Program-made: the position numbers and the translations under genes
Assembly (NCBI GenBank): GCA_004195045.1
Contig: SGBC01000004.1
Span: 233,175 to 297,174, forward strand
Origin: Candidatus Acididesulfobacter guangdongensis
Lineage (GTDB): Bacteria > SZUA-79 > Acidulodesulfobacterales > Acidulodesulfobacteraceae
DNA: 64,000 nt
Reading direction: 5' to 3'
The notes under the pieces: generated by a model
What the model was told of the DNA's origin: nothing
What the model saw: only the letters and a program-made list of their open reading frames with translations
Databases searched by the model: none
Shown: piece after piece, positions 1 through 64,000 of the stretch
Layout of the letters: each line of letters begins with the position of its first letter
Position numbering within the stretch: the stretch's first letter is position 1

Positions 1-27
1 AACTGTCGACAAATAGGTATATCCGAG

Positions 28-573
28 ATGAATAGTTCAAACCAAACCGCATTAGACCTTGACGGCGTGATATTCGATTACGAAAAGACCTTTTTGAAGC
101 AAGCCGCTAGGCTTAATCTAAATATCTCAATTAAGCATCCCGAAATATACAATATGACTGAAAGATACGAAATCACGCAGGAACAGTTATCTTTAATTAA
201 CTTAAATATAGACTATTCCGATATGGATATTTTCGACGAAGTCTTAAACTTAAAGCGTTACATCATTAATATCAAATGCTTTATAACATCGTTTCCCGAA
301 GAAATACTACATTTAAGGAAATCAAATCTATCTAAAATATTTAACAAAGATATTCCCGTATATTATGCGGGAGTTCAAGAAAAACATAGAATTATTTCGG
401 AACTTGGAATAAAATATTTCATAGACGATTACGACGCTGTAATTCATCATATAGAGTTAAATTGTCCGGACTGCAAGGCGTATTGGCTTAACAGAGGATA
501 TAAGGATAAAACGTTACCGGAGCCGGTTAATAAGATAAATAATTTAACGGAGTTTTTTAAAATTAATTATTAA
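28..573 (+). CDS. HAD-superfamily hydrolase, 5'(3')-deoxyribonucleotidase-like
   Basis: A 181-residue protein with HAD-fold motifs. Motif I is DLDGV with D10 and D12, followed by D17-Y18. A Thr-Ser pair at 87-88 fits motif II, K119 fits motif III, and the D133-D134 pair in FIDDYD fits motif IV. The DxDGVxxDY form and small size resemble the deoxyribonucleotidase / YorS-like branch, which dephosphorylates small phosphate esters in the cytoplasm; the substrate is not deducible. The reading frame stays open to the window edge and there is no convincing ribosome site before this ATG, so the true start may lie further upstream. Motif I near residue 10 is nevertheless normal for the family. Confidence 0.7.
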   Translation: MNSSNQTALDLDGVIFDYEKTFLKQAARLNLNISIKHPEIYNMTERYEITQEQLSLINLNIDYSDMDIFDEVLNLKRYIINIKCFITSFPEEILHLRKSNLSKIFNKDIPVYYAGVQEKHRIISELGIKYFIDDYDAVIHHIELNCPDCKAYWLNRGYKDKTLPEPVNKINNLTEFFKINY

Positions 574-618
574 CCGCAAAAAATATTACACTATTATAAA
601 TCTACTATTATAAATATT

Positions 619-753
619 ATGGACATTCAAAAAGCAATAGAAAAATATGTTAAAAAAGATTTAATGCTTATTCCGCATTTTAATATTTCAAAAAAACGAA
701 AGTTTAACGGAGCTCAAAAATTAAATAAATCTGTTGGAATAATTAAAAAATAA
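619..753 (+). CDS. small hypothetical ORF (44 aa)
   Basis: A 44-codon lysine-rich ORF between the HAD gene and the decayed DUF2283 gene. It has no clear Shine-Dalgarno sequence and I recognise no family. It could be a short real gene, or a remnant of the same decayed locus, since DUF2283 genes are often found beside small partner genes. Support is limited to a start, a stop and a basic composition. Confidence 0.2.
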   Translation: MDIQKAIEKYVKKDLMLIPHFNISKKRKFNGAQKLNKSVGIIKK

Positions 754-771
754 ATTTAAGAGGATATAAAA

Positions 772-910
772 ATGAAAATATATTATGATAAAGATGCAGA
801 TGCTGCATGCCGCATATTTAAGGCTGTCTGATAATATACCTATCGGCGTCATTAAAGTAAAAGAAGGGTTAAATATATTAAGGAGGAACAAAAAATGGAT
901 GTATCAGTAG
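772..910 (+). pseudogene. frameshifted DUF2283-family remnant
   Basis: The start reads MKIYYDKDADA, the typical N-terminus of DUF2283 proteins (about 50-70 aa, function unknown, often next to small toxin-like genes). The frame then stops at 829-831. In a second frame the text continues AYLRLSDNIPIGVIKV, exactly the family's next segment. The break coincides with two adjacent 7-bp near-copies, 801-807 (tgctgca) and 808-814 (tgccgca); removing one copy restores the frame. The C-terminus then runs into the ribosome site and first codons of the nitroreductase gene, so it is also truncated. Confidence 0.6.
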
Positions 911-1461
911 CTATCGAGTCAAGACGCGCCTACAGATCTTTGGAAGAAACAGAAATAAATAAAGACCTTATAAAAACGCTATCTTCATTCGCGTCTTTGT
1001 CGCCGTCTTGTTTTAATCATCAGCCATGGAAATTTGTATTTGTTTATGAAAATGCTATTCTTGAAGAGCTAAAAACCGCCCTTTCCAAAGGCAATGATTG
1101 GGCACGCAGCGCATCTATGATAATAGTCGTTTTATCAAAGCAGAATGATGATTGTGTTTTGGATTATAGAAAATATTATCTTTTCGATACGGGAATTGCG
1201 TCAGCTTTCCTTATTCTTAAAGCAACTGAGCTTGGATACGTCGCCCATCCAATAGCCGGCTATAATCCTGAAATAGTTAAAAGTGTTATAAAATCGCCTG
1301 ACGATATGGAAATAGTAACTCTTATAATATTTAGCAAACACAAAATGGAAATAAACCCTGTTTTGAGCGAAAAACAAAGACATGACGAAATTGAGCGGCC
1401 CGAACGTAAATCATTTGACGAATACGCTTGCTTTAACAAATACTGTTTTTTAGACAAATAA
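895..1461 (+). CDS. nitroreductase-family flavoprotein
   Basis: A 188-residue protein of the FMN-dependent nitroreductase fold, which reduces nitro compounds, quinones or similar substrates with NAD(P)H. The N-terminal AIESRRAYRSLEE segment and the SPSCFNHQPWKFV segment (about residues 35-49) correspond to the phosphate/FMN-binding parts of the family, and AELGYVAHPIAGY-like residues form the central helix. A strong ribosome site (aggagg, 881-886) precedes the ATG by 8 bases. The size suits the small single-domain subgroup. The physiological substrate cannot be told from sequence. No gene follows within 160 bases. Confidence 0.8.
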   Translation: MDVSVAIESRRAYRSLEETEINKDLIKTLSSFASLSPSCFNHQPWKFVFVYENAILEELKTALSKGNDWARSASMIIVVLSKQNDDCVLDYRKYYLFDTGIASAFLILKATELGYVAHPIAGYNPEIVKSVIKSPDDMEIVTLIIFSKHKMEINPVLSEKQRHDEIERPERKSFDEYACFNKYCFLDK

Positions 1462-1627
1462 AAAAGCGTCCCTGAGGCAGCTAATTTTATATATGATATA
1501 TGCTCTTTTTTTTCATAGCTATTGTGAAGCTTTATTTATTGTGAAACCATAAAGCAACATAATATAAATAATACGTGCGAATAAATATGTATTATATAGT
1601 AAATTTTTGGTGTATAATATAAACATT

Positions 1628-2101
1628 ATGATGATAACAGTTGCCTATATATTAGTATTCGTTGCGTTTGCTTTGATTGTAAGCGATTTTTTTGTATTTT
1701 CATACGGAGTTTTAACTTCTGTCAGTGCGGTTTTGTTTGTAGTCGGAACGATCATTATTTTTATGTATTCTGCAAAAACACCGACGCTTTTTATGCATAT
1801 AGTAATGCCTACATACATAGCAATTGTAATATTTATAGTTATATTTTTTATTCTTGGATATAAAGCTCAAAAAACAAGCAGAAAATCGCCTGTCGATAAC
1901 ATAATAAATTCTGCCGCCGATGTGGTAGAGGATATACCTGCAAACGGATTTGGACAGATAGATTTAAACGGCGAAAGGTGGGAAGCTTATGCCGATGAGC
2001 CGATTGCAAAAGGCAGAAAAGTTGTTATAATAGAAGCTCCAAATTCCTCGTCCCTCATAGATAAAGATTCTCTAAAATTAAAAGTAAAAGTTTTAAAATA
2101 A
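1628..2101 (+). CDS. NfeD-like membrane protein
   Basis: About 157 residues. Three hydrophobic segments (roughly residues 2-70) are followed by a soluble C-terminal domain with GFGQIDLNGERWEA and KGRKVVIIEA, the signature of the OB-fold NfeD domain. NfeD proteins partner SPFH/stomatin proteins in membrane-microdomain or proteolytic quality control; no stomatin gene is adjacent here. I chose the ATG at 1628 instead of the upstream TTG at 1607 because hydrophobic sequence starts immediately after it. The next gene begins 16 bases downstream, so the two are probably co-transcribed. Confidence 0.7.
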   Translation: MMITVAYILVFVAFALIVSDFFVFSYGVLTSVSAVLFVVGTIIIFMYSAKTPTLFMHIVMPTYIAIVIFIVIFFILGYKAQKTSRKSPVDNIINSAADVVEDIPANGFGQIDLNGERWEAYADEPIAKGRKVVIIEAPNSSSLIDKDSLKLKVKVLK

Positions 2102-2117
2102 TCCAAATGTATATACT

Positions 2118-2549
2118 ATGTTAGATTACCTGATTTTAATTCTTATAAATATTAATCCTTTTTTTGGCGGTAAGTTTTTAGCTGTAGCATATATAACTGT
2201 TGCAAAACTGAATCCTTTTATTTCTATCCTGCTCGTAATAATTTCTGAAATTCTTATATGTACGCTTATATTTTACTTTGCGCAGTATCTGAGAAAATTT
2301 AATTTTTTTAAGAAAAAATTAAATAAAGTTAATAGCAAATGGGTCAAAAACGGCGCTTATATAGGTTTTTTTGCAGGACAATTTTTTGTGGGTACTTTAT
2401 TTGTTTCTTTAGTTCTTGGATTAGTGGAAAACAGACGAAACGATATTTTGTTCTTTTATGTGCCTCTGATAGCGAGCACTATTTGCTATACATTGATTTA
2501 TTATTATTTAAGTTCTCACGGAATAAATTTAATGAAAAATTGGTTATAA
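2118..2549 (+). CDS. small integral membrane protein, possible small-multidrug-export/DedA-like
   Basis: A 143-residue, almost wholly hydrophobic protein with about four membrane segments and a basic cytoplasmic loop (RKFNFFKKKLNKVNSKW, near residues 59-75). The pattern NPF..GK near the N-terminus, then a hydrophobic pair and a basic loop, resembles the small-multidrug-export family (PF06695), but the match is loose. It lies 16 bases after the nfeD-like gene and converges with mscS on the other strand, 45 bases away. Confidence 0.5.
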   Translation: MLDYLILILININPFFGGKFLAVAYITVAKLNPFISILLVIISEILICTLIFYFAQYLRKFNFFKKKLNKVNSKWVKNGAYIGFFAGQFFVGTLFVSLVLGLVENRRNDILFFYVPLIASTICYTLIYYYLSSHGINLMKNWL

Positions 2550-2594
2550 TCCTATATTCATATGAAGCGCAGAATCTTAATCAATCTGCCTGAT

Positions 2595-3539
2595 TTATTT
2601 TAACAAAGGTTTGCTTAATATCTCCGATTGTCTTATAAGGACGTATGACAGTACTGCATCTCTCACAGGGTCCTCGAAAATAGAAGGAGTAAAAACTTCA
2701 ACAGCAACAAAATAGCTTGTCAGCGATAAATCTATAATCCTTATTATCGGAAGAGGATTCTGTTCTATGATATCTTTCTTAGTCAGCAAATAAACATTCA
2801 GGTCTTTCTTAAAATTTTCGAAATCTATTACCTTATCAAGTTCAAATCTGACCCTTACTAATCGTTTATTAGTATTTGCATAATTTGTTACCAGCGCCTG
2901 CATTAAAATATTATTCGGCGCTTTCATAATAAAACCGTTGTCTTCCTTAATGGTTGTGAATAAAATATTTATATCTTTAATGACGCCGGTATAACCTGGT
3001 TTAACCGCCTCATGCTGATATGTGGACATCAGAAGACCGTATTGCCAAGTTACTATTGTAATTCTGTCACCTATTTTGAACGGTTTTGCAAATAATATAG
3101 TAAATCCTGATAATAAATTTGAAAGAACGGTCTGAGATGCTATACCGAATATAACGCCTAAAAACGTAGCTCCAAGAAGAATATTTGAAATATCTATGCC
3201 TAATGAAGAAAAAATTAACAGAAACAGTGTGAAATATGCCGTAAAATTTAATATAAATTTTAAAAAACCTAATCTGTCTTCCGATATATAATTGTGAATA
3301 ATTTTGACAAACAGTTCCTGAACGAGTTTTATTATTAAAATGCCGAAAATGAGCAGCAAAACAGCTTCTATTATTGAGTAAGAATGTTTTGGAAGATTTT
3401 TTGAATATATAGGTATTGCGTACAGAAGCCCCGACAAAAATAGTAACGTCGCTATAATGCCTGCAAGATAGTATGATATTTTTTTATATTTATTGTGCTT
3501 ATTTTTATTATTATCGTCCGAGTTTTTATTTGCGTTCAT
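2595..3539 (-). CDS. mechanosensitive ion channel, MscS family
   Basis: A 314-residue MscS-type channel. Two N-terminal membrane helices lead to the pore-lining TM3 with a Gly/Ala-rich run (GATFLGVIFGIASQTVLSN, about residues 128-146), followed by the conserved beta domain FKIGDRITI and GVIKDINILFTTI. The C-terminal vestibule domain follows (about 220-300). These channels release solutes on hypo-osmotic shock. Its ATG overlaps the otsA stop codon by four bases (atga), so it is translationally coupled to trehalose-phosphate synthase: the neighbour makes an osmolyte and this one vents it. Confidence 0.9.
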   Translation of the reverse strand: MNANKNSDDNNKNKHNKYKKISYYLAGIIATLLFLSGLLYAIPIYSKNLPKHSYSIIEAVLLLIFGILIIKLVQELFVKIIHNYISEDRLGFLKFILNFTAYFTLFLLIFSSLGIDISNILLGATFLGVIFGIASQTVLSNLLSGFTILFAKPFKIGDRITIVTWQYGLLMSTYQHEAVKPGYTGVIKDINILFTTIKEDNGFIMKAPNNILMQALVTNYANTNKRLVRVRFELDKVIDFENFKKDLNVYLLTKKDIIEQNPLPIIRIIDLSLTSYFVAVEVFTPSIFEDPVRDAVLSYVLIRQSEILSKPLLK

Positions 3540-5044
3540 ATAGTTTTAAGTTTGGAAAGGAAGTTATACGCCCAGTCGAATATATCGTTATCAAGTATAA
3601 TATTCTGCATTTTGGTAATTCTTTGTTTTTTTTCTTCCGGATTTAATTCTATCGCATATTTGATTGAATCTGCAAAGCATTCAATATTGTACGGATTGAT
3701 TAAAACCGCATCATAAAGCTCTTTGGCAGAACCCGTGAATTTTGATAATACCAGCATTCCGTTGCAATCAGTATTCGACATTATAAACTCCTTTGCAACA
3801 AGATTCATTCCGTCATGCAGCGGACTTACAATCACAATAGCAGCAATTTTATAAAAATAAATATATGATTTTAAATCCAATTGCTTCAAAAATAAAACAA
3901 TTGGATGCCAGTCGTCATTTTTATACTTCCAGTTTATCTGTTCAGTCAGGCTGTTTATTTCATCGTAGTATTCTTTGTATGCAGTTATATGCATTCTGGA
4001 CGGAACGCCAAGCTGTAAAAAAACAAATTTCCCTATAAACTCAGGATATTTTTCTAAAAACAGGTCGATAGCCATTAATTTTTCTTTTATGCCTTTGGTA
4101 TAATCAATCCTGTCAACAGAAAGAGCCAAAAATTGATAAGGCGGTTCTATAACCTCTTTTAATTCATTAAATTCTTCCGAGTTTATGTCGATATTTGTTG
4201 AAAAATCATATATAGACCTTGCATCTATACTTATCGGAAAAGGATTAATAATAGTTTTATGCCCTTTGTACGTAACGGAGTAATCAGCCCAGTTAACCTG
4301 AGCCTCAAGTTCCCATTCGCAGGCTTTAAGAAAATTCTGACAGTGGTATAAAATATGAAAACCTATTAAATCATTCGATAGTAGTCCTTCTAAAATTTCT
4401 TTTTTTTCCGGACATATTGAAAAAACTTCAGGGTTTGGCCACGGAATATGCCAGAATATAGCAATTTTTAACGACTCATCGTATTCTTTTATATATTTTG
4501 CGGCTAAGGACAGATGATAGTCTTGCAGCCAGATAACATTGTCAGCTTCATCCTGCAGATTGTTATGCAGACTGTCGTTGTTCGCTGCAATAGTCTTTAT
4601 TTCTTCTATAACCGAATCGGCAAATTTTTTGTTTACGTTTTTATAAATTTCAAAATTTTTTGAATTAAATTCGGGCTGTTTGTAAACTATGTGGCTAAGC
4701 GGCCATAAAACAGAGTTTGCGTATCCGTAATAATATCCGTTTATTTCTTCCTTGCTTAAAAATAATCTTTTAAGCGAATACGATTCTTCACCCGGAGGCA
4801 GTTTAATTTTATTGTTGTTATCTATAACCGCTTTATCGGCGCTTCCGCCTCCGTAAGCAATCCATGTTCCGTTAAGGTTTCGCATTATAGGCTCTAAAGC
4901 GATAGTAAGACCGCCTACGGAACGGTTAGAAACTATTTTTTTACCTGAATATTCGTGTACGACAGGCTCCCTGTTGGAAACCGCAATCAGGTTTATATTT
5001 TTAAATTTTTCTTTAATCAGAATATTAAATTGTTTTTTTTCCAT
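3536..5044 (-). CDS. otsA: alpha,alpha-trehalose-phosphate synthase (GT20)
   Basis: A glycosyltransferase family 20 protein of about 502 residues that joins a UDP- or ADP-glucose to glucose-6-phosphate. Visible family blocks are AVSNREPV at the N-terminus, SVGGLTIALEP, VIWLQDYHLSL (catalytic/nucleotide region), FWHIPWPNPEVFSICP, GFH, LSVDRIDYTKGIKEK and the donor-site HDGMNLVAKEF near the C-terminus. Glucosylglycerol-phosphate synthases share this fold, so the product could be another compatible solute. No trehalose-phosphate phosphatase gene is adjacent. I prefer the ATG at 5044 to the TTG at 5053. It is the first gene of a two-gene osmotic-stress operon with mscS. Confidence 0.85.
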   Translation of the reverse strand: MEKKQFNILIKEKFKNINLIAVSNREPVVHEYSGKKIVSNRSVGGLTIALEPIMRNLNGTWIAYGGGSADKAVIDNNNKIKLPPGEESYSLKRLFLSKEEINGYYYGYANSVLWPLSHIVYKQPEFNSKNFEIYKNVNKKFADSVIEEIKTIAANNDSLHNNLQDEADNVIWLQDYHLSLAAKYIKEYDESLKIAIFWHIPWPNPEVFSICPEKKEILEGLLSNDLIGFHILYHCQNFLKACEWELEAQVNWADYSVTYKGHKTIINPFPISIDARSIYDFSTNIDINSEEFNELKEVIEPPYQFLALSVDRIDYTKGIKEKLMAIDLFLEKYPEFIGKFVFLQLGVPSRMHITAYKEYYDEINSLTEQINWKYKNDDWHPIVLFLKQLDLKSYIYFYKIAAIVIVSPLHDGMNLVAKEFIMSNTDCNGMLVLSKFTGSAKELYDAVLINPYNIECFADSIKYAIELNPEEKKQRITKMQNIILDNDIFDWAYNFLSKLKTI

Positions 5045-5582
5045 ATGTAGCAATAATTATACCATTTTTTTATTATTTTTTCAATTTTAAATTATCTTAA
5101 ATTAGGACAGGCTCTGCCTATTTTTCAGAAAAACTGAACAGTTGGCGAGTAAATTCAGTATCAGAAGCTCATTTATCCGTTATCCTGATTTATAATTTAA
5201 TAATTTGAATATAATTTATTATTAACTATACATTATCATAAAAATTTGATATATTATAAAAAAATATAAAAATGAGTGTGATATCTAAATTAGATTATTT
5301 GAGCTAGCGATAGACACCTATTTCAAAAATTCATGTTGTATTACATAATTATAATTACATAATATAATAACGCACAATACATAATTACATTATGAAACCT
5401 GTTAATTATATTATATAAATATACATATAAAAGTATCCATTTGATTTTTGTACTTATTTTTATATTTTTTGTACTTAAATATTTTTTAAAACTTGTATAA
5501 ATTGCATAAGTTATATACAATTTATATTAAAAATTATTAAAAATGTTGTAATATTATATTAAAAATTCGGAGGAGCAATTTT
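5045..5582. other. intergenic region, divergent promoters expected
   Basis: About 540 AT-rich bases between the divergent otsA and chemoreceptor genes. It must contain promoters for both directions, but I see no convincing -35/-10 pair. The short word gacacctattt (about 5308-5322) recurs near 45600. A ribosome site (ggagga) just before 5583 serves the chemoreceptor. No RNA gene or longer ORF is evident. Confidence 0.3.
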
Positions 5583-6932
5583 ATGTTCGGCGGACACAAC
5601 GAAGTTGAAAAAAAATGCAGGCTTATTAATGCCGCTTTTATAGGAACCAATGCGGAACTTAAAGAATTAATAAAGAAAGAGGCTAAACACGTCAAAGATA
5701 ATGACTTCCTAAAAGCAATGGAAACAAGGCGCAAAATAGTTGAAATTGCAGATATAGTGGTCGGCGGTTTCAGCACGGCGGCTCAATCTAAAGTGCTGTA
5801 TTCAGAATTTAATCAATCTTTAGGCGAGATATTAACAATGTCAAATACTACGTCTTCTTCTATTGAAGAGATGTCTCAGACAATAAAAGAAATCGCTTCA
5901 AATGCACAGTTTTCCGCAGGAGCGGCAAAACAGACCGTTGACCAGACGACTGAAGGTTCTAATGCTTTAAACCAGCTCTCCGAGAAGATGGGTATGGTAA
6001 TGCAGGCTGTTCAAATGATGAGCGAATCAATTACAAAGTTTGTAGAAAATACCCAGAAAATAACGGGTCTTACCTCGGAAGTAAAAGATATAGCCGACCA
6101 GACTAACCTTTTGGCATTGAACGCTGCAATTGAAGCGGCTCGAGCGGGAGAGCAGGGCAGAGGTTTTGCCGTGGTAGCCGACGAGGTAAGAAAATTAGCA
6201 GAAAAATCGGCAAAAGCGGCAAAAGAAATTGAGCAGGTAACAATGGTTATAAACGACCAGTCTAACGCCGTTAAGGAAAAAGTAACAGACGGAATTAATT
6301 TTATGAACAACAGCAAAGAATCATTAGATATAGTGGAAGATGTTCTAAAAAAAGCTAACGACGAAGCTATAAAGACCTCAGACAGCATAAGCAGAATTGC
6401 AACAGCCGCTGAAGAACAATCATTCGTTTCAAAAGAAATGGCTTCCAACATTACAGCTATAACGGGAGATCTAGAAAGCGGAAGCGCAACATTTAAAAAA
6501 TTATACGGTCTTATAGATGAATTATTAAACGGTTTCAAGAAGGACTTAAACGAATTTATGTTTTTTCCTTACGATACAATGCTTTTAACCCTGACTAAGG
6601 GCGACCATGTTACATGGGTTTCAAATGTTTTAGATATTTTTGTGGCTAATAATACGAAGGTAAGCCCTTCGGAATTAACCTCTCATCACGAATGCAGGCT
6701 CGGGAAATGGTATGATGGTCCGGGCAAAGAACAATACGGAGATAATCCGGCTTTTATTGCGTTAGGTCAAGTCCATCCGAAGGTTCACGAAACAGGAAAA
6801 GCAATCGTCGCTGCAATACAGAGCGGCAATAAAAGCGAAGCTAAAAAATTAGCGGAGCAGTTAGAAAAATATTCCGAAGAAGTACAGTTAAAATTAGACG
6901 ATTTAATAAGAAGCGTTCAGGTAAAAGCTTAA
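5583..6932 (+). CDS. soluble methyl-accepting chemotaxis protein with C-terminal CZB domain
   Basis: A 449-residue chemoreceptor without membrane segments, so cytoplasmic. Residues about 60-330 form the coiled-coil signalling domain; the hairpin tip that contacts CheA/CheW spans about 172-207 ([15 protein letters not shown] followed by [13 protein letters not shown]). The C-terminus (about 335-445) is a chemoreceptor zinc-binding domain with the ligand set H342, C371 (in CRLGKWYDG), H398 and H402. CZB domains sense zinc state or oxidants such as hypochlorous acid. The ATG at 5583 is supported by ggagga about 8 bases upstream. It is probably transcribed alone, with a repeat-filled gap following. 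Confidence 0.92.
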
Positions 6933-7129
6933 ACGCCGATAAACGTAATATCTATGCATAACATATATTTATGTATAGATTATATACATATATACATATA
7001 TATACAGAAGCATATTTGAAAATATATAACAAGCGCTAGATGTATAATATGAATATTACTATAAAATATAAATATAATATAATAATGCTGTCGCAGATTT
7101 ATCAATGCAATTTAGTTAATTAAAATAAC

Positions 7130-7345
7130 AAACAGGCTGCATAGGTACGCCTATATATATGAAAAGGAAAAGGTGTCAGATTTTATTTTTTTGCATATGG
7201 AGTAGTTCAATTAACAAAGAAAATATTTGCAAAAAAATTAATCTGACACCTTTTCCGTATTAGACATATATAATGGATAAATATATGCATAGTATATACA
7301 GTATAGATAGAACTATATTATTTTTTTATTCACAGCAGCCTGTTT
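7130..7345. repeat. 11-bp inverted repeat flanking palindromic repeat copy 1
   Basis: aaacaggctgc at 7130-7140 is exactly inverted as gcagcctgttt at 7335-7345. The right arm ends 8 bases from the DUF302 stop codon and follows a T-rich run. The pair could be a former bidirectional terminator stem opened up by intervening sequence that includes the 91-bp repeat. A chance match is possible. Confidence 0.4.
7166..7256 (+). repeat. 91-bp palindromic repeat, copy 1 (REP/MITE-like)
   Basis: The ends are perfect 17-bp inverted repeats beginning GGAAAAGGTGTCAGATT, with a second matching block (tttttttgca) inside each arm and a short unpaired centre. The same 91-bp length recurs at 8961-9051 (opposite orientation) and 59581-59671. 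Transcribed, it would fold into a long hairpin. The GGTGTCAG core resembles repeats mobilised by REP-associated (RAYT/IS200-type) transposases, but none is encoded in the window. Confidence 0.85.
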
Positions 7346-7353
7346 AGAAAATT

Positions 7354-7752
7354 TTAAATATCGGCAACTGCTTTTTCAATAATTTTTTTTATTTCTAAAG
7401 ATTTTCTTTTCAAACTGCCATCTGTATCGGCGGCTAAACTTAGCAATGCGGCAGGGTTAACGGCATTGACTATAACATTGCCTTCTTTATCTTCATATAT
7501 GCAGACATTGCAAGGAAGCAAAAGCCCTGTTTCATCGCTCATATCAAGTACATCCATAGCTATTTTAGGATTGCACATTCCTAAAATAGTGTATTTCTTG
7601 AAGTCTGCATTTATTTTTTCTTTTAAAGTTTTCTTAATGTCTATCTCTGTTATAGCGCCGAAACTGTTTGCCTTAAATGCTTCTTTGACCTTTAAAATTG
7701 CGTTGTCGAAATCTAAATTAACCGTTTTTTTAATGCCGATACTTTCAGTCAT
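7354..7752 (-). CDS. DUF302 domain protein
   Basis: A 132-residue soluble protein. The N-terminal half (FDNAILKVKEAFKANSFG then TEIDIKKTLKEKI) and the central ILGMCNPKIAMDVL plus GLLLPCNVCIYED match the DUF302 fold, a small domain of unknown function often found with redox or heavy-metal genes. Cysteines lie in GMCNP and in PCNVC. A ribosome site (ggag) precedes the ATG at 7752. Monocistronic by layout, converging on the chemoreceptor gene. Confidence 0.8.
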   Translation of the reverse strand: MTESIGIKKTVNLDFDNAILKVKEAFKANSFGAITEIDIKKTLKEKINADFKKYTILGMCNPKIAMDVLDMSDETGLLLPCNVCIYEDKEGNVIVNAVNPAALLSLAADTDGSLKRKSLEIKKIIEKAVADI

Positions 7753-8108
7753 GTCAAATTCTCCTTAAATTTAATAAATTATTTTTTGTTTGATTGTAGT
7801 ATATTAATATATACAGATATATATATATTAACATCAATATTTTATTTTTTCAAGCAAATTAAAAGATAGTGTCTATTTCTGTCAAATTAACGATTATTTC
7901 GTTTAAATTAATTAAATAACAGGGTGTCTGTTCATAATTAAACCTCTAAAATTAAAATTAAAATATTGCTATTTAATTGACAATATTAGTATTTAATGCT
8001 AAATTAATTTTAAAAATAACAGCATTAAATCAGTAAGACAATATTTATTATTTTTTTTGTTTATTATGGCTTTATCATTTTTTTTATTATTTATGGTTAA
8101 ATATTATT
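7753..8108. other. intergenic region between divergent genes
   Basis: 356 AT-rich bases between the leftward DUF302 gene and the rightward diguanylate cyclase gene. The words gtgtctatttctgtc (near 7870) and ggtgtctgttc (near 7923) echo the gacaccta word seen at 5308 and 45600, but form no clear element. No ORF or RNA is recognised. Promoters for both flanking genes should lie here. Confidence 0.3.
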
Positions 8109-8918
8109 ATGGATAAAGAAAAAAAAATATTTTATATATTGACTTTATCAATTATAATAGAGATTTGCTTAGTATTGGTTGTATTATTTATAAGTTCTAA
8201 TTTTTTGATTTATAACGATTTTAGCGTATTAAGAGAAATTAATAAATCTATTTTTATCGGTGCTAAGAATTTTATTTATATAAGTTTTATTTTAGAGTTC
8301 ATCTTATTTATATCGGCAATAACCGTCGTCTGGATTATTACCAGGTATAAAAAAATATTTTTCGAAAAAAATTCCGAAGATATAGCTATGACCGACAGTT
8401 TGACCGGTTTATACAACAGGCGGTATTTCGACAGCTTTTACGAAAATATATTTGATCAGGCTTCAAGATACAGTACGATATTTTCGTTAATAATGTGCGA
8501 TATTGACCATTTTAAAAAAATTAATGATACTTATGGCCATGATAAGGGCGACGTAGTGTTAAAAGAAGTAGCAAAAATTTTAAAAAATAATATTCGCAAA
8601 TCCGATATAGCCGCCAGGTACGGCGGCGAAGAGTTTATGATTGTTTTGCCTCAGACCGAGTTATCTAACTGTTTAGACGTCGCAAGAAAAATCAAAACTT
8701 TAATTTCTAAAATTAATATAAAAGATACAGGAAAAATCACTATAAGTATGGGAGTAATATCTTATTCAAAAGAATTTGAAGATAAAGCAAAAGATTTTTT
8801 AAAAAAAGTTGACGAACTTTTATATGATGCTAAAAACAGAGGCAGAAATAGAATAATTTCCGTAGATGCAAACAATGAAAATATTGAAGTTTCTGAAAAT
8901 CCATGGATTGACGATTAG
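8109..8918 (+). CDS. membrane diguanylate cyclase (GGDEF)
   Basis: A 269-residue protein. Two membrane helices (about residues 8-30 and 53-77) enclose a short periplasmic loop. The rest is a GGDEF domain (about 95-250) with TDSLTGLYNRRYF, IMCDIDHFKKINDTYGH, the active-site RYGGEEF and, five residues before it, RKSD, an intact RxxD product-inhibition site. It should make c-di-GMP from two GTP. No recognised sensor domain is present; the loop may detect a membrane or periplasmic cue. A nested repeat follows directly downstream. Confidence 0.92.
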   Translation: MDKEKKIFYILTLSIIIEICLVLVVLFISSNFLIYNDFSVLREINKSIFIGAKNFIYISFILEFILFISAITVVWIITRYKKIFFEKNSEDIAMTDSLTGLYNRRYFDSFYENIFDQASRYSTIFSLIMCDIDHFKKINDTYGHDKGDVVLKEVAKILKNNIRKSDIAARYGGEEFMIVLPQTELSNCLDVARKIKTLISKINIKDTGKITISMGVISYSKEFEDKAKDFLKKVDELLYDAKNRGRNRIISVDANNENIEVSENPWIDD

Positions 8919-8931
8919 TTTTTTAAATACC

Positions 8932-9108
8932 TTAATCCTGCAATAGAAAGTTATCTACTCGGAAAAGGTGTCAGATTAATTTTTTTGCAAATATTTTCTT
9001 TGTTAATTAAACTATTTCATATGCAAAAAAATAAAATCTGACACCTTTTCCTTATATTTTGCTTAACCGAGCAAAGAAATGCATAAATATTTTCTATTGC
9101 AGGATTAA
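8932..9108. repeat. ctgcaatagaaa element (element B), copy 1, interrupted
   Basis: Terminal inverted repeats ttaatcctgcaatagaaa (8932-8949) and its complement ending at 9108 bound a copy of the 75-bp element found intact at 59505-59579. This copy is split after ttat (8954) by 102 extra bases holding the 91-bp palindromic repeat plus 6 left and 5 right flanking bases, and resumes at ttttgctta. Confidence 0.75.
8961..9051 (-). repeat. 91-bp palindromic repeat, copy 2 (nested in element B)
   Basis: Same length and terminal 17-bp inverted repeats as the copy at 7166-7256, in reverse orientation, with only a few substitutions in the centre. It lies 42 bases after the diguanylate cyclase stop codon and could act as its terminator hairpin. 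It sits inside another repeat element, direct evidence that it inserted there. Confidence 0.85.
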
Positions 9109-9218
9109 AGAAATATTCTTATATTGAAAAAAACAGTTGAATAAAGTAATATATAATCTGAAATAACTATAAATAAACTAAATATAAAATAAACTATAAA
9201 ATAAACGAGGATATAAAT

Positions 9219-10340
9219 ATGGGTATTAATATTCCCAAAGAAACGCCAGTGAATGCGGGGCAGAATATATTAGAAGTCGGACAGAACAAAATGGAGCTTG
9301 TTGATTTCAGACTTTTTAGTATTAATGAGCAGCCCAATGCGGTATTTGACAAAATTATAAGCAATAAATCAAAAGCAGGTTTGTCCGATTTATCCGATTC
9401 TTCACGCAACGACGGTTCGTCAGAACAGCAAGGTTTAGCATCCGATAAAAGCGGCTATTCCAGAGAAAGCAGCTTAAAGCTTTCGTTGGAGGAATACGGA
9501 GACGAAATAAATGAAGGAATATACGGAATAAATGTAGCCAAAGTCATTGAAATCATTAAAATGCCGGAAGATATTTCTGAAGTTCCCAATAGTAATGAAT
9601 TTATAGAAGGAATGTTTAATCTGAGAGGTTTTGTTGTTCCTTTAGTTAATCTGCCAAAATGGATGGGGTTAGCGGAACCGGAAAATTTAAAAAAGAAAAA
9701 TTTTAAAGTTATTATTACAGAATTTAATAAAGTCAAAGTCGGCTTTATTGTCCATGAAACTACAAGAATAAGGCGTGTGTCGTGGGTTGATATCAATAAA
9801 ACTGAATTGTCGTCAGTTTCTCAAGAAGATTCAAAAGTTACCGGTATAATAAAAATAGAAAATGATGATTTGCTTCTTTTGTTAGATTTTGAATCTATCG
9901 TTGATGAACTTGGATTTTATAAAAAAGAGATAGGTGAAATAGATGCGGAAAAGAAGGAGATTGCAAGCGATATAAATGTTCTTATAATTGACGATTCTTC
10001 AACCGCAAGAAAAATGGTAAATAACGCCCTCTTGAAAGAAGGGTTTAAAACAATTATGGCGGAAAACGGAAAAGAAGCGCTTGATGTCGTCTATTCAGGA
10101 AAATATAATATTAATGCTATAATCTGCGATGTTGAGATGCCGGTCATGGATGGTTATACTTTCACCAAAACTATGAAGGCTGATGACAAGTACAGAGATA
10201 TACCAATCATAATGCATACTTCCCTCAGCGGAACGGAAAACGAATCTAAAGGTAAATCCTCCGGTGCCGATTTGTATATTGTTAAATTTGACCCTGTTGA
10301 ATTCAACAAAGCAATTAAGACAGTGCTAAAATTAGATTGA
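9219..10340 (+). CDS. cheV: CheV-type chemotaxis coupling protein (CheW-REC)
   Basis: A 373-residue protein with an N-terminal CheW-like domain (about residues 22-232) and a C-terminal receiver domain (about 252-373). The receiver keeps all key residues: acidic pair D258-D259, phospho-acceptor D304, T334 and K356. CheV couples receptors to CheA and is itself phosphorylated, probably for adaptation. The CheW part is split by a Ser/Asp-rich insert at about residues 40-90 (LSDLSDSSRNDGSSEQQG), placed between the first strand and the EINEGIYGINVAKV strand. The ATG has a cgagga site upstream. No cheA/cheY genes are nearby. Confidence 0.88.
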   Translation: MGINIPKETPVNAGQNILEVGQNKMELVDFRLFSINEQPNAVFDKIISNKSKAGLSDLSDSSRNDGSSEQQGLASDKSGYSRESSLKLSLEEYGDEINEGIYGINVAKVIEIIKMPEDISEVPNSNEFIEGMFNLRGFVVPLVNLPKWMGLAEPENLKKKNFKVIITEFNKVKVGFIVHETTRIRRVSWVDINKTELSSVSQEDSKVTGIIKIENDDLLLLLDFESIVDELGFYKKEIGEIDAEKKEIASDINVLIIDDSSTARKMVNNALLKEGFKTIMAENGKEALDVVYSGKYNINAIICDVEMPVMDGYTFTKTMKADDKYRDIPIIMHTSLSGTENESKGKSSGADLYIVKFDPVEFNKAIKTVLKLD

Positions 10341-10384
10341 TATTATAGAGAATAGATATAATAGCGAATAGAGGGCTATTTATT

Positions 10385-11098
10385 TTGGAAATAAAAAAGC
10401 GTGTTTTTTTTATAACAGGAACAGATACGGATGTCGGCAAAACATTTGTGAGCTCCTTAATAATTAATGGCTTAAAATATTACGGCAAAAAAACTGGATA
10501 TTTGAAGCCTATAGAAACAGGGGTTAAATTAAATTGCGACGGCTCAAAGAAATATATTGACAGTTTTTTTGTTAAAAAACAATCAGATATAAAGGAAAGT
10601 TTAGAGGAGATATGTCCGTTTACTTTTGAACATCCTTTATCTCCGCACGCTGCAGCTAAATTTGAAAATAAATCGATTTGCATTAAAGATATTTTGTATA
10701 GTTTTTACGATTTGCAGAGCAATTACGATATTTTAATAGTTGAGGGAGCCGGAGGTATGCTTGTGCCGCTTAAAAAAGGGCATTTTATGATAGATATTGC
10801 CAGATATATAGATGCTGAAGTTATAATAGTCAGCAGAGCAGGTCTTGGAATGCTGAACCATACGTTACTGAGCATTGATTATGCTAAAAATAACAATATT
10901 AAACTTGCAGGCATTGTTATAAATAATGCAAGAAATGAAACAGATGAAAGCGTATTCTCAAATAAAGAGGTGTTGAGGGAATTTACCGATGTGCCGATAA
11001 TCGGAGATATTCCGTATTTTTCGGTTGATGAACGGAAAAATTTTATCTATTTAAAAGCATTGCTTTTAAATTATATAGATTTTGACAGTATATTATGA
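10385..11098 (+). CDS. bioD: dethiobiotin synthetase
   Basis: A 237-residue ATP-dependent enzyme closing the ureido ring of dethiobiotin from 7,8-diaminopelargonate and CO2. The P-loop TGTDTDVGKT (about residues 12-21) is the BioD signature; GYLKPIETG and VEGAGGMLVPL are the other family blocks. The start is a TTG at 10385; no ATG lies before the P-loop. It follows cheV by 44 bases with no obvious terminator. The partner bioA lies far away at 59690, so biotin genes are scattered here. Confidence 0.92.
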   Translation: MEIKKRVFFITGTDTDVGKTFVSSLIINGLKYYGKKTGYLKPIETGVKLNCDGSKKYIDSFFVKKQSDIKESLEEICPFTFEHPLSPHAAAKFENKSICIKDILYSFYDLQSNYDILIVEGAGGMLVPLKKGHFMIDIARYIDAEVIIVSRAGLGMLNHTLLSIDYAKNNNIKLAGIVINNARNETDESVFSNKEVLREFTDVPIIGDIPYFSVDERKNFIYLKALLLNYIDFDSIL

Positions 11099-11263
11099 TA
11101 AAATAAACTATAAGGTCGGAGTGTCATCATGCTGCTGCTCGAGTTGAGAGCTGTGGCTTTTTCATTTAACTTTTTAGTTGTTTTTTCACTTTACTTTTAT
11201 ACTATATTTTGCAGATAAATGTATGTTCATATTTTTCTATTGCTATTACAATAAGGATTTATT

Positions 11264-12034
11264 ATGAAATTTGGAAGATTTAGGCATAAAAAAGGGGAGA
11301 TGAAAACATATTACGGAACGTTATCCCCTGAAGGAACATTCGTCAACGTCATAGAAGACTTTGATTTTTGCGATATTGATTATACAGGCAGACAGTATGA
11401 ATTAACCGAGCTTGAATATTTGCCTCCTGTTCAGCCTACTAAAATTGTCGCTGTCGGTTTAAATTATAAGAATCATGCGCAGGAAATGCAAAAAAAATTA
11501 CCGGAGGAACCTCTTCTTTTTATTAAACCGTCATCCAGTATTATACCTCATCTCGGCAGTATAGTAATGCCGGCTGCTTCAAAAAGGGTTGATTATGAAT
11601 CTGAGCTGGCGGTAGTTATAGGTAAAACTGCAAAAAATGTTAAAAAATCAGACGCTAAAGATTTTATATTCGGTTATACCTGCTTAAATGACGTCACGGC
11701 ACGGGATTTACAGGCTAAGGATATTCAATATACCAGAGCTAAAGGATTTGATACTTTTGCTCCTGTAGGTCCTTATATAGAAACAGAAATAGACAATCCC
11801 TCTAATCTTGCAATTAAAGGCTATTTAAATGCGGAATTAAAGCAATCTTCTAATACGTCAGACCTCATATTCAGCCCTTTTGAATTAGTTGAATTTGTCT
11901 CAGGCATTATGACGCTTTATCCGGGGGACATTATTTCTACCGGAACTCCCGCAGGGATTGGGACGTTAAATCACAAAGACATATTTGAAATTGAAATAGA
12001 AAATATCGGCACATTAAAAAACTTCGTAGAATGA
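11264..12034 (+). CDS. fumarylacetoacetate hydrolase family protein
   Basis: A 256-residue FAH-fold enzyme. KIVAVGLNYKNHAQEM opens the catalytic domain; metal ligands are expected in DYESELAVVIG (E-x-E) and in the ND of TCLNDVTARDLQ; FAPVGPYIET and PGDIISTGTPAGIG are the later family blocks. Relatives act as 2-hydroxyhepta-2,4-diene-1,7-dioate isomerases, acylpyruvases or oxaloacetate tautomerases; the substrate here is unknown. An aagga site precedes the ATG. The 165 bases upstream show no gene. Confidence 0.88.
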   Translation: MKFGRFRHKKGEMKTYYGTLSPEGTFVNVIEDFDFCDIDYTGRQYELTELEYLPPVQPTKIVAVGLNYKNHAQEMQKKLPEEPLLFIKPSSSIIPHLGSIVMPAASKRVDYESELAVVIGKTAKNVKKSDAKDFIFGYTCLNDVTARDLQAKDIQYTRAKGFDTFAPVGPYIETEIDNPSNLAIKGYLNAELKQSSNTSDLIFSPFELVEFVSGIMTLYPGDIISTGTPAGIGTLNHKDIFEIEIENIGTLKNFVE

Positions 12035-12131
12035 AATTAAACGAATCAAAACGAAACGCATAAATAATCTAAAAATGCCTCAGAAAACAATATTTTTAAA
12101 ATTGTTAACTAATTAGGAGAAGATAATACTG

Positions 12132-13316
12132 ATGAAACATACAGACGCTGCTGACCAAAGTTCATTTAAATTTTCTGAAAGACTAAATAAGCTTCCCATT
12201 TATCTTTTTGCCGAGATTGACAGGCTAAAGCAGGAAGTTAAAGCCAAAGGGGTAGATATTATCAGTTTCGGTATCGGCGACCCCGATTTGCCCACGCCAA
12301 AAGCTATCGTGAATGTATTGAAAGAAGAAAGCGAGATAGATATAAATCAAAAGTATCCTTCCTATGAAGGTCTTTTAAAATTCAGAGAATCTGCCGCAAA
12401 TTGGTATAGTAAAAGATTTAACGTTTCGTTGGACCCGCAAACGGAGGTTCTTTCTTTGATAGGTTCAAAAGAAGGGATAGGGCATCTTCCTCTGGCTTTC
12501 GTTAATCCCGGAGATATTGTTCTTGTTCCTGATCCGGGTTATCCTGTTTATAATGCCGGAACTATTTTTGCAGGCGGTATTCCTTATGTTATGCCTCTTA
12601 AACAGGAAAATGATTTTCTGCCGGATTTTTCTATAATTCCTGAAGACGTGCTTAAGAAGGCTAAGATTATGTTTTTAAATTATCCCAATAATCCTACTTC
12701 TGCTAAAGCCGATAAGTTTTTCTTCAATGAAGTGGTCAAACTTGCAAAAAAATATAGTTTTATAGTAGCGCATGATTTTGCATATTCTGAAGTGTTTACG
12801 GGAGATACCGAGCCTGAATCGTTTTTATCCGTCAAAGGAGCAAAAGACGTAGGTATTGAGTTTCATTCCCTTTCTAAGACATTTAATATGACAGGATTCA
12901 GAATAGGTTTTGTTTGCGGAAATAAGCAAGTTTTAAGCGGACTGGGAGCGGTAAAGACGAATATGGATTCCGGCGTGTTTCAGGCAATTCAGCTGGCAGG
13001 CGCATACGGTTTAGATAATGAACTTGAAGTTATTAAAGAGAATAATAAAATATACAGAAAGAGAAGAGAACTTCTTATTGAAGGACTTGAACATCTCGGT
13101 TATGATGTTTATAAATCAGATGCAACTTTTTATGTATGGACAAAAGTTCCTGCAGCAGGCGTATCATCGAAGGATTTTGCCATGTCGCTGCTTAACGATA
13201 AAGGAATTGTCGTAACCCCCGGCTCAGGTTTCGGCGAGTACGGCGAAGGATATATAAGATTCTCGCTAACCATAAGCGAAGACCGTATAAAAGAAGCTCT
13301 TGAAAGAATGGCATAA
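12132..13316 (+). CDS. dapL: LL-diaminopimelate aminotransferase (DapL-type)
   Basis: A 394-residue class I PLP aminotransferase. FGIGDPDLPTP, KYPSYEGLLKFRESAANWY, PDPGYPVYN, NYPNNPTSA and the PLP lysine K249 in SLSKTFNMTGFRIGF match the DapL group, which converts tetrahydrodipicolinate directly to LL-diaminopimelate for lysine and peptidoglycan. General aspartate-type aminotransferases are close relatives, so the exact substrate is inferred. An agga ribosome site lies about 10 bases before the ATG. It is followed by short tandem repeats and then folK on the same strand. Confidence 0.82.
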   Translation: MKHTDAADQSSFKFSERLNKLPIYLFAEIDRLKQEVKAKGVDIISFGIGDPDLPTPKAIVNVLKEESEIDINQKYPSYEGLLKFRESAANWYSKRFNVSLDPQTEVLSLIGSKEGIGHLPLAFVNPGDIVLVPDPGYPVYNAGTIFAGGIPYVMPLKQENDFLPDFSIIPEDVLKKAKIMFLNYPNNPTSAKADKFFFNEVVKLAKKYSFIVAHDFAYSEVFTGDTEPESFLSVKGAKDVGIEFHSLSKTFNMTGFRIGFVCGNKQVLSGLGAVKTNMDSGVFQAIQLAGAYGLDNELEVIKENNKIYRKRRELLIEGLEHLGYDVYKSDATFYVWTKVPAAGVSSKDFAMSLLNDKGIVVTPGSGFGEYGEGYIRFSLTISEDRIKEALERMA

Positions 13317-13340
13317 CTGACATTACAGCGTAAATACAGA

Positions 13341-13427
13341 ACATAAATACAAAGTATGCAAATAAAAGCATAAATAAAATACAAAGTATAAATATAAAAA
13401 ACATAAATACAAAGTATAAATATAAAA
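13341..13427. repeat. imperfect tandem repeats between dapL and folK
   Basis: Three imperfect copies of acataaatacaaagtat, two of them extended to acaaagtataaatataaaa, lie head to tail at about 13341-13357, 13369-13400 and 13401-13427. The array ends immediately before the folK start codon, so it is in the folK leader. Simple slippage is the likely origin. Confidence 0.6.
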
Positions 13428-13433
13428 CATCAC

Positions 13434-14258
13434 ATGGATGTTTATCTGGGTTTAGGAAGCAATTTAGGCAACAAAGAAGTCAATTTAATTAATGCTATTT
13501 CATTAATAAATTTAATAAAATTAAATAACGGAGGAGTTTTAAAATTAATTAAAGCTTCGAGGGTATATAAAACTTCTCCGGTGGGTTTTAGCGAAGATGA
13601 ATGCAAAAAAGGTGTTATTCCTGTATTTTTAAATTGCGTTGTTCTTTATAAATATGAAAATAAAATTGATAATAACTGCATCTGCAGCGACTACCTTACT
13701 ACCGGCAGCAGCTATTCTGATGCCAAACCTAATCAATCGGCACTTAATTTAAGCAATGACTATCTTACCGACAGCGACTGTTCTGACGATAACAGCTGGA
13801 TTATTAAAAGCGCTGAAATTTCTGAACTTGATGATAATGATAAAATAATGACAGATTATGCTCATCGTGATTACGAGAATATCGGTAGTGATTTGTTATT
13901 TAAAATTAAAAATATTGAGAAACTGATAGGCAGGAAGTTTGATTATAAAAATGAAGGCAAGGATTTATTTATTAAATATCGTCCAAGAGAAATAGATATC
14001 GACATACTTCTGCTTGACGAAAGGATTTTTTCGCATCCGCATCCTCCTGTATTAAATATACCTCATAAAGAGTTAAAAAATCGTAAATTTGTTTTGCAAC
14101 CATTATTAGATATAGATGAAAACATCACCGACCCATTAACTAAAAAATTATATAAAAATATACTCTCCGATTTTATCGAAACAGAAGAAGGCAAATCTCA
14201 ATTCATTGAACCATACGGTGTTTTCAGCGATAACTATTTAATGATTAATAAGATATAA
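13434..14258 (+). CDS. folK: 2-amino-4-hydroxy-6-hydroxymethyldihydropteridine diphosphokinase with large insert
   Basis: Transfers pyrophosphate from ATP to hydroxymethyl-dihydropterin in folate synthesis. YLGLGSNLGNKE at the N-terminus, ASRVYKTSPVGF, FLNCVV and the C-terminal catalytic block YRPREIDIDILLLDE are diagnostic. At 274 residues it is about 100 longer than usual. The excess is mainly a Ser/Asp/Asn-rich stretch at about residues 80-150 (for example SDYLTTGSSYSDAKPNQS, SDDNSWII) between FLNCVV and the helix FKIKNIEKLIGRKF, plus a short C-terminal tail. The catalytic parts look intact, so the enzyme is probably functional. No folate gene is adjacent. Confidence 0.88.
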   Translation: MDVYLGLGSNLGNKEVNLINAISLINLIKLNNGGVLKLIKASRVYKTSPVGFSEDECKKGVIPVFLNCVVLYKYENKIDNNCICSDYLTTGSSYSDAKPNQSALNLSNDYLTDSDCSDDNSWIIKSAEISELDDNDKIMTDYAHRDYENIGSDLLFKIKNIEKLIGRKFDYKNEGKDLFIKYRPREIDIDILLLDERIFSHPHPPVLNIPHKELKNRKFVLQPLLDIDENITDPLTKKLYKNILSDFIETEEGKSQFIEPYGVFSDNYLMINKI

Positions 14259-14567
14259 GTTATAACAACAAATAATTTAGACAAATAAATAATTAAGTAA
14301 GCAATTAGTAACTAACTAAATAAAAAAAGAACTTAATAATCAAAGAAATCTAATTGAGATCTCGCGTAAACAGCTGCTCATATTAATATTAAGACAATAT
14401 ATTATTGTTTCCTGTAAACGCCTATAGCCTTGACAGCCGTTCTATTTGTTATACTTAAACTATATATAAACATAACTATAAATGCGATAGTCCCAATTAG
14501 ATTAAGATAATTTTTTATAATCAAAATAATTAAAATAATCAAATAATAATTATAAAATTTTAGAACG
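14259..14567. other. intergenic region between convergent genes
   Basis: 309 AT-rich bases between the convergent folK and speH genes. A ttgaca (14430-14435) and a tatact (14450-14455) are only 14 bases apart, too close for a normal promoter. I see no hairpin terminator, ORF or repeat. Confidence 0.3.
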
Positions 14568-14975
14568 CTAACGAGCGACTAGCTTCTCTTCGCAAACTAC
14601 TTTATGCGGCAGCTTTTGGTCATACATTGAAATGAGACCTCTTTTGACCTCCATCATTTGCGGTTCTAAAGACCCGAATCTTTCAATTAAAAATTGAGCA
14701 GCTACCTGCGGTTTAATTATATCCCCGCATGTAAAAATATCAACCGCAGCGTAATCATACTCAGGCCATGTATGAATAGACAGATGCGACTCGGCAATTA
14801 TGACCATTCCGCTGATACCGAACGGATTAAATTCGTGAAACTTATGTTCTACTATTGTAGCTTTTGCATTTACCGCAGCATCAAGCATAGCTGTCTCTAC
14901 AAATTGTAAATCAGCAAGAATATACGGCTTGCATTTTTTTAACTCCAAAAGCAGGTGTATCCCAAGAGAATTCAT
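14568..14975 (-). CDS. speH: S-adenosylmethionine decarboxylase proenzyme
   Basis: A 135-residue class 1B AdoMetDC, which decarboxylates SAM to give the aminopropyl donor for spermidine. The self-cleavage site is E62-S63 in AESHLSIHTWPE; S63 becomes the pyruvoyl group. H68 and C83 are the conserved processing/catalytic residues (HTWPE, DIFTCGD). Length is normal for the bacterial form. A good ribosome site (ggagg) lies just upstream of the ATG at 14975. No spermidine synthase gene lies beside it. Confidence 0.95.
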   Translation of the reverse strand: MNSLGIHLLLELKKCKPYILADLQFVETAMLDAAVNAKATIVEHKFHEFNPFGISGMVIIAESHLSIHTWPEYDYAAVDIFTCGDIIKPQVAAQFLIERFGSLEPQMMEVKRGLISMYDQKLPHKVVCEEKLVAR

Positions 14976-15092
14976 TTTTTTTCAACCTCCATATACATTA
15001 TATTAAAAAATAAAAGCACGATTTTTTATTATATTGCATACAGATAAAAATGCAAGAAGAATTTGTTAAAAAAATATATTTTTTTAAGTTTT

Positions 15093-17441
15093 TTAATTTA
15101 AAACAATAATGCTTCCGGCAACGCCGTTAAGTTTTCCGTTAAATCTTAATAGTCTGACGGGATTATATGAGCCGGAGTTTGGATTAATTTCATATAGTGT
15201 TTTATAAAAAATGCCATGTTTTAAAACGTTGTTGATAAAAAATAAATCTCCGCTGCTGTTTTCAGATAAATTGCCGATATAGCCTCTGATGCTTGCGATA
15301 TTTTTTACAGACGGCTTAACCGTATTTTCATATTTGTTTGCATATTTGTGTTTTAGATAGCGCTGTTTAATTCTTAGCCTCAGTATATTATTATAAACAT
15401 ATCCGTTGTGAAAGGAATGTTTTAGCGCCCATAAGGTATTTTTATATCCGGAGACTATCGGCATTGTTGAAGAGAATTTACCAGAAATTGCATATAAACG
15501 CTTAATATATTGATTGTTTAATCTTTTATTTAAATATTTGTTTTTAATTTCTTCAATATAATTTACAGCGCTCCCGTTTTTAAATTTTAGTCCGCTCAGC
15601 AGCAAATTACCGTTTTTATCGAAAGTCAGATAAGAAACATAGTTTTTAAGCAGCATTTTTTTCTGCAGAGACATAGTATGATTATTATTTATTTTAATTT
15701 TGCACAAGTAATTATTGAATGTATTTTTAGCGTATGAATATAAATACGAAATGACCCATAAGGTATTATTTCTATTGTTTACAGCAAGATTGCTCAGTAT
15801 TCCTGAATTTCTCTGTTTTATAGTCAAACATTTTTTTATATCGGTTTTATTAAAATTTTTTGACAATTTTGATAATGAGTAAACGCTTCTGATATATGTT
15901 CCTTTTAGATTTCTAACATCGGAGAAGAATAATTTATTTTTTTTACCGGATGCTTTAGACAGTATATCTATTTTTCCGCCGTAGTTAATTCCGCTGGTGA
16001 GTATAACTTTTTTAAAAAAATTATAGCCGGTGTTATTTCGGTTTGTTTTAAATTTAAAATAAACTAATGAGGTAACCGGCACGTCTTGAAATGTCATACT
16101 GTTGTCGACATATATAAACTTTAATTTTAAGGGCATATCAGGCATATCTGAGCTATTCTTTCTATAGCTATCAATAGCAGGATAAGCAAAATCGGTATTT
16201 TTATGAAGGTGTCTGCTCTTATTCTTATTCTTATTATTCTTATTCAGTAAAGAGATCACCTTTATAGAGTTTCTTTTATTAAGTAAATAATATTTTAAGA
16301 AATTTTTATCAGGTATAAAATTTTTAATTTTTGGATGCAGGTAATTTTTTTGTTTAAAAGCCGGTTTAATATGCGTATTTTTAATCACATCTACCATTGT
16401 GCCGTAGTTTATCTGTTTCCAGATTATCCACGCATTTCTTAAAGGAAGTTCTAAGCAGCCTAGGCTTTTATTGATGCCGTACATGCCTCTCGGAAATCCG
16501 TGTATTGCTTCTCCAAAATCAAAATAGTTTATAAAAGGAATATTTTTATCGTCATACGGCTGATGCCAAGGCGTTTTGCCCGACATAGTGGCTTCAAAAT
16601 AGCGTTCGTAGACCGGAAATATCCCGTTGTATGTCGGCGCATCGAAAACACCGGTATTAACAAATGAAACTAAAATATTTTTTCCGTTTTTCCATAAATG
16701 CAGTGTTTTTGGAAAGGTTTTGTCAGCCCATACGACGGTCAAACCGTATTTATTTGTTTTATGATTTCTTAAATCTTTAAAAGCAGTTTTCCATACATTT
16801 TCATTAATTCTTCCGGTTATCCTGAGTTTGTTCTGATGCTGAAAATTCATTGCAGCGCCTTCCAATATAGCTGAAAAGTAATCCGGTTTCCAATCTTTTA
16901 TAAAACTATCCGGCAGATTTTTCCAGCGCCATTTCCATCTGCAATATCTGTTATGTTCATATTTAATATAGATATAATTTTTACCGATGTCGGCGGCGCT
17001 AAAGGGAATACATTCTATCGGCAGATAATTTAACTTAGACATTATTACGCTGAATAAATTATTTCCTTTTCTATATATGCCGTGATAAAGATAGGGATAT
17101 ATAAAATTAGCCGGCATAGTGATTTTTAAACTATTTCTATGTCTGTATATATTATTAATACCATTGGTTTGCGGTTTGATTATACTCTTATTGTCGGTAG
17201 AAGCAGTATGAACGGCAGCGTCAGTCTGCTTAATTGTTGTTTCAGTTAAAGATTTTGCAGATTTTATTTTAAATATCGAAAGCGTAAAATTTTTTAAAGG
17301 AACGAATATGTTTTTCTTAAAGGTATATCTGAGTGGTTTATTGAGCATGAATGCAATAGAAGAGCCTGTTAAAAAAAATATTATAAAAATAAAAATAATT
17401 ATAAATAATTTTTTTTTAATATTTTTCCGATTGTTGTTCAT
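15093..17441 (-). CDS. L,D-transpeptidase (YkuD) with long C-terminal repeat-like domain
   Basis: A 782-residue basic protein with one N-terminal membrane anchor (about 11-31), so envelope-located. Residues about 190-223 (ILEGAAMNFQHQNKL.ITGRINENVW) resemble a peptidoglycan-binding-1 helix bundle. Residues about 232-353 form a YkuD catalytic domain with H314-G315 and the nucleophile C329 in SLGCLEL. Such enzymes make 3-3 peptidoglycan cross-links or attach proteins to it. The remaining 400 residues are unusual: segments such as NNTLWVISYLYS, FDKNGNLLLSGL, KNTLWALKHSF and SGDLFFINNV look like blades of a beta-propeller. Unusually Lys/Asn-rich. It begins 66 bases after the chemoreceptor gene upstream. 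Confidence 0.75.
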   Translation of the reverse strand: MNNNRKNIKKKLFIIIFIFIIFFLTGSSIAFMLNKPLRYTFKKNIFVPLKNFTLSIFKIKSAKSLTETTIKQTDAAVHTASTDNKSIIKPQTNGINNIYRHRNSLKITMPANFIYPYLYHGIYRKGNNLFSVIMSKLNYLPIECIPFSAADIGKNYIYIKYEHNRYCRWKWRWKNLPDSFIKDWKPDYFSAILEGAAMNFQHQNKLRITGRINENVWKTAFKDLRNHKTNKYGLTVVWADKTFPKTLHLWKNGKNILVSFVNTGVFDAPTYNGIFPVYERYFEATMSGKTPWHQPYDDKNIPFINYFDFGEAIHGFPRGMYGINKSLGCLELPLRNAWIIWKQINYGTMVDVIKNTHIKPAFKQKNYLHPKIKNFIPDKNFLKYYLLNKRNSIKVISLLNKNNKNKNKSRHLHKNTDFAYPAIDSYRKNSSDMPDMPLKLKFIYVDNSMTFQDVPVTSLVYFKFKTNRNNTGYNFFKKVILTSGINYGGKIDILSKASGKKNKLFFSDVRNLKGTYIRSVYSLSKLSKNFNKTDIKKCLTIKQRNSGILSNLAVNNRNNTLWVISYLYSYAKNTFNNYLCKIKINNNHTMSLQKKMLLKNYVSYLTFDKNGNLLLSGLKFKNGSAVNYIEEIKNKYLNKRLNNQYIKRLYAISGKFSSTMPIVSGYKNTLWALKHSFHNGYVYNNILRLRIKQRYLKHKYANKYENTVKPSVKNIASIRGYIGNLSENSSGDLFFINNVLKHGIFYKTLYEINPNSGSYNPVRLLRFNGKLNGVAGSIIVLN

Positions 17442-17507
17442 TGTCGATATCGCTCAGCGCCATTATAATTTTTATTTGTTTTTATTTATTATTATTTACT
17501 GCTATTA

Positions 17508-19196
17508 TCATTTAATTTTAAATATATTTACTACCTTAGACAATTCCGAAGCCAATTTCGAAAGTTCGTTTGCTCCTATTTTTACCTGTGCTGCGCTGGA
17601 TGTTGCAGATTCTTGAGACTGCAAAATACTGTCTGACGATGCGGATATTTCTTCTGTTGCGGTTGACTGTTCTTCGGCAGCCGTTGCAATTAGCGTTATC
17701 ATATCTTTCAGCTTAACGGAAAGCTCTTTAATTTTATTAATTTGGATGCCTGCATTTTTAGCAACGTTTACACCGTTTTTAACTTCTTCTTTTCCATAAC
17801 TCATTGATTCAACAGCCTTTGAAGTATCTTCCTGAATAGAAGATATCATATTAGTTATCTCTTTTGTAGCTTTTGTTGTTCTTTCGGCAAGTTTTCGCAC
17901 TTCATCGGCAACTACTGCAAATCCCCTTCCCTGTTCTCCAGCGCGTGCCGCTTCTATAGCTGCGTTTAAAGCAAGCAGATTGGTCTGGTCCGCAATTTCA
18001 TTAATAACGGCGATAATCTCTCCTATTTTTTGAGAAGATTCGCCAAGTTTATTTATAACATTTGCAGCATTATCTACCGATTTTTCAATAGATGTAATTT
18101 CCTTAATAACATTTTGAACGGCACTATAACCTTCTTCGGTGGCTTTTTGTGTATAATCGGCTTCCTGAGCGCCATTGCTGGAATTTTTCGCAATTTCGAC
18201 AATTGCAAGGGTTAATTGTTTAATGGATTCAACTATCGATGAACTGTTTTTTTTCATATGGTCTATCGCGTTTTCAAGTTCTGAAGACGATGCGTTCAAT
18301 TCTGTGCTGGAGCTTGACACCGATTCTACGGCTTGAGTAATAGAACTTACATTGTTGGTTAGCGAGTCTATCAATATATTAACGTGACTTACGAGCAGAC
18401 CTATTTCATTTTTAGGATTTACGTTTATTTTTATTTTAGTTCTTAAATCTCCTTTCGCAACTTCGCCTATTTTATTTGTTGTGCTTATTAATTCTTCAAT
18501 TAAGAATTTTTTAAAATAATAGCTTATTGCAAGTAATAGAAGCAATGCAAAGATTGGGAGAATTACAAAGAAATCAATAAGCATTTTAATTTTAGCGGCA
18601 GATTTTGCAGCTATTTTTTCTTTTACGAAGTTCAGGTTGGCAATTATGGCGTCTATTTTTGTTTTAAAATAATCAGGATTAATCGTCGGTCCTATTTTAA
18701 TCGGATTTTTTAATAGCTTAACCATATTAGGTCTGTATGATGCCATAAATTTTTTGAGCTGGAGCATTTTAAGATTAATCTGTTTGCTTGAAGATTTTTT
18801 TAGATATTTCTTTTTGACGCCAAAAACTGTTTTAAAATTTTCATGGCTGAATCCTGTTGTAAATCCATTTATGGATAATGTGTTGTCAACGCGGGCTTTT
18901 TTTATCGCATTTCTTAAATCAAATATTTTTTTATTTATTACAGATGAATTAAATGTCTTCTTTTCTAATTTTGCTATTTTTAAATCTTTTTGTCTGAGTT
19001 TAGAAAGATATATTATACCGATAGTATTTCTCTGAACTTTTAGCAGAGAAGATATCGTCGAACCTATAACAGATTGTGTATAGGAGTAATTTTTAAAAGA
19101 ATCGATGTATCCCATAATTACAAAATTGCCTATTAGAATTACTACAAACATCATTATTGCTGCAAAATATAATCTTGATTTAAATGTAGCAAGCAT
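17508..19196 (-). CDS. transmembrane methyl-accepting chemotaxis protein
   Basis: A 562-residue receptor. TM1 is about residues 10-30 and TM2 about 207-228, bounding a helical Lys-rich periplasmic domain of about 175 residues, likely a four-helix bundle. A HAMP domain follows (about 230-285), then a signalling domain with the tip [15 protein letters not shown] / [13 protein letters not shown] and adaptation helices with [14 protein letters not shown]. Its ligand cannot be inferred. It is 66 bases upstream of the L,D-transpeptidase gene and 77 bases downstream of a small membrane ORF, so all three may be one transcript. Confidence 0.92.
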
Positions 19197-19273
19197 TTTG
19201 TGAGCACCCCTCTAAATATAGATATAGTTAATTGATTGATATATAATGCCGATAAGATAATTAGATTTTCTAA

Positions 19274-19474
19274 TCATATTGCGCCTATTTTTATTCCGGA
19301 TATCATTATTATTATAATAAGAATGACAAAAATTAATAAATATGTGAGATAAATCTGTTTTTTAACTTTTACCTTTTTAATTTTTAAAAATATGAATGAA
19401 CCTGTAAATGTAATTAAAAAACTAAAAAAAAATACTACGCCGGCTATATACAAATATAAAAATACTTTATCCAT
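19274..19474 (-). CDS. small membrane protein (66 aa)
   Basis: Two hydrophobic helices (about residues 5-30 and 42-62) separated by a basic loop, KIKKVKVKKQ. Family not recognised. No strong ribosome site, but the gene is colinear with the chemoreceptor gene downstream and shows a typical hydrophobic-basic-hydrophobic pattern. It could be a small membrane partner or an unexpressed ORF. Confidence 0.45.
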   Translation of the reverse strand: MDKVFLYLYIAGVVFFFSFLITFTGSFIFLKIKKVKVKKQIYLTYLLIFVILIIIIMISGIKIGAI

Positions 19475-20004
19475 AATTAATTGTTAGAATTTATTAGAAT
19501 ATATTATTAAAATATTGCTTAGATGCAGTTTTATTTTATTTTTTTGTAATTGAAACAGTATTATAATACATTGAATACGGAAATACAAAGATATTTATTA
19601 TTTATATTTTATATTAACATTAAAAGAGATAAATTAAAATTATTATGCTAATTTTGTATTAGTATAATTTTATTTTATCATTATATTAATTAAATATTTA
19701 ATTTGTGTTAATGAAATAAAAGCTATATTAATTAAACATCTAACTTGAATAAAAAAAGTATTGACTTTATTTAAATAACTTATTAATATTTAAAATTGTG
19801 CCGATATAATATATAATGGAAAGTATGATTATTTTTTATATAAATGTTAAATGTTTTTATTGTTTAGAAAATTTAAAAATATATATAAAGAAGCAGAAGC
19901 AATGGAAACAAATAAAAAGGAATTAAATAAATAAACTGAGGGTTATATAGTTTTCACGATATAAATATAAAAATATAATATAAAAAGGAGGTGAATGAAT
20001 AATT
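19475..20004. other. intergenic region upstream of cytochrome genes
   Basis: 530 very AT-rich bases between the leftward small membrane gene and the rightward cytochrome pair. It contains one plausible promoter (19761-19789) and an aaggagg ribosome site (about 19984-19990) ahead of the first cytochrome. No ORF or structured RNA is recognised. Confidence 0.35.
19761..19789 (+). promoter_or_regulatory. candidate sigma-70-type promoter
   Basis: TTGACT at 19761-19766, a 17-base spacer, then TAATAT at 19784-19789. It points toward the cytochrome pair and would give a leader of about 210 bases. In such AT-rich DNA chance matches are common, so this is a suggestion only. Confidence 0.3.
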
Positions 20005-20352
20005 ATGAAAAAAATTACAGGTATTCTTATTATTATTTTAGGGTTTGTTGCGCTTAATGCGTCAATAGCTTTTGCATCTTCAGGCGCTTCGCTTTTTAGT
20101 TCGGAAGGATGCGTAGCCTGCCATACTATTAACGGCAATGGCGGCTCGGTTGGACCTAATCTTTCTCATGTAGGCAGCACAAGAAGCCTTTCATGGATTA
20201 AAACCCAGATTACAGATCCATCGGCTCATTTTGCATCGGGAAGCACTGCTACAATTAACGGAAAATCATTTATGGCAATTATGCCGGGCCATAAAAGCAT
20301 GTCAGCTGCAAAATTAAATGCATTAGCCGGCTATCTTGAATCATTAAAGTAA
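20005..20352 (+). CDS. periplasmic monohaem c-type cytochrome (copy 1)
   Basis: A 115-residue class I cytochrome c. A signal peptide (residues 1-24, ending AFA) directs it to the periplasm. One haem site is at C36-V-A-C39-H40, and the likely axial methionine is M93 in FMAIMPGH. It carries electrons; the partner is unknown. An aaggaggtg ribosome site precedes the ATG. It is about 70% identical by eye to the gene starting 62 bases downstream, so the pair is a tandem duplication. The 3' end (tcattaaagta) is repeated twice more just downstream. Confidence 0.9.
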   Translation: MKKITGILIIILGFVALNASIAFASSGASLFSSEGCVACHTINGNGGSVGPNLSHVGSTRSLSWIKTQITDPSAHFASGSTATINGKSFMAIMPGHKSMSAAKLNALAGYLESLK

Positions 20353-20414
20353 AAAGTTAAATCATTAAAGTAAATCATTAAAGTATTAAACCAAAAAATG
20401 GGGGGAAATTCAAA

Positions 20415-20789
20415 ATGAAAAAATTCTTTTCAAAATTAATCAAATCAAAAATTTTAACCGCTTCGGTTTTAAGTTTAGGTATTCTTACATTCACATCGAC
20501 AATGGCTTTCGCAGCCACCGGTCCGCAGCTTTTCAGTTCTGACGGATGTATTGCCTGCCATACTATTAACGGCAAAGGCGGTTCAGTCGGACCTAATCTT
20601 TCTCACGTAGGCAGCCAGAGAAGCCTTTCATGGATTAAAACCCAGATAGTAACGCCTGGTGCTCATTTTGCATCTGGAAGCACCGTTACAATTAACGGCA
20701 AATCATTTATGGCAATTATGCCTAATCATAAAAGTATGCCGAAATCACAGGTAAATACTTTAGCTGCTTATCTGGAATCTTTAAAATAA
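20415..20789 (+). CDS. periplasmic monohaem c-type cytochrome (copy 2)
   Basis: A 124-residue paralogue of the preceding gene with a longer signal peptide (about residues 1-33, ending AFA). Haem site C45-I-A-C48-H49, axial Met in FMAIMPNH. Between the two proteins GGSVGPNLSHVGS and RSLSWIKTQI are identical while the signal peptides differ completely, suggesting selection on the mature domain. A gggggaaa ribosome site precedes the ATG. A strong terminator hairpin lies about 190 bases downstream. Confidence 0.9.
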   Translation: MKKFFSKLIKSKILTASVLSLGILTFTSTMAFAATGPQLFSSDGCIACHTINGKGGSVGPNLSHVGSQRSLSWIKTQIVTPGAHFASGSTVTINGKSFMAIMPNHKSMPKSQVNTLAAYLESLK

Positions 20790-20978
20790 AGAACTGTGTG
20801 AAAATCGACGGCTGTAAATCTTTGTTGTATGGATATATCAATTATTTAAAATAAACAATTATTTTAATTTAGCAATTATTTTAAATTAGAAAGCTTGTTA
20901 AAATTTTTGTATTTTATTAATTTTTGAGAATTCAGTTTTTTTATATTTTTTGCACGCAGCAATGCAGGCAAATTTTTT

Positions 20979-21036
20979 AAATGCTTAGAAGATTGACATT
21001 GTTATGCTTTGTTTAATCTTCTAAGCATTTTTTTTT
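20979..21036 (+). terminator. intrinsic terminator after the cytochrome pair
   Basis: aatgcttagaagatt (20980-20994) pairs perfectly with aatcttctaagcatt (21015-21029), giving a 15-bp stem with a 20-base loop, followed by a run of nine T. It would end transcription of the two cytochrome genes. Confidence 0.75.
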
Positions 21037-21071
21037 ATTTTTTTACTTACCTGCTTACTTCTTTTTATTTG

Positions 21072-21214
21072 TTTTGCCGCCTTGCGTTAATTTAATTAAG
21101 TTAAATTAATTTTATTTTATATAGAAGCTCAATGTATTTTTTATCTATCTATCTATCTATCTATCTACTTACCTACTTTTGCCGTCTTGCGTTAATTTAA
21201 TTCAGTTAAATTAA
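21072..21214. repeat. 38-bp direct repeat
   Basis: The unit starting ttttgccgccttgcgttaat (21072-21109) recurs with two differences at 21177-21214, 105 bases later. Each unit is itself partly palindromic (ttaatttaa..ttaaattaa). The tctatc microsatellite lies between the copies. Confidence 0.6.
21142..21166. repeat. tetranucleotide microsatellite (tatc)6
   Basis: Six uninterrupted tatc units plus one base. It lies about 220 bases upstream of ahbAB and outside any ORF, so length changes would alter spacing rather than a reading frame. Confidence 0.8.
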
Positions 21215-21384
21215 ATAAATTTGATTTTAATTAATTTAATTTTATAGATAAATTCAATTATTCTTTGCTTAAATTCTATAATAAACTTTTTTATTGATTT
21301 TTTTATTGATTAGATTGGTTCGATAATCTATAATAAAAAGTAAGTGGATTAAGTTAATAAAAATCATAAAAGGAATAAAATATT

Positions 21385-22455
21385 ATGGAATCAGCTCTAT
21401 CTGAATCAGCTTCGCAAACTTTGTCTTCAAAGCCTGACTTATCTTTAATAGACAAAAAGATTCTAAATATTCTGCAAACCGATTTTCCTATTTCAATCAG
21501 ACCGTTCCAGAAAATAGGTTCAGAGCTTGAAATAACCGAAGAAGAAGTAATAAATAAAATTATCAACTTAAAACAGGCAAAGGTAATCAGACAGATAAGC
21601 GCAATATTTGACTCGCATAATATAGGATACAAAAGCACGCTTGTTGCCTTCAATGTTCCGCAAGATAAAGTTGAAAACGCTGCATCCGTTATCAATGCCC
21701 ATAACGGCGTCAGCCATAATTATCTCAGAAATAACCTATATAATATATGGTTTACTATTACGTTGCCACCGGATAAAGATTTTGATGAAGAAATAGGGCT
21801 TATCGCAAAGAACGCTAAAGCGGAAGATTATCTTATTCTTCCTACATTAAAGCTATTTAAAATAGGCGTCAATTTTGATATGACCGGAGAAAGCGAAACG
21901 TCATCTCCTGTAAATGCCGATGCTAATAAGAATTCCAAATTTAAATATTTTTCTCAGGATGATGCCATAGAAGATTCTAAAATAAATATCAGCGAATTTG
22001 AAAAAAATTGCATAAGAGAAGTGCAAAAAGATCTGGAAATTGTGCCTGAACCTTTTAAAAATGCGGCTTCAAATTTAAATATTTCTCAGGAAGAGCTTCT
22101 GTCTCAAATTGATAAATTTATTGCTGAAAAAAAAATGCGCAGGTTCGCTTGCGTTCTGCATCACCAAAAAGCAGGATTCAGTTATAATATAATGGGGATA
22201 TGGAAATCAAAAGAAAATGAAGCCGATAGAAACGGAAAAATAATGTCTTCAATAAATGAGGTTTCTCATTGCTATCTGAGACCTGTATATCCGGGTAAAT
22301 GGGAATATAATATTTTTACTATGATTCATACAAAAAATAAAGAAGAAGCCATTAATGCAATGAATAAAATTGCTGAACTCACCGGCATAAAGGATTATGA
22401 CAGTTTAATAAGCACAAAAGAATTTAAAAAGGTAAGGGTTAAATATTATGTATAA
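21385..22455 (+). CDS. ahbAB: fused siroheme decarboxylase AhbA-AhbB (NirDL-like)
   Basis: A 356-residue protein made of two Lrp/AsnC-like halves. Half 1 (about residues 17-165): LSLIDKKILNILQTDFPI, IRQISAIFDSHNIGYKST, NGVSHNYLRNNLYNIWFT. Half 2 (about 205-356): EKNCIREVQKDLEIVPEP, RRFACVLHHQKAGFSYN and VSHCYLRPVYPGKWEYNIF. This matches the AhbA and AhbB subunits that convert siroheme to 12,18-didecarboxysiroheme for alternative haem synthesis, and NirD/NirL of haem d1 synthesis. They are usually separate genes or NirDL fusions. A Ser/Asn-rich linker (about 168-195) joins the halves. hemB is at 47812; other haem genes are not in view. Confidence 0.8.
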   Translation: MESALSESASQTLSSKPDLSLIDKKILNILQTDFPISIRPFQKIGSELEITEEEVINKIINLKQAKVIRQISAIFDSHNIGYKSTLVAFNVPQDKVENAASVINAHNGVSHNYLRNNLYNIWFTITLPPDKDFDEEIGLIAKNAKAEDYLILPTLKLFKIGVNFDMTGESETSSPVNADANKNSKFKYFSQDDAIEDSKINISEFEKNCIREVQKDLEIVPEPFKNAASNLNISQEELLSQIDKFIAEKKMRRFACVLHHQKAGFSYNIMGIWKSKENEADRNGKIMSSINEVSHCYLRPVYPGKWEYNIFTMIHTKNKEEAINAMNKIAELTGIKDYDSLISTKEFKKVRVKYYV

Positions 22456-22529
22456 CATATTAATTAAATTAACAAAATATGTTCGCTATGCTTATTTTTC
22501 GAACATTATATCGGGTGAAAATTAAATAA

Positions 22530-23138
22530 ATGTTTAATTCTACCATTTTAATATCGGAATACTTTTTATATCCTCTTATCTTATGTTCCATTATCGGTCT
22601 TGCAATAATAATTGAAAGACTATACGGTCTGCGAAAGACTAAAATATTTCCTCAGGATTTAATAGTTAATATTGAAGATGCTTTAAAAAAAGGCGATATA
22701 GAAAGAGCGAGGGGGTTTTGTTCAAATTCTGCGACACCTTTGACGAGGGTTTACCTCTCAATAATAGAAAATTATAAAAATTCTATAGATACGGTCAAAT
22801 TAGAAGTAGAAGAGGCAGGGAAAAGGGCTTATTCAGAACTTGAAAAAAATTTGGAAGGTTTAAGCGCAATTACGACTATAGCGCCGCTTCTCGGACTTCT
22901 CGGTACCGTTGTTGGAATGATTAAAGCTTTAAGTGCAGTTTCTTACAGCAGCGGGATAGCGAATCCTCATTTGCTTGCGTTAGGCATATCTGAGGCATTA
23001 TATTCCACGGCAATGGGTTTAATAATTGCAATTGTATGTTTTTTGTTTTATAAATATTTTGTTTCGAGAGCCTTTAATTACGCCGTAATAATGGAAGATA
23101 TGGCATCTTCGCTAATATCAAAAATAAAAAAAGATTGA
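22530..23138 (+). CDS. exbB: MotA/TolQ/ExbB proton channel family protein
   Basis: A 202-residue inner-membrane protein with three helices (about 10-28, 108-132 and 148-172). The last two, with APLLGLLGTVVGMI and EALYSTAMGLIIAI, are the proton-channel core. With the ExbD-like protein downstream it would use the proton-motive force to energise an outer-membrane process. TolQ and ExbB cannot be separated by sequence alone; no tonB, tolA, tolB or pal gene is adjacent. Confidence 0.85.
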   Translation: MFNSTILISEYFLYPLILCSIIGLAIIIERLYGLRKTKIFPQDLIVNIEDALKKGDIERARGFCSNSATPLTRVYLSIIENYKNSIDTVKLEVEEAGKRAYSELEKNLEGLSAITTIAPLLGLLGTVVGMIKALSAVSYSSGIANPHLLALGISEALYSTAMGLIIAIVCFLFYKYFVSRAFNYAVIMEDMASSLISKIKKD

Positions 23139-23238
23139 AAAAAGATTGAAAAACTAAAAATTAAAAAACATAAACAACAAAAATAAATATAATAAATCAG
23201 TTATAATTTAGTCTTAATATATTTAGTATATTATATAT

Positions 23239-23637
23239 ATGAAATTTGCAGAAAGAAAAAAACGCGACCCTATTATAAATGTTATTAATATGGTTGACGT
23301 CTTTTTGACTTTATTAATATTTTTTATGATGACTACAACATTTGCGAGCAATTCAGGAATTAAGATACGTCTTCCGAAATCGGGACTTCAGTCTTCCGCC
23401 GCTTCAAAAAAACCGATTACTATATATATTACAAAACTTGGCAATGTGTATTACAAAAAGAAAAAAATAACTTTAAAAAAACTTTCGGAAATTTTATCTT
23501 TTTTTAAAAAATCAGGAGCAAACCCGACTATTGTAATTAAAGCGGACAAAGCATCAAAAGTTTCAAGTGTCGTAGCCGTCATGAGTTCTGCTATTAAAAA
23601 CGGACTTTATAAAATTGCTATAGCTACTAAAAAATAA
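23239..23637 (+). CDS. exbD: ExbD/TolR family biopolymer transport protein
   Basis: A 132-residue protein: short cytoplasmic N-terminus, one membrane helix (about 15-36) containing NMVDVFLTLLIFFMM with the essential aspartate D20 in VDV, then a periplasmic domain (about 45-130) ending IVIKADKASKVSSVVAVMSSAIKNGLYKIAIATKK-like (shown only in outline). It pairs with the ExbB-like protein 100 bases upstream. Its last codons and the following bases form the first unit of a 73-bp tandem repeat. Confidence 0.85.
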   Translation: MKFAERKKRDPIINVINMVDVFLTLLIFFMMTTTFASNSGIKIRLPKSGLQSSAASKKPITIYITKLGNVYYKKKKITLKKLSEILSFFKKSGANPTIVIKADKASKVSSVVAVMSSAIKNGLYKIAIATKK

Positions 23638-23806
23638 AATACATTAATATATCTTGAGACACTATGATTTTATTAATCAGCTACGATACTGACAAGCTAC
23701 TGAAAAATAAAATACATTAATATATTTCGATATACTATGATTTTATCAATTTGCTACGATATTGACGAGCTACTAAAAAATAAAATATATTAATACATTT
23801 CGAGGG
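23623..23806. repeat. 73-bp tandem repeat starting in the exbD 3' end
   Basis: Units begin gctact(a/g)aaaaaataaa at 23623, 23696 and 23769: two full 73-bp units and a 38-base partial third. The first unit includes the last five codons of exbD; the third ends at the purB ribosome site. Units 1 and 2 differ by about nine scattered substitutions, so the duplication is not brand new. Confidence 0.75.
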
Positions 23807-23814
23807 TAAATAAA

Positions 23815-25506
23815 TTGATAGATAGATATTCTTTGCCGGAAATTTCTAATATCTGGTCGCTAGAAAACAAATACAATGCATGGCTTCAAGTTGAACTTGC
23901 GGTATGTTCGGCTTATAATAAAATCGGCAGGATACCCGATAAATCATTAGAAAATATTTTAAAAAACGCAAAATTCGATGTTGCAGAAATTGAAGAAACT
24001 GAAAAAATAACAAAGCATGACGTCATTGCTTTTTTGACTAATGTTGCAAAATATGTCGGCGAAGATTCAAGATTTATTCATCTAGGACTTACATCTTCGG
24101 ATATAGGCGATACTTCGTTTTCTCTATTATTTAGGCAGGCGCTTAATTTGAACCTGTCAAAAGCTAAGATTCTTGCAGAAAGTTTATTGCAGAAAGCCGT
24201 CAAATATAAATATACCTCTATGATGGGCAGAACTCACGGAATACATGCAGAGCCAATAACATTCGGTTTTAAACTTCTCATATTTTACGAAGAAATTAAC
24301 AGAGGAATTGTCAGACTAAATAAAGCTATAGAGACAGTTTCATGCGGAAAACTGTCTGGAGCGGTGGGAACATTTGCAAATTTTCCGCCTGAGGTTGAAA
24401 AAATAGCGCTTGATATTTTAGATTTGAAACCTATTTTGTCAAATCAGGTAATTCAAAGAGATATATATGCGGAATGTTTCTACGCTATTGCCTCGCTTGG
24501 CGCTTCCTGTGAAAAAATAGCCCTTGAAATGCGGCACTTAATGAGAACCGAAGTCTCGGAAGCTGAAGAAGCTTTTTCTGCCGGACAAAAAGGATCGTCA
24601 GCTATGCCGCATAAGAAAAATCCTATTGTCTCCGAAAATATCTGCGGGCTTTCCAGAATATTAAGGTCAAATTTAATGTCGGCTCTTGAAGATATTCCCT
24701 TATGGCATGAAAGGGATATTTCGCATTCTTCGGTGGAAAGAATTATAACGCCTGATTCTACAATCTTAATGTATTACATACTGAATCAGCTTATTAATTT
24801 AGTTGACAATATGGTTGTACATGAAGACAGAATGCTTAAAAATATGCAGTTGACGAAAGGTGTTATTTTTTCGCAAAAAATTTTGCTTGCCATGATAGAT
24901 AAAGGAATGCTCAGGGAAGACGCATATAAAATTGTTCAGAAACTTGCTCATCAGGCTATACAGACGGAAACAGAATTTGCAGTTCTGCTAAAAAATAATG
25001 ACGATGTTCTGAAATATTTAAACGAAGCTGAAATAAACAATTTATTTGATATTAACTATTATTATAAAAATATTGATTTTATTTTTGAAAGGTCCATGTC
25101 ATTATTTCCTTCTCCCGCGCCGGAAGGCAATGATATAATAAAAGCTACGGTTAAAGTTACACTTAAAGACGAGGTTCTGGACCCTCAGGGGAAGGCTGTT
25201 TTATCTGTTTTAAAATCGTCGGGATATGATAATATTGAAGATGTCAGAGTCGGAAAGCATATAGAATTAACTATTAAACAAAACAATAATATTAGTAATA
25301 TTGATAAGGACAATAATAATATTATTGACGCCTATCACGGCAGTAATGATAATAGCGCTGCTAATGATAATATCGGCATCAACGGGTCAAGCAGAAATAA
25401 TATGTCAGGACTGGACAAAAAAATGTTAAGCAAAGAATTAAAAGATATTTCTGAAAAGATATTGTCTAATCCTATAATAGAAAACTTTAATATTGAGATC
25501 AAATAG
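23815..25506 (+). CDS. purB: adenylosuccinate lyase fused to PurS (PurB-PurS)
   Basis: A 563-residue two-domain protein. Residues 1-435 are adenylosuccinate lyase (cleaves SAICAR and adenylosuccinate): TSSDIGDTS (93-101), MGRTHGIHAEP (137-147) and signature SSAMPHKKNP (261-270). Residues 442-489 (TVKVTLKDEVLDPQGKAV, then DVRVGKHIELTI) and 534-563 (SEKILSNPIIENFNIEIK) are the two halves of PurS, the small FGAM-synthase subunit, separated by an Asn/Ser/Asp-rich linker (490-533). No free-standing purS is seen, and purQ and purL follow. The start is a TTG at 23815 with gaggg upstream. Confidence 0.92.
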   Translation: MIDRYSLPEISNIWSLENKYNAWLQVELAVCSAYNKIGRIPDKSLENILKNAKFDVAEIEETEKITKHDVIAFLTNVAKYVGEDSRFIHLGLTSSDIGDTSFSLLFRQALNLNLSKAKILAESLLQKAVKYKYTSMMGRTHGIHAEPITFGFKLLIFYEEINRGIVRLNKAIETVSCGKLSGAVGTFANFPPEVEKIALDILDLKPILSNQVIQRDIYAECFYAIASLGASCEKIALEMRHLMRTEVSEAEEAFSAGQKGSSAMPHKKNPIVSENICGLSRILRSNLMSALEDIPLWHERDISHSSVERIITPDSTILMYYILNQLINLVDNMVVHEDRMLKNMQLTKGVIFSQKILLAMIDKGMLREDAYKIVQKLAHQAIQTETEFAVLLKNNDDVLKYLNEAEINNLFDINYYYKNIDFIFERSMSLFPSPAPEGNDIIKATVKVTLKDEVLDPQGKAVLSVLKSSGYDNIEDVRVGKHIELTIKQNNNISNIDKDNNNIIDAYHGSNDNSAANDNIGINGSSRNNMSGLDKKMLSKELKDISEKILSNPIIENFNIEIK

Positions 25507-25574
25507 CTATGTTGCATTGATATAATGCAGCTGATGCAAAAGCTCCTATATATAATAGAAAACTTTAATATTGA
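25473..25574. repeat. partial duplication of the purB-purS 3' end
   Basis: tataatagaaaactttaata at 25473, inside the last codons of purB-purS, is repeated at 25551 with the following bases also matching (ttga.at.aa), a spacing of 78 bases. The copy is untranslated and lies just before purQ. Confidence 0.7.
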
Positions 25575-25632
25575 AATTAATAATTATTTAGATAGACATT
25601 GAGACGATTAATTGAGTATTGGGCTAAATTTA

Positions 25633-26472
25633 ATGGAAAATAAAAAAATAAACGCAGGCATTACTGTTTTCCCAGGTTCTAACTGCGATATGGATGTTTA
25701 TTATGCTTTAAAGGATGTGTTTAACCTCAACGTTTCTTTTTTGTGGCATAAAGACGAATTTCATAATTTTAAAAATTACGATTTTATAGTAATACCGGGC
25801 GGATTTTCTTACGGCGATTATTTAAGAGCTGGCGCTTTGGCTGCAAGAAGCAGAGTAATGAAATCTATAAAAGAATATGCTGACGGCGGAGGCATTGTTT
25901 TGGGCATCTGCAACGGATTTCAAATACTTTTGGAATCAGGGCTGCTTAAAGGAGCAATGCTGACAAATAAATCTTTAAAATTTGAATGCAGGGACGTATA
26001 TATTAAAAATATTTCCGGTAATAATTCCAATAAAAATAATAGCAGCAATAATAGTGGCAACAATTATAGCAACGGCAATAAAAACAATAGCGGCAACAAT
26101 AATAATATCAATAAAAACAATAGCGGCAATAACAATAACCGCGAAAATCCGTTTACTTGTCTTATAGAAAAAGATGCTGTTTTGAAGCTTCCTATAGCGC
26201 ATCATGACGGGAATTATTTTGCCGAAAATAATGAACTGGAAGATTTATTTTCTTCAGGTCATGTAGCTTTCCAATATTGTAATGAAGACGGAGTTGTAGC
26301 GGACGATTCAAATCCCAACGGTTCCTTAAAAAATATCGGAGGACTGTTTGGAGAAAATTTTAATGTGATGGGTCTCATGCCTCACCCTGAAAGAGCATCA
26401 GAAAAAATATTGGGAAGTAATGATGGAGCAAAAATATTTAATTCTATTATTTATTACATTAAAAATAAATAA
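25633..26472 (+). CDS. purQ: phosphoribosylformylglycinamidine synthase subunit PurQ with Asn-rich insert
   Basis: Class I glutamine amidotransferase supplying ammonia to PurL. ITVFPGSNCDMD (10-21), IPGGFSYGDYLRAG and the nucleophile C93 in GICNGFQILLESG are clear; His/Glu of the triad lie in LMPHPERASEK near the C-terminus. About 279 residues against the usual 220-235; the surplus is a block at about 128-171 composed almost only of Asn, Ser, Gly and Lys, placed between YIKN and NPFTCLI. I start at the ATG 25633, not the TTG at 25612, since the conserved core follows directly. Confidence 0.92.
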   Translation: MENKKINAGITVFPGSNCDMDVYYALKDVFNLNVSFLWHKDEFHNFKNYDFIVIPGGFSYGDYLRAGALAARSRVMKSIKEYADGGGIVLGICNGFQILLESGLLKGAMLTNKSLKFECRDVYIKNISGNNSNKNNSSNNSGNNYSNGNKNNSGNNNNINKNNSGNNNNRENPFTCLIEKDAVLKLPIAHHDGNYFAENNELEDLFSSGHVAFQYCNEDGVVADDSNPNGSLKNIGGLFGENFNVMGLMPHPERASEKILGSNDGAKIFNSIIYYIKNK

Positions 26473-26599
26473 ATTCAGTTAAATTATCTTTATTAACATA
26501 AATTATATTAAATAAGCATTAAATAGGTATTAAATATGATAATTATATTTAATCAGTTTAACTATATTTAATTCTGGATTATTAAAGACAAACAAAAAT

Positions 26600-29026
26600 A
26601 TGATAATAACTGATGACAGCAGCACTGACAACAGCTATAAAAGCGATAATGACAGGTCAGGTAATTACATTGATAATGCAAACGCAAGCGCTTCTGTTCA
26701 TTTGCCGGTGAGCAAAGATTATGCTCAATTCGGATTATCTTTTGAAGAATATAAAAAGATAAACGATACCATAAAGAGAGAGCCGGACGATTTTGAGCTG
26801 GGTATTTTTTCCGCTATGTGGTCGGAGCATTGCAGCTATAAAAGCACAAAAATACATCTTAAAAATTTACCGTCAAAAGGTGACGCCGTTATTATAGGTC
26901 CTGGAGAAAACGCCGGAGTTGTAAAATTTGACGGCGATTATGTTCTTGTGTTTAAAATGGAAAGCCATAATCACCCCTCTTTCATTGAGCCCTTTGAAGG
27001 CGCGGCGACCGGAGTAGGCGGAATTATGCGCGATATCTTTACAATGGGCGCAAGACCTATTGCAAATCTTAATTCCCTCAGATTTGGAAATTTTAATCAT
27101 CCAAGAACGCCCTATTATTTATCTGAAGTTGTAAAAGGCATAGGGTTTTACGGAAACTGTATGGGAGTTCCTACCGTCGGCGGCGAGGTCGTGTTTGATT
27201 CATGCTATGATAATAATATACTTGTCAATGCTTTTACGATAGGAATAGCTAAAAAGGACGCTATATTTCTTTCATCAGCCTGTGAAGAAGGCAATTTTGT
27301 GGTGTATGTCGGTTCGGCAACGGGGATGGATGGAATCAACGGAGCTACCATGGCTTCAGGTGAATTTGATTCATCGAAAGCTAAAAAAAGAAGCACTGTT
27401 CAGGTTGGAGACCCTTTTACGGAAAAATTGCTGCTTGAGGCGTGCCTTGAGGCAATGGATAAAAAACTTATAGTTTCCATTCAGGATATGGGCGCAGCCG
27501 GATTAACGAGCTCTTCTTTTGAGATGTCGGAAAATAGCGGTAAAGGCATGATTTTAAATATGGATAAAATTCCGTTAAGGGCGGCAGGTATGACGCCGCT
27601 TGACATTATGCTTTCGGAATCGCAGGAAAGAATGCTTATTGCATGCGAAAAGGGAAAATATGATGAGCTTGAAGGGATATTTAAAAAATGGGATTTAAAT
27701 TGCGTTATTATAGGCGAAGTCACTAAAGAAAAAACAATTCAGTTTATTTATAAATCTAAACCGTATCATACGCTGTCTGTAGAGGCGGTGGTAAACGGTC
27801 CGTCTTACGATAGACCGTCGGCTGTTCCGTTATATATGAAAGATATAAAACAATTTTTGCCGGATGAATACAGAATGCCTAAGAATTTTAATTCCGTTGC
27901 CGAAAGAATTATATCTCATCCAAATATTGCATCAAAACATTTTATTTACAGGCAGTACGATTATCAGATTGGAACAAATACGCTTGCAGGTCCGGGTTCA
28001 TCTTGCGCAGTGCTGAGATATAAAGAATTTAACGCTTCGACCGATTCAATAAATTCGGCAAATCCCGCAGATTTAAGTTTAGATGATTTAACAAATCAGG
28101 CAGATTTAAGTTCCGGTTATCTAACAAATCAGGCAGATTTAAAGGCAGATTTAAGTTCCGGTATAATATTAAATTCAAACTGCAATTCAAAATATTGCTA
28201 CCTTAATCCTTATAAAGGGGCAATGTTAGCTGTTATAGAATGCGCAAGGAATATTTCCGCATGCGGAGGAACGCCCGTTGCTATTACCGACTGCCTTAAT
28301 TTCGCCAGTCCGGAAGACCCTGAAATTATGTGGCAGTTTAAAGAAGCCATAAGGGGCATAACGGATGCCGCCTTAAAATTTAATACCCCCGCGGTCAGCG
28401 GTAATGTCAGTTTATACAACGAAACAGCAGGAGCAGGGAAGATTTATCCTACTCCGGTAATTGCGATGGTAGGCTATATAGACGATGCCGGCAAAGCTAT
28501 CAATTCAAATTATAAAGACGAAGGCGATAATGTTTACCTGCTTGGCAGGCTGTCCGGAAATCTCGGCGGGAGCTTATTTATGGAGCTTGTTCATAACGAT
28601 TTTATGCAGGAACCGCTTTCTATTGATATGGACTATGAGTTAAAACTTCAGAGCTGCTTACGCGGTCTTATAGACGGGAAATTGTTAAAAAGCGCCGCTG
28701 ATATCAGCGAGGGCGGTCTTTTTACGGCAGTAGCAGAACCGGCAATTTCATCAGATAAAAATTTGGGCGTAATTGCGGAAGTACATAGAGACGGACTAAG
28801 AAACGACATGATTTTATTTTCTGAATTTGAACAGGCTTTTATTATAAGCGCAAATCCTTCGAACGAACATAAGATTTACGAATTTGCAAAAAATGCAGGT
28901 ATTGAAATTGAAAAAATAGGAATAATTGTAAAAGATATTATAAAATTTAATAACATAATAGAACTAAAAAGTGGTAAAATAAAAGAAAGGTATTATAACG
29001 CGGTAGAAAAATTATTTGGCAAGTAG
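26600..29026 (+). CDS. purL: phosphoribosylformylglycinamidine synthase subunit PurL
   Basis: An 808-residue synthetase of the small (three-subunit) type that makes FGAM from FGAR, ATP and glutamine-derived ammonia. FSAMWSEHCSYKST, GPGENAGV, MESHNHPSFIEPFEGAATGVGG-type blocks (outlined), GGEVVFDSCY and DMGAAGLTSS are family hallmarks. It has an Asp/Ser-rich N-terminal extension of about 35 residues and an insert at about 477-535 containing two near-repeats, LTNQADLSSGYL and LTNQADLKADLSSG. The classic small PurL is about 720-750 residues. It acts with PurQ and the PurS domain fused to PurB. Confidence 0.95.
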   Translation: MIITDDSSTDNSYKSDNDRSGNYIDNANASASVHLPVSKDYAQFGLSFEEYKKINDTIKREPDDFELGIFSAMWSEHCSYKSTKIHLKNLPSKGDAVIIGPGENAGVVKFDGDYVLVFKMESHNHPSFIEPFEGAATGVGGIMRDIFTMGARPIANLNSLRFGNFNHPRTPYYLSEVVKGIGFYGNCMGVPTVGGEVVFDSCYDNNILVNAFTIGIAKKDAIFLSSACEEGNFVVYVGSATGMDGINGATMASGEFDSSKAKKRSTVQVGDPFTEKLLLEACLEAMDKKLIVSIQDMGAAGLTSSSFEMSENSGKGMILNMDKIPLRAAGMTPLDIMLSESQERMLIACEKGKYDELEGIFKKWDLNCVIIGEVTKEKTIQFIYKSKPYHTLSVEAVVNGPSYDRPSAVPLYMKDIKQFLPDEYRMPKNFNSVAERIISHPNIASKHFIYRQYDYQIGTNTLAGPGSSCAVLRYKEFNASTDSINSANPADLSLDDLTNQADLSSGYLTNQADLKADLSSGIILNSNCNSKYCYLNPYKGAMLAVIECARNISACGGTPVAITDCLNFASPEDPEIMWQFKEAIRGITDAALKFNTPAVSGNVSLYNETAGAGKIYPTPVIAMVGYIDDAGKAINSNYKDEGDNVYLLGRLSGNLGGSLFMELVHNDFMQEPLSIDMDYELKLQSCLRGLIDGKLLKSAADISEGGLFTAVAEPAISSDKNLGVIAEVHRDGLRNDMILFSEFEQAFIISANPSNEHKIYEFAKNAGIEIEKIGIIVKDIIKFNNIIELKSGKIKERYYNAVEKLFGK

Positions 29027-29156
29027 AGATTTATGTATTAATTAATAAATAAATTTAATAAATACACTAAATAAACAATAAATTAACAATTGCTTAAGCG
29101 ATTAACAAAGCAATTATGCCAATCGATAACATATTTTAGTTAAAAAAACAGAGAAA

Positions 29157-30563
29157 ATGGAAGAAATCGACGAAGAGTGCGGAGTATTCGGTATTTATAA
29201 TAATGAAGAATCCGCGAATATAACATATTTAGGATTATATGCGCTGCAGCACAGAGGACAGGAGTCATGCGGAATCGCTTCTTCTGATAACAGCAATATA
29301 TATTTTCATAAAAATTTAGGTTTGGTCAATGATGTATTTAACGAAACCACCCTCAGTAAAATTAAAGGTAAACATGCTATAGGTCACGTAAGATATTCGA
29401 CATCGGGGGAGACGCTGCTAAAAAATGCGCAGCCGCTTATTGCAGATTATTATTACGGTTCTATTTCCGTAGCTCATAACGGAAATTTAACCAATGCGAA
29501 TGTTCTTAAAAAAGAATTAGAAGAAAAAGGTTCAATATTTTATTCAAGTTCTGACACCGAAGTAATTATACATCTGATAGCATCGTCAAAAGAGAGATTT
29601 TTAGTTGACAGGATTATAAGCTCGCTTGAAAAAGTCAAAGGTGCTTATTCATTTTTATTTTTGTCTGAAAATGAATTGATAGCCGCAAGAGACCCTTTCG
29701 GTTTTCGTCCGCTCGTCATAGGGGAACTTGAAGGCTCTGTTGTTTTTGCATCCGAAACATGCAGTTTAGATTTAATAAATGCAAAATATATACGCGATGT
29801 TAAACCCGGCGAAATCATTCTTGTCAATAGCGAAGGTATGAAAAGTTTTTTTCCGTTTGAAAAGAAAAAAAATTCATACTGTGTTTTTGAATTGATTTAT
29901 TTTTCACGCCCCGACAGTATATACAACGGCAAATCAATTTATAAAATCCGCAGCGCAATGGGCAGACAGCTTGCCAGAGATGCATATATAGATGCCGATA
30001 TTGTGATACCTGTTCCTGATTCGGGAGTTCCGGCAGCTCTTGGCTATTCTAAAGAATCCGGCATACCGTTTGAAATGGGTTTTACTAGAAATCATTATGT
30101 AGGCAGGACTTTTATAGAACCTAAAAGAGCAATAAGAAACTTTGGCGTAAAAATTAAACTCAATCCTGTTTTGGATGTCATAGAAGGAAAAAAAGTCGTA
30201 GTGGTTGACGATTCTGTCGTAAGAGGGACTACCTCTAAAAAAATAGTGGATATGCTTAAGGCGGCGGGGGCTAAAGAAATACATCTTCGTCTAAGCTCGC
30301 CTATGGTTTCTTCTCCATGCTATTACGGTATAGATACTCCGATCAAAGAAGAACTTATGGCGTCAAAATATTCTGAAGACGAAATAAATAGCCAGTTAGG
30401 CGCTACCTCCACAAAATTTTTAACTTTAGGCGGTTTAAGAAAAGTAGTGGGAAATGAAATTAATTTTTGCGAAGCGTGTTTTTCAGGGGCTTATCCGGAA
30501 GATATTGAATGTGAAAATGATTATTACGGTCAATTGAAATTATTCAGTAAAGAGATTATATAA
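29157..30563 (+). CDS. purF: amidophosphoribosyltransferase
   Basis: A 468-residue enzyme, first step of purine synthesis (PRPP + glutamine to phosphoribosylamine). A 7-residue propeptide precedes C8 of CGVFGI, the nucleophile exposed after cleavage. The glutaminase domain holds GIGHVRYSTSG-like and HNGNLTNA sequence, and the PRTase domain has the PRPP motif VVVVDDSVVRGTT. Two cysteines in the C-terminal NFCEACFSGAYP and one near residue 243 (NSYCVFELIYFSRPDS) are consistent with the Fe-S type. It follows purL by 130 bases. Confidence 0.95.
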   Translation: MEEIDEECGVFGIYNNEESANITYLGLYALQHRGQESCGIASSDNSNIYFHKNLGLVNDVFNETTLSKIKGKHAIGHVRYSTSGETLLKNAQPLIADYYYGSISVAHNGNLTNANVLKKELEEKGSIFYSSSDTEVIIHLIASSKERFLVDRIISSLEKVKGAYSFLFLSENELIAARDPFGFRPLVIGELEGSVVFASETCSLDLINAKYIRDVKPGEIILVNSEGMKSFFPFEKKKNSYCVFELIYFSRPDSIYNGKSIYKIRSAMGRQLARDAYIDADIVIPVPDSGVPAALGYSKESGIPFEMGFTRNHYVGRTFIEPKRAIRNFGVKIKLNPVLDVIEGKKVVVVDDSVVRGTTSKKIVDMLKAAGAKEIHLRLSSPMVSSPCYYGIDTPIKEELMASKYSEDEINSQLGATSTKFLTLGGLRKVVGNEINFCEACFSGAYPEDIECENDYYGQLKLFSKEII

Positions 30564-30715
30564 TTTTAAGACGCGAAAAAAAATAATAAAATAATAAAAA
30601 TAATAAAAGACAAATTAATAATAAATAATAAGAATAATAATAAATAATAATAAATTAATAATAAATAATAAGAATAATAATAACTAATAATAAATAATCA
30701 AAATAATAAAAGGTA

Positions 30716-31327
30716 ATGGATAAAAATAATAGTTTTGATTCAAATATATTGAATGTCAATAGCGGCGAAATAAGATTAAAAGTTTTAAATGCAATAAAAA
30801 CATTATGCTACGAAAAAAAAGAATTTACCTTAGTATCCGGAAGAAAAAGCGATTTTTATATTGATTTGAGAAGAATTTCTTTTGACGGCGATTATCTCTA
30901 TTATATAGGAAAATTACTGTATGGCGAGTTAACGGCTCTCAACGGCAGAATGCCGTATGACGTTATTGCGGGTGTTCCCGTAGGGGGACTGCCGCTGGTT
31001 GCGTCTATATTAATTGCAAGCTTTTTAGATAATAATCCTTTAAAATCTGTTGTTATCAGAAAAGAAAGAAAAGGATACGGAAAAGGCAATATGATTGAGC
31101 CTGTCCAGTTTCTTGGAAAAGATGCTAAAATAGTAATTATTGAAGATGTTGTTACCACAGGAGGCTCAATTTTAAACGCCGTAAATAACGCAAGAAATGA
31201 AGGTTACATAATTAATAGCGCGGTGTGTATTGTGGACAGGGAAGAAGGCGGCAAAGAAAATTTATTGGAAAACGGTATCAGCTTAGTTTCTCTTTTTACA
31301 AGGGCTGATATATTGCTGCCGCAATAA
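30716..31327 (+). CDS. pyrE: orotate phosphoribosyltransferase
   Basis: A 203-residue enzyme converting orotate and PRPP to OMP in pyrimidine synthesis. FTLVSGRKSDFYIDLRRI, GVPVGGLPLVAS, VIRKERKGYGKGNMIEP and the PRPP motif IVIIEDVVTTGGSI are all present. It follows purF after about 150 bases of aataataa repeats and likely shares the transcript. Its last eight codons are duplicated 72 bases downstream. Confidence 0.95.
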   Translation: MDKNNSFDSNILNVNSGEIRLKVLNAIKTLCYEKKEFTLVSGRKSDFYIDLRRISFDGDYLYYIGKLLYGELTALNGRMPYDVIAGVPVGGLPLVASILIASFLDNNPLKSVVIRKERKGYGKGNMIEPVQFLGKDAKIVIIEDVVTTGGSILNAVNNARNEGYIINSAVCIVDREEGGKENLLENGISLVSLFTRADILLPQ

Positions 31328-31410
31328 ATAAAATTGCAAAAAACTCAAATATAAATCAAGATATCACAGAAAAATGCTGATATATTGCTGCCGCAATAAA
31401 TAAAATTGCA
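31304..31410. repeat. duplication of the pyrE 3' end
   Basis: A 35-base sequence beginning gctgatatattgctgccgca at 31304 (last codons and stop of pyrE) recurs without change at 31376-31410, a spacing of 72 bases. The copy is outside any gene, before the lipoprotein gene. Confidence 0.85.
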
Positions 31411-31458
31411 GCGCCTGTCTAAGTTTATTTTTTTATATTATTATCAATAATAACTGCT

Positions 31459-32196
31459 ATGAATAAAAAACCATATTTTATATTATTTGCAATTTATGTA
31501 ACTATTTTTTTTGTTCTTTCCGTAACTTTATCCGGCTGCGCGCTTGTAACCAACAATAATTCAGAATACGGCAAAAACAGAATAAACAGTGAGATTAATA
31601 ATAGCAATAATAAAATCAAAGGCGCGGCAAATCGTCAAAAAGTTACATATTATAATAATAGCTACGCCGGTGTGCTGAATTATTTTACTAAAAAAACTGA
31701 TGCTTATAATTTTGAAAATTTAAGCACTATAATGTATTTACGCGCAACATATTTTAATAGACAGTTTGTATTTGCTTATGCAAAGAAATACGCAAAATAT
31801 TATATGCTGAACAGAAAGGCTTTTAAGAAAATGCTGCACAAATTATACAGCAAATCAGACAAACATATAAAATTTTTTATATCAGTGTTTACTCCGCAAA
31901 GCAAGTATAACAATTTTAATTCGAGCCGTTCTATATGGATGATATATCTTGCTAATAATAAGAATGAGAATGTTTTGCCTTTAACGATTAAACCTGCGGA
32001 ACAAAAAAGAGCCTTTTTAAAAGCTTTTTTTCCTTATATTACAAAATGGTCAAAACAATATATTGTTGAGTTTCCAAAATATTACAACAAGAAGAAAAAA
32101 GAACTGCTTATAACGAAACACACAAAATGGATTAAACTTATTATTCTCGGCGTCAAAGGAAAGGCGGTTTTAAAATGGGATTTGCGCTCTAATTAG
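31459..32196 (+). CDS. putative lipoprotein of unknown function
   Basis: A 245-residue protein. A hydrophobic signal (about 6-26) ends in the lipobox LSGC, with the lipidated cysteine near residue 27, followed by an Asn-rich tether (about 32-60). The mature part is Lys/Tyr-rich and mostly helical in look (for example YFTKKTDAYNFENLSTIMYLRA), with a C-terminal strand pattern IKLIILGVKGKAVLKWDLRS. I recognise no family. It sits between pyrE and nadB on the same strand. Confidence 0.65.
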   Translation: MNKKPYFILFAIYVTIFFVLSVTLSGCALVTNNNSEYGKNRINSEINNSNNKIKGAANRQKVTYYNNSYAGVLNYFTKKTDAYNFENLSTIMYLRATYFNRQFVFAYAKKYAKYYMLNRKAFKKMLHKLYSKSDKHIKFFISVFTPQSKYNNFNSSRSIWMIYLANNKNENVLPLTIKPAEQKRAFLKAFFPYITKWSKQYIVEFPKYYNKKKKELLITKHTKWIKLIILGVKGKAVLKWDLRSN

Positions 32197-32297
32197 ATGA
32201 TTAAATTATAAAAATTGTAAATTATTGAAGATGAAATTATAAAATATTTAATTAAAATAGAATAAAATAAATTTAAAAAAGGTTAAAAGCAAAAACA

Positions 32298-33971
32298 ATG
32301 CATTTCAATGTTTTAATAATAGGTTCGGGCATTGCAGGCTTAAGTCTGGCAAACAGATACCCTGAAAATATTTCAGTAGGTATTTTTACAAAAAAAGAAG
32401 AGGCTGAATCAAACACAAATTACGCGCAGGGCGGTCTTGCGGCGGTTATGAATATTAAAGATTCCGTTGAACTTCATGTAAAAGACACATTGGCTGCAGG
32501 AGACGGTTTGTGCGACGAAGAAGTAGTAAAAATGGTTGTCGAAGAAGGACCGTCGGTTGTGGACGACCTGCTTAGCTGGGGCGTTAATTTTGCAAGATAC
32601 AAAGAAAACGAAGAAACTTTTGATCTTGGAAGGGAAGGCGGACACTCGCAGAGGAGGGTTCTGCACGCCGGAGATATTACAGGCAGAGAAATAGAAAGAG
32701 CGTTAGTTGAAAAATCAAGAAGTAAAAGCAATATTTCAATTTTCGAAAATCATATTGCAATAGATTTTATTACCTCGCACAAATTAAAAAAAGAAAGAAA
32801 TATGCCAGATAAAGTTTTAGGAGCTTATTTTTTAGATAAAAACAGCGACAGAGTAGTTCCGGTAAGCGCAGATTTTGTCGTTATAGCAACCGGAGGAGCG
32901 GGCAAGGTTTTTCTTTATACTTCAAATCCTGATATTTCCACCGGAGACGGGATTGCAGCGGCGTACAGAATAGGAGCTAAGGTTGCAAATATGGAATTTT
33001 ATCAATTCCATCCTACAATTTTATATCATCCTGAAGCTAAATCTTTTTTAATATCCGAAGCGCTCAGAGGAGAAGGCGGCACTTTGAGGCTTAAAGACGG
33101 AACGCCTTTTATGGATTTGGTGCATCCCTTAAAAAGCCTTGCTCCGAGGGATATAGTAGCAAGAACAATTGATTTTGAAATGAAAAGGACCGGAGACGAA
33201 TGTGTATATCTTGATATGACTCACAAATCAAAGGAATTCTTAGAAAAACGTTTTCCTGATATATTTAAAACAACACTCAGTTTCGGCATTGATATGTCAA
33301 AACAGTGGATACCCGTTGTTCCGGCTGCCCATTATCTCTGTGGAGGAATATTGACAGATAAAGACGGCTTAACGTCGATAGACAATCTGTACGCTATCGG
33401 AGAGGTCGCATGTACAGGACTTCACGGCGCAAATAGACTTGCGAGCAATTCATTGCTTGAAGGCTGTGTTTTCGCCAAAAAAGCCTACGAATCTACAATG
33501 AAAAAAATGGATAGTCTTATAAAAATAAAATCAGTTCAATTTCACTATGATGATAAATCGTATAAATCGAACGATAAATCATCGCAGGATTTAAAATATA
33601 ACGACGAAAATAATAATGACATCGTTCCCGAATGGAAAGATTTCGGTCTTGAAGGCGGAGACGAGCTTATAGTTATAACACATAACTGGGACGAACTGCG
33701 GCGAATGATGTGGAATTACGTCGGTATAGTGAGGTCAAATAAGAGGCTTGAAAGGGCTAAGAGACGCATTGATAACCTTATTGACGAAATTAAAGAATAT
33801 TACTGGAATTTTAAAATATCTTCAGATTTAATAGAATTAAGAAATATTGCCGAGGTTGCAAATTTGATTATTACATCGGCTATGCTCAGAAAAGAATCTA
33901 GAGGAACGCACTATACTATAGATTATCCCGCAAAAGACGATAAAAATTTTAAACATCCAACAGTACTGTAA
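32298..33971 (+). CDS. nadB: L-aspartate oxidase
   Basis: A 557-residue FAD enzyme oxidising aspartate to iminoaspartate for NAD synthesis; in anaerobes fumarate can be the acceptor. FAD-binding GSGIAGLSLA at the N-terminus, SNTNYAQGGLAAVM, HAGDITGREIERAL, the active-site HPTILYHPEA, and GEVACTGLHGANRLASNSLLE are diagnostic. A Ser/Asp/Asn-rich insert at about residues 420-452 replaces a short loop before the C-terminal three-helix domain. nadA and nadC are not adjacent. Confidence 0.95.
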   Translation: MHFNVLIIGSGIAGLSLANRYPENISVGIFTKKEEAESNTNYAQGGLAAVMNIKDSVELHVKDTLAAGDGLCDEEVVKMVVEEGPSVVDDLLSWGVNFARYKENEETFDLGREGGHSQRRVLHAGDITGREIERALVEKSRSKSNISIFENHIAIDFITSHKLKKERNMPDKVLGAYFLDKNSDRVVPVSADFVVIATGGAGKVFLYTSNPDISTGDGIAAAYRIGAKVANMEFYQFHPTILYHPEAKSFLISEALRGEGGTLRLKDGTPFMDLVHPLKSLAPRDIVARTIDFEMKRTGDECVYLDMTHKSKEFLEKRFPDIFKTTLSFGIDMSKQWIPVVPAAHYLCGGILTDKDGLTSIDNLYAIGEVACTGLHGANRLASNSLLEGCVFAKKAYESTMKKMDSLIKIKSVQFHYDDKSYKSNDKSSQDLKYNDENNNDIVPEWKDFGLEGGDELIVITHNWDELRRMMWNYVGIVRSNKRLERAKRRIDNLIDEIKEYYWNFKISSDLIELRNIAEVANLIITSAMLRKESRGTHYTIDYPAKDDKNFKHPTVL

Positions 33972-34061
33972 GTTTGTCTTTAACTGTAAAAAAAGCCTAC
34001 AATTTCTATAATCTGACACAGATAAAAAGATAAAAAATTGTCGATGAAAAATAAATAAATC

Positions 34062-34210
34062 GATAAAATAAATCAGATATGGTTTATAAAAAATAAATAA
34101 AATAAATAAATCAGATATATATAATTAGATATGGTTTGTATATATTAAAATACTCCCGACCGCGGCAAACGCAGTCGGGAGTATGAGATAAAATAAATCA
34201 GATATGGTTT
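34062..34210. repeat. dispersed repeats between nadB and the pilin gene
   Basis: gataaaataaatcagatatg (34062) recurs at 34187, with partial copies near 34100 and 34120. The copies flank the pilin terminator hairpin. Confidence 0.6.
34151..34183 (-). terminator. intrinsic terminator of the pilin gene
   Basis: tactcccgac (34151-34160) pairs perfectly with gtcgggagta (34174-34183), a 10-bp GC-rich stem with a 13-base loop. Read leftward it starts 37 bases after the pilin stop codon and is followed by ttttaat. On the plus strand no T-run follows, so it serves mainly the pilin. Confidence 0.75.
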
Positions 34211-34220
34211 CTGTGATTTC

Positions 34221-34961
34221 TTATGACTGGCAAGGCGTCATATAAAATCCTTCTATGTTGTCATTTGCGGATATAACCATGTAATAAGCGTAGCTGTCTT
34301 CTACCGAGCCGTTTGTATAGACATAATCTATATTGCCTATTTGTTCGGTATATTCATTAACAGGTACGGTCGTGGTAGGCAGAACATAATTTGGATTGGT
34401 CGTCGCTGAATTGTTGCATATTAGACCTGCGGAAAGACCTGTTGCCGTGCCGGGACCTGTAACTGCGCCGTTTGAATAAACAAGCCACCATGAATTGCCC
34501 GGGGTTGATGTTGAAGGAACGCTCGGAGCAGTTGTCACAATATTGTAAGATGTGCCTGAACCTGCCGGAGAGCCAGTTATAGGCGTTGTATAGTTAGGCA
34601 GTAATAAAAACGGATTTGCGTAAGGATTAGTTCCCGCTGTATTAGCGGCAGGCAGTGTAGGTTCAAATGTCACTTTTCCTTTTGTTGTAGCGCTAAACCC
34701 TGTAATAGCTACATAAGTTGATAAATCATTATTTACCAAATTTTTAGACATCTGGCTTGTTACACCCTCGCCAAGCGAGCCTATTACGCCCTGCGAAGCC
34801 GCCTTATTTGCCGAACCGGTTAAATTAACGAATTTCGGCAGTACCACAGCCGCCAAAATACCTATCAGCAAAATAACCATAACAAGTTCGATAAGCGTAA
34901 AAGCTTCGCTGTTTTTAAGTCTTTTAAAATCTTTCGTTAAAGAATCAAACATTTTCATCAT
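34221..34961 (-). CDS. type IV pilin-like prepilin
   Basis: About 246 residues. A short basic leader (MMKMFDSLTKDFKRLKNSEA) precedes the type III signal FTLIELVMVILLIGILAAVVLPKF, with the conserved Glu at mature position 5. The residue before the cleavage site is Ala instead of the usual Gly. The mature domain is Thr/Pro/Gly/Asn-rich with a C-terminal Cys pair possibility (LICNNS and TPCQS), typical of a pilin D-loop. The ATG at 34961 has gggag upstream. No pilus assembly genes are adjacent. It ends in a strong terminator, suggesting high expression. Confidence 0.85.
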   Translation of the reverse strand: MMKMFDSLTKDFKRLKNSEAFTLIELVMVILLIGILAAVVLPKFVNLTGSANKAASQGVIGSLGEGVTSQMSKNLVNNDLSTYVAITGFSATTKGKVTFEPTLPAANTAGTNPYANPFLLLPNYTTPITGSPAGSGTSYNIVTTAPSVPSTSTPGNSWWLVYSNGAVTGPGTATGLSAGLICNNSATTNPNYVLPTTTVPVNEYTEQIGNIDYVYTNGSVEDSYAYYMVISANDNIEGFYMTPCQS

Positions 34962-35204
34962 TAACACTCCCTTTTTTAAATAAAATTAAATAAAAAAATT
35001 TCCAATAAATAAAATTAATAAAAAATATGTTAAATTTACAAAACATAGTCTAATATTTAGATAAAATGTTATTTTATACTGACTTATTATATTATTAGTT
35101 TAATATATAATCAAATATTTTTTTTATGTTTATGTTTAACAATTTTATTATTTATTGCAGTATTATCAATTTGTCAGCGCAAATCGGGCGAAAAAATTTT
35201 TAAT

Positions 35205-36131
35205 AAAATTTATTATTCCCAGCTCACTTTATTTCTTCCGGTATTTTTAGCGTTATATAAGGCGCCGTCCACTCTGAATATAATACTTGCGTTGGTATCG
35301 CCTTTCACTGCTTCCGTAATTCCGAAACTGCAGGTTAAGGAAGTTTCTATATTAAAATCATGTTCTTCTATTTTTAGCCTTAATCTTTCTGCAAGCTCTT
35401 TTGCCGTAGAAAGAGGCGTTTCCGGCGAGATTATCATAAATTCTTCCCCGCCGTATCTGAAGAAATAGTCCGTATTTCTTAAACTGCGTTTAATAAGTTT
35501 TGTTATTTCTTTTAAAATATAATCGCCTATTTCATGACCGAAGCCGTCGTTGACGTCTTTAAATCTGTCTATGTCGAACATAATAAGAGAAAGCGCTCTT
35601 CCGTACCTGTCAGCCGCGTTAAGAAGTTCTTCAAGTTTTTTATCAAAAGCCCGTCTGTTGCCTATTTTTGTAAGTTCGTCTATTTCCGACAATTCTTTAT
35701 AGGCTTCTTTTTCTTCGGATATCAGTCTTTTCTCCAAGACTTCGTCCGTTATATCGTGTATAACTCCAAATCCCGCAATTTCGCCGTTATACACGATAGA
35801 CATTTCAAAAAAATTAGCATATATAATGCTTCCGTCTTTTTTCTTGCATCTTACGATATATTTTGAAATAAATCTTTCTTTGTTTTTTATTTTACCGAAA
35901 CTTTTTTTGATTTTATTAAATTTTTTATCGTTTTCGTCAAAGAATTCCCAGACGTATTTATTATAAAACTCTTCTTTGTCATAGCCGAATAATTTTTCGG
36001 CGGCGGGATTTGCGAATAATAGTTTTTCATTATAAATGCCGACAGGAATGGGCATATTTTCAATAAGCGTTTTAAACAGTTCTTTATCGCTTTCAATCTG
36101 ATTTCTCATATTAACCATTTCGGTTATATCG
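35205..36131 (-). repeat. 0.93-kb near-identical segment, copy 1
   Basis: Covers the third PAS and the GGDEF domain of the gene at 35213-36859 and corresponds to 41087-42013 at a constant offset of 5882. Up to about 36010 only isolated differences are seen (for example gtccac versus gtcaac). A diverged patch of about 50 bases follows (near 36010-36050), then exact identity for about 70 bases up to ttatatcg, where similarity stops abruptly. Confidence 0.9.
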
Positions 36132-36859
36132 ACGAAGCTTGCTATTCTTACTATTTCGTTTTTATATATAACGGACGAACCGTAAATATAAAGCCATATT
36201 TCTTCTCCTGATTTTTTTATAGCTTTAAATGTCACGTAATGATTATAGTTAATATCGCTAAGACCTCTGCGAATACCGTTTTTTGCTTCTTCTTTAAACT
36301 CGTCTGTATAAAGGTCCCATACATACATGCTCTTCAGTTCGTTTTCGCCGTACCCCAGTATTTTTTCTCCCGCAGGATTTATATAAATAACCTTTTCTTT
36401 ATATAAAACAAGACCCATAGTCATATTTTCCGTAAGAGTTCTGAATAACTCTTCAGATTCTTTTATTTTCTTTGCCAATTCTATCTTTTCGGTTATATCA
36501 TGGATAATTGAAAAAAGAAAAGTTTTGCCGTTTACGCTAATCGGAGATATATGCACTTCAACGGTTCTTAATTCGCCGTTTTTTAATTTATGTATGAATG
36601 TGAAATAGCTTCTTTCTTTATTATATGCCTGTCCGGTATATTTTATCAGTTCGTCCTTCGGAACGGTGTTGAAATCATAATTATGCATCGTTTTAAATTC
36701 TTCTTTGGAATATCCGTAAAATTCTACCGCAGCGTCGTTAACGTCGATTATTTGACCGCTTTTATCGACTAAAATCATAATAGCGGAATGATTTTCAAAC
36801 AGAGATTTATAGAAAATAAAAGAATTATCATTATCAGTTTTGGTTTCGGCAGCGTTCAT
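35213..36859 (-). CDS. PAS-PAS-PAS-GGDEF diguanylate cyclase (paralogue 1)
   Basis: A 548-residue soluble protein with three PAS domains (about 12-132, 138-255 and 262-380), each ending in an (I/F)xDITE/D motif, and a GGDEF domain (about 392-548) with active-site RYGGEEF and an upstream RNTD inhibition site. It should make c-di-GMP in response to small-molecule or redox signals bound by PAS; no cofactor residues are evident. PAS3 and GGDEF are almost identical to the gene at 41095, PAS1 is clearly related, and PAS2 is unrelated. It lies upstream of no obvious partner. Confidence 0.92.
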   Translation of the reverse strand: MNAAETKTDNDNSFIFYKSLFENHSAIMILVDKSGQIIDVNDAAVEFYGYSKEEFKTMHNYDFNTVPKDELIKYTGQAYNKERSYFTFIHKLKNGELRTVEVHISPISVNGKTFLFSIIHDITEKIELAKKIKESEELFRTLTENMTMGLVLYKEKVIYINPAGEKILGYGENELKSMYVWDLYTDEFKEEAKNGIRRGLSDINYNHYVTFKAIKKSGEEIWLYIYGSSVIYKNEIVRIASFVDITEMVNMRNQIESDKELFKTLIENMPIPVGIYNEKLLFANPAAEKLFGYDKEEFYNKYVWEFFDENDKKFNKIKKSFGKIKNKERFISKYIVRCKKKDGSIIYANFFEMSIVYNGEIAGFGVIHDITDEVLEKRLISEEKEAYKELSEIDELTKIGNRRAFDKKLEELLNAADRYGRALSLIMFDIDRFKDVNDGFGHEIGDYILKEITKLIKRSLRNTDYFFRYGGEEFMIISPETPLSTAKELAERLRLKIEEHDFNIETSLTCSFGITEAVKGDTNASIIFRVDGALYNAKNTGRNKVSWE

Positions 36860-37110
36860 ATTTTTACCGTCTTCAATAAATAAATAAATAACATAATAAA
36901 AGCATTGAATAATTAATAAAGTAAATAATTAATTAAAGAGAATTGAATACTCTAAAAAACATAGTAAAATAATTAAATAATTAATCAAAGAAAACCAAAT
37001 GCTTAAAAATCTTGTTGAACTTTTAATGTTAATATAATTTAAATAATTTTCTAAAATAATTTACGGTTAATTTGATTATTTTATAGGCATAAATAAGCCG
37101 CATTTGCGGT

Positions 37111-38184
37111 TTATACGGCGCTTACTTTGTTTCTTCCTAATAATTTTGATTTATACAATGCTTCGTCGGCTCTTTTTACCGTGTCTTCGGGGGTTTCTCT
37201 TTCTAACGCCTGAGTAAGTCCTATGCTTACGGTTAAATTTATATTGTGGATAAATTTATGGGATTCAATAGCTCTCCTTATTTTTTCCGACATTCTTTCG
37301 GCATTTATTTTTGAAGTATGCGGAGCTATTACCAAGAATTCGTCTCCTCCCCATCTTATTAGATAATCTGAAGCCCTTATATTATTTTTTATAAGAGCGG
37401 ACGATTCTTTTAATACTATGTCTCCAGCGCTGTGCCCGTAAGTATCGTTTATATTTTTTAAATAATCTATGTCTATTATAGTTAAAGAAACGGGATAGTC
37501 GTATCTGAATGCGGCGGTGTATTCACGATTTATTATTTCGTCGTATTTATTTCTGTTAAACGCTTTTGTCAGATTATCAGTGGTGGCTAATTTTTCCAAA
37601 ATTATTCTTTCGTTCATAGCTTTTTCGTTGTATGCCGCTACAGCCAGCGTGACGTCTATTGTCATAATCTTTTGAATGGAATCTATCACGTCTAGCAGGG
37701 TATCGTCGTCTATTTGCAGTTCCGGCATTTCCTTTTTTATAATCTCCATAAATAACGATAAAAGATAGGCGTAGGATTTTATATAAATATCTAAAGATAT
37801 TCCGTTATTAAAATGCGCAAAGCCAATCTGAAGCCTGCTAAAAAAATAGTCCTCGTCGTAATTGAGAGAAAAAAATTCTTTGATGTATTGCGAAAGCGAT
37901 TGCTTCAGTTTAGATAATAAAGGCGGTTCTTTAAGTATAATTTTTTTAATAACTTCAAATTTAAGGAGGTGATTATAAAATTTATCGGCTATCGGATAAG
38001 AATTTTTAATCATTAAATCTTTGACTGTTGAAATATTTTCAATGTCTTTTCCGTCAATATCGGAAAATTCCAAACTGAATTCTATATTATTTTTAGAAAT
38101 AAGAAAATAAATTTCGTCAAACGAGTTTTTATTTAAATTTTCTTTTTCCAGTACGTTTTTTAAATTACGCATTATTCCGTTCAT
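37111..38184 (-). CDS. globin-coupled diguanylate cyclase
   Basis: A 357-residue protein. Residues about 30-190 form a globin-coupled sensor domain: ADKFYNHLLKF, then QYIKEFFSLNYDEDYFFSRLQIGFAHFNNGI, with H124 the likely proximal haem ligand. Residues about 200-357 are GGDEF, with DNLTKAFNRNKYD, IDIDYLKNINDTYGHSAGD, active site RWGGDEF and RASD inhibition site. Such proteins change c-di-GMP output when O2, NO or CO binds haem. The matching globin-HD-GYP gene lies 626 bases upstream on the same strand, beyond a poly-C tract. Confidence 0.88.
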   Translation of the reverse strand: MNGIMRNLKNVLEKENLNKNSFDEIYFLISKNNIEFSLEFSDIDGKDIENISTVKDLMIKNSYPIADKFYNHLLKFEVIKKIILKEPPLLSKLKQSLSQYIKEFFSLNYDEDYFFSRLQIGFAHFNNGISLDIYIKSYAYLLSLFMEIIKKEMPELQIDDDTLLDVIDSIQKIMTIDVTLAVAAYNEKAMNERIILEKLATTDNLTKAFNRNKYDEIINREYTAAFRYDYPVSLTIIDIDYLKNINDTYGHSAGDIVLKESSALIKNNIRASDYLIRWGGDEFLVIAPHTSKINAERMSEKIRRAIESHKFIHNINLTVSIGLTQALERETPEDTVKRADEALYKSKLLGRNKVSAV

Positions 38185-38251
38185 AATTATTATTACCTCC
38201 TAAGCATAGCGGGAAACATAAAATCAGCGCGTTTTTTTGTCTGCCGATGTT

Positions 38252-38622
38252 TTAAGGCAGACAAATTAGATTTGCGCAATAATTTATACGTTTGATCTTT
38301 AATTTATACGGCGCTTCATACTTATATAATATCTCAAGTATTGATAGTGAAAATAAATTTACATGGAAAGATTTATAAATTATTGCGTCTGCGCCGGTAT
38401 TTGAATAAGACTGTTTTATTAAACTGCTGCAGGGAATTAATTTATTAAAATTAAAAAATTTTGAGAAAACAGCGTCTATTGAAAATATTAACGGCATAAA
38501 TAATGCGAACGCTTCCGTCAGCCGATTCCTATAAATATCCGCAGCCGCTATCCTGAGTACTTTTATCCCCCGTATGCGGGGGGGGGGGGGGGGGGGGTGA
38601 TATTAATATTATATTTTACCAT
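38252..38622 (-). pseudogene. candidate phase-variable ORF interrupted by poly-C
   Basis: On the minus strand an ATG at 38622 is followed by eight codons and then 20 C (38597-38578). As given, the frame ends four codons after the tract (19 aa). With 21 or 18 C it would continue without a stop to 38252, giving about 123 residues: M-V-K-Y-N-I-N-I-T, a proline run, then IKVLRIAAADIYRNRL, TEAFALFMPLIFSIDAVF and IPCSSLIKQSYSNTGADAII. About 110 stop-free codons is unexpected in such AT-rich DNA with no gene on the other strand. I recognise no family. No Shine-Dalgarno sequence is seen. The homopolymer length may also be misread. Confidence 0.4.
38578..38597. repeat. poly-G/C tract of 20
   Basis: Twenty consecutive G on the plus strand in otherwise AT-rich DNA, beside a small palindrome (cccccgtatgcggggg). 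It is inside the minus-strand ORF candidate and about 395 bases upstream of the globin-GGDEF start codon. Such tracts typically vary in length by slippage. Confidence 0.85.
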
Positions 38623-38810
38623 GGCAGTTTTTGTATTCTTTTTATTATTTAATTTTATTAAATTTAATAATATCGTACATATTCTTATTTAATATTATAC
38701 ATTATTATTTTTTTAAAAAAATTATGCAAGCAAAATTTTATTTTAATGTTTTAATGCAATATATTGTTAATACTTCAGTATATAGTATATAATAGCTTAA
38801 AAGAATAAAA

Positions 38811-39983
38811 TTAACGTATTGAACCCTTGTAATGATTTTTAATAGTCATGATATCGTCAAATCCTTTTGTGAACGCGTCAAACACAGCAGGGTCAAAATA
38901 TTTTCCCACGCCCATTTCGTTTTTCATGATATTTATACTTTCTTCCACGGAATACGCCGGTTTATAAATTCTTTTATTTGTCAGGGCGTCGAATACATCG
39001 CTTATAATGCAAATCCTGCCGGAAATCGGAATATCTTCTCCCTTAAGTCTGTTCGGATATCCGTATCCGTCATATCTTTCGTGGTGGGACAAAGCTATCT
39101 CCGCTCCGAATTTCATAATTTTAGAATCCGAACCGCTAAGTATCTCATATCCTTTTATTGTATGCGTTTTCATTATTTCAAATTCGTCGTCGGTTAATTT
39201 TGCAGGCTTTAGCAATACATAATCCGGGATAGATATTTTACCTATATCGTGCATAGGCGAAGCTTCTAAAATATCCATCTGAAAATCGTAGTCAAATCCT
39301 AAATGTCTCGCAATTGTCATACAGTAATAAGACATTCTTTCGATATGAGATCCCGTATCTTCGTCGCGGAATTCCGCTATGCGCGACAGCCTTTTAATAA
39401 AATCGTCGCTCAGTTTTTCTTTTTCGCTCATTTCTTTACTGTAGTAAGCTCTTATAACTAAAGTAATATCCAGATTTATAATTTTTTGTATGGAGTTGAC
39501 GATATTCAGAATTTCTTTATGCGAAAAGCCGCGTTTCGGGAGTTCGTCTTTTATAAAATAAATAACTAAAGATAAGAAATAAGAATAGCTTCCCATAAAA
39601 ACATTGAACGGTATATTAACGTTTAAATGGGTAAGCCCCGTGTTAAATCTGAGAGCAAGATAATTATCATCGTAATTTAAGGAAAAAAGCTCTTTAAAAT
39701 ACGACGTATGCACTTTTCTTAAGTGTTCCGCGAGTCCTGGCTTTTCAAGCATAATATCTTTCGTTTCTTTAAATTCAAGCAGATGGTCGTAAAATTTATC
39801 CATAAGGAAATCCATATTTTCAATAATCAATGAATTTATTTTTGAAAGATTTTCTAAATCGTCTTCGGTAAGTTCTAAAAATCTGTGTTCAAAATCTATG
39901 GATTTTGTGGAGAATATATCTATAATTTTTTTCTCAATATTCGGTTTTAAGTTTGCGTTTTCAATTGTTTTTAGAAGCTGCAT
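38811..39983 (-). CDS. globin-coupled HD-GYP c-di-GMP phosphodiesterase
   Basis: A 390-residue protein. Residues about 30-185 form a globin-coupled sensor (MDKFYDHLLEFKETKD, FKELFSLNYDDNYLALRFNTGLTHLN) with H119 the likely proximal haem ligand. Residues about 192-380 are HD-GYP: TGSHIERM, metal-binding H245-D246 in HDIGKISIPD, SHHERYDGYGYP (299-310) and DVFDALTNKRIYK. It should hydrolyse c-di-GMP under control of a haem-bound gas. Its sensor is clearly homologous to that of the GGDEF gene downstream, so the two probably form an opposed pair. Confidence 0.9.
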   Translation of the reverse strand: MQLLKTIENANLKPNIEKKIIDIFSTKSIDFEHRFLELTEDDLENLSKINSLIIENMDFLMDKFYDHLLEFKETKDIMLEKPGLAEHLRKVHTSYFKELFSLNYDDNYLALRFNTGLTHLNVNIPFNVFMGSYSYFLSLVIYFIKDELPKRGFSHKEILNIVNSIQKIINLDITLVIRAYYSKEMSEKEKLSDDFIKRLSRIAEFRDEDTGSHIERMSYYCMTIARHLGFDYDFQMDILEASPMHDIGKISIPDYVLLKPAKLTDDEFEIMKTHTIKGYEILSGSDSKIMKFGAEIALSHHERYDGYGYPNRLKGEDIPISGRICIISDVFDALTNKRIYKPAYSVEESINIMKNEMGVGKYFDPAVFDAFTKGFDDIMTIKNHYKGSIR

Positions 39984-40408
39984 ATCTATCTCCTATATTT
40001 TAAGTAAATTATTTTGGTTAAATTTTTATCAGCAATACGATTTTCATGCTTATATTTATTACGTATTTTATCTATTTTTTTAATAATTTAATGCTATTTA
40101 TCTTATTAATCTATATTATTATAAATATTTTATTATAATAAATAAAATAAATAAATAGTTATAGCCGATATGTCAGCAATGCAGCCGGATTAAATTCTCC
40201 TATAGCTGTTATAAGTCCTGTATTGACTAAACTATTCCGGTTCATTTTTAATGTAATACTATTTTGCATTATATATTATATATTATACTACATATATTGC
40301 TAAATAAACTAATTATACAGTCTTCATTAATCATAAAATATGATATAATTGCAATTACTATACTAATTACAATTTAAATTAAATTTTTATAATAATAGGT
40401 ATTTAATT
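39984..40408. other. intergenic region between divergent genes
   Basis: 425 AT-rich bases between the leftward HD-GYP gene and the rightward phosphoribosyltransferase gene. Promoters for both should lie here but I cannot single out a convincing pair. No ORF, hairpin or repeat stands out. Confidence 0.3.
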
Positions 40409-41044
40409 ATGTTTAAAGATAGGGCGGAAGCCGGAAAATTGCTGGCAAAGCAATTATTGCAATATAAAAATGATAAACCCGTTGTTATCGGACTTGCCAG
40501 AGGAGGCATTCCCGTAGCTTTTGAAATTGCACATGCGCTGTGCGCTTATTTAGACGTTGCTTTAGTTAAAAAAATAGGAGCTCCGGCGCAAGAAGAACTT
40601 GCAATAGGCGCTATAGTTGACGGAAAAAATCCTCAAATATTTCTTAATAATGAAATTATCGGACATCTTAATATCACAAAAGATTATATCGACGAAATTA
40701 TTAAAATTAAGCTTTCGGAAATTAGAAAACGTGAAAAGATTTATAGAAGCGGGAGAGACAGAATAGATATTGCCGGTAAAATTGCAATTGTTGTTGATGA
40801 CGGTATTGCGACGGGCGCATCTATTAAAGCGGTAATAAAATCTTTAAAATCAGAAAATCCAAAGAAAATTATTGTTGCCGTTCCGGTTGCTCCTATTGAA
40901 ACAATAGCTGAACTAAAAAGAGAAGTTGATGAAGTTATTGTTTTATCGGTTCCTGAAAATTTTTATGCAGTCGGAGCATTTTATAATGATTTTAGCCAAA
41001 CATCGGATGAAGAAGTGATTAGCTTTTTAGATAAAGTAAATTAA
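40409..41044 (+). CDS. phosphoribosyltransferase-family protein
   Basis: A 211-residue type I PRTase-fold protein. FKDRAEAGKLLAKQL at the start, VVIGLARGGIPVAFEIA, LVKKIGAPAQEELAIGAI and the PRPP motif IAIVVDDGIATGASIKA fit the group often annotated as predicted phosphoribosyltransferases (COG1926), sometimes fused to dienelactone hydrolases. The substrate base is unknown. It sits alone, converging with the PAS-GGDEF gene 50 bases away. Confidence 0.85.
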   Translation: MFKDRAEAGKLLAKQLLQYKNDKPVVIGLARGGIPVAFEIAHALCAYLDVALVKKIGAPAQEELAIGAIVDGKNPQIFLNNEIIGHLNITKDYIDEIIKIKLSEIRKREKIYRSGRDRIDIAGKIAIVVDDGIATGASIKAVIKSLKSENPKKIIVAVPVAPIETIAELKREVDEVIVLSVPENFYAVGAFYNDFSQTSDEEVISFLDKVN

Positions 41045-41086
41045 ATTTATTTTTTCTTTATACAGTTAGATATTTAATTCCGGCAT

Positions 41087-42013
41087 CTGTTATTTTATTC
41101 CCAGCTCACTTTATTTCTTCCGGTATTTTTAGCGTTATATAAGGCGCCGTCAACTCTGAATATAATACTTGCGTTGGTATCGCCTTTCACTGCTTCCGTA
41201 ATTCCGAAACTGCAGGTTAAGGAAGTTTCTATATTAAAATCATGTTCTTCTATTTTTAGCCTTAATCTTTCTGCAAGCTCTTTTGCCGTAGAAAGAGGCG
41301 TTTCCGGCGAGATTATCATAAATTCTTCCCCGCCGTATCTGAAGAAATAGTCCGTATTTCTTAAACTGCGTTTAATAAGTTTTGTTATTTCTTTTAAAAT
41401 ATAATCGCCTATTTCATGACCGAAGCCGTCGTTGACGTCTTTAAATCTGTCTATGTCGAACATAATAAGAGAAAGCGCTCTTCCGTACCTGTCAGCCGCG
41501 TTAAGAAGTTCTTCAAGTTTTTTATCAAAAGCCCGTCTGTTGCCTATTTTTGTAAGTTCGTCTATTTCCGACAATTCTTTATAGGCTTCTTTTTCTTCGG
41601 ATATCAGTCTTTTCTCCAAGACTTCGTCCGTTATATCGTGTATAACTCCAAATCCCGCAATTTCGCCGTTATACACGATAGACATTTCAAAAAAATTAGC
41701 ATATATAATGCTCCCGTCTTTTTTCTTGCATCTTACGATATATTTTGAAATAAATCTTTCTTTGTTTTTTATTTTACCGAAACTTTTTTTGATTTTATTA
41801 AATTTTTTATCGTTTTCGTCAAAGAATTCCCAGACGTATTTATTATAAAACTCTTCTTTGTCATAGCCGAATAATTTTTCGGCGGCGGGATTCACGAACA
41901 GCAGTTTGTCTTTATATATACCGACAGGCAGGGGCATATTTTCAATAAGCGTTTTAAACAGTTCTTTATCGCTTTCAATCTGATTTCTCATATTAACCAT
42001 TTCGGTTATATCG
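41087..42013 (-). repeat. 0.93-kb near-identical segment, copy 2
   Basis: Counterpart of 35205-36131. Identity starts at the stop codon (ttattcccagctcac) and ends abruptly inside the PAS2-PAS3 linker. The mosaic pattern of near-identity, short diverged patch and identity suggests gene conversion after an older duplication. Confidence 0.9.
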
Positions 42014-42723
42014 CAAAATGTTGCAAGTCTGGTATTCTGTTCTTTTAATTTTATAGTGGCAGTCTGCCACAGCAGCCATATGGAACTTCCGTCTTTTTTC
42101 AATCCTTCCAATATATATCTGCTTGTAGCACCGGCTGTTCTAATGTCTTCGTCAAATCCGGCGTGTATTTCGTTCTGGTCTTTTTTGTTTATCAGATTAA
42201 ACGGATTTAGTCCGAGGAGTTCCCCTTTGCTGTAGCCGAATGTTTCATGCGCCCTCGGATTTGCAAATATGATTTCTTTTCTATTGTATAATATTAACCC
42301 GGATGTGAGATTTATGGAAAGCGATTTAAAAAGTGTTTCAGATTCTCTGAGTTTTTCTTCAGCCCGCTTTTTTTCTGTTATATCATGGATTATTGAAATA
42401 ATATAATTTTTGCCGCCGACATTTATCGTAGAAGCGTTCACTTCTACATTTTTAAGTTCGCCGTTTTTTAATTTATGAATAAATTCAAAATAGTTTCTTT
42501 CTCTATTATGCGCCTGTCTGGTATATTTTATCAGCTCATCCTTTGGAGCGGTGTTAAAATCATAATTATACATCGTTTTAAATTCTTCTTTGGAATATCC
42601 GTAAAATTTTACCGCGGCATCGTTTACATCGATAATTTTTCCATCTTCTTTGATTAAAATCATCACTGCGGAGCTATCCTGAAAAATAGATTCAAAAATG
42701 TTTTTGTTATTTTCTATATTCAT
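41095..42723 (-). CDS. PAS-PAS-PAS-GGDEF diguanylate cyclase (paralogue 2)
   Basis: A 542-residue soluble protein with the same layout as the gene at 35213: PAS1 (about 10-128; IIDVNDAAVKFYGYSKEEF), PAS2 (about 132-248), PAS3 (about 256-374) and GGDEF (about 386-542, RYGGEEF with RNTD before it). PAS2 here (FANPRAHETFGYSKGELLGLNPF) belongs to a different PAS lineage from that of paralogue 1, so the two cyclases probably sense different inputs but share one output module. A poly-C tract lies about 275 bases upstream of the start. Confidence 0.92.
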   Translation of the reverse strand: MNIENNKNIFESIFQDSSAVMILIKEDGKIIDVNDAAVKFYGYSKEEFKTMYNYDFNTAPKDELIKYTRQAHNRERNYFEFIHKLKNGELKNVEVNASTINVGGKNYIISIIHDITEKKRAEEKLRESETLFKSLSINLTSGLILYNRKEIIFANPRAHETFGYSKGELLGLNPFNLINKKDQNEIHAGFDEDIRTAGATSRYILEGLKKDGSSIWLLWQTATIKLKEQNTRLATFCDITEMVNMRNQIESDKELFKTLIENMPLPVGIYKDKLLFVNPAAEKLFGYDKEEFYNKYVWEFFDENDKKFNKIKKSFGKIKNKERFISKYIVRCKKKDGSIIYANFFEMSIVYNGEIAGFGVIHDITDEVLEKRLISEEKEAYKELSEIDELTKIGNRRAFDKKLEELLNAADRYGRALSLIMFDIDRFKDVNDGFGHEIGDYILKEITKLIKRSLRNTDYFFRYGGEEFMIISPETPLSTAKELAERLRLKIEEHDFNIETSLTCSFGITEAVKGDTNASIIFRVDGALYNAKNTGRNKVSWE

Positions 42724-42997
42724 AAATATTTAGTTTTAAAATTAGTCAATAATATTGATTAAAGAGTTATAAATCATAATAAATATAATAAATAATAATT
42801 ATGAAATGAAAAATTTCTGTTAATAAAGCAAATCACCGCGGCCGGCTTACAATAAGTATAATACGACTATAAGCAAAAATCCTGTTAGCAGGCGCATAGT
42901 AACCTATCGATATTTATAATTATACATGGCTATTAATATAATTATATATTATAGGGGATGAAATTATTAAAGATAAAATTATTAAATATAAAGCTTC

Positions 42998-43009
42998 GGG
43001 GGGGGGGGG
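42998..43009. repeat. poly-G/C tract of 12
   Basis: Twelve G on the plus strand. On the minus strand an ATG (43034) with aggga 4-8 bases upstream lies exactly 25 nt before the C-run, giving M-N-K-N-K-M-M-N-T followed by prolines, the same layout as the 20-C tract at 38578. Downstream frames are short (18-37 codons), so coding potential here is weak. Confidence 0.8.
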
Positions 43010-43444
43010 TATTCATCATTTTATTTTTATTCATTATTTCCCTGATATCTAACGTATTGCAAACTATATTGTAAAAATATTTTATAAAAGCACGCCGCAT
43101 AATCTGTAAAACAAATTACTTATAATGTATTAATTATATATAATTATACATAAAATAATATTACATATTCTATTTATGATATTTATTCGTGATGTTGCAA
43201 TTTTAATAATATCAATAAATTAACAGTTTAAATTAACCTTTTTCATTTCAGGTGTCAAGATATTACATTATTTTTTAAAAAAAATCAACTATTTTTTTAA
43301 TTATTTTTTATTGACATATAGAATACAATTTTATAAAATCAAAAATTGTAAATAATATAAATAAATAAGTTTAATTCTAAATAGAAATTATATATATAAC
43401 ATCATAATTTAAAATACCTTGTTTATTTATCAAAAACCAAGCAA

Positions 43445-43478
43445 GAAAACTCCGGCTTCTTAAGCGGGAGTAGTTCAC
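43445..43478 (+). other. hairpin resembling an IS200/IS605 right end
   Basis: actccggctt and aagcgggagt pair at 9 of 10 positions around a ctt loop, followed by agttcac. Right ends of IS200/IS605 elements and their TnpB guide RNAs commonly show a GC-rich hairpin of this kind followed by agttca. No tnpA or tnpB ORF is present, so it would be a solo end or scar. It could instead be a leader hairpin of the GGDEF gene that starts at 43500. Confidence 0.3.
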
Positions 43479-43499
43479 TTAATTTAAGGAGAGCTGATT

Positions 43500-44642
43500 A
43501 TGCAGGCAGCGGACGGCGGAGAGTTTATAAATTTAATAGATTCGGCGGATTGCAGTTTAGAACCAAATAATTTAGAAGCAAATTCCGTGCGTAATAATAT
43601 TTTAACCGTCGATGCGTATGACGGCAGTTCAGATATCCATAGTGACGATAATAATAAGATAGGCTATAAAAATAATGGCGCAAACAACAAAAATGACAGT
43701 GCAATTAGCGGTTCTAACCGTATCCAGTCGCTAAACAGTCCTGCATTTATCAAAGATAATATAATTAACGGCGTTGATGATATCGCAATTTCCGATATAT
43801 TAAATTCCATGGAAGAAGCAGTGGTGATTACCAATAAAGAAAATAAAGTAATATTCTGCAACAGTTATTTTATGATTAATTTTAATATCAATTTAAATAG
43901 CTGTCTTAATAAAAATATCAAAGAAATTCAATATTTTAAATATTTGTTTTCCGATAACTTAACAGTTCCGACCGAAATTAAAGACCTTGCTTCAGGATAT
44001 AAGGTAACCAATATATATGAAATAGACAATCAGGATCATTATTTTGAAAACGACCGGATTCCTATATATGACAGCAGCGGAGAAACAAAAGGCATTGTCT
44101 ATCTTTTCAGAGATATAACAAAAGAAATAAGATTTGAACAAAAATTGAACATACTTGCAAAAACAGACAGTTTATCAGGTTTATATAATTCAAGATATTT
44201 TTACGACGAACTTGAAAAAGAAATGACAAGGTGCGCAAGATATGGTTACGACCTGGCTTTAATGTTTATTGATATAGATAATTTCAAAATTTTTAACGAT
44301 ACATACGGTCATAAAGTTGGAGATGAGATAATAAGATTTACGGCTTATGCTTTAAATAATTCTGTCAGAAAAAAGATTGATACAGTATGCAGGTACGGGG
44401 GCGATGAGTTTGTCGCAATTTTGCCTAATACTAATGCGATGCGTTCTACAATAGTTGCAAACAGGATAATGAACTTTTTTAATAGCGGATTAAATGAAAA
44501 ATTGCAGACTTACAGCGTTAATCCCGATATTTGCGCAGATAACAATATCGTTGCGGAAAATGTTGGCGCAGATAAAAAAATTAATTTATCTGTAGGTATA
44601 AGCGAATATAAAAAAACGGGAAAAAGAGCGAGGAGCTCATAA
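43500..44642 (+). CDS. PAS-GGDEF diguanylate cyclase, frameshifted near its 3' end
   Basis: A 380-residue product: Asn/Ser/Asp-rich N-terminus (about 1-90), one PAS domain (about 92-215; EEAVVITNKENKVIFCN to YLFRDITKEI) and a GGDEF domain with LSGLYNSRYFYDE, FIDIDNFKIFNDTYGH and RYGGDEF. The inhibition site is degenerate (KKID in place of RxxD). It stops early in GISEYKKTGKRARSS. In the -1 frame the expected end follows: EELINEADSAMYRAKK, stop at 44714-44716. One extra A in the A7 run just upstream (about 44573-44616 area, in the tat-aaa-aaa-acg context) restores the frame. A ribosome site aaggaga precedes the ATG. Confidence 0.8.
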   Translation: MQAADGGEFINLIDSADCSLEPNNLEANSVRNNILTVDAYDGSSDIHSDDNNKIGYKNNGANNKNDSAISGSNRIQSLNSPAFIKDNIINGVDDIAISDILNSMEEAVVITNKENKVIFCNSYFMINFNINLNSCLNKNIKEIQYFKYLFSDNLTVPTEIKDLASGYKVTNIYEIDNQDHYFENDRIPIYDSSGETKGIVYLFRDITKEIRFEQKLNILAKTDSLSGLYNSRYFYDELEKEMTRCARYGYDLALMFIDIDNFKIFNDTYGHKVGDEIIRFTAYALNNSVRKKIDTVCRYGGDEFVAILPNTNAMRSTIVANRIMNFFNSGLNEKLQTYSVNPDICADNNIVAENVGADKKINLSVGISEYKKTGKRARSS

Positions 44643-44724
44643 ATGAAGCGGACAGCGCAATGTATAGAGCTAAAAAACAGAGCAGCTGCAAGGTCTGTAT
44701 CTTTAATAATAAATAATAAATAAA

Positions 44725-45507
44725 TTAAAATAATTTAGCATATATAGTAGGGTCTTCAATGCCGGCTTCTATAAATCCGTTCTTGCGCAATATGCACGAA
44801 TCGCAAACACCGCAGGCAAGACCGCCAATCGGGTCATAGCAGCTGTGGGTCATTTCCAAAGGTACGTTTATGTCGTGAGCCTTTTTTATTATATCTTTTT
44901 TGCCCATATTTATAAGCGGTGTATGAATTTTAAATTTTAATTGCCCGGTAACTGAAGCCTTTGTTGCAATATTTGCCATTTTTTCAAAACTTTGTATGTA
45001 TTCGGGTCTGCAATCAGGATAACCGCTATAGTCGATCCAGTTTACACCGATGAAAATATCTCCGGCATTGTTGACTTCGCCGACAGCTATAGCATATGAA
45101 AGAAATATTGTATTTCTTGCAGGAACATAAGTTATCGGTATATTGTTTTTTTGTGCTTTTGGTGTATTGTCTTTCTGCGCAGCAAGTTCAGAGCTTTCTG
45201 AATTATCGGTTGTATAAAGAGGGTCTGACGCCGCAGCAATTTTAATTTGATTTTTTGGAACGCTGATATCAAAATCCACTAAGGCTGAGCCTTTAATACT
45301 GCTGAAATCCAAGTTTATTATAATGTGGTTTTTAATATTAAAATATTCTGCTATTTTCTTGGCATGGTCTATTTCAGTTTTGTGCCGCTGATTATAAAAA
45401 AAAGAAACAGGGATAACTTCATAGCCTTCGTCCAATGCAATTTTTAAAACTGTTGATGAATCCAGACCGCCGCTAAATAAGATAACGGCTTTTTTTGAAT
45501 TATTCAT
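44725..45507 (-). CDS. queC: 7-cyano-7-deazaguanine synthase
   Basis: A 260-residue ATP-dependent enzyme making preQ0 for queuosine. The PP-loop ILFSGGLDSST (about 9-19), YVPARNTIFLSYA, GVNWIDYSGYPDCRPEY and the zinc site cysteines in HSCYDPIGGLACGVCDSC are diagnostic. A short low-complexity insert (about 92-122; TTDNSESSELAAQKDN) precedes the conserved ITYVPARN block. No queD/queE is adjacent, and no preQ1 riboswitch is visible in its short leader. Confidence 0.93.
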   Translation of the reverse strand: MNNSKKAVILFSGGLDSSTVLKIALDEGYEVIPVSFFYNQRHKTEIDHAKKIAEYFNIKNHIIINLDFSSIKGSALVDFDISVPKNQIKIAAASDPLYTTDNSESSELAAQKDNTPKAQKNNIPITYVPARNTIFLSYAIAVGEVNNAGDIFIGVNWIDYSGYPDCRPEYIQSFEKMANIATKASVTGQLKFKIHTPLINMGKKDIIKKAHDINVPLEMTHSCYDPIGGLACGVCDSCILRKNGFIEAGIEDPTIYAKLF

Positions 45508-45578
45508 AGATTATATAGTCGGCGCATTAAAATTGAATTTTTTTATTTATTTTTGTTTATTGACTTAGCACAATTATA

Positions 45579-45846
45579 TCATATTTTTAATGAGAAACAG
45601 ACACCTATTTTTTTATTTATATTTATAATCAAATATAAACTTTGCGTGCTGCATACTCGTTCAGCAGTGTCTGCCGGTAATTTTGTCACAAACTCCCAAT
45701 CATCCTCATCGCTATCCCAGTTAACATATTCTAATTTATCAATCTTACCGGTTTTATCTGTAATAAATTCTAATCCTCTATTGCTATATTTATGGGCAAT
45801 AAAAATGTCTATGGAGATTACAAAATAAAAAAATAAAGTGTAATAA
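45579..45846 (-). pseudogene. remnant of an unidentified protein gene
   Basis: One minus-strand frame stays open from 45846 to a stop at 45579-45581. Its middle reads like real protein: IFIAHKYSNRGLEFITDK, TGKIDKLEYVNWDSDEDD, WEFVTKLPADTAERVCS. There is no usable start codon after the upstream stop, so it looks like a truncated C-terminal fragment. Family not recognised. The 3' end runs into the word aaataggtgtctgtt, similar to short words near 5308 and 7923. Confidence 0.4.
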
Positions 45847-46022
45847 TATTAATGGGCTATAATTATAAATAATAAAGTGATGAAGTTAGGTTAAAAATAT
45901 TTTTCTATTTCCAATGTATTAAAACAATAATTTTTATTAATTAATAAAAAAAACTCTTTACTAATTATCTTTATATGCTATAATCATTTATAGTAATATT
46001 TTATAAAATATCCCCTTGTTAG

Positions 46023-46090
46023 AAAACGCTGCGCAAATTTAAATTTTATCATTATCCCCCTTTTGATTAAATTTAATTGCAGCGTTTTTT
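46023..46090 (+). terminator. orphan intrinsic terminator-like hairpin
   Basis: aaaacgctgc (46023-46032) pairs with gcagcgtttt (46079-46088), with further pairing between aaatttaaat-type arms, and is followed by a run of eight T. No plus-strand gene precedes it within 1.3 kb, so it may end a small RNA or be a relic. Confidence 0.5.
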
Positions 46091-46190
46091 TTATTTGATT
46101 AATTTTCCGCAAAATTATATAATGAAAACATCAAGCATTATAATAATATAAAATCTAGCGTAGGCCAATTAAAAATAATTAAAAACCATT

Positions 46191-47609
46191 ATGATAAAAA
46201 AATACCCATTATTTATTAACGGCAAGTGGATTGACAAAGACGACTTCTATGAAGACGTTAACCCTTTTAGCGGCGAAATAGAAGCATACTTGAGCAAACC
46301 TGACAAGAATGATATAAAATTTGCTATTGATTCCGTAGAAAAGGGTTTTGAGCAGATAAAAAATCTTCACGCATTTGAAAGAGCGGATATCCTTGAAAGA
46401 ACCGCACTTAATTTAGAAAAAAATTCAAAAGAAATTGCGCATTTTATAACGGTAGAAGTTGGAAAAGCGCATAAATATTCATTAGTAGAAGTCAACAGGG
46501 TTGCAAATGTTTTTAAGTTTGCGGCAGAAGAGGCAAAGCGGCTTCACGGCGAAACCGTTCCTATGGATGCCATCAAAGGATATGAAAACAAAATAGCTTT
46601 TTATATGCGTGTTCCAGTCGGAGTTATAGCGGCTATCACGCCTTTTAATTTTCCGATAAATCTTCCGGCACACAAGATAGCTCCTGCTATTGCAGCCGGC
46701 AACGCTATAGTGTTTAAACCTTCCGTGAATGGTTCTGTTGTTGCGTATTATTTAGTTCAGGCACTGCTGGAATCAGGTTTGCCGGAAAAAGCGATATGCC
46801 TTCTATACGGCGATAGAGATACAGGCGAGGCAATTACTTCAAACGACAAAATAAGAATGATAAGCTTTACCGGAAGTCCTAAAGCAGGCAGAGAAATTAT
46901 GGCAAAAGGCGGATTGAAAAAATATACTATGGAACTCGGAAGCAATTCTGCTTTAATTATAGACAAAGATGCAGATATAGCCGAAGCTGCTAAAAAATCC
47001 GTTATCGGTTCTTTTTATAATTCCGGTCAGGTATGCATATCGCTGCAAAGAATATATGTTCATAAAGATGTAGAGCAATCTTTTATAAAACATTTTGTCG
47101 AAGAAACAAAAAAACTTAAAGTAGGCGATCCGTCAGATAAAGATACCGATATAGGACCGATAATCAGCGATGAATCAAAAGAGCGGGTTGATTCTTGGAT
47201 AAAAGAAGCGGTTGCCGACGGAGCAAAAATAGAAACAGGCGGCAGTTTTACAGGCAGCGTTTTAGAACCCACTATCTTTTCTAATGTTCACCAAAAGATG
47301 AAAATATCGTGCCTTGAAGTTTTTGCGCCTATTGTAAGCATCGTCTCTTTTGAGGACATAAAAGAAGCCGTTGATTATGTCAATGACTCAATATATGGTC
47401 TTCAGGCAGGCGTTTATACAAATAATATGCAAAATGCGATGTACTGCATAAAACATATCGATGCCGGAGGCGTGCTGATTAACGATATTCCCACTACGAG
47501 AGCCGACCATCAGCCATATGGCGGCGTCAAAGAATCCGGTTTTGGAAGAGAGGGTGTAAAATACGCCGCGGAAGAGATGACGGAATTAAAATTTATAAGT
47601 TTTTCATAG
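46191..47609 (+). CDS. NAD(P)-dependent aldehyde dehydrogenase
   Basis: A 472-residue ALDH-superfamily enzyme oxidising an aldehyde to an acid. GVIAAITPFNFPINLPAHKIAPA (outlined), FTGSPKAGREI, catalytic Glu in TMELGSNSALI and the nucleophile Cys in NSGQVCISLQRIYVH are clear; PYGGVKESGFGREG closes the domain. The motif set resembles the lactaldehyde / archaeal-type subgroup, but the substrate is unproven. It has no close neighbour on its strand. Confidence 0.92.
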   Translation: MIKKYPLFINGKWIDKDDFYEDVNPFSGEIEAYLSKPDKNDIKFAIDSVEKGFEQIKNLHAFERADILERTALNLEKNSKEIAHFITVEVGKAHKYSLVEVNRVANVFKFAAEEAKRLHGETVPMDAIKGYENKIAFYMRVPVGVIAAITPFNFPINLPAHKIAPAIAAGNAIVFKPSVNGSVVAYYLVQALLESGLPEKAICLLYGDRDTGEAITSNDKIRMISFTGSPKAGREIMAKGGLKKYTMELGSNSALIIDKDADIAEAAKKSVIGSFYNSGQVCISLQRIYVHKDVEQSFIKHFVEETKKLKVGDPSDKDTDIGPIISDESKERVDSWIKEAVADGAKIETGGSFTGSVLEPTIFSNVHQKMKISCLEVFAPIVSIVSFEDIKEAVDYVNDSIYGLQAGVYTNNMQNAMYCIKHIDAGGVLINDIPTTRADHQPYGGVKESGFGREGVKYAAEEMTELKFISFS

Positions 47610-47811
47610 AGTTTAACTTCTCTTACAGTCTGTTGGTTTGGCAGCTGTCTATCAGGCGTAGTCATGTCCTCATGTCACAAACCTTTACGTGTTTGACGGC
47701 CTGTTAGTTTATCGGCTATTTAGCATAGCTCATGTTTTAAACAAGCTCTTATGTTTGTTAGTTTGTTAGCCGCTGCCGGTAGTTTATTGTTCACGATATT
47801 TGGTAATGTTT

Positions 47812-48798
47812 TTACATTCTTGCAAGAATATCCGCCGCATATAAAGCATAGTATGTTATGATTATATCTGCTCCGGCACGTTTTATAGATGTCAGCATTT
47901 CAATAGCCGCTCTTTCTTCGTCTAAATATCCTGCCCGTGCGGCAGCTTTTATCATTGAATATTCTCCGGACACATTATAAGCTGCCAACGGTCTTTTGAA
48001 AGTCTGTTTTATTCTGTATATTATATCAAGATAGCTTAATGCCGGTTTTACCATTATAATATCGGCGCCTTCATCAATATCCAATTCTGTTTCGAGAACT
48101 GCTTCGTCTGAATTTGCGGGATTCATCTGATATGCTTTTCTGTTGCCGAATTTTGGCGTACAATCCGCTGCATCTCTGAAAGGTTCGTAAAAACTTGAAG
48201 CATACTTTGAAGAATAAGACATTATAGGAATATTTATAAGCTGTTCGTCATCTAAAGCCTCTCTGATTTTTTTAACCCTGCCGTCCATCATATCGGAAGG
48301 AGCTATTATATCGGCACCGGCTTTTGCGTATGATACGCTGATTTTAGCAAGATATTCGAGTGTTTCATCGTTTTTAACATAACCTTGGGCGTCAACTATA
48401 CCGCAATGACCATGGGATGTATAATCGCATAGACAGACATCCGTTATAACGATTAAATCAGGATAAATTTCTTTTACGGCTCTTAAAGTTTGCTGAACTA
48501 TACCGTTATCGGAATAGCTTTCCGAACCTATTTCATCTTTATGTTCAGGAACGCCGAAAATAAGTATGCCGCCAATTTTTAAATTTTTTACGTTTTTAAG
48601 TTCTTTCAGAAGTTCGTCTATCGTATATCTAAATTGTCCGGGCATCGTATTTATCGGTTCTTTTTTGCCTGCGCCGTGCATAACAAAATAAGGCATGATA
48701 AATTTTGACGGATCAAGCGAATTTTCGCTTACTAATTTTAATAAATTTTGTGAGGTTCTTAATCTTCTCGGTCTTATATAAGGAAAACCAGAATTCAT
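47812..48798 (-). CDS. hemB: delta-aminolevulinic acid dehydratase (porphobilinogen synthase)
   Basis: A 328-residue enzyme condensing two aminolevulinate molecules. RPRRLR at the start, the zinc cysteines in DVCLCDYTSHGHCG, the two active-site lysines in SYSSKYASSFYEPFRDA and IIMVKPALSYLDII, and YNVSGEYSM are diagnostic. I prefer the ATG at 48798, preceded by agggga, over the GTG at 48831. It supplies tetrapyrroles for siroheme and so for the AhbA-AhbB route at 21385. It lies about 150 bases downstream of the methyltransferase gene. Confidence 0.95.
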   Translation of the reverse strand: MNSGFPYIRPRRLRTSQNLLKLVSENSLDPSKFIMPYFVMHGAGKKEPINTMPGQFRYTIDELLKELKNVKNLKIGGILIFGVPEHKDEIGSESYSDNGIVQQTLRAVKEIYPDLIVITDVCLCDYTSHGHCGIVDAQGYVKNDETLEYLAKISVSYAKAGADIIAPSDMMDGRVKKIREALDDEQLINIPIMSYSSKYASSFYEPFRDAADCTPKFGNRKAYQMNPANSDEAVLETELDIDEGADIIMVKPALSYLDIIYRIKQTFKRPLAAYNVSGEYSMIKAAARAGYLDEERAAIEMLTSIKRAGADIIITYYALYAADILARM

Positions 48799-48951
48799 AT
48801 TTGTAATCCCCTGTTTGATATTACAAAACACTTTTTAATTATATTTATTGTATTATATAATGTTTTTTTATTACTTTCAATGTTGCAAATTATATTTTTA
48901 TTTTTAAAATGTATGGTTATAAAAAATTTGTTTTTGCTAACTCATTTGACC

Positions 48952-49839
48952 TCATGTAAAAAGATTATATAAAAGCGAAATTCTTCTTTCGGCAAGGTTG
49001 ATATACTCCTGGTTTATATCATAGCCTATAAATTTTCTTTCCGCTTTTAATGCTGCTGCCGCTGTTGTCCCGCTTCCCATAAACGGGTCGAGAATAATAT
49101 CGTCTTTAAATGAGTATAATTGAATCAAACGAAAAGGCAGTTCTTCCGGAAATGGTGCAGGGTGTCCTATTCTTCTTGCGCTTTCGGCTTTCATTGTCCA
49201 AATTGATTTTGTCCATTCCATAAATTGTTCTTTGACAATTGTATTTTGCTTTCCTTTTCCGATTCTGTTATAATCCCCTTTTGAAAAAACTAAAATATAT
49301 TCGTGAATATCCCGAAGAATAGGGTTTGTTGAACTTAACCAGCTTCCCCAAGCTGTTGATGGACTTGCACTCGCCGCCTTATTCCAAATTATTTCTCCAC
49401 GCATATTAAAACCGATGTCAATCATCATTGTTGAAATGTAATCGGAAAGTGGAATATAAGGTTTGCGACCGAGATTTGCAATATTAATACAAGCACGACC
49501 GCCATTCACTAAAACTCTATAAGTTTCTCTAAATGAATTTTCAAGCAAGTGTAAATATTCTTGCAGTGAAAGGTCATTATCATATTCTTTTGAAACATTA
49601 TAAGGGGGCGAAGTTATCATTAAATGCACGGAATTGTCCGGCAATTCTTTCATATTTTCGGCAGAACCGAGAATGAATTTATTTAATAGTTCATCGGGTA
49701 GCTTTTTCTCAGTCTTGTCTATTACTTCTTTAATTTCAATAGCTGAATATAATTTTGAATTATAAAACATTGAACTATCATGATTAATTCTTCCTTTAGT
49801 TCCGAAAGCACTTGTTTCTGTTCCTTTTGATTTTTTCAT
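48952..49839 (-). CDS. DNA methyltransferase of a type II restriction-modification system
   Basis: A 295-residue SAM-dependent DNA methylase. The catalytic motif IV TSPPYN (76-81) comes before the SAM-binding motif I DPFMGSGTT (about 255-263), the beta-class order. SPPY is typical of N4-cytosine or N6-adenine enzymes. A central variable region (about 130-215) should read the target. Its ATG overlaps the restriction-enzyme stop codon by four bases. It protects host DNA from the partner nuclease; the target sequence cannot be inferred. Confidence 0.9.
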   Translation of the reverse strand: MKKSKGTETSAFGTKGRINHDSSMFYNSKLYSAIEIKEVIDKTEKKLPDELLNKFILGSAENMKELPDNSVHLMITSPPYNVSKEYDNDLSLQEYLHLLENSFRETYRVLVNGGRACINIANLGRKPYIPLSDYISTMMIDIGFNMRGEIIWNKAASASPSTAWGSWLSSTNPILRDIHEYILVFSKGDYNRIGKGKQNTIVKEQFMEWTKSIWTMKAESARRIGHPAPFPEELPFRLIQLYSFKDDIILDPFMGSGTTAAAALKAERKFIGYDINQEYINLAERRISLLYNLFT

Positions 49840-50702
49840 TTTATGTTCCGAATTAAAGTTAAGAATTTGTCCGCTTTTGCAGTGTCGGTTATTTCCATAT
49901 TTGCAATTGAAATAATTTTCCCAAGATCGATTTTAGAAATCATTGATGAAAAATAGTTTATATCGCTTTCTATAAGTTTTTTGGATGATTGAAAAATCAT
50001 ATCTGTTGCTTCAATTGTTTGAAAACCTTTTTCAGGGGTAATTTTAATAAAATCGCTTCTCGTCGGTTTAGGATTAAGCGACCAAAAACCTTGAATGACC
50101 CCTGAAGTTTTTAAGAAGTCTACTTTTTTGATATAACTTTCCGTGATCGGACTATTACCTAAAATAACAATAGGAATTTTCGTTGAAGCAAGCCCCGACA
50201 CTCTGATGTTAATCGATTTCCCGATTGCTTTTAACATGGAGTCCGAACGAAGCAAAGCAGGGTTGCCTTTGTGCTGTTTATAATCTCCTATAAATTCTAT
50301 TTTGTCTGGCGCAGTAAACTTGTAATTAGAAACTATGCTCATTTTAATTTCAAAGATTAATTTTATATTATCCGGTTGTTGAATAACATCATTAGTCGTG
50401 CAAAATGCAAGGTCTGCGCTTGATTTTCTGGTAAGACTGAGTTCCTCGCAAATTACGCCGTTGACTGCAAAAAGCCCTAATTCTTTAGCGATTGGTTCAA
50501 AAAGCGTTTTGCACCATTTTTCGGTAAATTGTCCAATGAGTGAATTTCTGCTCTGCAAAGTCTGTCCTTCTGCGTCATAACCCTTTGGAATATAAGCATA
50601 ATAACCGCTTTGTAAGTTATAAAAAAGCTTTTCCGGCGAGGCAAAATTTTTAAGAGCTTCTATAAAGAATTTAATTTCGGTTTCGTTGTTCCAAAGCGCC
50701 AT
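49836..50702 (-). CDS. type II restriction endonuclease (PD-(D/E)XK-like)
   Basis: About 288 residues. The pattern SSADLAF (D97) followed by LIFEIKMS (E118-x-K120) fits a PD-(D/E)XK nuclease core. It sits immediately upstream of, and overlaps, a DNA methylase gene, which is the main reason for the call. I start at the ATG 50702 (MALWNNETE) instead of the TTG nine bases earlier. Codon and residue usage looks less Asn-rich than the neighbouring TPR and HNH genes, consistent with acquisition as a cassette. The recognition site is unknown. Confidence 0.75.
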   Translation of the reverse strand: MALWNNETEIKFFIEALKNFASPEKLFYNLQSGYYAYIPKGYDAEGQTLQSRNSLIGQFTEKWCKTLFEPIAKELGLFAVNGVICEELSLTRKSSADLAFCTTNDVIQQPDNIKLIFEIKMSIVSNYKFTAPDKIEFIGDYKQHKGNPALLRSDSMLKAIGKSINIRVSGLASTKIPIVILGNSPITESYIKKVDFLKTSGVIQGFWSLNPKPTRSDFIKITPEKGFQTIEATDMIFQSSKKLIESDINYFSSMISKIDLGKIISIANMEITDTAKADKFLTLIRNIK

Positions 50703-50779
50703 TACGTACAACCTTATATTATTTTATTAATAAATTTTACGATATTATAACATTATTTTCATTTATATTTTTAAAAAAA

Positions 50780-52144
50780 CTATAAAGCAGATTCAAAGGC
50801 TTTTTTGAAAAAAATTTCGGCGTCTTTTGATCTGCCGGATTTTTTAAGACATTCTGCGTAGTTAAAATAATAGTCGGGATTATAGCTATTAAGCGCAATG
50901 GCTTTTTTGAATAATTTAAGAGCGTTAGAATAATTGGCTTTAATCACGCCGGTAATATTATCATCAGTATATATATTTCCATTTCCTATGTCATTATATA
51001 GTTCAGAGAGTACCGGTATATATTCGTTTGTTATAAACATAGCAGAGCTAAAGCAAATTTCATCTTTAGTATAATAATTTTTGGTTCTTGATTCCCACAT
51101 ATTTAAAATATCAAAGAATTTTGAATTAATATTATTATATGCTGCGTTGCTTTCTTCTATCTTTATTTTATCAAAATCCCCATTGATTTTATAATGGATT
51201 TTATCAAACTCTTCGAAAGTTTCGGATGTTGAGCCGGCACTATAATTTTCAAAGGCAGTACTGTACATTTCTTCAGCATAAGAATTTTTAAAATCGTTAT
51301 ATATTTTTTTACTGAAATTCATCATATTGTAAAAGAAAGTAAGTTTTTCATATTCTTTAAATTCATATAAATATTTGCATAAATCGAAAAAAAGCGGCGT
51401 ATAATTGTAGTTATATGTATAAGTATAAGTTGAATAATCTGGTTCATGCGGTTCATTGCAGTATTTATATTCTATTTTATCATTATTATTAATTTCTTTT
51501 CTATCTATTATTATTTTTATATTTGTAGTATCGTCACCATTAATTTCATTTCCATTTGTTGTTATAGTTATTAGATCATTATTATCAATTTCCTTTTCAT
51601 CTGTTTCTATATTTTTTATATCATTATTATTAATTTCTTTTTCATTTACTGTTGTATTTATTATATCTTTTAGCGAGTTGATAGTATTAAATATCTCCAG
51701 ATATATAAGAATTTGTTTCGTTATTGCAGATTTATCATAAGCGCTAAGATATTCATTGCCGATTATAATGACATTATAATATTCAGTCATTATTTTTTTT
51801 AAGAAAGTATTGCAGGCATTATTAATATTTATTCTGCTTGATATTGGAGCGCTTAATTTAAATTTTTTAACGAACTCTTTAATATTACAGGTTTTTTCGA
51901 AATTATCTATATGCGCTTTTATTGCCGTAAAGTTTCCGTTTATATAGTATGATTTTAATAAATTTAATCTCAAATCTATATTTGAGTCATTATTTGTATT
52001 ATTGCCGCAGTCATTGAGCCCATTATAGTTATCGTAATTATTAAAACTATTACTTTTGGATAAAAATTGTTCGGCATTTTTCTGAAATGCCTGAATGCCT
52101 TCATAAAATCTTGCTAATTTATTTAATTCATAATAATAATTCAT
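50780..52144 (-). CDS. TPR-containing protein with internal low-complexity repeats
   Basis: A 454-residue cytoplasmic protein. The C-terminus (about 418-452; NALKLFKKAIALNSYNPDYYFNYAECLKKSG in outline) is a clear tetratricopeptide pair. The middle (about 158-220) contains four imperfect copies of K-E-I-N/D-N-N-D spaced 15-20 residues apart with I/T-rich text between. The rest is helical and Asn/Tyr-rich. It begins 18 bases after the HNH gene, so the two are very likely co-transcribed and may interact. Function unknown; TPR usually means a protein-binding scaffold. Confidence 0.7.
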   Translation of the reverse strand: MNYYYELNKLARFYEGIQAFQKNAEQFLSKSNSFNNYDNYNGLNDCGNNTNNDSNIDLRLNLLKSYYINGNFTAIKAHIDNFEKTCNIKEFVKKFKLSAPISSRININNACNTFLKKIMTEYYNVIIIGNEYLSAYDKSAITKQILIYLEIFNTINSLKDIINTTVNEKEINNNDIKNIETDEKEIDNNDLITITTNGNEINGDDTTNIKIIIDRKEINNNDKIEYKYCNEPHEPDYSTYTYTYNYNYTPLFFDLCKYLYEFKEYEKLTFFYNMMNFSKKIYNDFKNSYAEEMYSTAFENYSAGSTSETFEEFDKIHYKINGDFDKIKIEESNAAYNNINSKFFDILNMWESRTKNYYTKDEICFSSAMFITNEYIPVLSELYNDIGNGNIYTDDNITGVIKANYSNALKLFKKAIALNSYNPDYYFNYAECLKKSGRSKDAEIFFKKAFESAL

Positions 52145-52162
52145 TCGTTTTCTCCGGTAATA

Positions 52163-53770
52163 TTATATAATTTTATTGTAGGTTGTTAATTCCTTTATAA
52201 AATTGTTTAAACCTGCAAATGCGATGAGTTTTTCTTTTTCAGATAAATTTTTTAATGAATATATTCTTAGATCTTCATCGGTTTTATAATCAGTGAATTT
52301 TAGCTTTAATGCGCTTTCATTATTTATTGCCATTGTTAATCTGCAGGAAGAGTTGGATTCTACCGTTGTCTTAATTTCATTCAGTAAAATCTTTTCGGAT
52401 GTAGAAAGTTCGCCGATAGTACTAAGCAAATTTTTCATTTCATTTTCGTTTGTAATATTTTGCTTAAAGTCGGCGTTATTTGATTCTATATTTTTTTCGA
52501 AATTATACTCTTTGTAATGAGATAAATTTTTGTCTATAAAAACATCGCATGAGTCAATTTGCTTATGATTATCTTCGCTAAGCGCCACATAGTTTGCAAT
52601 ATTGTCTGCACCGCCGTCTTGCAGCTGGTTTATGTGATGAATCTGTACTGGAGTCTGTTTTTTATTTATGTTTATATCTAAACTCGTATTCATATGTTGA
52701 TTGCCGGAAATATTTACCTGAGAATAAATTGATTTTGCATATTCATAGTCTCTTTTTTTAATATATTCTCTTACTTTGTCCCAGTTAAAATGGGATTCTA
52801 ATTCCATTATTTTTTTATTGTCAATGGAAATTTTTATATTTTTGAACCCGTCAAGATAATTCTTGTAATAGTTAAGCGCTCCGAGCAGCGGTTTGCTTGA
52901 TTCAGGAATAGTTTTAGAAATGATATTTTCAATGTTGTCTGATTTATTTTTCCATATATATACGCTTGGTTTTTCGAGCAATTCATACGTTACCGTATTG
53001 ATAATTGTATGGCTATGGATGTCCGGCAATTGCAAATTATCTATGTTAAGGTTTTTGACATCGTTAAAGTGCTCTTTTTTAAATAAACTATTATTTTCAT
53101 TTATTGCCGTTTTTGTTATGTTTCTTTCGCTGTCCGTTTTTGAAACTATCGTTATAGTTCCGGGCGCAGTTTTTTTAATATTTATATTAAGACCGTTTTC
53201 TTTTAATTCAAAATAATTTTTCAGAGTAAAGTCGGATAATTTAAATTCGTTATTCAGACTGTAGTTCCCTGTATTTTTTTTAATATTAATTTCTTTGAAT
53301 TTATCCTGTGAAATTAAGATATTTTTTACCGCTATATCCCTGCCGTATTTCGTCATCTCATGAAATTTTACTCCCTGAATTTCTACTATGGGATTTTCGG
53401 AAACTGAAGTTGAATATGTCATGTTTTTTATACTGCCTAAGGTTTTTTCGTCTATTATGCCATAAGTTTTTATTAGAAAATCATTATTATTTTTTATTAT
53501 AAAACCAGAATTGCATAAATTTTTAATTTCGCTTTCCGCTTCCATTATTTTAGAACTTCTTAACTTTTCATCATTAAAGGATTTAATAGCATTTATTTTA
53601 TCTGTTAAATTTTCAAATCTGGTTATTTTTTCTGATAATTCGCCGATATCTTTTTCAGATATATTTAAATTTTTTTTTATCTTATTGTTTTTATTATCAT
53701 GCAAATTTTTAATATTTAAATTATTTTTTAAATTGTCTGCTTTTTCTAATACTTTAACGTTCAGTTCCAT
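52163..53770 (-). CDS. HNH-motif protein of unknown role
   Basis: A 535-residue Asn/Lys-rich protein. Residues about 360-410 carry an HNH-like motif: VQIHHINQLQDGGADNIANY then ALSEDNHKQ, with the His pair near 376-377, a conserved Asn and a later His. About 355 residues of unrecognised, mostly beta-looking sequence precede it (NIKKTAPGTITIVSKTDS), and about 115 residues follow. HNH modules occur in restriction nucleases, homing enzymes and secreted toxins; a C-terminal position would favour a toxin, but here it is internal. It is the first gene of a leftward cluster leading into the restriction-modification genes. Confidence 0.6.
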   Translation of the reverse strand: MELNVKVLEKADNLKNNLNIKNLHDNKNNKIKKNLNISEKDIGELSEKITRFENLTDKINAIKSFNDEKLRSSKIMEAESEIKNLCNSGFIIKNNNDFLIKTYGIIDEKTLGSIKNMTYSTSVSENPIVEIQGVKFHEMTKYGRDIAVKNILISQDKFKEINIKKNTGNYSLNNEFKLSDFTLKNYFELKENGLNINIKKTAPGTITIVSKTDSERNITKTAINENNSLFKKEHFNDVKNLNIDNLQLPDIHSHTIINTVTYELLEKPSVYIWKNKSDNIENIISKTIPESSKPLLGALNYYKNYLDGFKNIKISIDNKKIMELESHFNWDKVREYIKKRDYEYAKSIYSQVNISGNQHMNTSLDININKKQTPVQIHHINQLQDGGADNIANYVALSEDNHKQIDSCDVFIDKNLSHYKEYNFEKNIESNNADFKQNITNENEMKNLLSTIGELSTSEKILLNEIKTTVESNSSCRLTMAINNESALKLKFTDYKTDEDLRIYSLKNLSEKEKLIAFAGLNNFIKELTTYNKII

Positions 53771-54310
53771 TTTGCAATCCTTTTAAGTTGACGTTATAAG
53801 TTTATGTTATACGTAACTGCGTATAAATGTATCTGCTATAAGTTGATATTGAAGTTTATGTTATAAATGCGTGTTATAAGTTTATGCTATCGATATAAGC
53901 TGCCAATCCGAGAAGGCGCCGTCTCTATCGCCGCTCTGTGTGCTGCCGATATAATAAAATAAAAATAGCTATCCGGCGTTAAATTATTTATTGTTTATAG
54001 CGTATATAATAAATTTAACAAAAATATATTTCATTATTATGAATGTTTTGTTAAAATTGAATTAAATTAATGTAAAAATTTGATGATATATATTAAAAAT
54101 AAAGCTATAAATTTTACTTATAAACTGATAATATATTTTAGATACAAGCGCCGCGAATTGCGTATGAGGAGTTATTAAATATTTATGTTTACGACTATCT
54201 ACAATCTTTATTTATCATAATCATAATCATAATTATCATTATCAAAATTAAATTATTAAATAATAAATTATTAAATTAATAAATTTTCAAATTATCCGGA
54301 TACCATTAAC
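53771..54310. other. intergenic region between divergent genes
   Basis: 540 bases between the HNH gene and cysS. Near 53785-53900 short imperfect repeats of gttataagtttatg(t/c)tat occur about four times. The rest is AT-rich and should contain promoters both ways. No ORF or RNA gene is recognised. Confidence 0.4.
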
Positions 54311-55876
54311 ATGGATTTAAAAAAAATTAAGAATAGTCTATTTATTTTCAATACAATGAGCGGTTCTAAAGAATTATTTAAACCGCTCAATAAAAATAAA
54401 GTGCTGATGTATGTTTGCGGCATTACCGCATATGATTTTTCGCATATAGGGCACGCAAGGGCATATATCACGTTTGATATTATTTACCGTTATTTAAAGC
54501 ATTTAGGATTTGATACCGTATATGTCAGAAATTTTACCGATATCGATGATAAAATAATTAAAAAAGCTAATGAAGAAGGTGTTGCTTTTAATATTATTTC
54601 CGAACGCTTTATTGATGAATTTCACAATGATATGGATTCGCTGTCTGTCGAGCATCCTTCTTTTGAGCCTAAAGCTACTGAAACGATAGCGGATATGCTT
54701 TTATTTATTAAATCTTTAATAGATAAAGGTGTTGCATACGAAAAAAATAATGATGTTTTTTTTAAGGTCGATTCATTTAAAGAGTACGGCAAACTTTCTC
54801 ATAAAAATATAGATGAATTGCTTTCAGGCGCAAGAATTCCTTTAAACGATGAAAAAGAAAATCCGCTTGATTTTGCGCTGTGGAAAAAATCAAAACCGAA
54901 TGAGCCGCTCTGGGAAAGTCCATGGGGTCAGGGAAGACCTGGCTGGCACATTGAATGCTCTGCGATGAGCATGAAATTTCTCGGAGAGCAGATTGACATA
55001 CATGGCGGCGGGTCAGATTTGATATTTCCGCATCATGAAAACGAAATAGCCCAGAGTGAAAGTTTCACCGGAAAAAAATTTGTTAATTACTGGATCCATA
55101 ACGGATTTGTTAATATTAACAACGAAAAAATGTCAAAATCCTTAAAAAATTATATAACTATCAGGGACTTACTTAAAGATTACGAACCTGAAGTTATAAG
55201 AATATTTTTTATGTTTACGCACTACAGGTCTTTTATAGATTTTTCACAGGGCGGACTTGAAAGCGCAAAACAATCCCTGATAAGGCTTTACGAGGCTGTC
55301 AGTTTATATATCTCTATTAAAAGTAAAATTGCCGATAAAATTATTGAGATTGTTAAAAATGACGGCGACAGTATAAATGGCAATAACATTCTAAATGATT
55401 CTAATAATAGCAACGAAACTGAAAATATAGAAATAGAGGATTATTTAAACGGTTTTTACAGCGCTATGAATGACGATTTTAATACCGCCAGCGCATTGTC
55501 CGTTTTATTTAATCTAATCAGAAAAACAAACCAAATTATAAATAATTCACTATCTAAAGGGTTTATTAACGATTATGAATTGGAATTTTTAGATAAATTT
55601 TATGATTTTATAAAAATTATACAGAATATTTTGGGAATATTAAAAAAAGACCCTCAGATATTTTTAGAAAAATATTTAAAAAATTTTGAAAATACAGAAT
55701 TATCAGACGATGAAATTAAAAGTTATATTGACAAGAGAAATGAGTTCAGAAAAAATAAAGATTATAAATCTGCAGACGAAATACGCAAAATGCTTCTTGA
55801 TAAAAAAATAGTATTGGAAGATACAGGTTTTGAAACAAAATATAAAATCGAAAATAAATTAGAAATAAATAATTAA
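54311..55876 (+). CDS. cysS: cysteinyl-tRNA synthetase
   Basis: A 521-residue class I synthetase charging tRNA-Cys. The zinc/active-site start [18 protein letters not shown] (HIGH motif about 44-47), [37 protein letters not shown] and the KMSKS loop [11 protein letters not shown] are all present. A short Asn-rich insert (about 355-378; [17 protein letters not shown]) sits in the helical domain. It is followed after 186 bases by the Trm112-like gene. Confidence 0.96.
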
Positions 55877-56062
55877 AAATTAATATCAAATCTGAACTTA
55901 TTTATAAATAATATGATTGTATAAAAAATTTAAAAATTAGGTTTAACGCAATATTGTAATAAAATTAAATTTAACAAGCTAATTTTTAACTTTGGAGGCG
56001 TTCAGCTTTAAATTTATAATTCTGAGGTTATAATTATTTTATTATTAATTTTATAGATTTTT

Positions 56063-56302
56063 ATGAGTTTAGAGCGCGAAAGAAATAAGATGAATATCAA
56101 GGAAATGATTGACGAATTTTTGGTATGCCCTAAATGTAAAGGGAAACTTGAAATGTCGGTAATAAATAAGACGACGGCTGAAGGCAATCCTTATGAATCT
56201 TCTATACTGATATGCAGAAACTGCGGCGTGTATTATCCTATTGAAGACGACATACCTGTTTTGCTGGTTGACGAAGCAAAAACAATAGACGGTATTGATT
56301 AA
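56063..56302 (+). CDS. Trm112/UPF0434-family zinc-ribbon protein
   Basis: A 79-residue protein. FLVCPKCKGKLE and ILICRNCGVYYPIEDDIPVLL place four cysteines in a zinc ribbon followed by the family's DDIPVLL ending. Related bacterial proteins (YcaR) lie beside lipid A/KDO genes, and here the next gene is KDO-transferase-like. The start may instead be the ATG at 56090, where family similarity begins. Exact function unknown. Confidence 0.8.
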   Translation: MSLERERNKMNIKEMIDEFLVCPKCKGKLEMSVINKTTAEGNPYESSILICRNCGVYYPIEDDIPVLLVDEAKTIDGID

Positions 56303-56322
56303 AAAATATCGTATAAAATTAA

Positions 56323-58143
56323 ATGGGAACAGATAATTATTTATCTCTTAAATTTAAACAGCTATTTGCTTTAGACGGCAATATAAAAAGACGTCTTGCA
56401 ATGGTAAATTCTGATATTGCGGCGTCGGGCAGCAGGAGATTGGCTGTATCTGTCGTTAATAAAAATAGTTCTAATATTGATTGCAGCAATAAAAATAAAG
56501 ATGATAGCTGCAATAGTAAAATTAATTTCAAGAAGTTCTGGTTTTATGCCGAATCTATAGGAGAGGTCAAAATAGCGCTTTATTTATGCGATTTGATAAA
56601 AACGCAAACCTCTACTTCCGCAGCAATGCCGGCAGCGCCTGTCTTTTTCATAAGTATTAAAACAGCTTCCGCATATAAGATATTGGAAAATTTTAGCTGT
56701 CGCAGCCGCAGCAATTATAACGGCAGCAATTATAACGGCAGCAATTATAACGGCAGCAATTACAATGATAGTTACCGCAAAGATATTATATTTTTTTTTC
56801 ATCCCGCTAATTTATTCAATTATTTTTTTGACTCTTATGCGGTTTCAATTAAGCCGGATTATTTTATTTCAATAGAACATAGCGTAAATAGTAAGTACGC
56901 AGAAATTTTATATAATAACAACAATAATGTTAAAATTTATTTATTAGATTTAGATTTTAAAAAAGAAAAATTTTTAAAAAATTACAAATCATTAGATGAT
57001 AAAATTTTAAATAGTATATATGTAAATATAACTGACGACGAAGATAAAAAAAATCTTCAGGAATATTTCGGCTCTCTAAAATTAACGGATAAATTAACAG
57101 ATAAATTAACTTATGCTGAAGAACAAAGTCCCGACAATGATTTTCGCAGCTGTGCCGGTGCTAATAACGGTAAAAATTTTGAGAAAGCTCTATCGCCGAA
57201 AGAAAAAATTAATATAGTAAAAATTTCTGATTTACCGTTGAAAATTGCTTCATCATTCAATAATTATTGCAATGAAAACGACTGCAAAAATGTAAAAGAA
57301 GTCAAGGAAATCAAAGAAGTTATGGAAGTTAAGGAAATCAATAAGATTAAAGAAATTAAGGAAGTTAAGGAAGTTAAGGAATTTAAAGAAAATATACAGA
57401 GAGATACAGATAAAAATAGAGATAAAGCCCAACATACCGATATTATAATTATCTCGTTTATATCGGTTCATAAAAAGGAAATTGTTTTTCTGACAGGAAT
57501 ATTACGGAGCGTTAAAGAACATTTTTTAAAAAAAAATATTGAGCTCAAATTTATCTTCGCTCCGAGAAATACTAAAACAGTTCCTCTTATAAAGAAAGCA
57601 GCCGGAAAGAATAATTTTAAGGCGCTGTTATACACAAAAGATAATGCGGACGTAAATATTTTCGTTAAAAAAAATTTTGTAAATAGCGCTAAAAATATAA
57701 ATAACTCTGAAGACGCCGATAAACCAGATAAACTTGATAAACCTGATAAATATAGAGACGCCGATATATTAATTATAGACGATTACGGGAAATTAGATGA
57801 AATTTATAAGAAATCAGATATAATATATGTCGGAAAAAGTTTATTTAAGGAAGAAAGCGGCGGACACAACATTCTAGAGCCGATATTATATTCCAAAGCG
57901 GTAATTACAGGTCAGTATATAGATAATTTTAAAAATATAGCCGATGCCTACCTAAAAGACGATGCTATTGCAGTAATCAAAAAGGATTTTTTTTTAAATG
58001 ACTTTATTAAATTTATAGAAAATGAAACAAAATGGAAAGATATGGGCAAAAAATCTTACAATATATTTAAGAAACAGAAAGAACAAACAGCAAAAAATTT
58101 AAATTGTTTTATAAACAATGAATTTATAAATAAATATAAATAA
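56323..58143 (+). CDS. divergent KDO-transferase-like glycosyltransferase (WaaA-related)
   Basis: A 606-residue protein. KFWFYAESIGEVKIALYL (about 67-84) matches the WaaA block around the SVGE motif, and DILIIDDYGKLDEIYKKSDIIYVGKSL followed by GGHNILEPILYSKAVITG (outlined) matches its donor-binding C-terminal block. WaaA adds KDO to lipid A precursor at the inner membrane. The usual N-terminal membrane anchor is not evident. Low-complexity inserts enlarge it: tandem NYNGS units (about 132-148, encoded by 15-bp DNA repeats at 56711-56763) and a Lys-Glu-Val/Ile run (about 325-360, 57293-57390). Function retained is plausible, not certain. Confidence 0.65.
   Translation: MGTDNYLSLKFKQLFALDGNIKRRLAMVNSDIAASGSRRLAVSVVNKNSSNIDCSNKNKDDSCNSKINFKKFWFYAESIGEVKIALYLCDLIKTQTSTSAAMPAAPVFFISIKTASAYKILENFSCRSRSNYNGSNYNGSNYNGSNYNDSYRKDIIFFFHPANLFNYFFDSYAVSIKPDYFISIEHSVNSKYAEILYNNNNNVKIYLLDLDFKKEKFLKNYKSLDDKILNSIYVNITDDEDKKNLQEYFGSLKLTDKLTDKLTYAEEQSPDNDFRSCAGANNGKNFEKALSPKEKINIVKISDLPLKIASSFNNYCNENDCKNVKEVKEIKEVMEVKEINKIKEIKEVKEVKEFKENIQRDTDKNRDKAQHTDIIIISFISVHKKEIVFLTGILRSVKEHFLKKNIELKFIFAPRNTKTVPLIKKAAGKNNFKALLYTKDNADVNIFVKKNFVNSAKNINNSEDADKPDKLDKPDKYRDADILIIDDYGKLDEIYKKSDIIYVGKSLFKEESGGHNILEPILYSKAVITGQYIDNFKNIADAYLKDDAIAVIKKDFFLNDFIKFIENETKWKDMGKKSYNIFKKQKEQTAKNLNCFINNEFINKYK
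56711..56763 (+). repeat. 15-bp in-frame tandem repeat
   Basis: Three exact copies of gcaattataacggca plus a partial fourth, encoding repeated Asn-Tyr-Asn-Gly-Ser. Unit length is a multiple of three, so copy-number change keeps the frame. Confidence 0.9.
57293..57390 (+). repeat. degenerate Lys-Glu-Val/Ile-Lys coding repeat
   Basis: About ten degenerate 9-base units of the type gaagttaag encode alternating KEV/KEI triplets, a highly charged segment likely to be helical, in the middle of the WaaA-like protein. Confidence 0.8.
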
Positions 58144-58149
58144 AATAAA

Positions 58150-59454
58150 ATGTATTTCAATTTGCATTTACCTTTTCTAATATTAGGTTCACGACTGATT
58201 ATTCTTGCCGTTATTATTTTATTACTGTTGATTTATGTAAAAGTAAAATTGTTTAAAATCAAAATCTATTTTTCGGAGATAAACACTTATAAGGGACATA
58301 AAAATTTTTACGACTTAAACGGTATTATACATTTCCATTCAACGTATTCCGACGGTTCCGGCAAGATTGAAAATCTGATTAAAATAGCAAAAAGACTTAA
58401 GGCGGATTTTTTGATTTCTTCTGACCATAACACGTTAAAGCCGAAATATGACGGCATTGAAGGGTATTATGAAAACTTATTTTATTTTGCCGGAGAAGAA
58501 ATTAATACCGAATTTGGTCATTTTCTTGCGCTCGGAATTAAAGACGAAATTAAAAGAGGCAATTACAGAGACGTGCTCGCGGATATAAAAAAACAAAACG
58601 GCGTCGGCATTATCTGTCATCCGTATAACTGGTGGACCCCGTGGAAAAATTTTTCCGTTAAAGGCTATGCCGGAATTGAAATAATAAATCTGGATTCGCA
58701 GTGGAGAGGAATGAATCCGTTATATATCTTATTAGTTTTAATCACCTATAAAATTAATAGTTTTTATTCCCTGCATTTTCTTGCGCACAAACCTAAAAAA
58801 ACATTAAAATTTTGGGACAGCGTTCAAAAACATAATAAAATGATAACCGGCATAGCTTCTATAGATGCACATTCAAATGTCAAACTGAGCAAAAACATCA
58901 GAATACATTTTCCAAAATACGAAGAACTTTTTAGCGTTGCAAGAACCCATCTTCTGCTTGACAGAAAATTTTCAGGCAGAAATAATGATATTGATATAAA
59001 AGCGGACAAAAATTTAATAGTAAAAGCTATAAAAAAAGGTTCGTGCTACTTTTCCTTTGATTTATTCGGAAAGCCAGAGGGTTTTTATTTTGAAGCAGGA
59101 GTTGCAGAAGATAATAAAAAAGAAGAATATTTTACAAGCGGAGATATTATAAATCTAAAAAAAATAAAAAATAAAATACGGTATATAAATTTTTATTCAG
59201 GAATAAATATAAATCATAAAAAGACTAATTATGAAATCATATTGTATAAAAACGGAAAGAAATTGCACAGCGTAAAAAATAAAACGCTCGATTATAAATA
59301 TATTATTGAAGATATTGACAACGGTAAAAAACTTAATAAACAAGGACAACAAGGAGAATCAAATTTTTATAGGGTTGAAATCAATATTATAATACACGGA
59401 TATAAAAAGATTACCTATCTTTATTCTAATAATGTTGAAATTTTTGGCGAATAA
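58150..59454 (+). CDS. PHP-domain phosphoesterase-like membrane protein
   Basis: A 434-residue protein with one N-terminal membrane helix (about 9-32). The PHP metal site is visible: IIHFHSTYSDGSG (H-x-H and D), SSDHNT, GEEINTEFGH, IICHPYNWW and GIASIDAHSN. PHP domains hydrolyse phosphoesters using two or three metal ions. The last 110 residues form a separate beta-rich domain seen in relatives that metabolise sugar phosphates or lipids. It begins 6 bases after the WaaA-like gene, so it is co-transcribed with it and may act on the envelope. Confidence 0.8.
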   Translation: MYFNLHLPFLILGSRLIILAVIILLLLIYVKVKLFKIKIYFSEINTYKGHKNFYDLNGIIHFHSTYSDGSGKIENLIKIAKRLKADFLISSDHNTLKPKYDGIEGYYENLFYFAGEEINTEFGHFLALGIKDEIKRGNYRDVLADIKKQNGVGIICHPYNWWTPWKNFSVKGYAGIEIINLDSQWRGMNPLYILLVLITYKINSFYSLHFLAHKPKKTLKFWDSVQKHNKMITGIASIDAHSNVKLSKNIRIHFPKYEELFSVARTHLLLDRKFSGRNNDIDIKADKNLIVKAIKKGSCYFSFDLFGKPEGFYFEAGVAEDNKKEEYFTSGDIINLKKIKNKIRYINFYSGININHKKTNYEIILYKNGKKLHSVKNKTLDYKYIIEDIDNGKKLNKQGQQGESNFYRVEINIIIHGYKKITYLYSNNVEIFGE

Positions 59455-59504
59455 GTATATATTATATATTATTTGATTTATTTATATATTATTAAAATTA
59501 TATC

Positions 59505-59579
59505 TTAATCCTGCAATAGAAAATATTTATACATTTCTTTGCTCGGTTAAGCAAAAATAACTTTCTATTGCAAGATTAA
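59505..59579. repeat. ctgcaatagaaa element (element B), copy 2, intact
   Basis: A 75-bp imperfect palindrome: ttaatcctgcaatagaaa at 59505 and its complement (one mismatch) ending at 59579, around tatttatacatttctttgct and gcttaac-type centre. It represents the empty form of the interrupted copy at 8932-9108 and directly abuts a 91-bp palindromic repeat. Confidence 0.8.
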
Positions 59580-59580
59580 A

Positions 59581-59671
59581 GGAAAAGGTGTCAGATTTTA
59601 TTTTTTTGCATATGAAGTAGTTCAATTAACAAAGAAAATATTTGCAAAAAAATTAATCTGACGCCTTTTCC
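59581..59671 (+). repeat. 91-bp palindromic repeat, copy 3
   Basis: Same ends and length as 7166-7256, with about two differences from that copy (gaagtag for ggagtag, and gacgcc for gacacc near the right end). It lies one base after the element B copy and 18 bases before the bioA start codon. Confidence 0.85.
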
Positions 59672-59689
59672 ACTTATTAAAATACGCAT

Positions 59690-61048
59690 ATGCCTTTAAC
59701 CGACATCGAAAAAATTGACAAAGAATTTGTATGGCATCCTTTTACCCAGATGCTTGACTGGGAAAAAGACGATAACATCGTTATAGAAAAAGGCGACGGC
59801 ATATATCTTTACGATATTCGCGGCAATAAGTATATAGACGGCGTTTCATCGCTGTGGGTAAATATACACGGTCATAATAATAAAGAATTAAACGACGCTA
59901 TAAAAGAACAGGCAGATAAAATATCTCACAGCACTTTGCTTGGTCTGGCGAGTGTTCCGTCCGCTATTCTGGCTCAAAAACTAATTGAAATAGCGCCGGC
60001 TAATCTGAAAAAAGTTTTTTATTCGGATTCAGGTTCGACATCGGTTGAAATTGCAATCAAGGTTGCGTTTCAATATTTTAGACAGAAAGGGGCGAAATAT
60101 AAAAACAAGAAGAAATTTATCGCGGCGACATCGGCATATCACGGCGACACCATAGGCAGCGTTTCCGTCGGCGGCATGGAGCTTTTTCATTCTATTTACA
60201 AACCTCTTCTTTTTGAAACATTAAGAATAACATATCCTTATTGTTATAGATGTCCGTTTAATTTAAAACATCCTGCATGCGAACTTTATTGCGCTAAAGA
60301 AGCAGAAAAAATAATAGGATATTATGCAGACCAGAGCGCTGCAGTTATAATAGAGCCGATGGTGCAGGGCGCAGCCGGCATGATAACTATGCCTGCTGGA
60401 TATATGAAAAAAATTGAAAAAGCGTGCAGAGATAATGAAGTGCTGCTTATCGTAGATGAAGTTGCTACAGGTTTCGGCAGGACTGGAAAAATGTTCGCGT
60501 GCGAACATGAAGATATTAATCCGGATGCAATGTGCATTGCAAAAGGCATAACAGGAGGATATCTTCCTCTCGCGGCGACACTTTTTTCGAAAGAAATTTA
60601 TGAAGGGTTTATTGCAAATTTTGAAGATAATAAAACTTTCTTCCATGGGCATACATATACAGGCAATCAGCTTGCCTCGGCTTCGGCAATAAAATCTTTG
60701 GAATTATTTAAAAAAAATAATATAATTAATGCAAATGCTCCGAAAGTTGAATATTTTTCAAAAAAACTTAAAGAATTTTGCGGACTTGAGCACGTCGGAG
60801 AAGTTAGAACAATAGGTCTTATGGCAGGCATAGAGCTTGTTTCTGATAAAAAGTCTAAAGAGCCTTATCCCCAAAAAGATAAAATAGGTCATAAAGTCAT
60901 ATTAAAAGCAAGAGAAAGAGGCGTTATAATAAGACCGCTGGGCGACATCATCGTTGTCTTGCCGCCTCTTGTAATAGAAAAAAACGAAATAGACGAACTT
61001 TTAGGCGTTGTTTACGATTCTATTAAATCGGTCACGCAGGAGCAATAA
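59690..61048 (+). CDS. bioA: adenosylmethionine-8-amino-7-oxononanoate aminotransferase
   Basis: A 452-residue class III PLP aminotransferase making 7,8-diaminopelargonate with SAM as amino donor, the step before BioD. FVWHPFTQMLDW at the start is typical of BioA; YSDSGSTSVEIAIKVAFQY, YHGDTIGSVSVGG, VDEVATGFGRTGKMFACEH and the PLP lysine K285 in CIAKGITGGYLPLA complete the pattern. The start codon lies just after a 91-bp palindromic repeat, so transcription may start within or be affected by it. bioD is 48 kb away. Confidence 0.94.
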   Translation: MPLTDIEKIDKEFVWHPFTQMLDWEKDDNIVIEKGDGIYLYDIRGNKYIDGVSSLWVNIHGHNNKELNDAIKEQADKISHSTLLGLASVPSAILAQKLIEIAPANLKKVFYSDSGSTSVEIAIKVAFQYFRQKGAKYKNKKKFIAATSAYHGDTIGSVSVGGMELFHSIYKPLLFETLRITYPYCYRCPFNLKHPACELYCAKEAEKIIGYYADQSAAVIIEPMVQGAAGMITMPAGYMKKIEKACRDNEVLLIVDEVATGFGRTGKMFACEHEDINPDAMCIAKGITGGYLPLAATLFSKEIYEGFIANFEDNKTFFHGHTYTGNQLASASAIKSLELFKKNNIINANAPKVEYFSKKLKEFCGLEHVGEVRTIGLMAGIELVSDKKSKEPYPQKDKIGHKVILKARERGVIIRPLGDIIVVLPPLVIEKNEIDELLGVVYDSIKSVTQEQ

Positions 61049-61128
61049 ATAATTTAGGCGCTTAATAACTTAATAGCTTGATAATTCAGTAACTTATCAC
61101 GATTAAATATAAATAAAAAACCGTTAAT

Positions 61129-61746
61129 GTGAATTCAGCCATATTAAAATTTTTTTCATCCCTTATAGCCATAGCAATTTCATTCGGGTATGCGGGCATC
61201 ATATTTTTAATGATTTTAGAGAGCTGCGCTCTGCCTATCTCTTCGGAAATTGTGCTTGGCACTGCCGGTTTCCTTTCAGGTGAAGGGAAATTTAATTTCT
61301 ATTTAATAATCATTGCCGCCACTGCCGGAACGTTAATAGGTTCTTCGCTGCTCTATCTTATCGGCGCAAAGGGCGGGAGGCTTTTTTTAGAAAAATACGG
61401 AAAATATCTGCTTATAAGCAAAAAGGATATTGACAGAGCGCAAGAATGGTTTTTGAAATACGGAAGTTTTGCCGTGCTGATAGGAATAATGCTTCCAGTA
61501 ATAAAAACATATATAGGTTTTCCGCCGGGGACTACTCTTATGAGTTATAAAAAATTCGCCGTTTTTATAATTATCGGTTCTGCTATCTACAATACCATTG
61601 TTGTTTATCTCGGTTTAAAACTGGGACAAAATATAAATTTAATTATGCCTTATTTTCATAAATTGGGACTGGCTGCAGTTATTGCAGTGTTTATTCTGTT
61701 TGCGGTTTATATTTATATACATGTAAAGAGAGCTTTTGACAGGTAA
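61129..61746 (+). CDS. DedA-family membrane protein
   Basis: A 205-residue polytopic protein. ILESCALPISSEIVLGTAGFLS near the N-terminus, GTLIGSSLLYLIGAKGG and the central FLKYGSFAVLIGIMLPVIKTYIGFPPGTTLM (outlined) match DedA proteins, implicated in lipid-carrier flipping and proton-motive-force homeostasis. The usual Arg-rich 'R.iPgvR' part is altered to MLPVIKTYIGFPPG. It starts with GTG at 61129. Its position 80 bases after bioA suggests shared transcription. Confidence 0.88.
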   Translation: MNSAILKFFSSLIAIAISFGYAGIIFLMILESCALPISSEIVLGTAGFLSGEGKFNFYLIIIAATAGTLIGSSLLYLIGAKGGRLFLEKYGKYLLISKKDIDRAQEWFLKYGSFAVLIGIMLPVIKTYIGFPPGTTLMSYKKFAVFIIIGSAIYNTIVVYLGLKLGQNINLIMPYFHKLGLAAVIAVFILFAVYIYIHVKRAFDR

Positions 61747-61917
61747 AAATAACTTGACTGAAAATATCGGCTATGCAGGGACAAGTACATTGCTTCGACT
61801 ATGGGATAAATAGTTAATCAATTATATTTTTGCATTATATATATTTATTATATATAATGCATATATTGTGTATATTGTGTATATTTATATATATTTATTG
61901 TATATAGTTAAATAACA

Positions 61918-63912
61918 ATGAATAACGCAGGCGATAACACTAATATCCATACTGCCGCAACCGGAAGATTTGCCGCCGCCGAAGAAATAATCCAAAATTT
62001 TTATTGCGAGCCCTATGAATCCTACGAATCATATAGCGGCGATAAAGCCAAAAACAGGTTAAAAAGATTCGGTTTCAGAAATTTATTGCTGTACGCTTTT
62101 TTAACTTTTGTTTTAATTTTGCTGCTTATGCCGTTTCAACGTATTAACGCTATAAATTTCCCTTTTTTCATATTTAAAGACTTTATCGTTATCCTGCTGC
62201 TATTAGTTTTTCTTATATATAAAAACAAGAATAAATACAAAATAAACAAGAATAAATACATAAGCAATATTTCGTCTGAGCAGATTTCTGCCGATAAAAA
62301 AAGCGGCTATATCCATACTGATGAGAATATTAATTATTTCAGATTAGGCATCATGGATCTTAATAATTATTACAATAGCTATAGCGATTATAATAATTAT
62401 TTTCACGATAATAATAATTACAGCAATGACAATGATAAAAATAAAAATAGATTAATTATAGGAATAGACAGAAAAAAAAGATTTGAACATATTATGATAG
62501 TATCGCCCACAGGCGGCGGCAAAACTTCAAAATATATAATACCATCCATAAGAAAAGATGCCTGCTTTAAGAATACATGCGTTTACGCAATAGATATAGA
62601 CGGACCGTATTTATACAACGCAGTGAAGGACAGCTGGTTTGCCAATAGCAAAAAAATAGTACATTTCGATCCGTATAATGACGGCTCCGTACATTTTAAT
62701 CCGCTTATAGAAAGGTGCGGCGATAAAAATGATTTTTATAACAATGAAAATAGAAAAGAAAATATTATGCCGGCAAGCGATGACAAACTTTATGAACTTT
62801 CTTCCATGATTTTTTATGCCGATAACAACGAACTAAAAGGAGGAGATATTCAGGCGCACAAATATTATTCTAAAAGAAGCGCCGATATTCTTTATGGCTG
62901 CCTTTTATATCTTAAATGCAAATACGACATTAAATATTTTAATTTGATTACGGCAAAAAAATTTTTTGAAAAAGGATTCAGTTTTATAGAAAAAGAAATA
63001 AAATCTTATAACGGAAATAACAGCAAAAAAATAAAAGAAATCTTTAATAATTTTTTCGAAATACCTTCTTATGAACGGGCAAAAATTATTACAGATATTT
63101 TGAACGGACTTGATTTTATAAAAAACGCAAATGTAGAAAATGCTTTTAAAACGACAGAGAAAATTCTGTCAGACGGTAATTTTTTAACTATAAAAGATTT
63201 GTTTAATAAAAATAATGATACGCTGCTGATTGTTTCAGTTCCTAAGGAAAAAATTAATTCAGGCGGCTCAAGACTAATTTCAATTATTACCGATATGGTA
63301 ATTAAAGAAATATATGAAAACCGGAGAGAAATTTTAAAGAATAATTCTGCTTCAAACGGTAATAAGGCAGACAATGAACCATGCGAGAAAGCTAATATTA
63401 AAGCTGATGTCAACTCAGGCGAAAAAGCAAGTATTAAAGCAGAGATAGACTTAGGCGAAAAAGCAGAAAGTAATTATGACGATTTTATATATAAAGATAT
63501 TTTTATATATTTAGATGAGTTTCCGGTCTTAAATATAAACAATTTTGATATAGAACTTGCAAATTTAAGAAAAACAGGTACTGGAGTCTGCATAAGTTTG
63601 CAGGATATTTCTTTTCTAAAAAATAAATACGGGGATATTTCGCTTATAGATTCAAATATCGGAACTCATATTATAATGGGTAATGCCGGTATTGATACTG
63701 CCAAACGGTATTCTGAAAAAATGGGACATAAATATGTAATGCATACGGAAAAATTCAATACTGTTTCCGGCAGAAATTTTAAAAACGGCATAGACGGTAT
63801 AGATTTATCTTTCGGCAAATATGACGGTGTAAATGACAGCGGAAGTCAATACAGCGGCGGTCTGCACGGCAGTTGTAAGTTCCAAAAGTTATTGATACTC
63901 TGCAAAAGATAA
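61918..63912 (+). CDS. VirD4/TraG-like coupling ATPase
   Basis: A 664-residue membrane ATPase. Two N-terminal helices (about 57-78 and 86-104) precede an Asn/Tyr-rich linker. The motor domain has Walker A SPTGGGKTSK (about 196-205) and Walker B IFIYLDEFPVL (about 528-538), with VHFDPYNDGSVHFNPL and ANLRKTGTGVCISLQD as further type IV coupling-protein blocks. A low-complexity insert (about 485-518) lies before Walker B. The protein ends soon after the last motor motif (FQKLLILCKR), shorter than typical VirD4. No relaxase or mating-pore gene is in view. The frame is closed inside the window; the last 88 bases hold nothing recognisable. Confidence 0.8.
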   Translation: MNNAGDNTNIHTAATGRFAAAEEIIQNFYCEPYESYESYSGDKAKNRLKRFGFRNLLLYAFLTFVLILLLMPFQRINAINFPFFIFKDFIVILLLLVFLIYKNKNKYKINKNKYISNISSEQISADKKSGYIHTDENINYFRLGIMDLNNYYNSYSDYNNYFHDNNNYSNDNDKNKNRLIIGIDRKKRFEHIMIVSPTGGGKTSKYIIPSIRKDACFKNTCVYAIDIDGPYLYNAVKDSWFANSKKIVHFDPYNDGSVHFNPLIERCGDKNDFYNNENRKENIMPASDDKLYELSSMIFYADNNELKGGDIQAHKYYSKRSADILYGCLLYLKCKYDIKYFNLITAKKFFEKGFSFIEKEIKSYNGNNSKKIKEIFNNFFEIPSYERAKIITDILNGLDFIKNANVENAFKTTEKILSDGNFLTIKDLFNKNNDTLLIVSVPKEKINSGGSRLISIITDMVIKEIYENRREILKNNSASNGNKADNEPCEKANIKADVNSGEKASIKAEIDLGEKAESNYDDFIYKDIFIYLDEFPVLNINNFDIELANLRKTGTGVCISLQDISFLKNKYGDISLIDSNIGTHIIMGNAGIDTAKRYSEKMGHKYVMHTEKFNTVSGRNFKNGIDGIDLSFGKYDGVNDSGSQYSGGLHGSCKFQKLLILCKR

Positions 63913-64000
63913 TGAAACTCTACAAAAGTTATTGCAACTAAAAAATTTACGCTGAAGTCGGAGTCAGCTTTTTTCGGGTTTAATATAAATATATGCCGAA

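Follow-up and report, generated by a model that had tools for sequence, protein, structure and literature searches.

Fusions between enzymes of purine synthesis are common, and adenylosuccinate lyase (PurB) is a homotetramer. In organisms whose PurL is of the small type, this protein forms FGAM synthase together with PurQ and PurS (PMC3261824; PMC3815217), and purine synthesis in B. subtilis requires PurS (PMC3261824). PurS functions as a dimer, and a pair of PurS chains corresponds to the N-terminal domain found in large PurL (PMC3815217). In large PurL, as in the locus described here, the PurS function comes from a domain rather than from a separate protein (PMC3815217); there, however, PurS-like, PurL and PurQ parts share one chain, whereas here PurS is joined to an enzyme outside FGAM synthase. 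The stand-alone PurS proteins of Bacillus, Thermotoga and archaea resemble the fused PurS in sequence, fold and operon place next to purQ and purL, but the fused form lacks a separate start, continues from PurB and has a loop insert of 41–80 residues. The PurB of T. maritima (1c3c/1c3u) shares the full-length fold and the GSSAMPHKKNP signature, while the C-terminus of the fused protein runs on into PurS. An E. coli two-hybrid screen suggests a dense interaction network among purine enzymes, although stable complexes have been hard to find (PMC10912719, section 4.2), and the present locus bears on the question of whether the enzymes of purine synthesis are physically associated in bacteria.

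One reading frame encodes PurB and PurS

We analysed a 64,000-nt stretch of the genome of Candidatus Acididesulfobacter guangdongensis (contig SGBC01000004.1), in the following called the window. Its translation reveals a single frame of 563 aa that runs without interruption from a TTG at 23815 to a stop codon at 25504–25506 and is followed by further genes of purine synthesis:

23815–25104, + strand: PurB (adenylosuccinate lyase) part, residues 1–430, TTG start; matches to TIGR00928, Lyase_1 and ADSL_C
25105–25134, + strand: junction linker, residues 431–440; covers the former purB stop, the intergenic gap and the purS start codon
25135–25290, + strand: N-terminal half of PurS, residues 441–492, beta-alpha-beta; PF02700 profile positions 1–50
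25291–25407, + strand: disordered, Asn-rich insert, residues 493–531, within the beta-alpha loop of PurS; pLDDT about 26–31
25408–25503, + strand: C-terminal half of PurS, residues 532–563, alpha-beta; PF02700 profile positions 49–77
25633–26472, + strand: purQ, glutaminase subunit of FGAM synthase; NF002957, 275 bits
26600–29026, + strand: small-type purL, catalytic subunit of FGAM synthase; NF002290, 906.9 bits; the only PurL of the genome
29157–30563, + strand: probably purF, next in the purine cluster; GATase_7 and Pribosyltran domains, gene order as in sister genera

The first part is PurB by the equivalog model TIGR00928 (488.7 bits; cut-off 326.2) and matches the Pfam families Lyase_1 (2.4e-47) and ADSL_C (4.2e-21, reaching residue 426). 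The fumarate-lyase signature GSSAMPHKKNP and an HGIHAEP motif are common to the fused protein and all aligned PurB sequences. For the tail, all three PurS models score above their cut-offs: PF02700 with 80.7 bits (9.1e-23; cut-off 22.2; best stretch residues 443–492), NF004630 with 77.1 bits (cut-off 75) and TIGR00302 with 64.1 bits (cut-off 39). The two PF02700 matches, at 25141–25290 (profile 1–50) and 25414–25500 (profile 49–77), together cover the whole profile, family-invariant PurS residues are kept in both halves, and the tail without its insert matches B. subtilis PurS at 1.6e-16. PurS is usually a separate protein of fewer than 100 residues; here it lies in frame with PurB in a product of 563 aa. 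These data confirm that the product consists of a complete adenylosuccinate lyase and a complete PurS in one frame, the latter split by an insert. The first-pass annotation had placed PurS at the C-terminus of PurB, with purQ and purL directly behind the fused gene, and both statements are borne out by the profile matches.

The purQ start is an ATG common to the relatives in the locus comparison, and all complete family members that were compared (window 23815; sister loci L033–L060) begin purB with a TTG at one and the same position. The final codons of the fusion recur in the gap before purQ (window 25500–25610; L033 4438–4569; L037): the window has one extra copy, and L033 has a 57-base unit present roughly twice.

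Predicted structure and the Asn-rich insert

In the AlphaFold model of the full chain, PurB is well ordered and so is PurS on either side of the insert, with pLDDT values of 82–89 for most of its N-terminal half. Disorder is confined to the junction (residues 434–440) and the insert (490–533), and values below 50 occur mainly there. PurB residues 2–429 superimpose on the T. maritima adenylosuccinate lyase with a VIA-align Z of 39.7 at 48% identity. Since the whole-model comparison returned relatives of PurB and nothing on the tail, a separate model of the tail was made and used for the search. Foldseek then matched it to at least eight solved PurS chains (E 2.2e-6 to 4.9e-4; TM by target 0.65–0.77), among them those of B. 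subtilis, M. jannaschii, T. thermophilus and T. maritima (E down to 2e-6), and gave no convincing match other than PurS chains. Given these matches, the PurS fold is predicted to close across the insert.

The insert, about a quarter of which is Asn, had been described as a 44-residue linker splitting PurS, which agrees with the stretch of pLDDT below 50 at residues 490–533. Its length ranges between 41 and 80 residues across the seven genomes, and in none of them is the frame broken. The same loop is already variable in length in the free PurS of the sister genera, and the Asn-rich linker is an expansion of this loop. Asn-rich stretches were found in 11 of 117 long frames of the genus, a sample in which homologous genes are repeated so that counts are not independent, and, with the threshold unchanged, in 0 of 150 long frames of the sister genera. 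Asn-rich loops are also present in PurQ (about 26008–26145) and PurL (near 28030–28190). Because other proteins of this AT-rich genus carry such inserts as well, the insert reflects a general habit of the genus rather than a device of the fusion. Further low-complexity inserts rich in Asn lie at 50783–52162 and 61912–63909 of the window, and catalytic enzymes are among the carriers.

The fused domain is the only PurS found in the genome

A six-frame PF02700 search of the whole genome (99% complete) gave matches only in the fused frame; the same search found a match in 12 of 14 control genomes. The earlier statement that no separate purS is seen thus holds for the whole genome, and the two observations that would speak against the fusion, a stand-alone purS elsewhere together with a degenerate PurB tail or a tail lacking any PurS match, were not made: no second gene was found, the tail is not degenerate, and profile, B. 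subtilis and fold matches are all present. One PurL scores above the cut-off, and it is of the small type. A large-type PurL that would make PurS dispensable was sought and rejected, as two additional weak PurL matches fall far below the 648-bit cut-off. With a single small PurL and no other purS, the fused tail is the only candidate for an essential subunit. For annotation this means that a purS search by gene length would report the gene as missing in Ca. Acididesulfobacter.

Origin of the fusion within the phylum

Ca. Acididesulfobacter are acid-mine bacteria, and NCBI places the group in Ca. Acidulodesulfobacteriota. In a sample of 30 genomes from six genera of this phylum, the fusion is present in all seven Ca. 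Acididesulfobacter genomes, in frames of 552–589 aa without an in-frame stop; Ca. Acididesulfobacter diazotrophicus AP1 is among the named records. The survey of related genomes proposed with the first-pass annotation thus finds the same fusion throughout the genus. The five other genera have a separate purS directly after purB, mostly 13–186 bases downstream. In all sister genera purB has its own stop and purS its own start, and this ancestral purS start codon is gone in the fused gene. Several unfused genomes (G009, G010, G013, G019 and G022) have purS in the frame of purB, with one to four stop codons in between, and in a genome of SZUA-79 the two frames overlap or nearly touch. Fused and unfused loci share one order of genes: two transport-type genes, purB, purS, purQ, purL, purF, pyrE. 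In a PurB tree the seven fused proteins form one clade (support 100/99), which requires one change of state. The polarity from separate to fused genes is clear, because the sister genera are unfused and the tree shows a single change, and judging from these sequences the purB stop was most likely lost once, at the base of the genus.

In the SZUA-79 locus (L039, genome G007, about 5718–5760), the frames of purB and purS have 11 bases in common when purS is taken to start at the first ATG, possibly an intermediate state on the way from separate genes to the fusion. Where free PurS has the motif VRVGKYIEL, all seven fused proteins have VRVGKHIEL (around residue 480), a Tyr to His change coinciding with the fusion.

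Selection on the fused gene and the possibility of free PurS

Codon comparisons within the genus, which are simple pairwise counts over short regions and therefore rough, gave a large contrast between regions: dN/dS is 0.03–0.08 for the PurB part, 0.03–0.28 for the N-terminal and 0.08–0.25 for the C-terminal half of PurS, but 0.4–1.8 in most pairs for the junction; for the insert it is about 0.1 in close pairs and up to 0.96 in one distant pair. By this measure purifying selection acts on the two halves of PurS, whereas the junction and the insert drift. Taken together, the PurB-PurS fusion is real and selectively maintained. A fused frame created by faulty assembly or base calling has a negligible probability and was ruled out: all compared genomes are metagenome assemblies, yet seven independent ones from different samples agree at a protein identity of 83–95%, and their inserts differ in length and still remain in frame. 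It is likewise very improbable that the tail is a degenerate remnant and that FGAM synthase has become independent of PurS. The long insert that splits the domain might be read in this way, but the retained invariant residues, the purifying selection on both halves and the modelled fold closing across the insert speak against it; on dN/dS and the modelled fold we rejected this explanation.

A different possibility is that the fusion exists at the level of the transcript only, and that a free PurS is still made by an internal start or by cleavage at the junction and works as elsewhere. Some members have an ATG or TTG 27 codons before the LDPQG motif, and in the window, L033 and L035 this is an in-frame ATG with GAAAGG just upstream; the junction, moreover, is predicted to be disordered (pLDDT below 50 at residues 434–440). 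However, the ATG follows the purine run by 3 bases, too near for a typical ribosome-binding site, and the ancestral purS start codon is lost. Comparing ATG, GTG and TTG codons near the PurS start in the seven genomes, we found no conserved internal start: L036 has none of them within 40 codons before LDPQG, in L034 and L038 the only such codon is a TTG located in the first strand of PurS, and L037 carries an ATG in this strand. As the start codons differ between species and L036 has none, internal initiation is not a conserved feature. It may occur occasionally in some species, and proteolysis at the flexible junction could release PurS, but as a general explanation a free PurS seems unlikely to us.

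Possible working of the fused enzyme

We consider it probable that PurB-PurS is a two-part enzyme of single origin, in which PurB is an ordinary lyase and the attached PurS the only bridging subunit of the cell. It would go back to the ancestor of Ca. Acididesulfobacter, in which loss of the purB stop would have turned the short spacer between purB and the adjoining purS into coding sequence. Judged from its homologues, the PurB part putatively works as an ordinary adenylosuccinate lyase with both lyase activities, and the PurS part, still attached, would act as the bridging subunit of a PurS2-PurL-PurQ FGAM synthase. The usual PurB tetramer would then carry four PurS, i.e. two PurS dimers, offering docking sites for up to two PurL and two PurQ. 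With the fused chain as the sole PurS, PurL and PurQ would assemble on PurB tetramers, the ratio of PurB to PurS would be fixed at 1:1, and FGAM synthase would probably be tethered to PurB through the fusion, so that step 4 (FGAM synthase) is held next to steps 8 and 12 (adenylosuccinate lyase). A direct hand-over of an intermediate is unlikely, because steps 4, 8 and 12 are not consecutive.

What the cell would gain from such an arrangement is a matter of weighing. An obligate supercomplex, in which a PurB tetramer carries two PurS dimers and every dimer binds a single PurL and a single PurQ, is the boldest proposal, and we advance it tentatively, as something that may well not hold; if true, steps 4, 8 and 12 would reside in one particle, a part of a bacterial purine metabolon that is hard-wired in the genome. 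A fixed ratio of the enzymes, or their local clustering, would be a more sober benefit. A serious rival is that there is no benefit at all: a neutral loss of the stop codon gave a functional fusion without advantage, which is now locked in, as PurS lacks a separate start codon. We give this reading a chance not far short of even. The genes were adjacent and in frame, the fusion has a single origin, and the steps at which PurB and PurS act are not consecutive; junction and insert drift fast, their dN/dS being close to neutral in distant pairs, and many Asn-rich inserts are tolerated in the genus. The purifying selection on the two domains and the retention in seven of seven genomes, which might be held against neutrality, fit either view. 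Whatever the benefit, if the fused chain works, at least these two non-consecutive purine enzymes can share one particle, and the locus offers a simple testable case.

Other fusions of purine enzymes

The surveys beyond the phylum covered samples of genomes rather than all genomes. With a profile spanning the C-terminal domain of PurB and the N-terminal half of PurS, run on 386 genomes mostly of different families, the junction was matched without a stop in the seven members of the genus only. The search is sensitive to the arrangement, since it found in-phase purB-purS pairs separated by stops in other phyla. Further samples of 19 and 386 genomes from two other phyla contained no PurB-PurS fusion at a strict threshold, which is weak evidence because a distant fusion might score below it. 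In the open-access literature searched, we found no description of a PurB-PurS fusion. It adds a further case to the fusions of purine enzymes, beside the PurS-like domains of large PurL and the PurC-PurS fusion described below.

A PurS-profile search of 389 genomes, with matches listed down to about 2e-24, gave long PurS frames in at least four more genomes among the matches listed, two of which are true PurC-PurS fusions. In these (L069 in G077 and L070 in G321) PurS likewise forms the C-terminus of a purine enzyme encoded upstream of purQ and purL; its partner, however, is SAICAR synthase and not adenylosuccinate lyase, which marks an independent event in another family of genomes. The long PurS frames of G159 and G331 are merely open frames in GC-rich DNA around an ordinary PurS, and a candidate in G016 (C171) is an unrelated protein scoring below the cut-off. 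The 584-aa PurB frame of G027 resolves into an ordinary PurB frame of 437 aa with a separate purS. PurB frames of 593–621 aa in G061 and G433 were also rejected as PurS fusions, their tails being basic and disordered. These C-terminal tails (L086 and L087) comprise about 140 residues, are rich in Lys, Arg and Pro, and end in RRGRRGGRR-like sequences.
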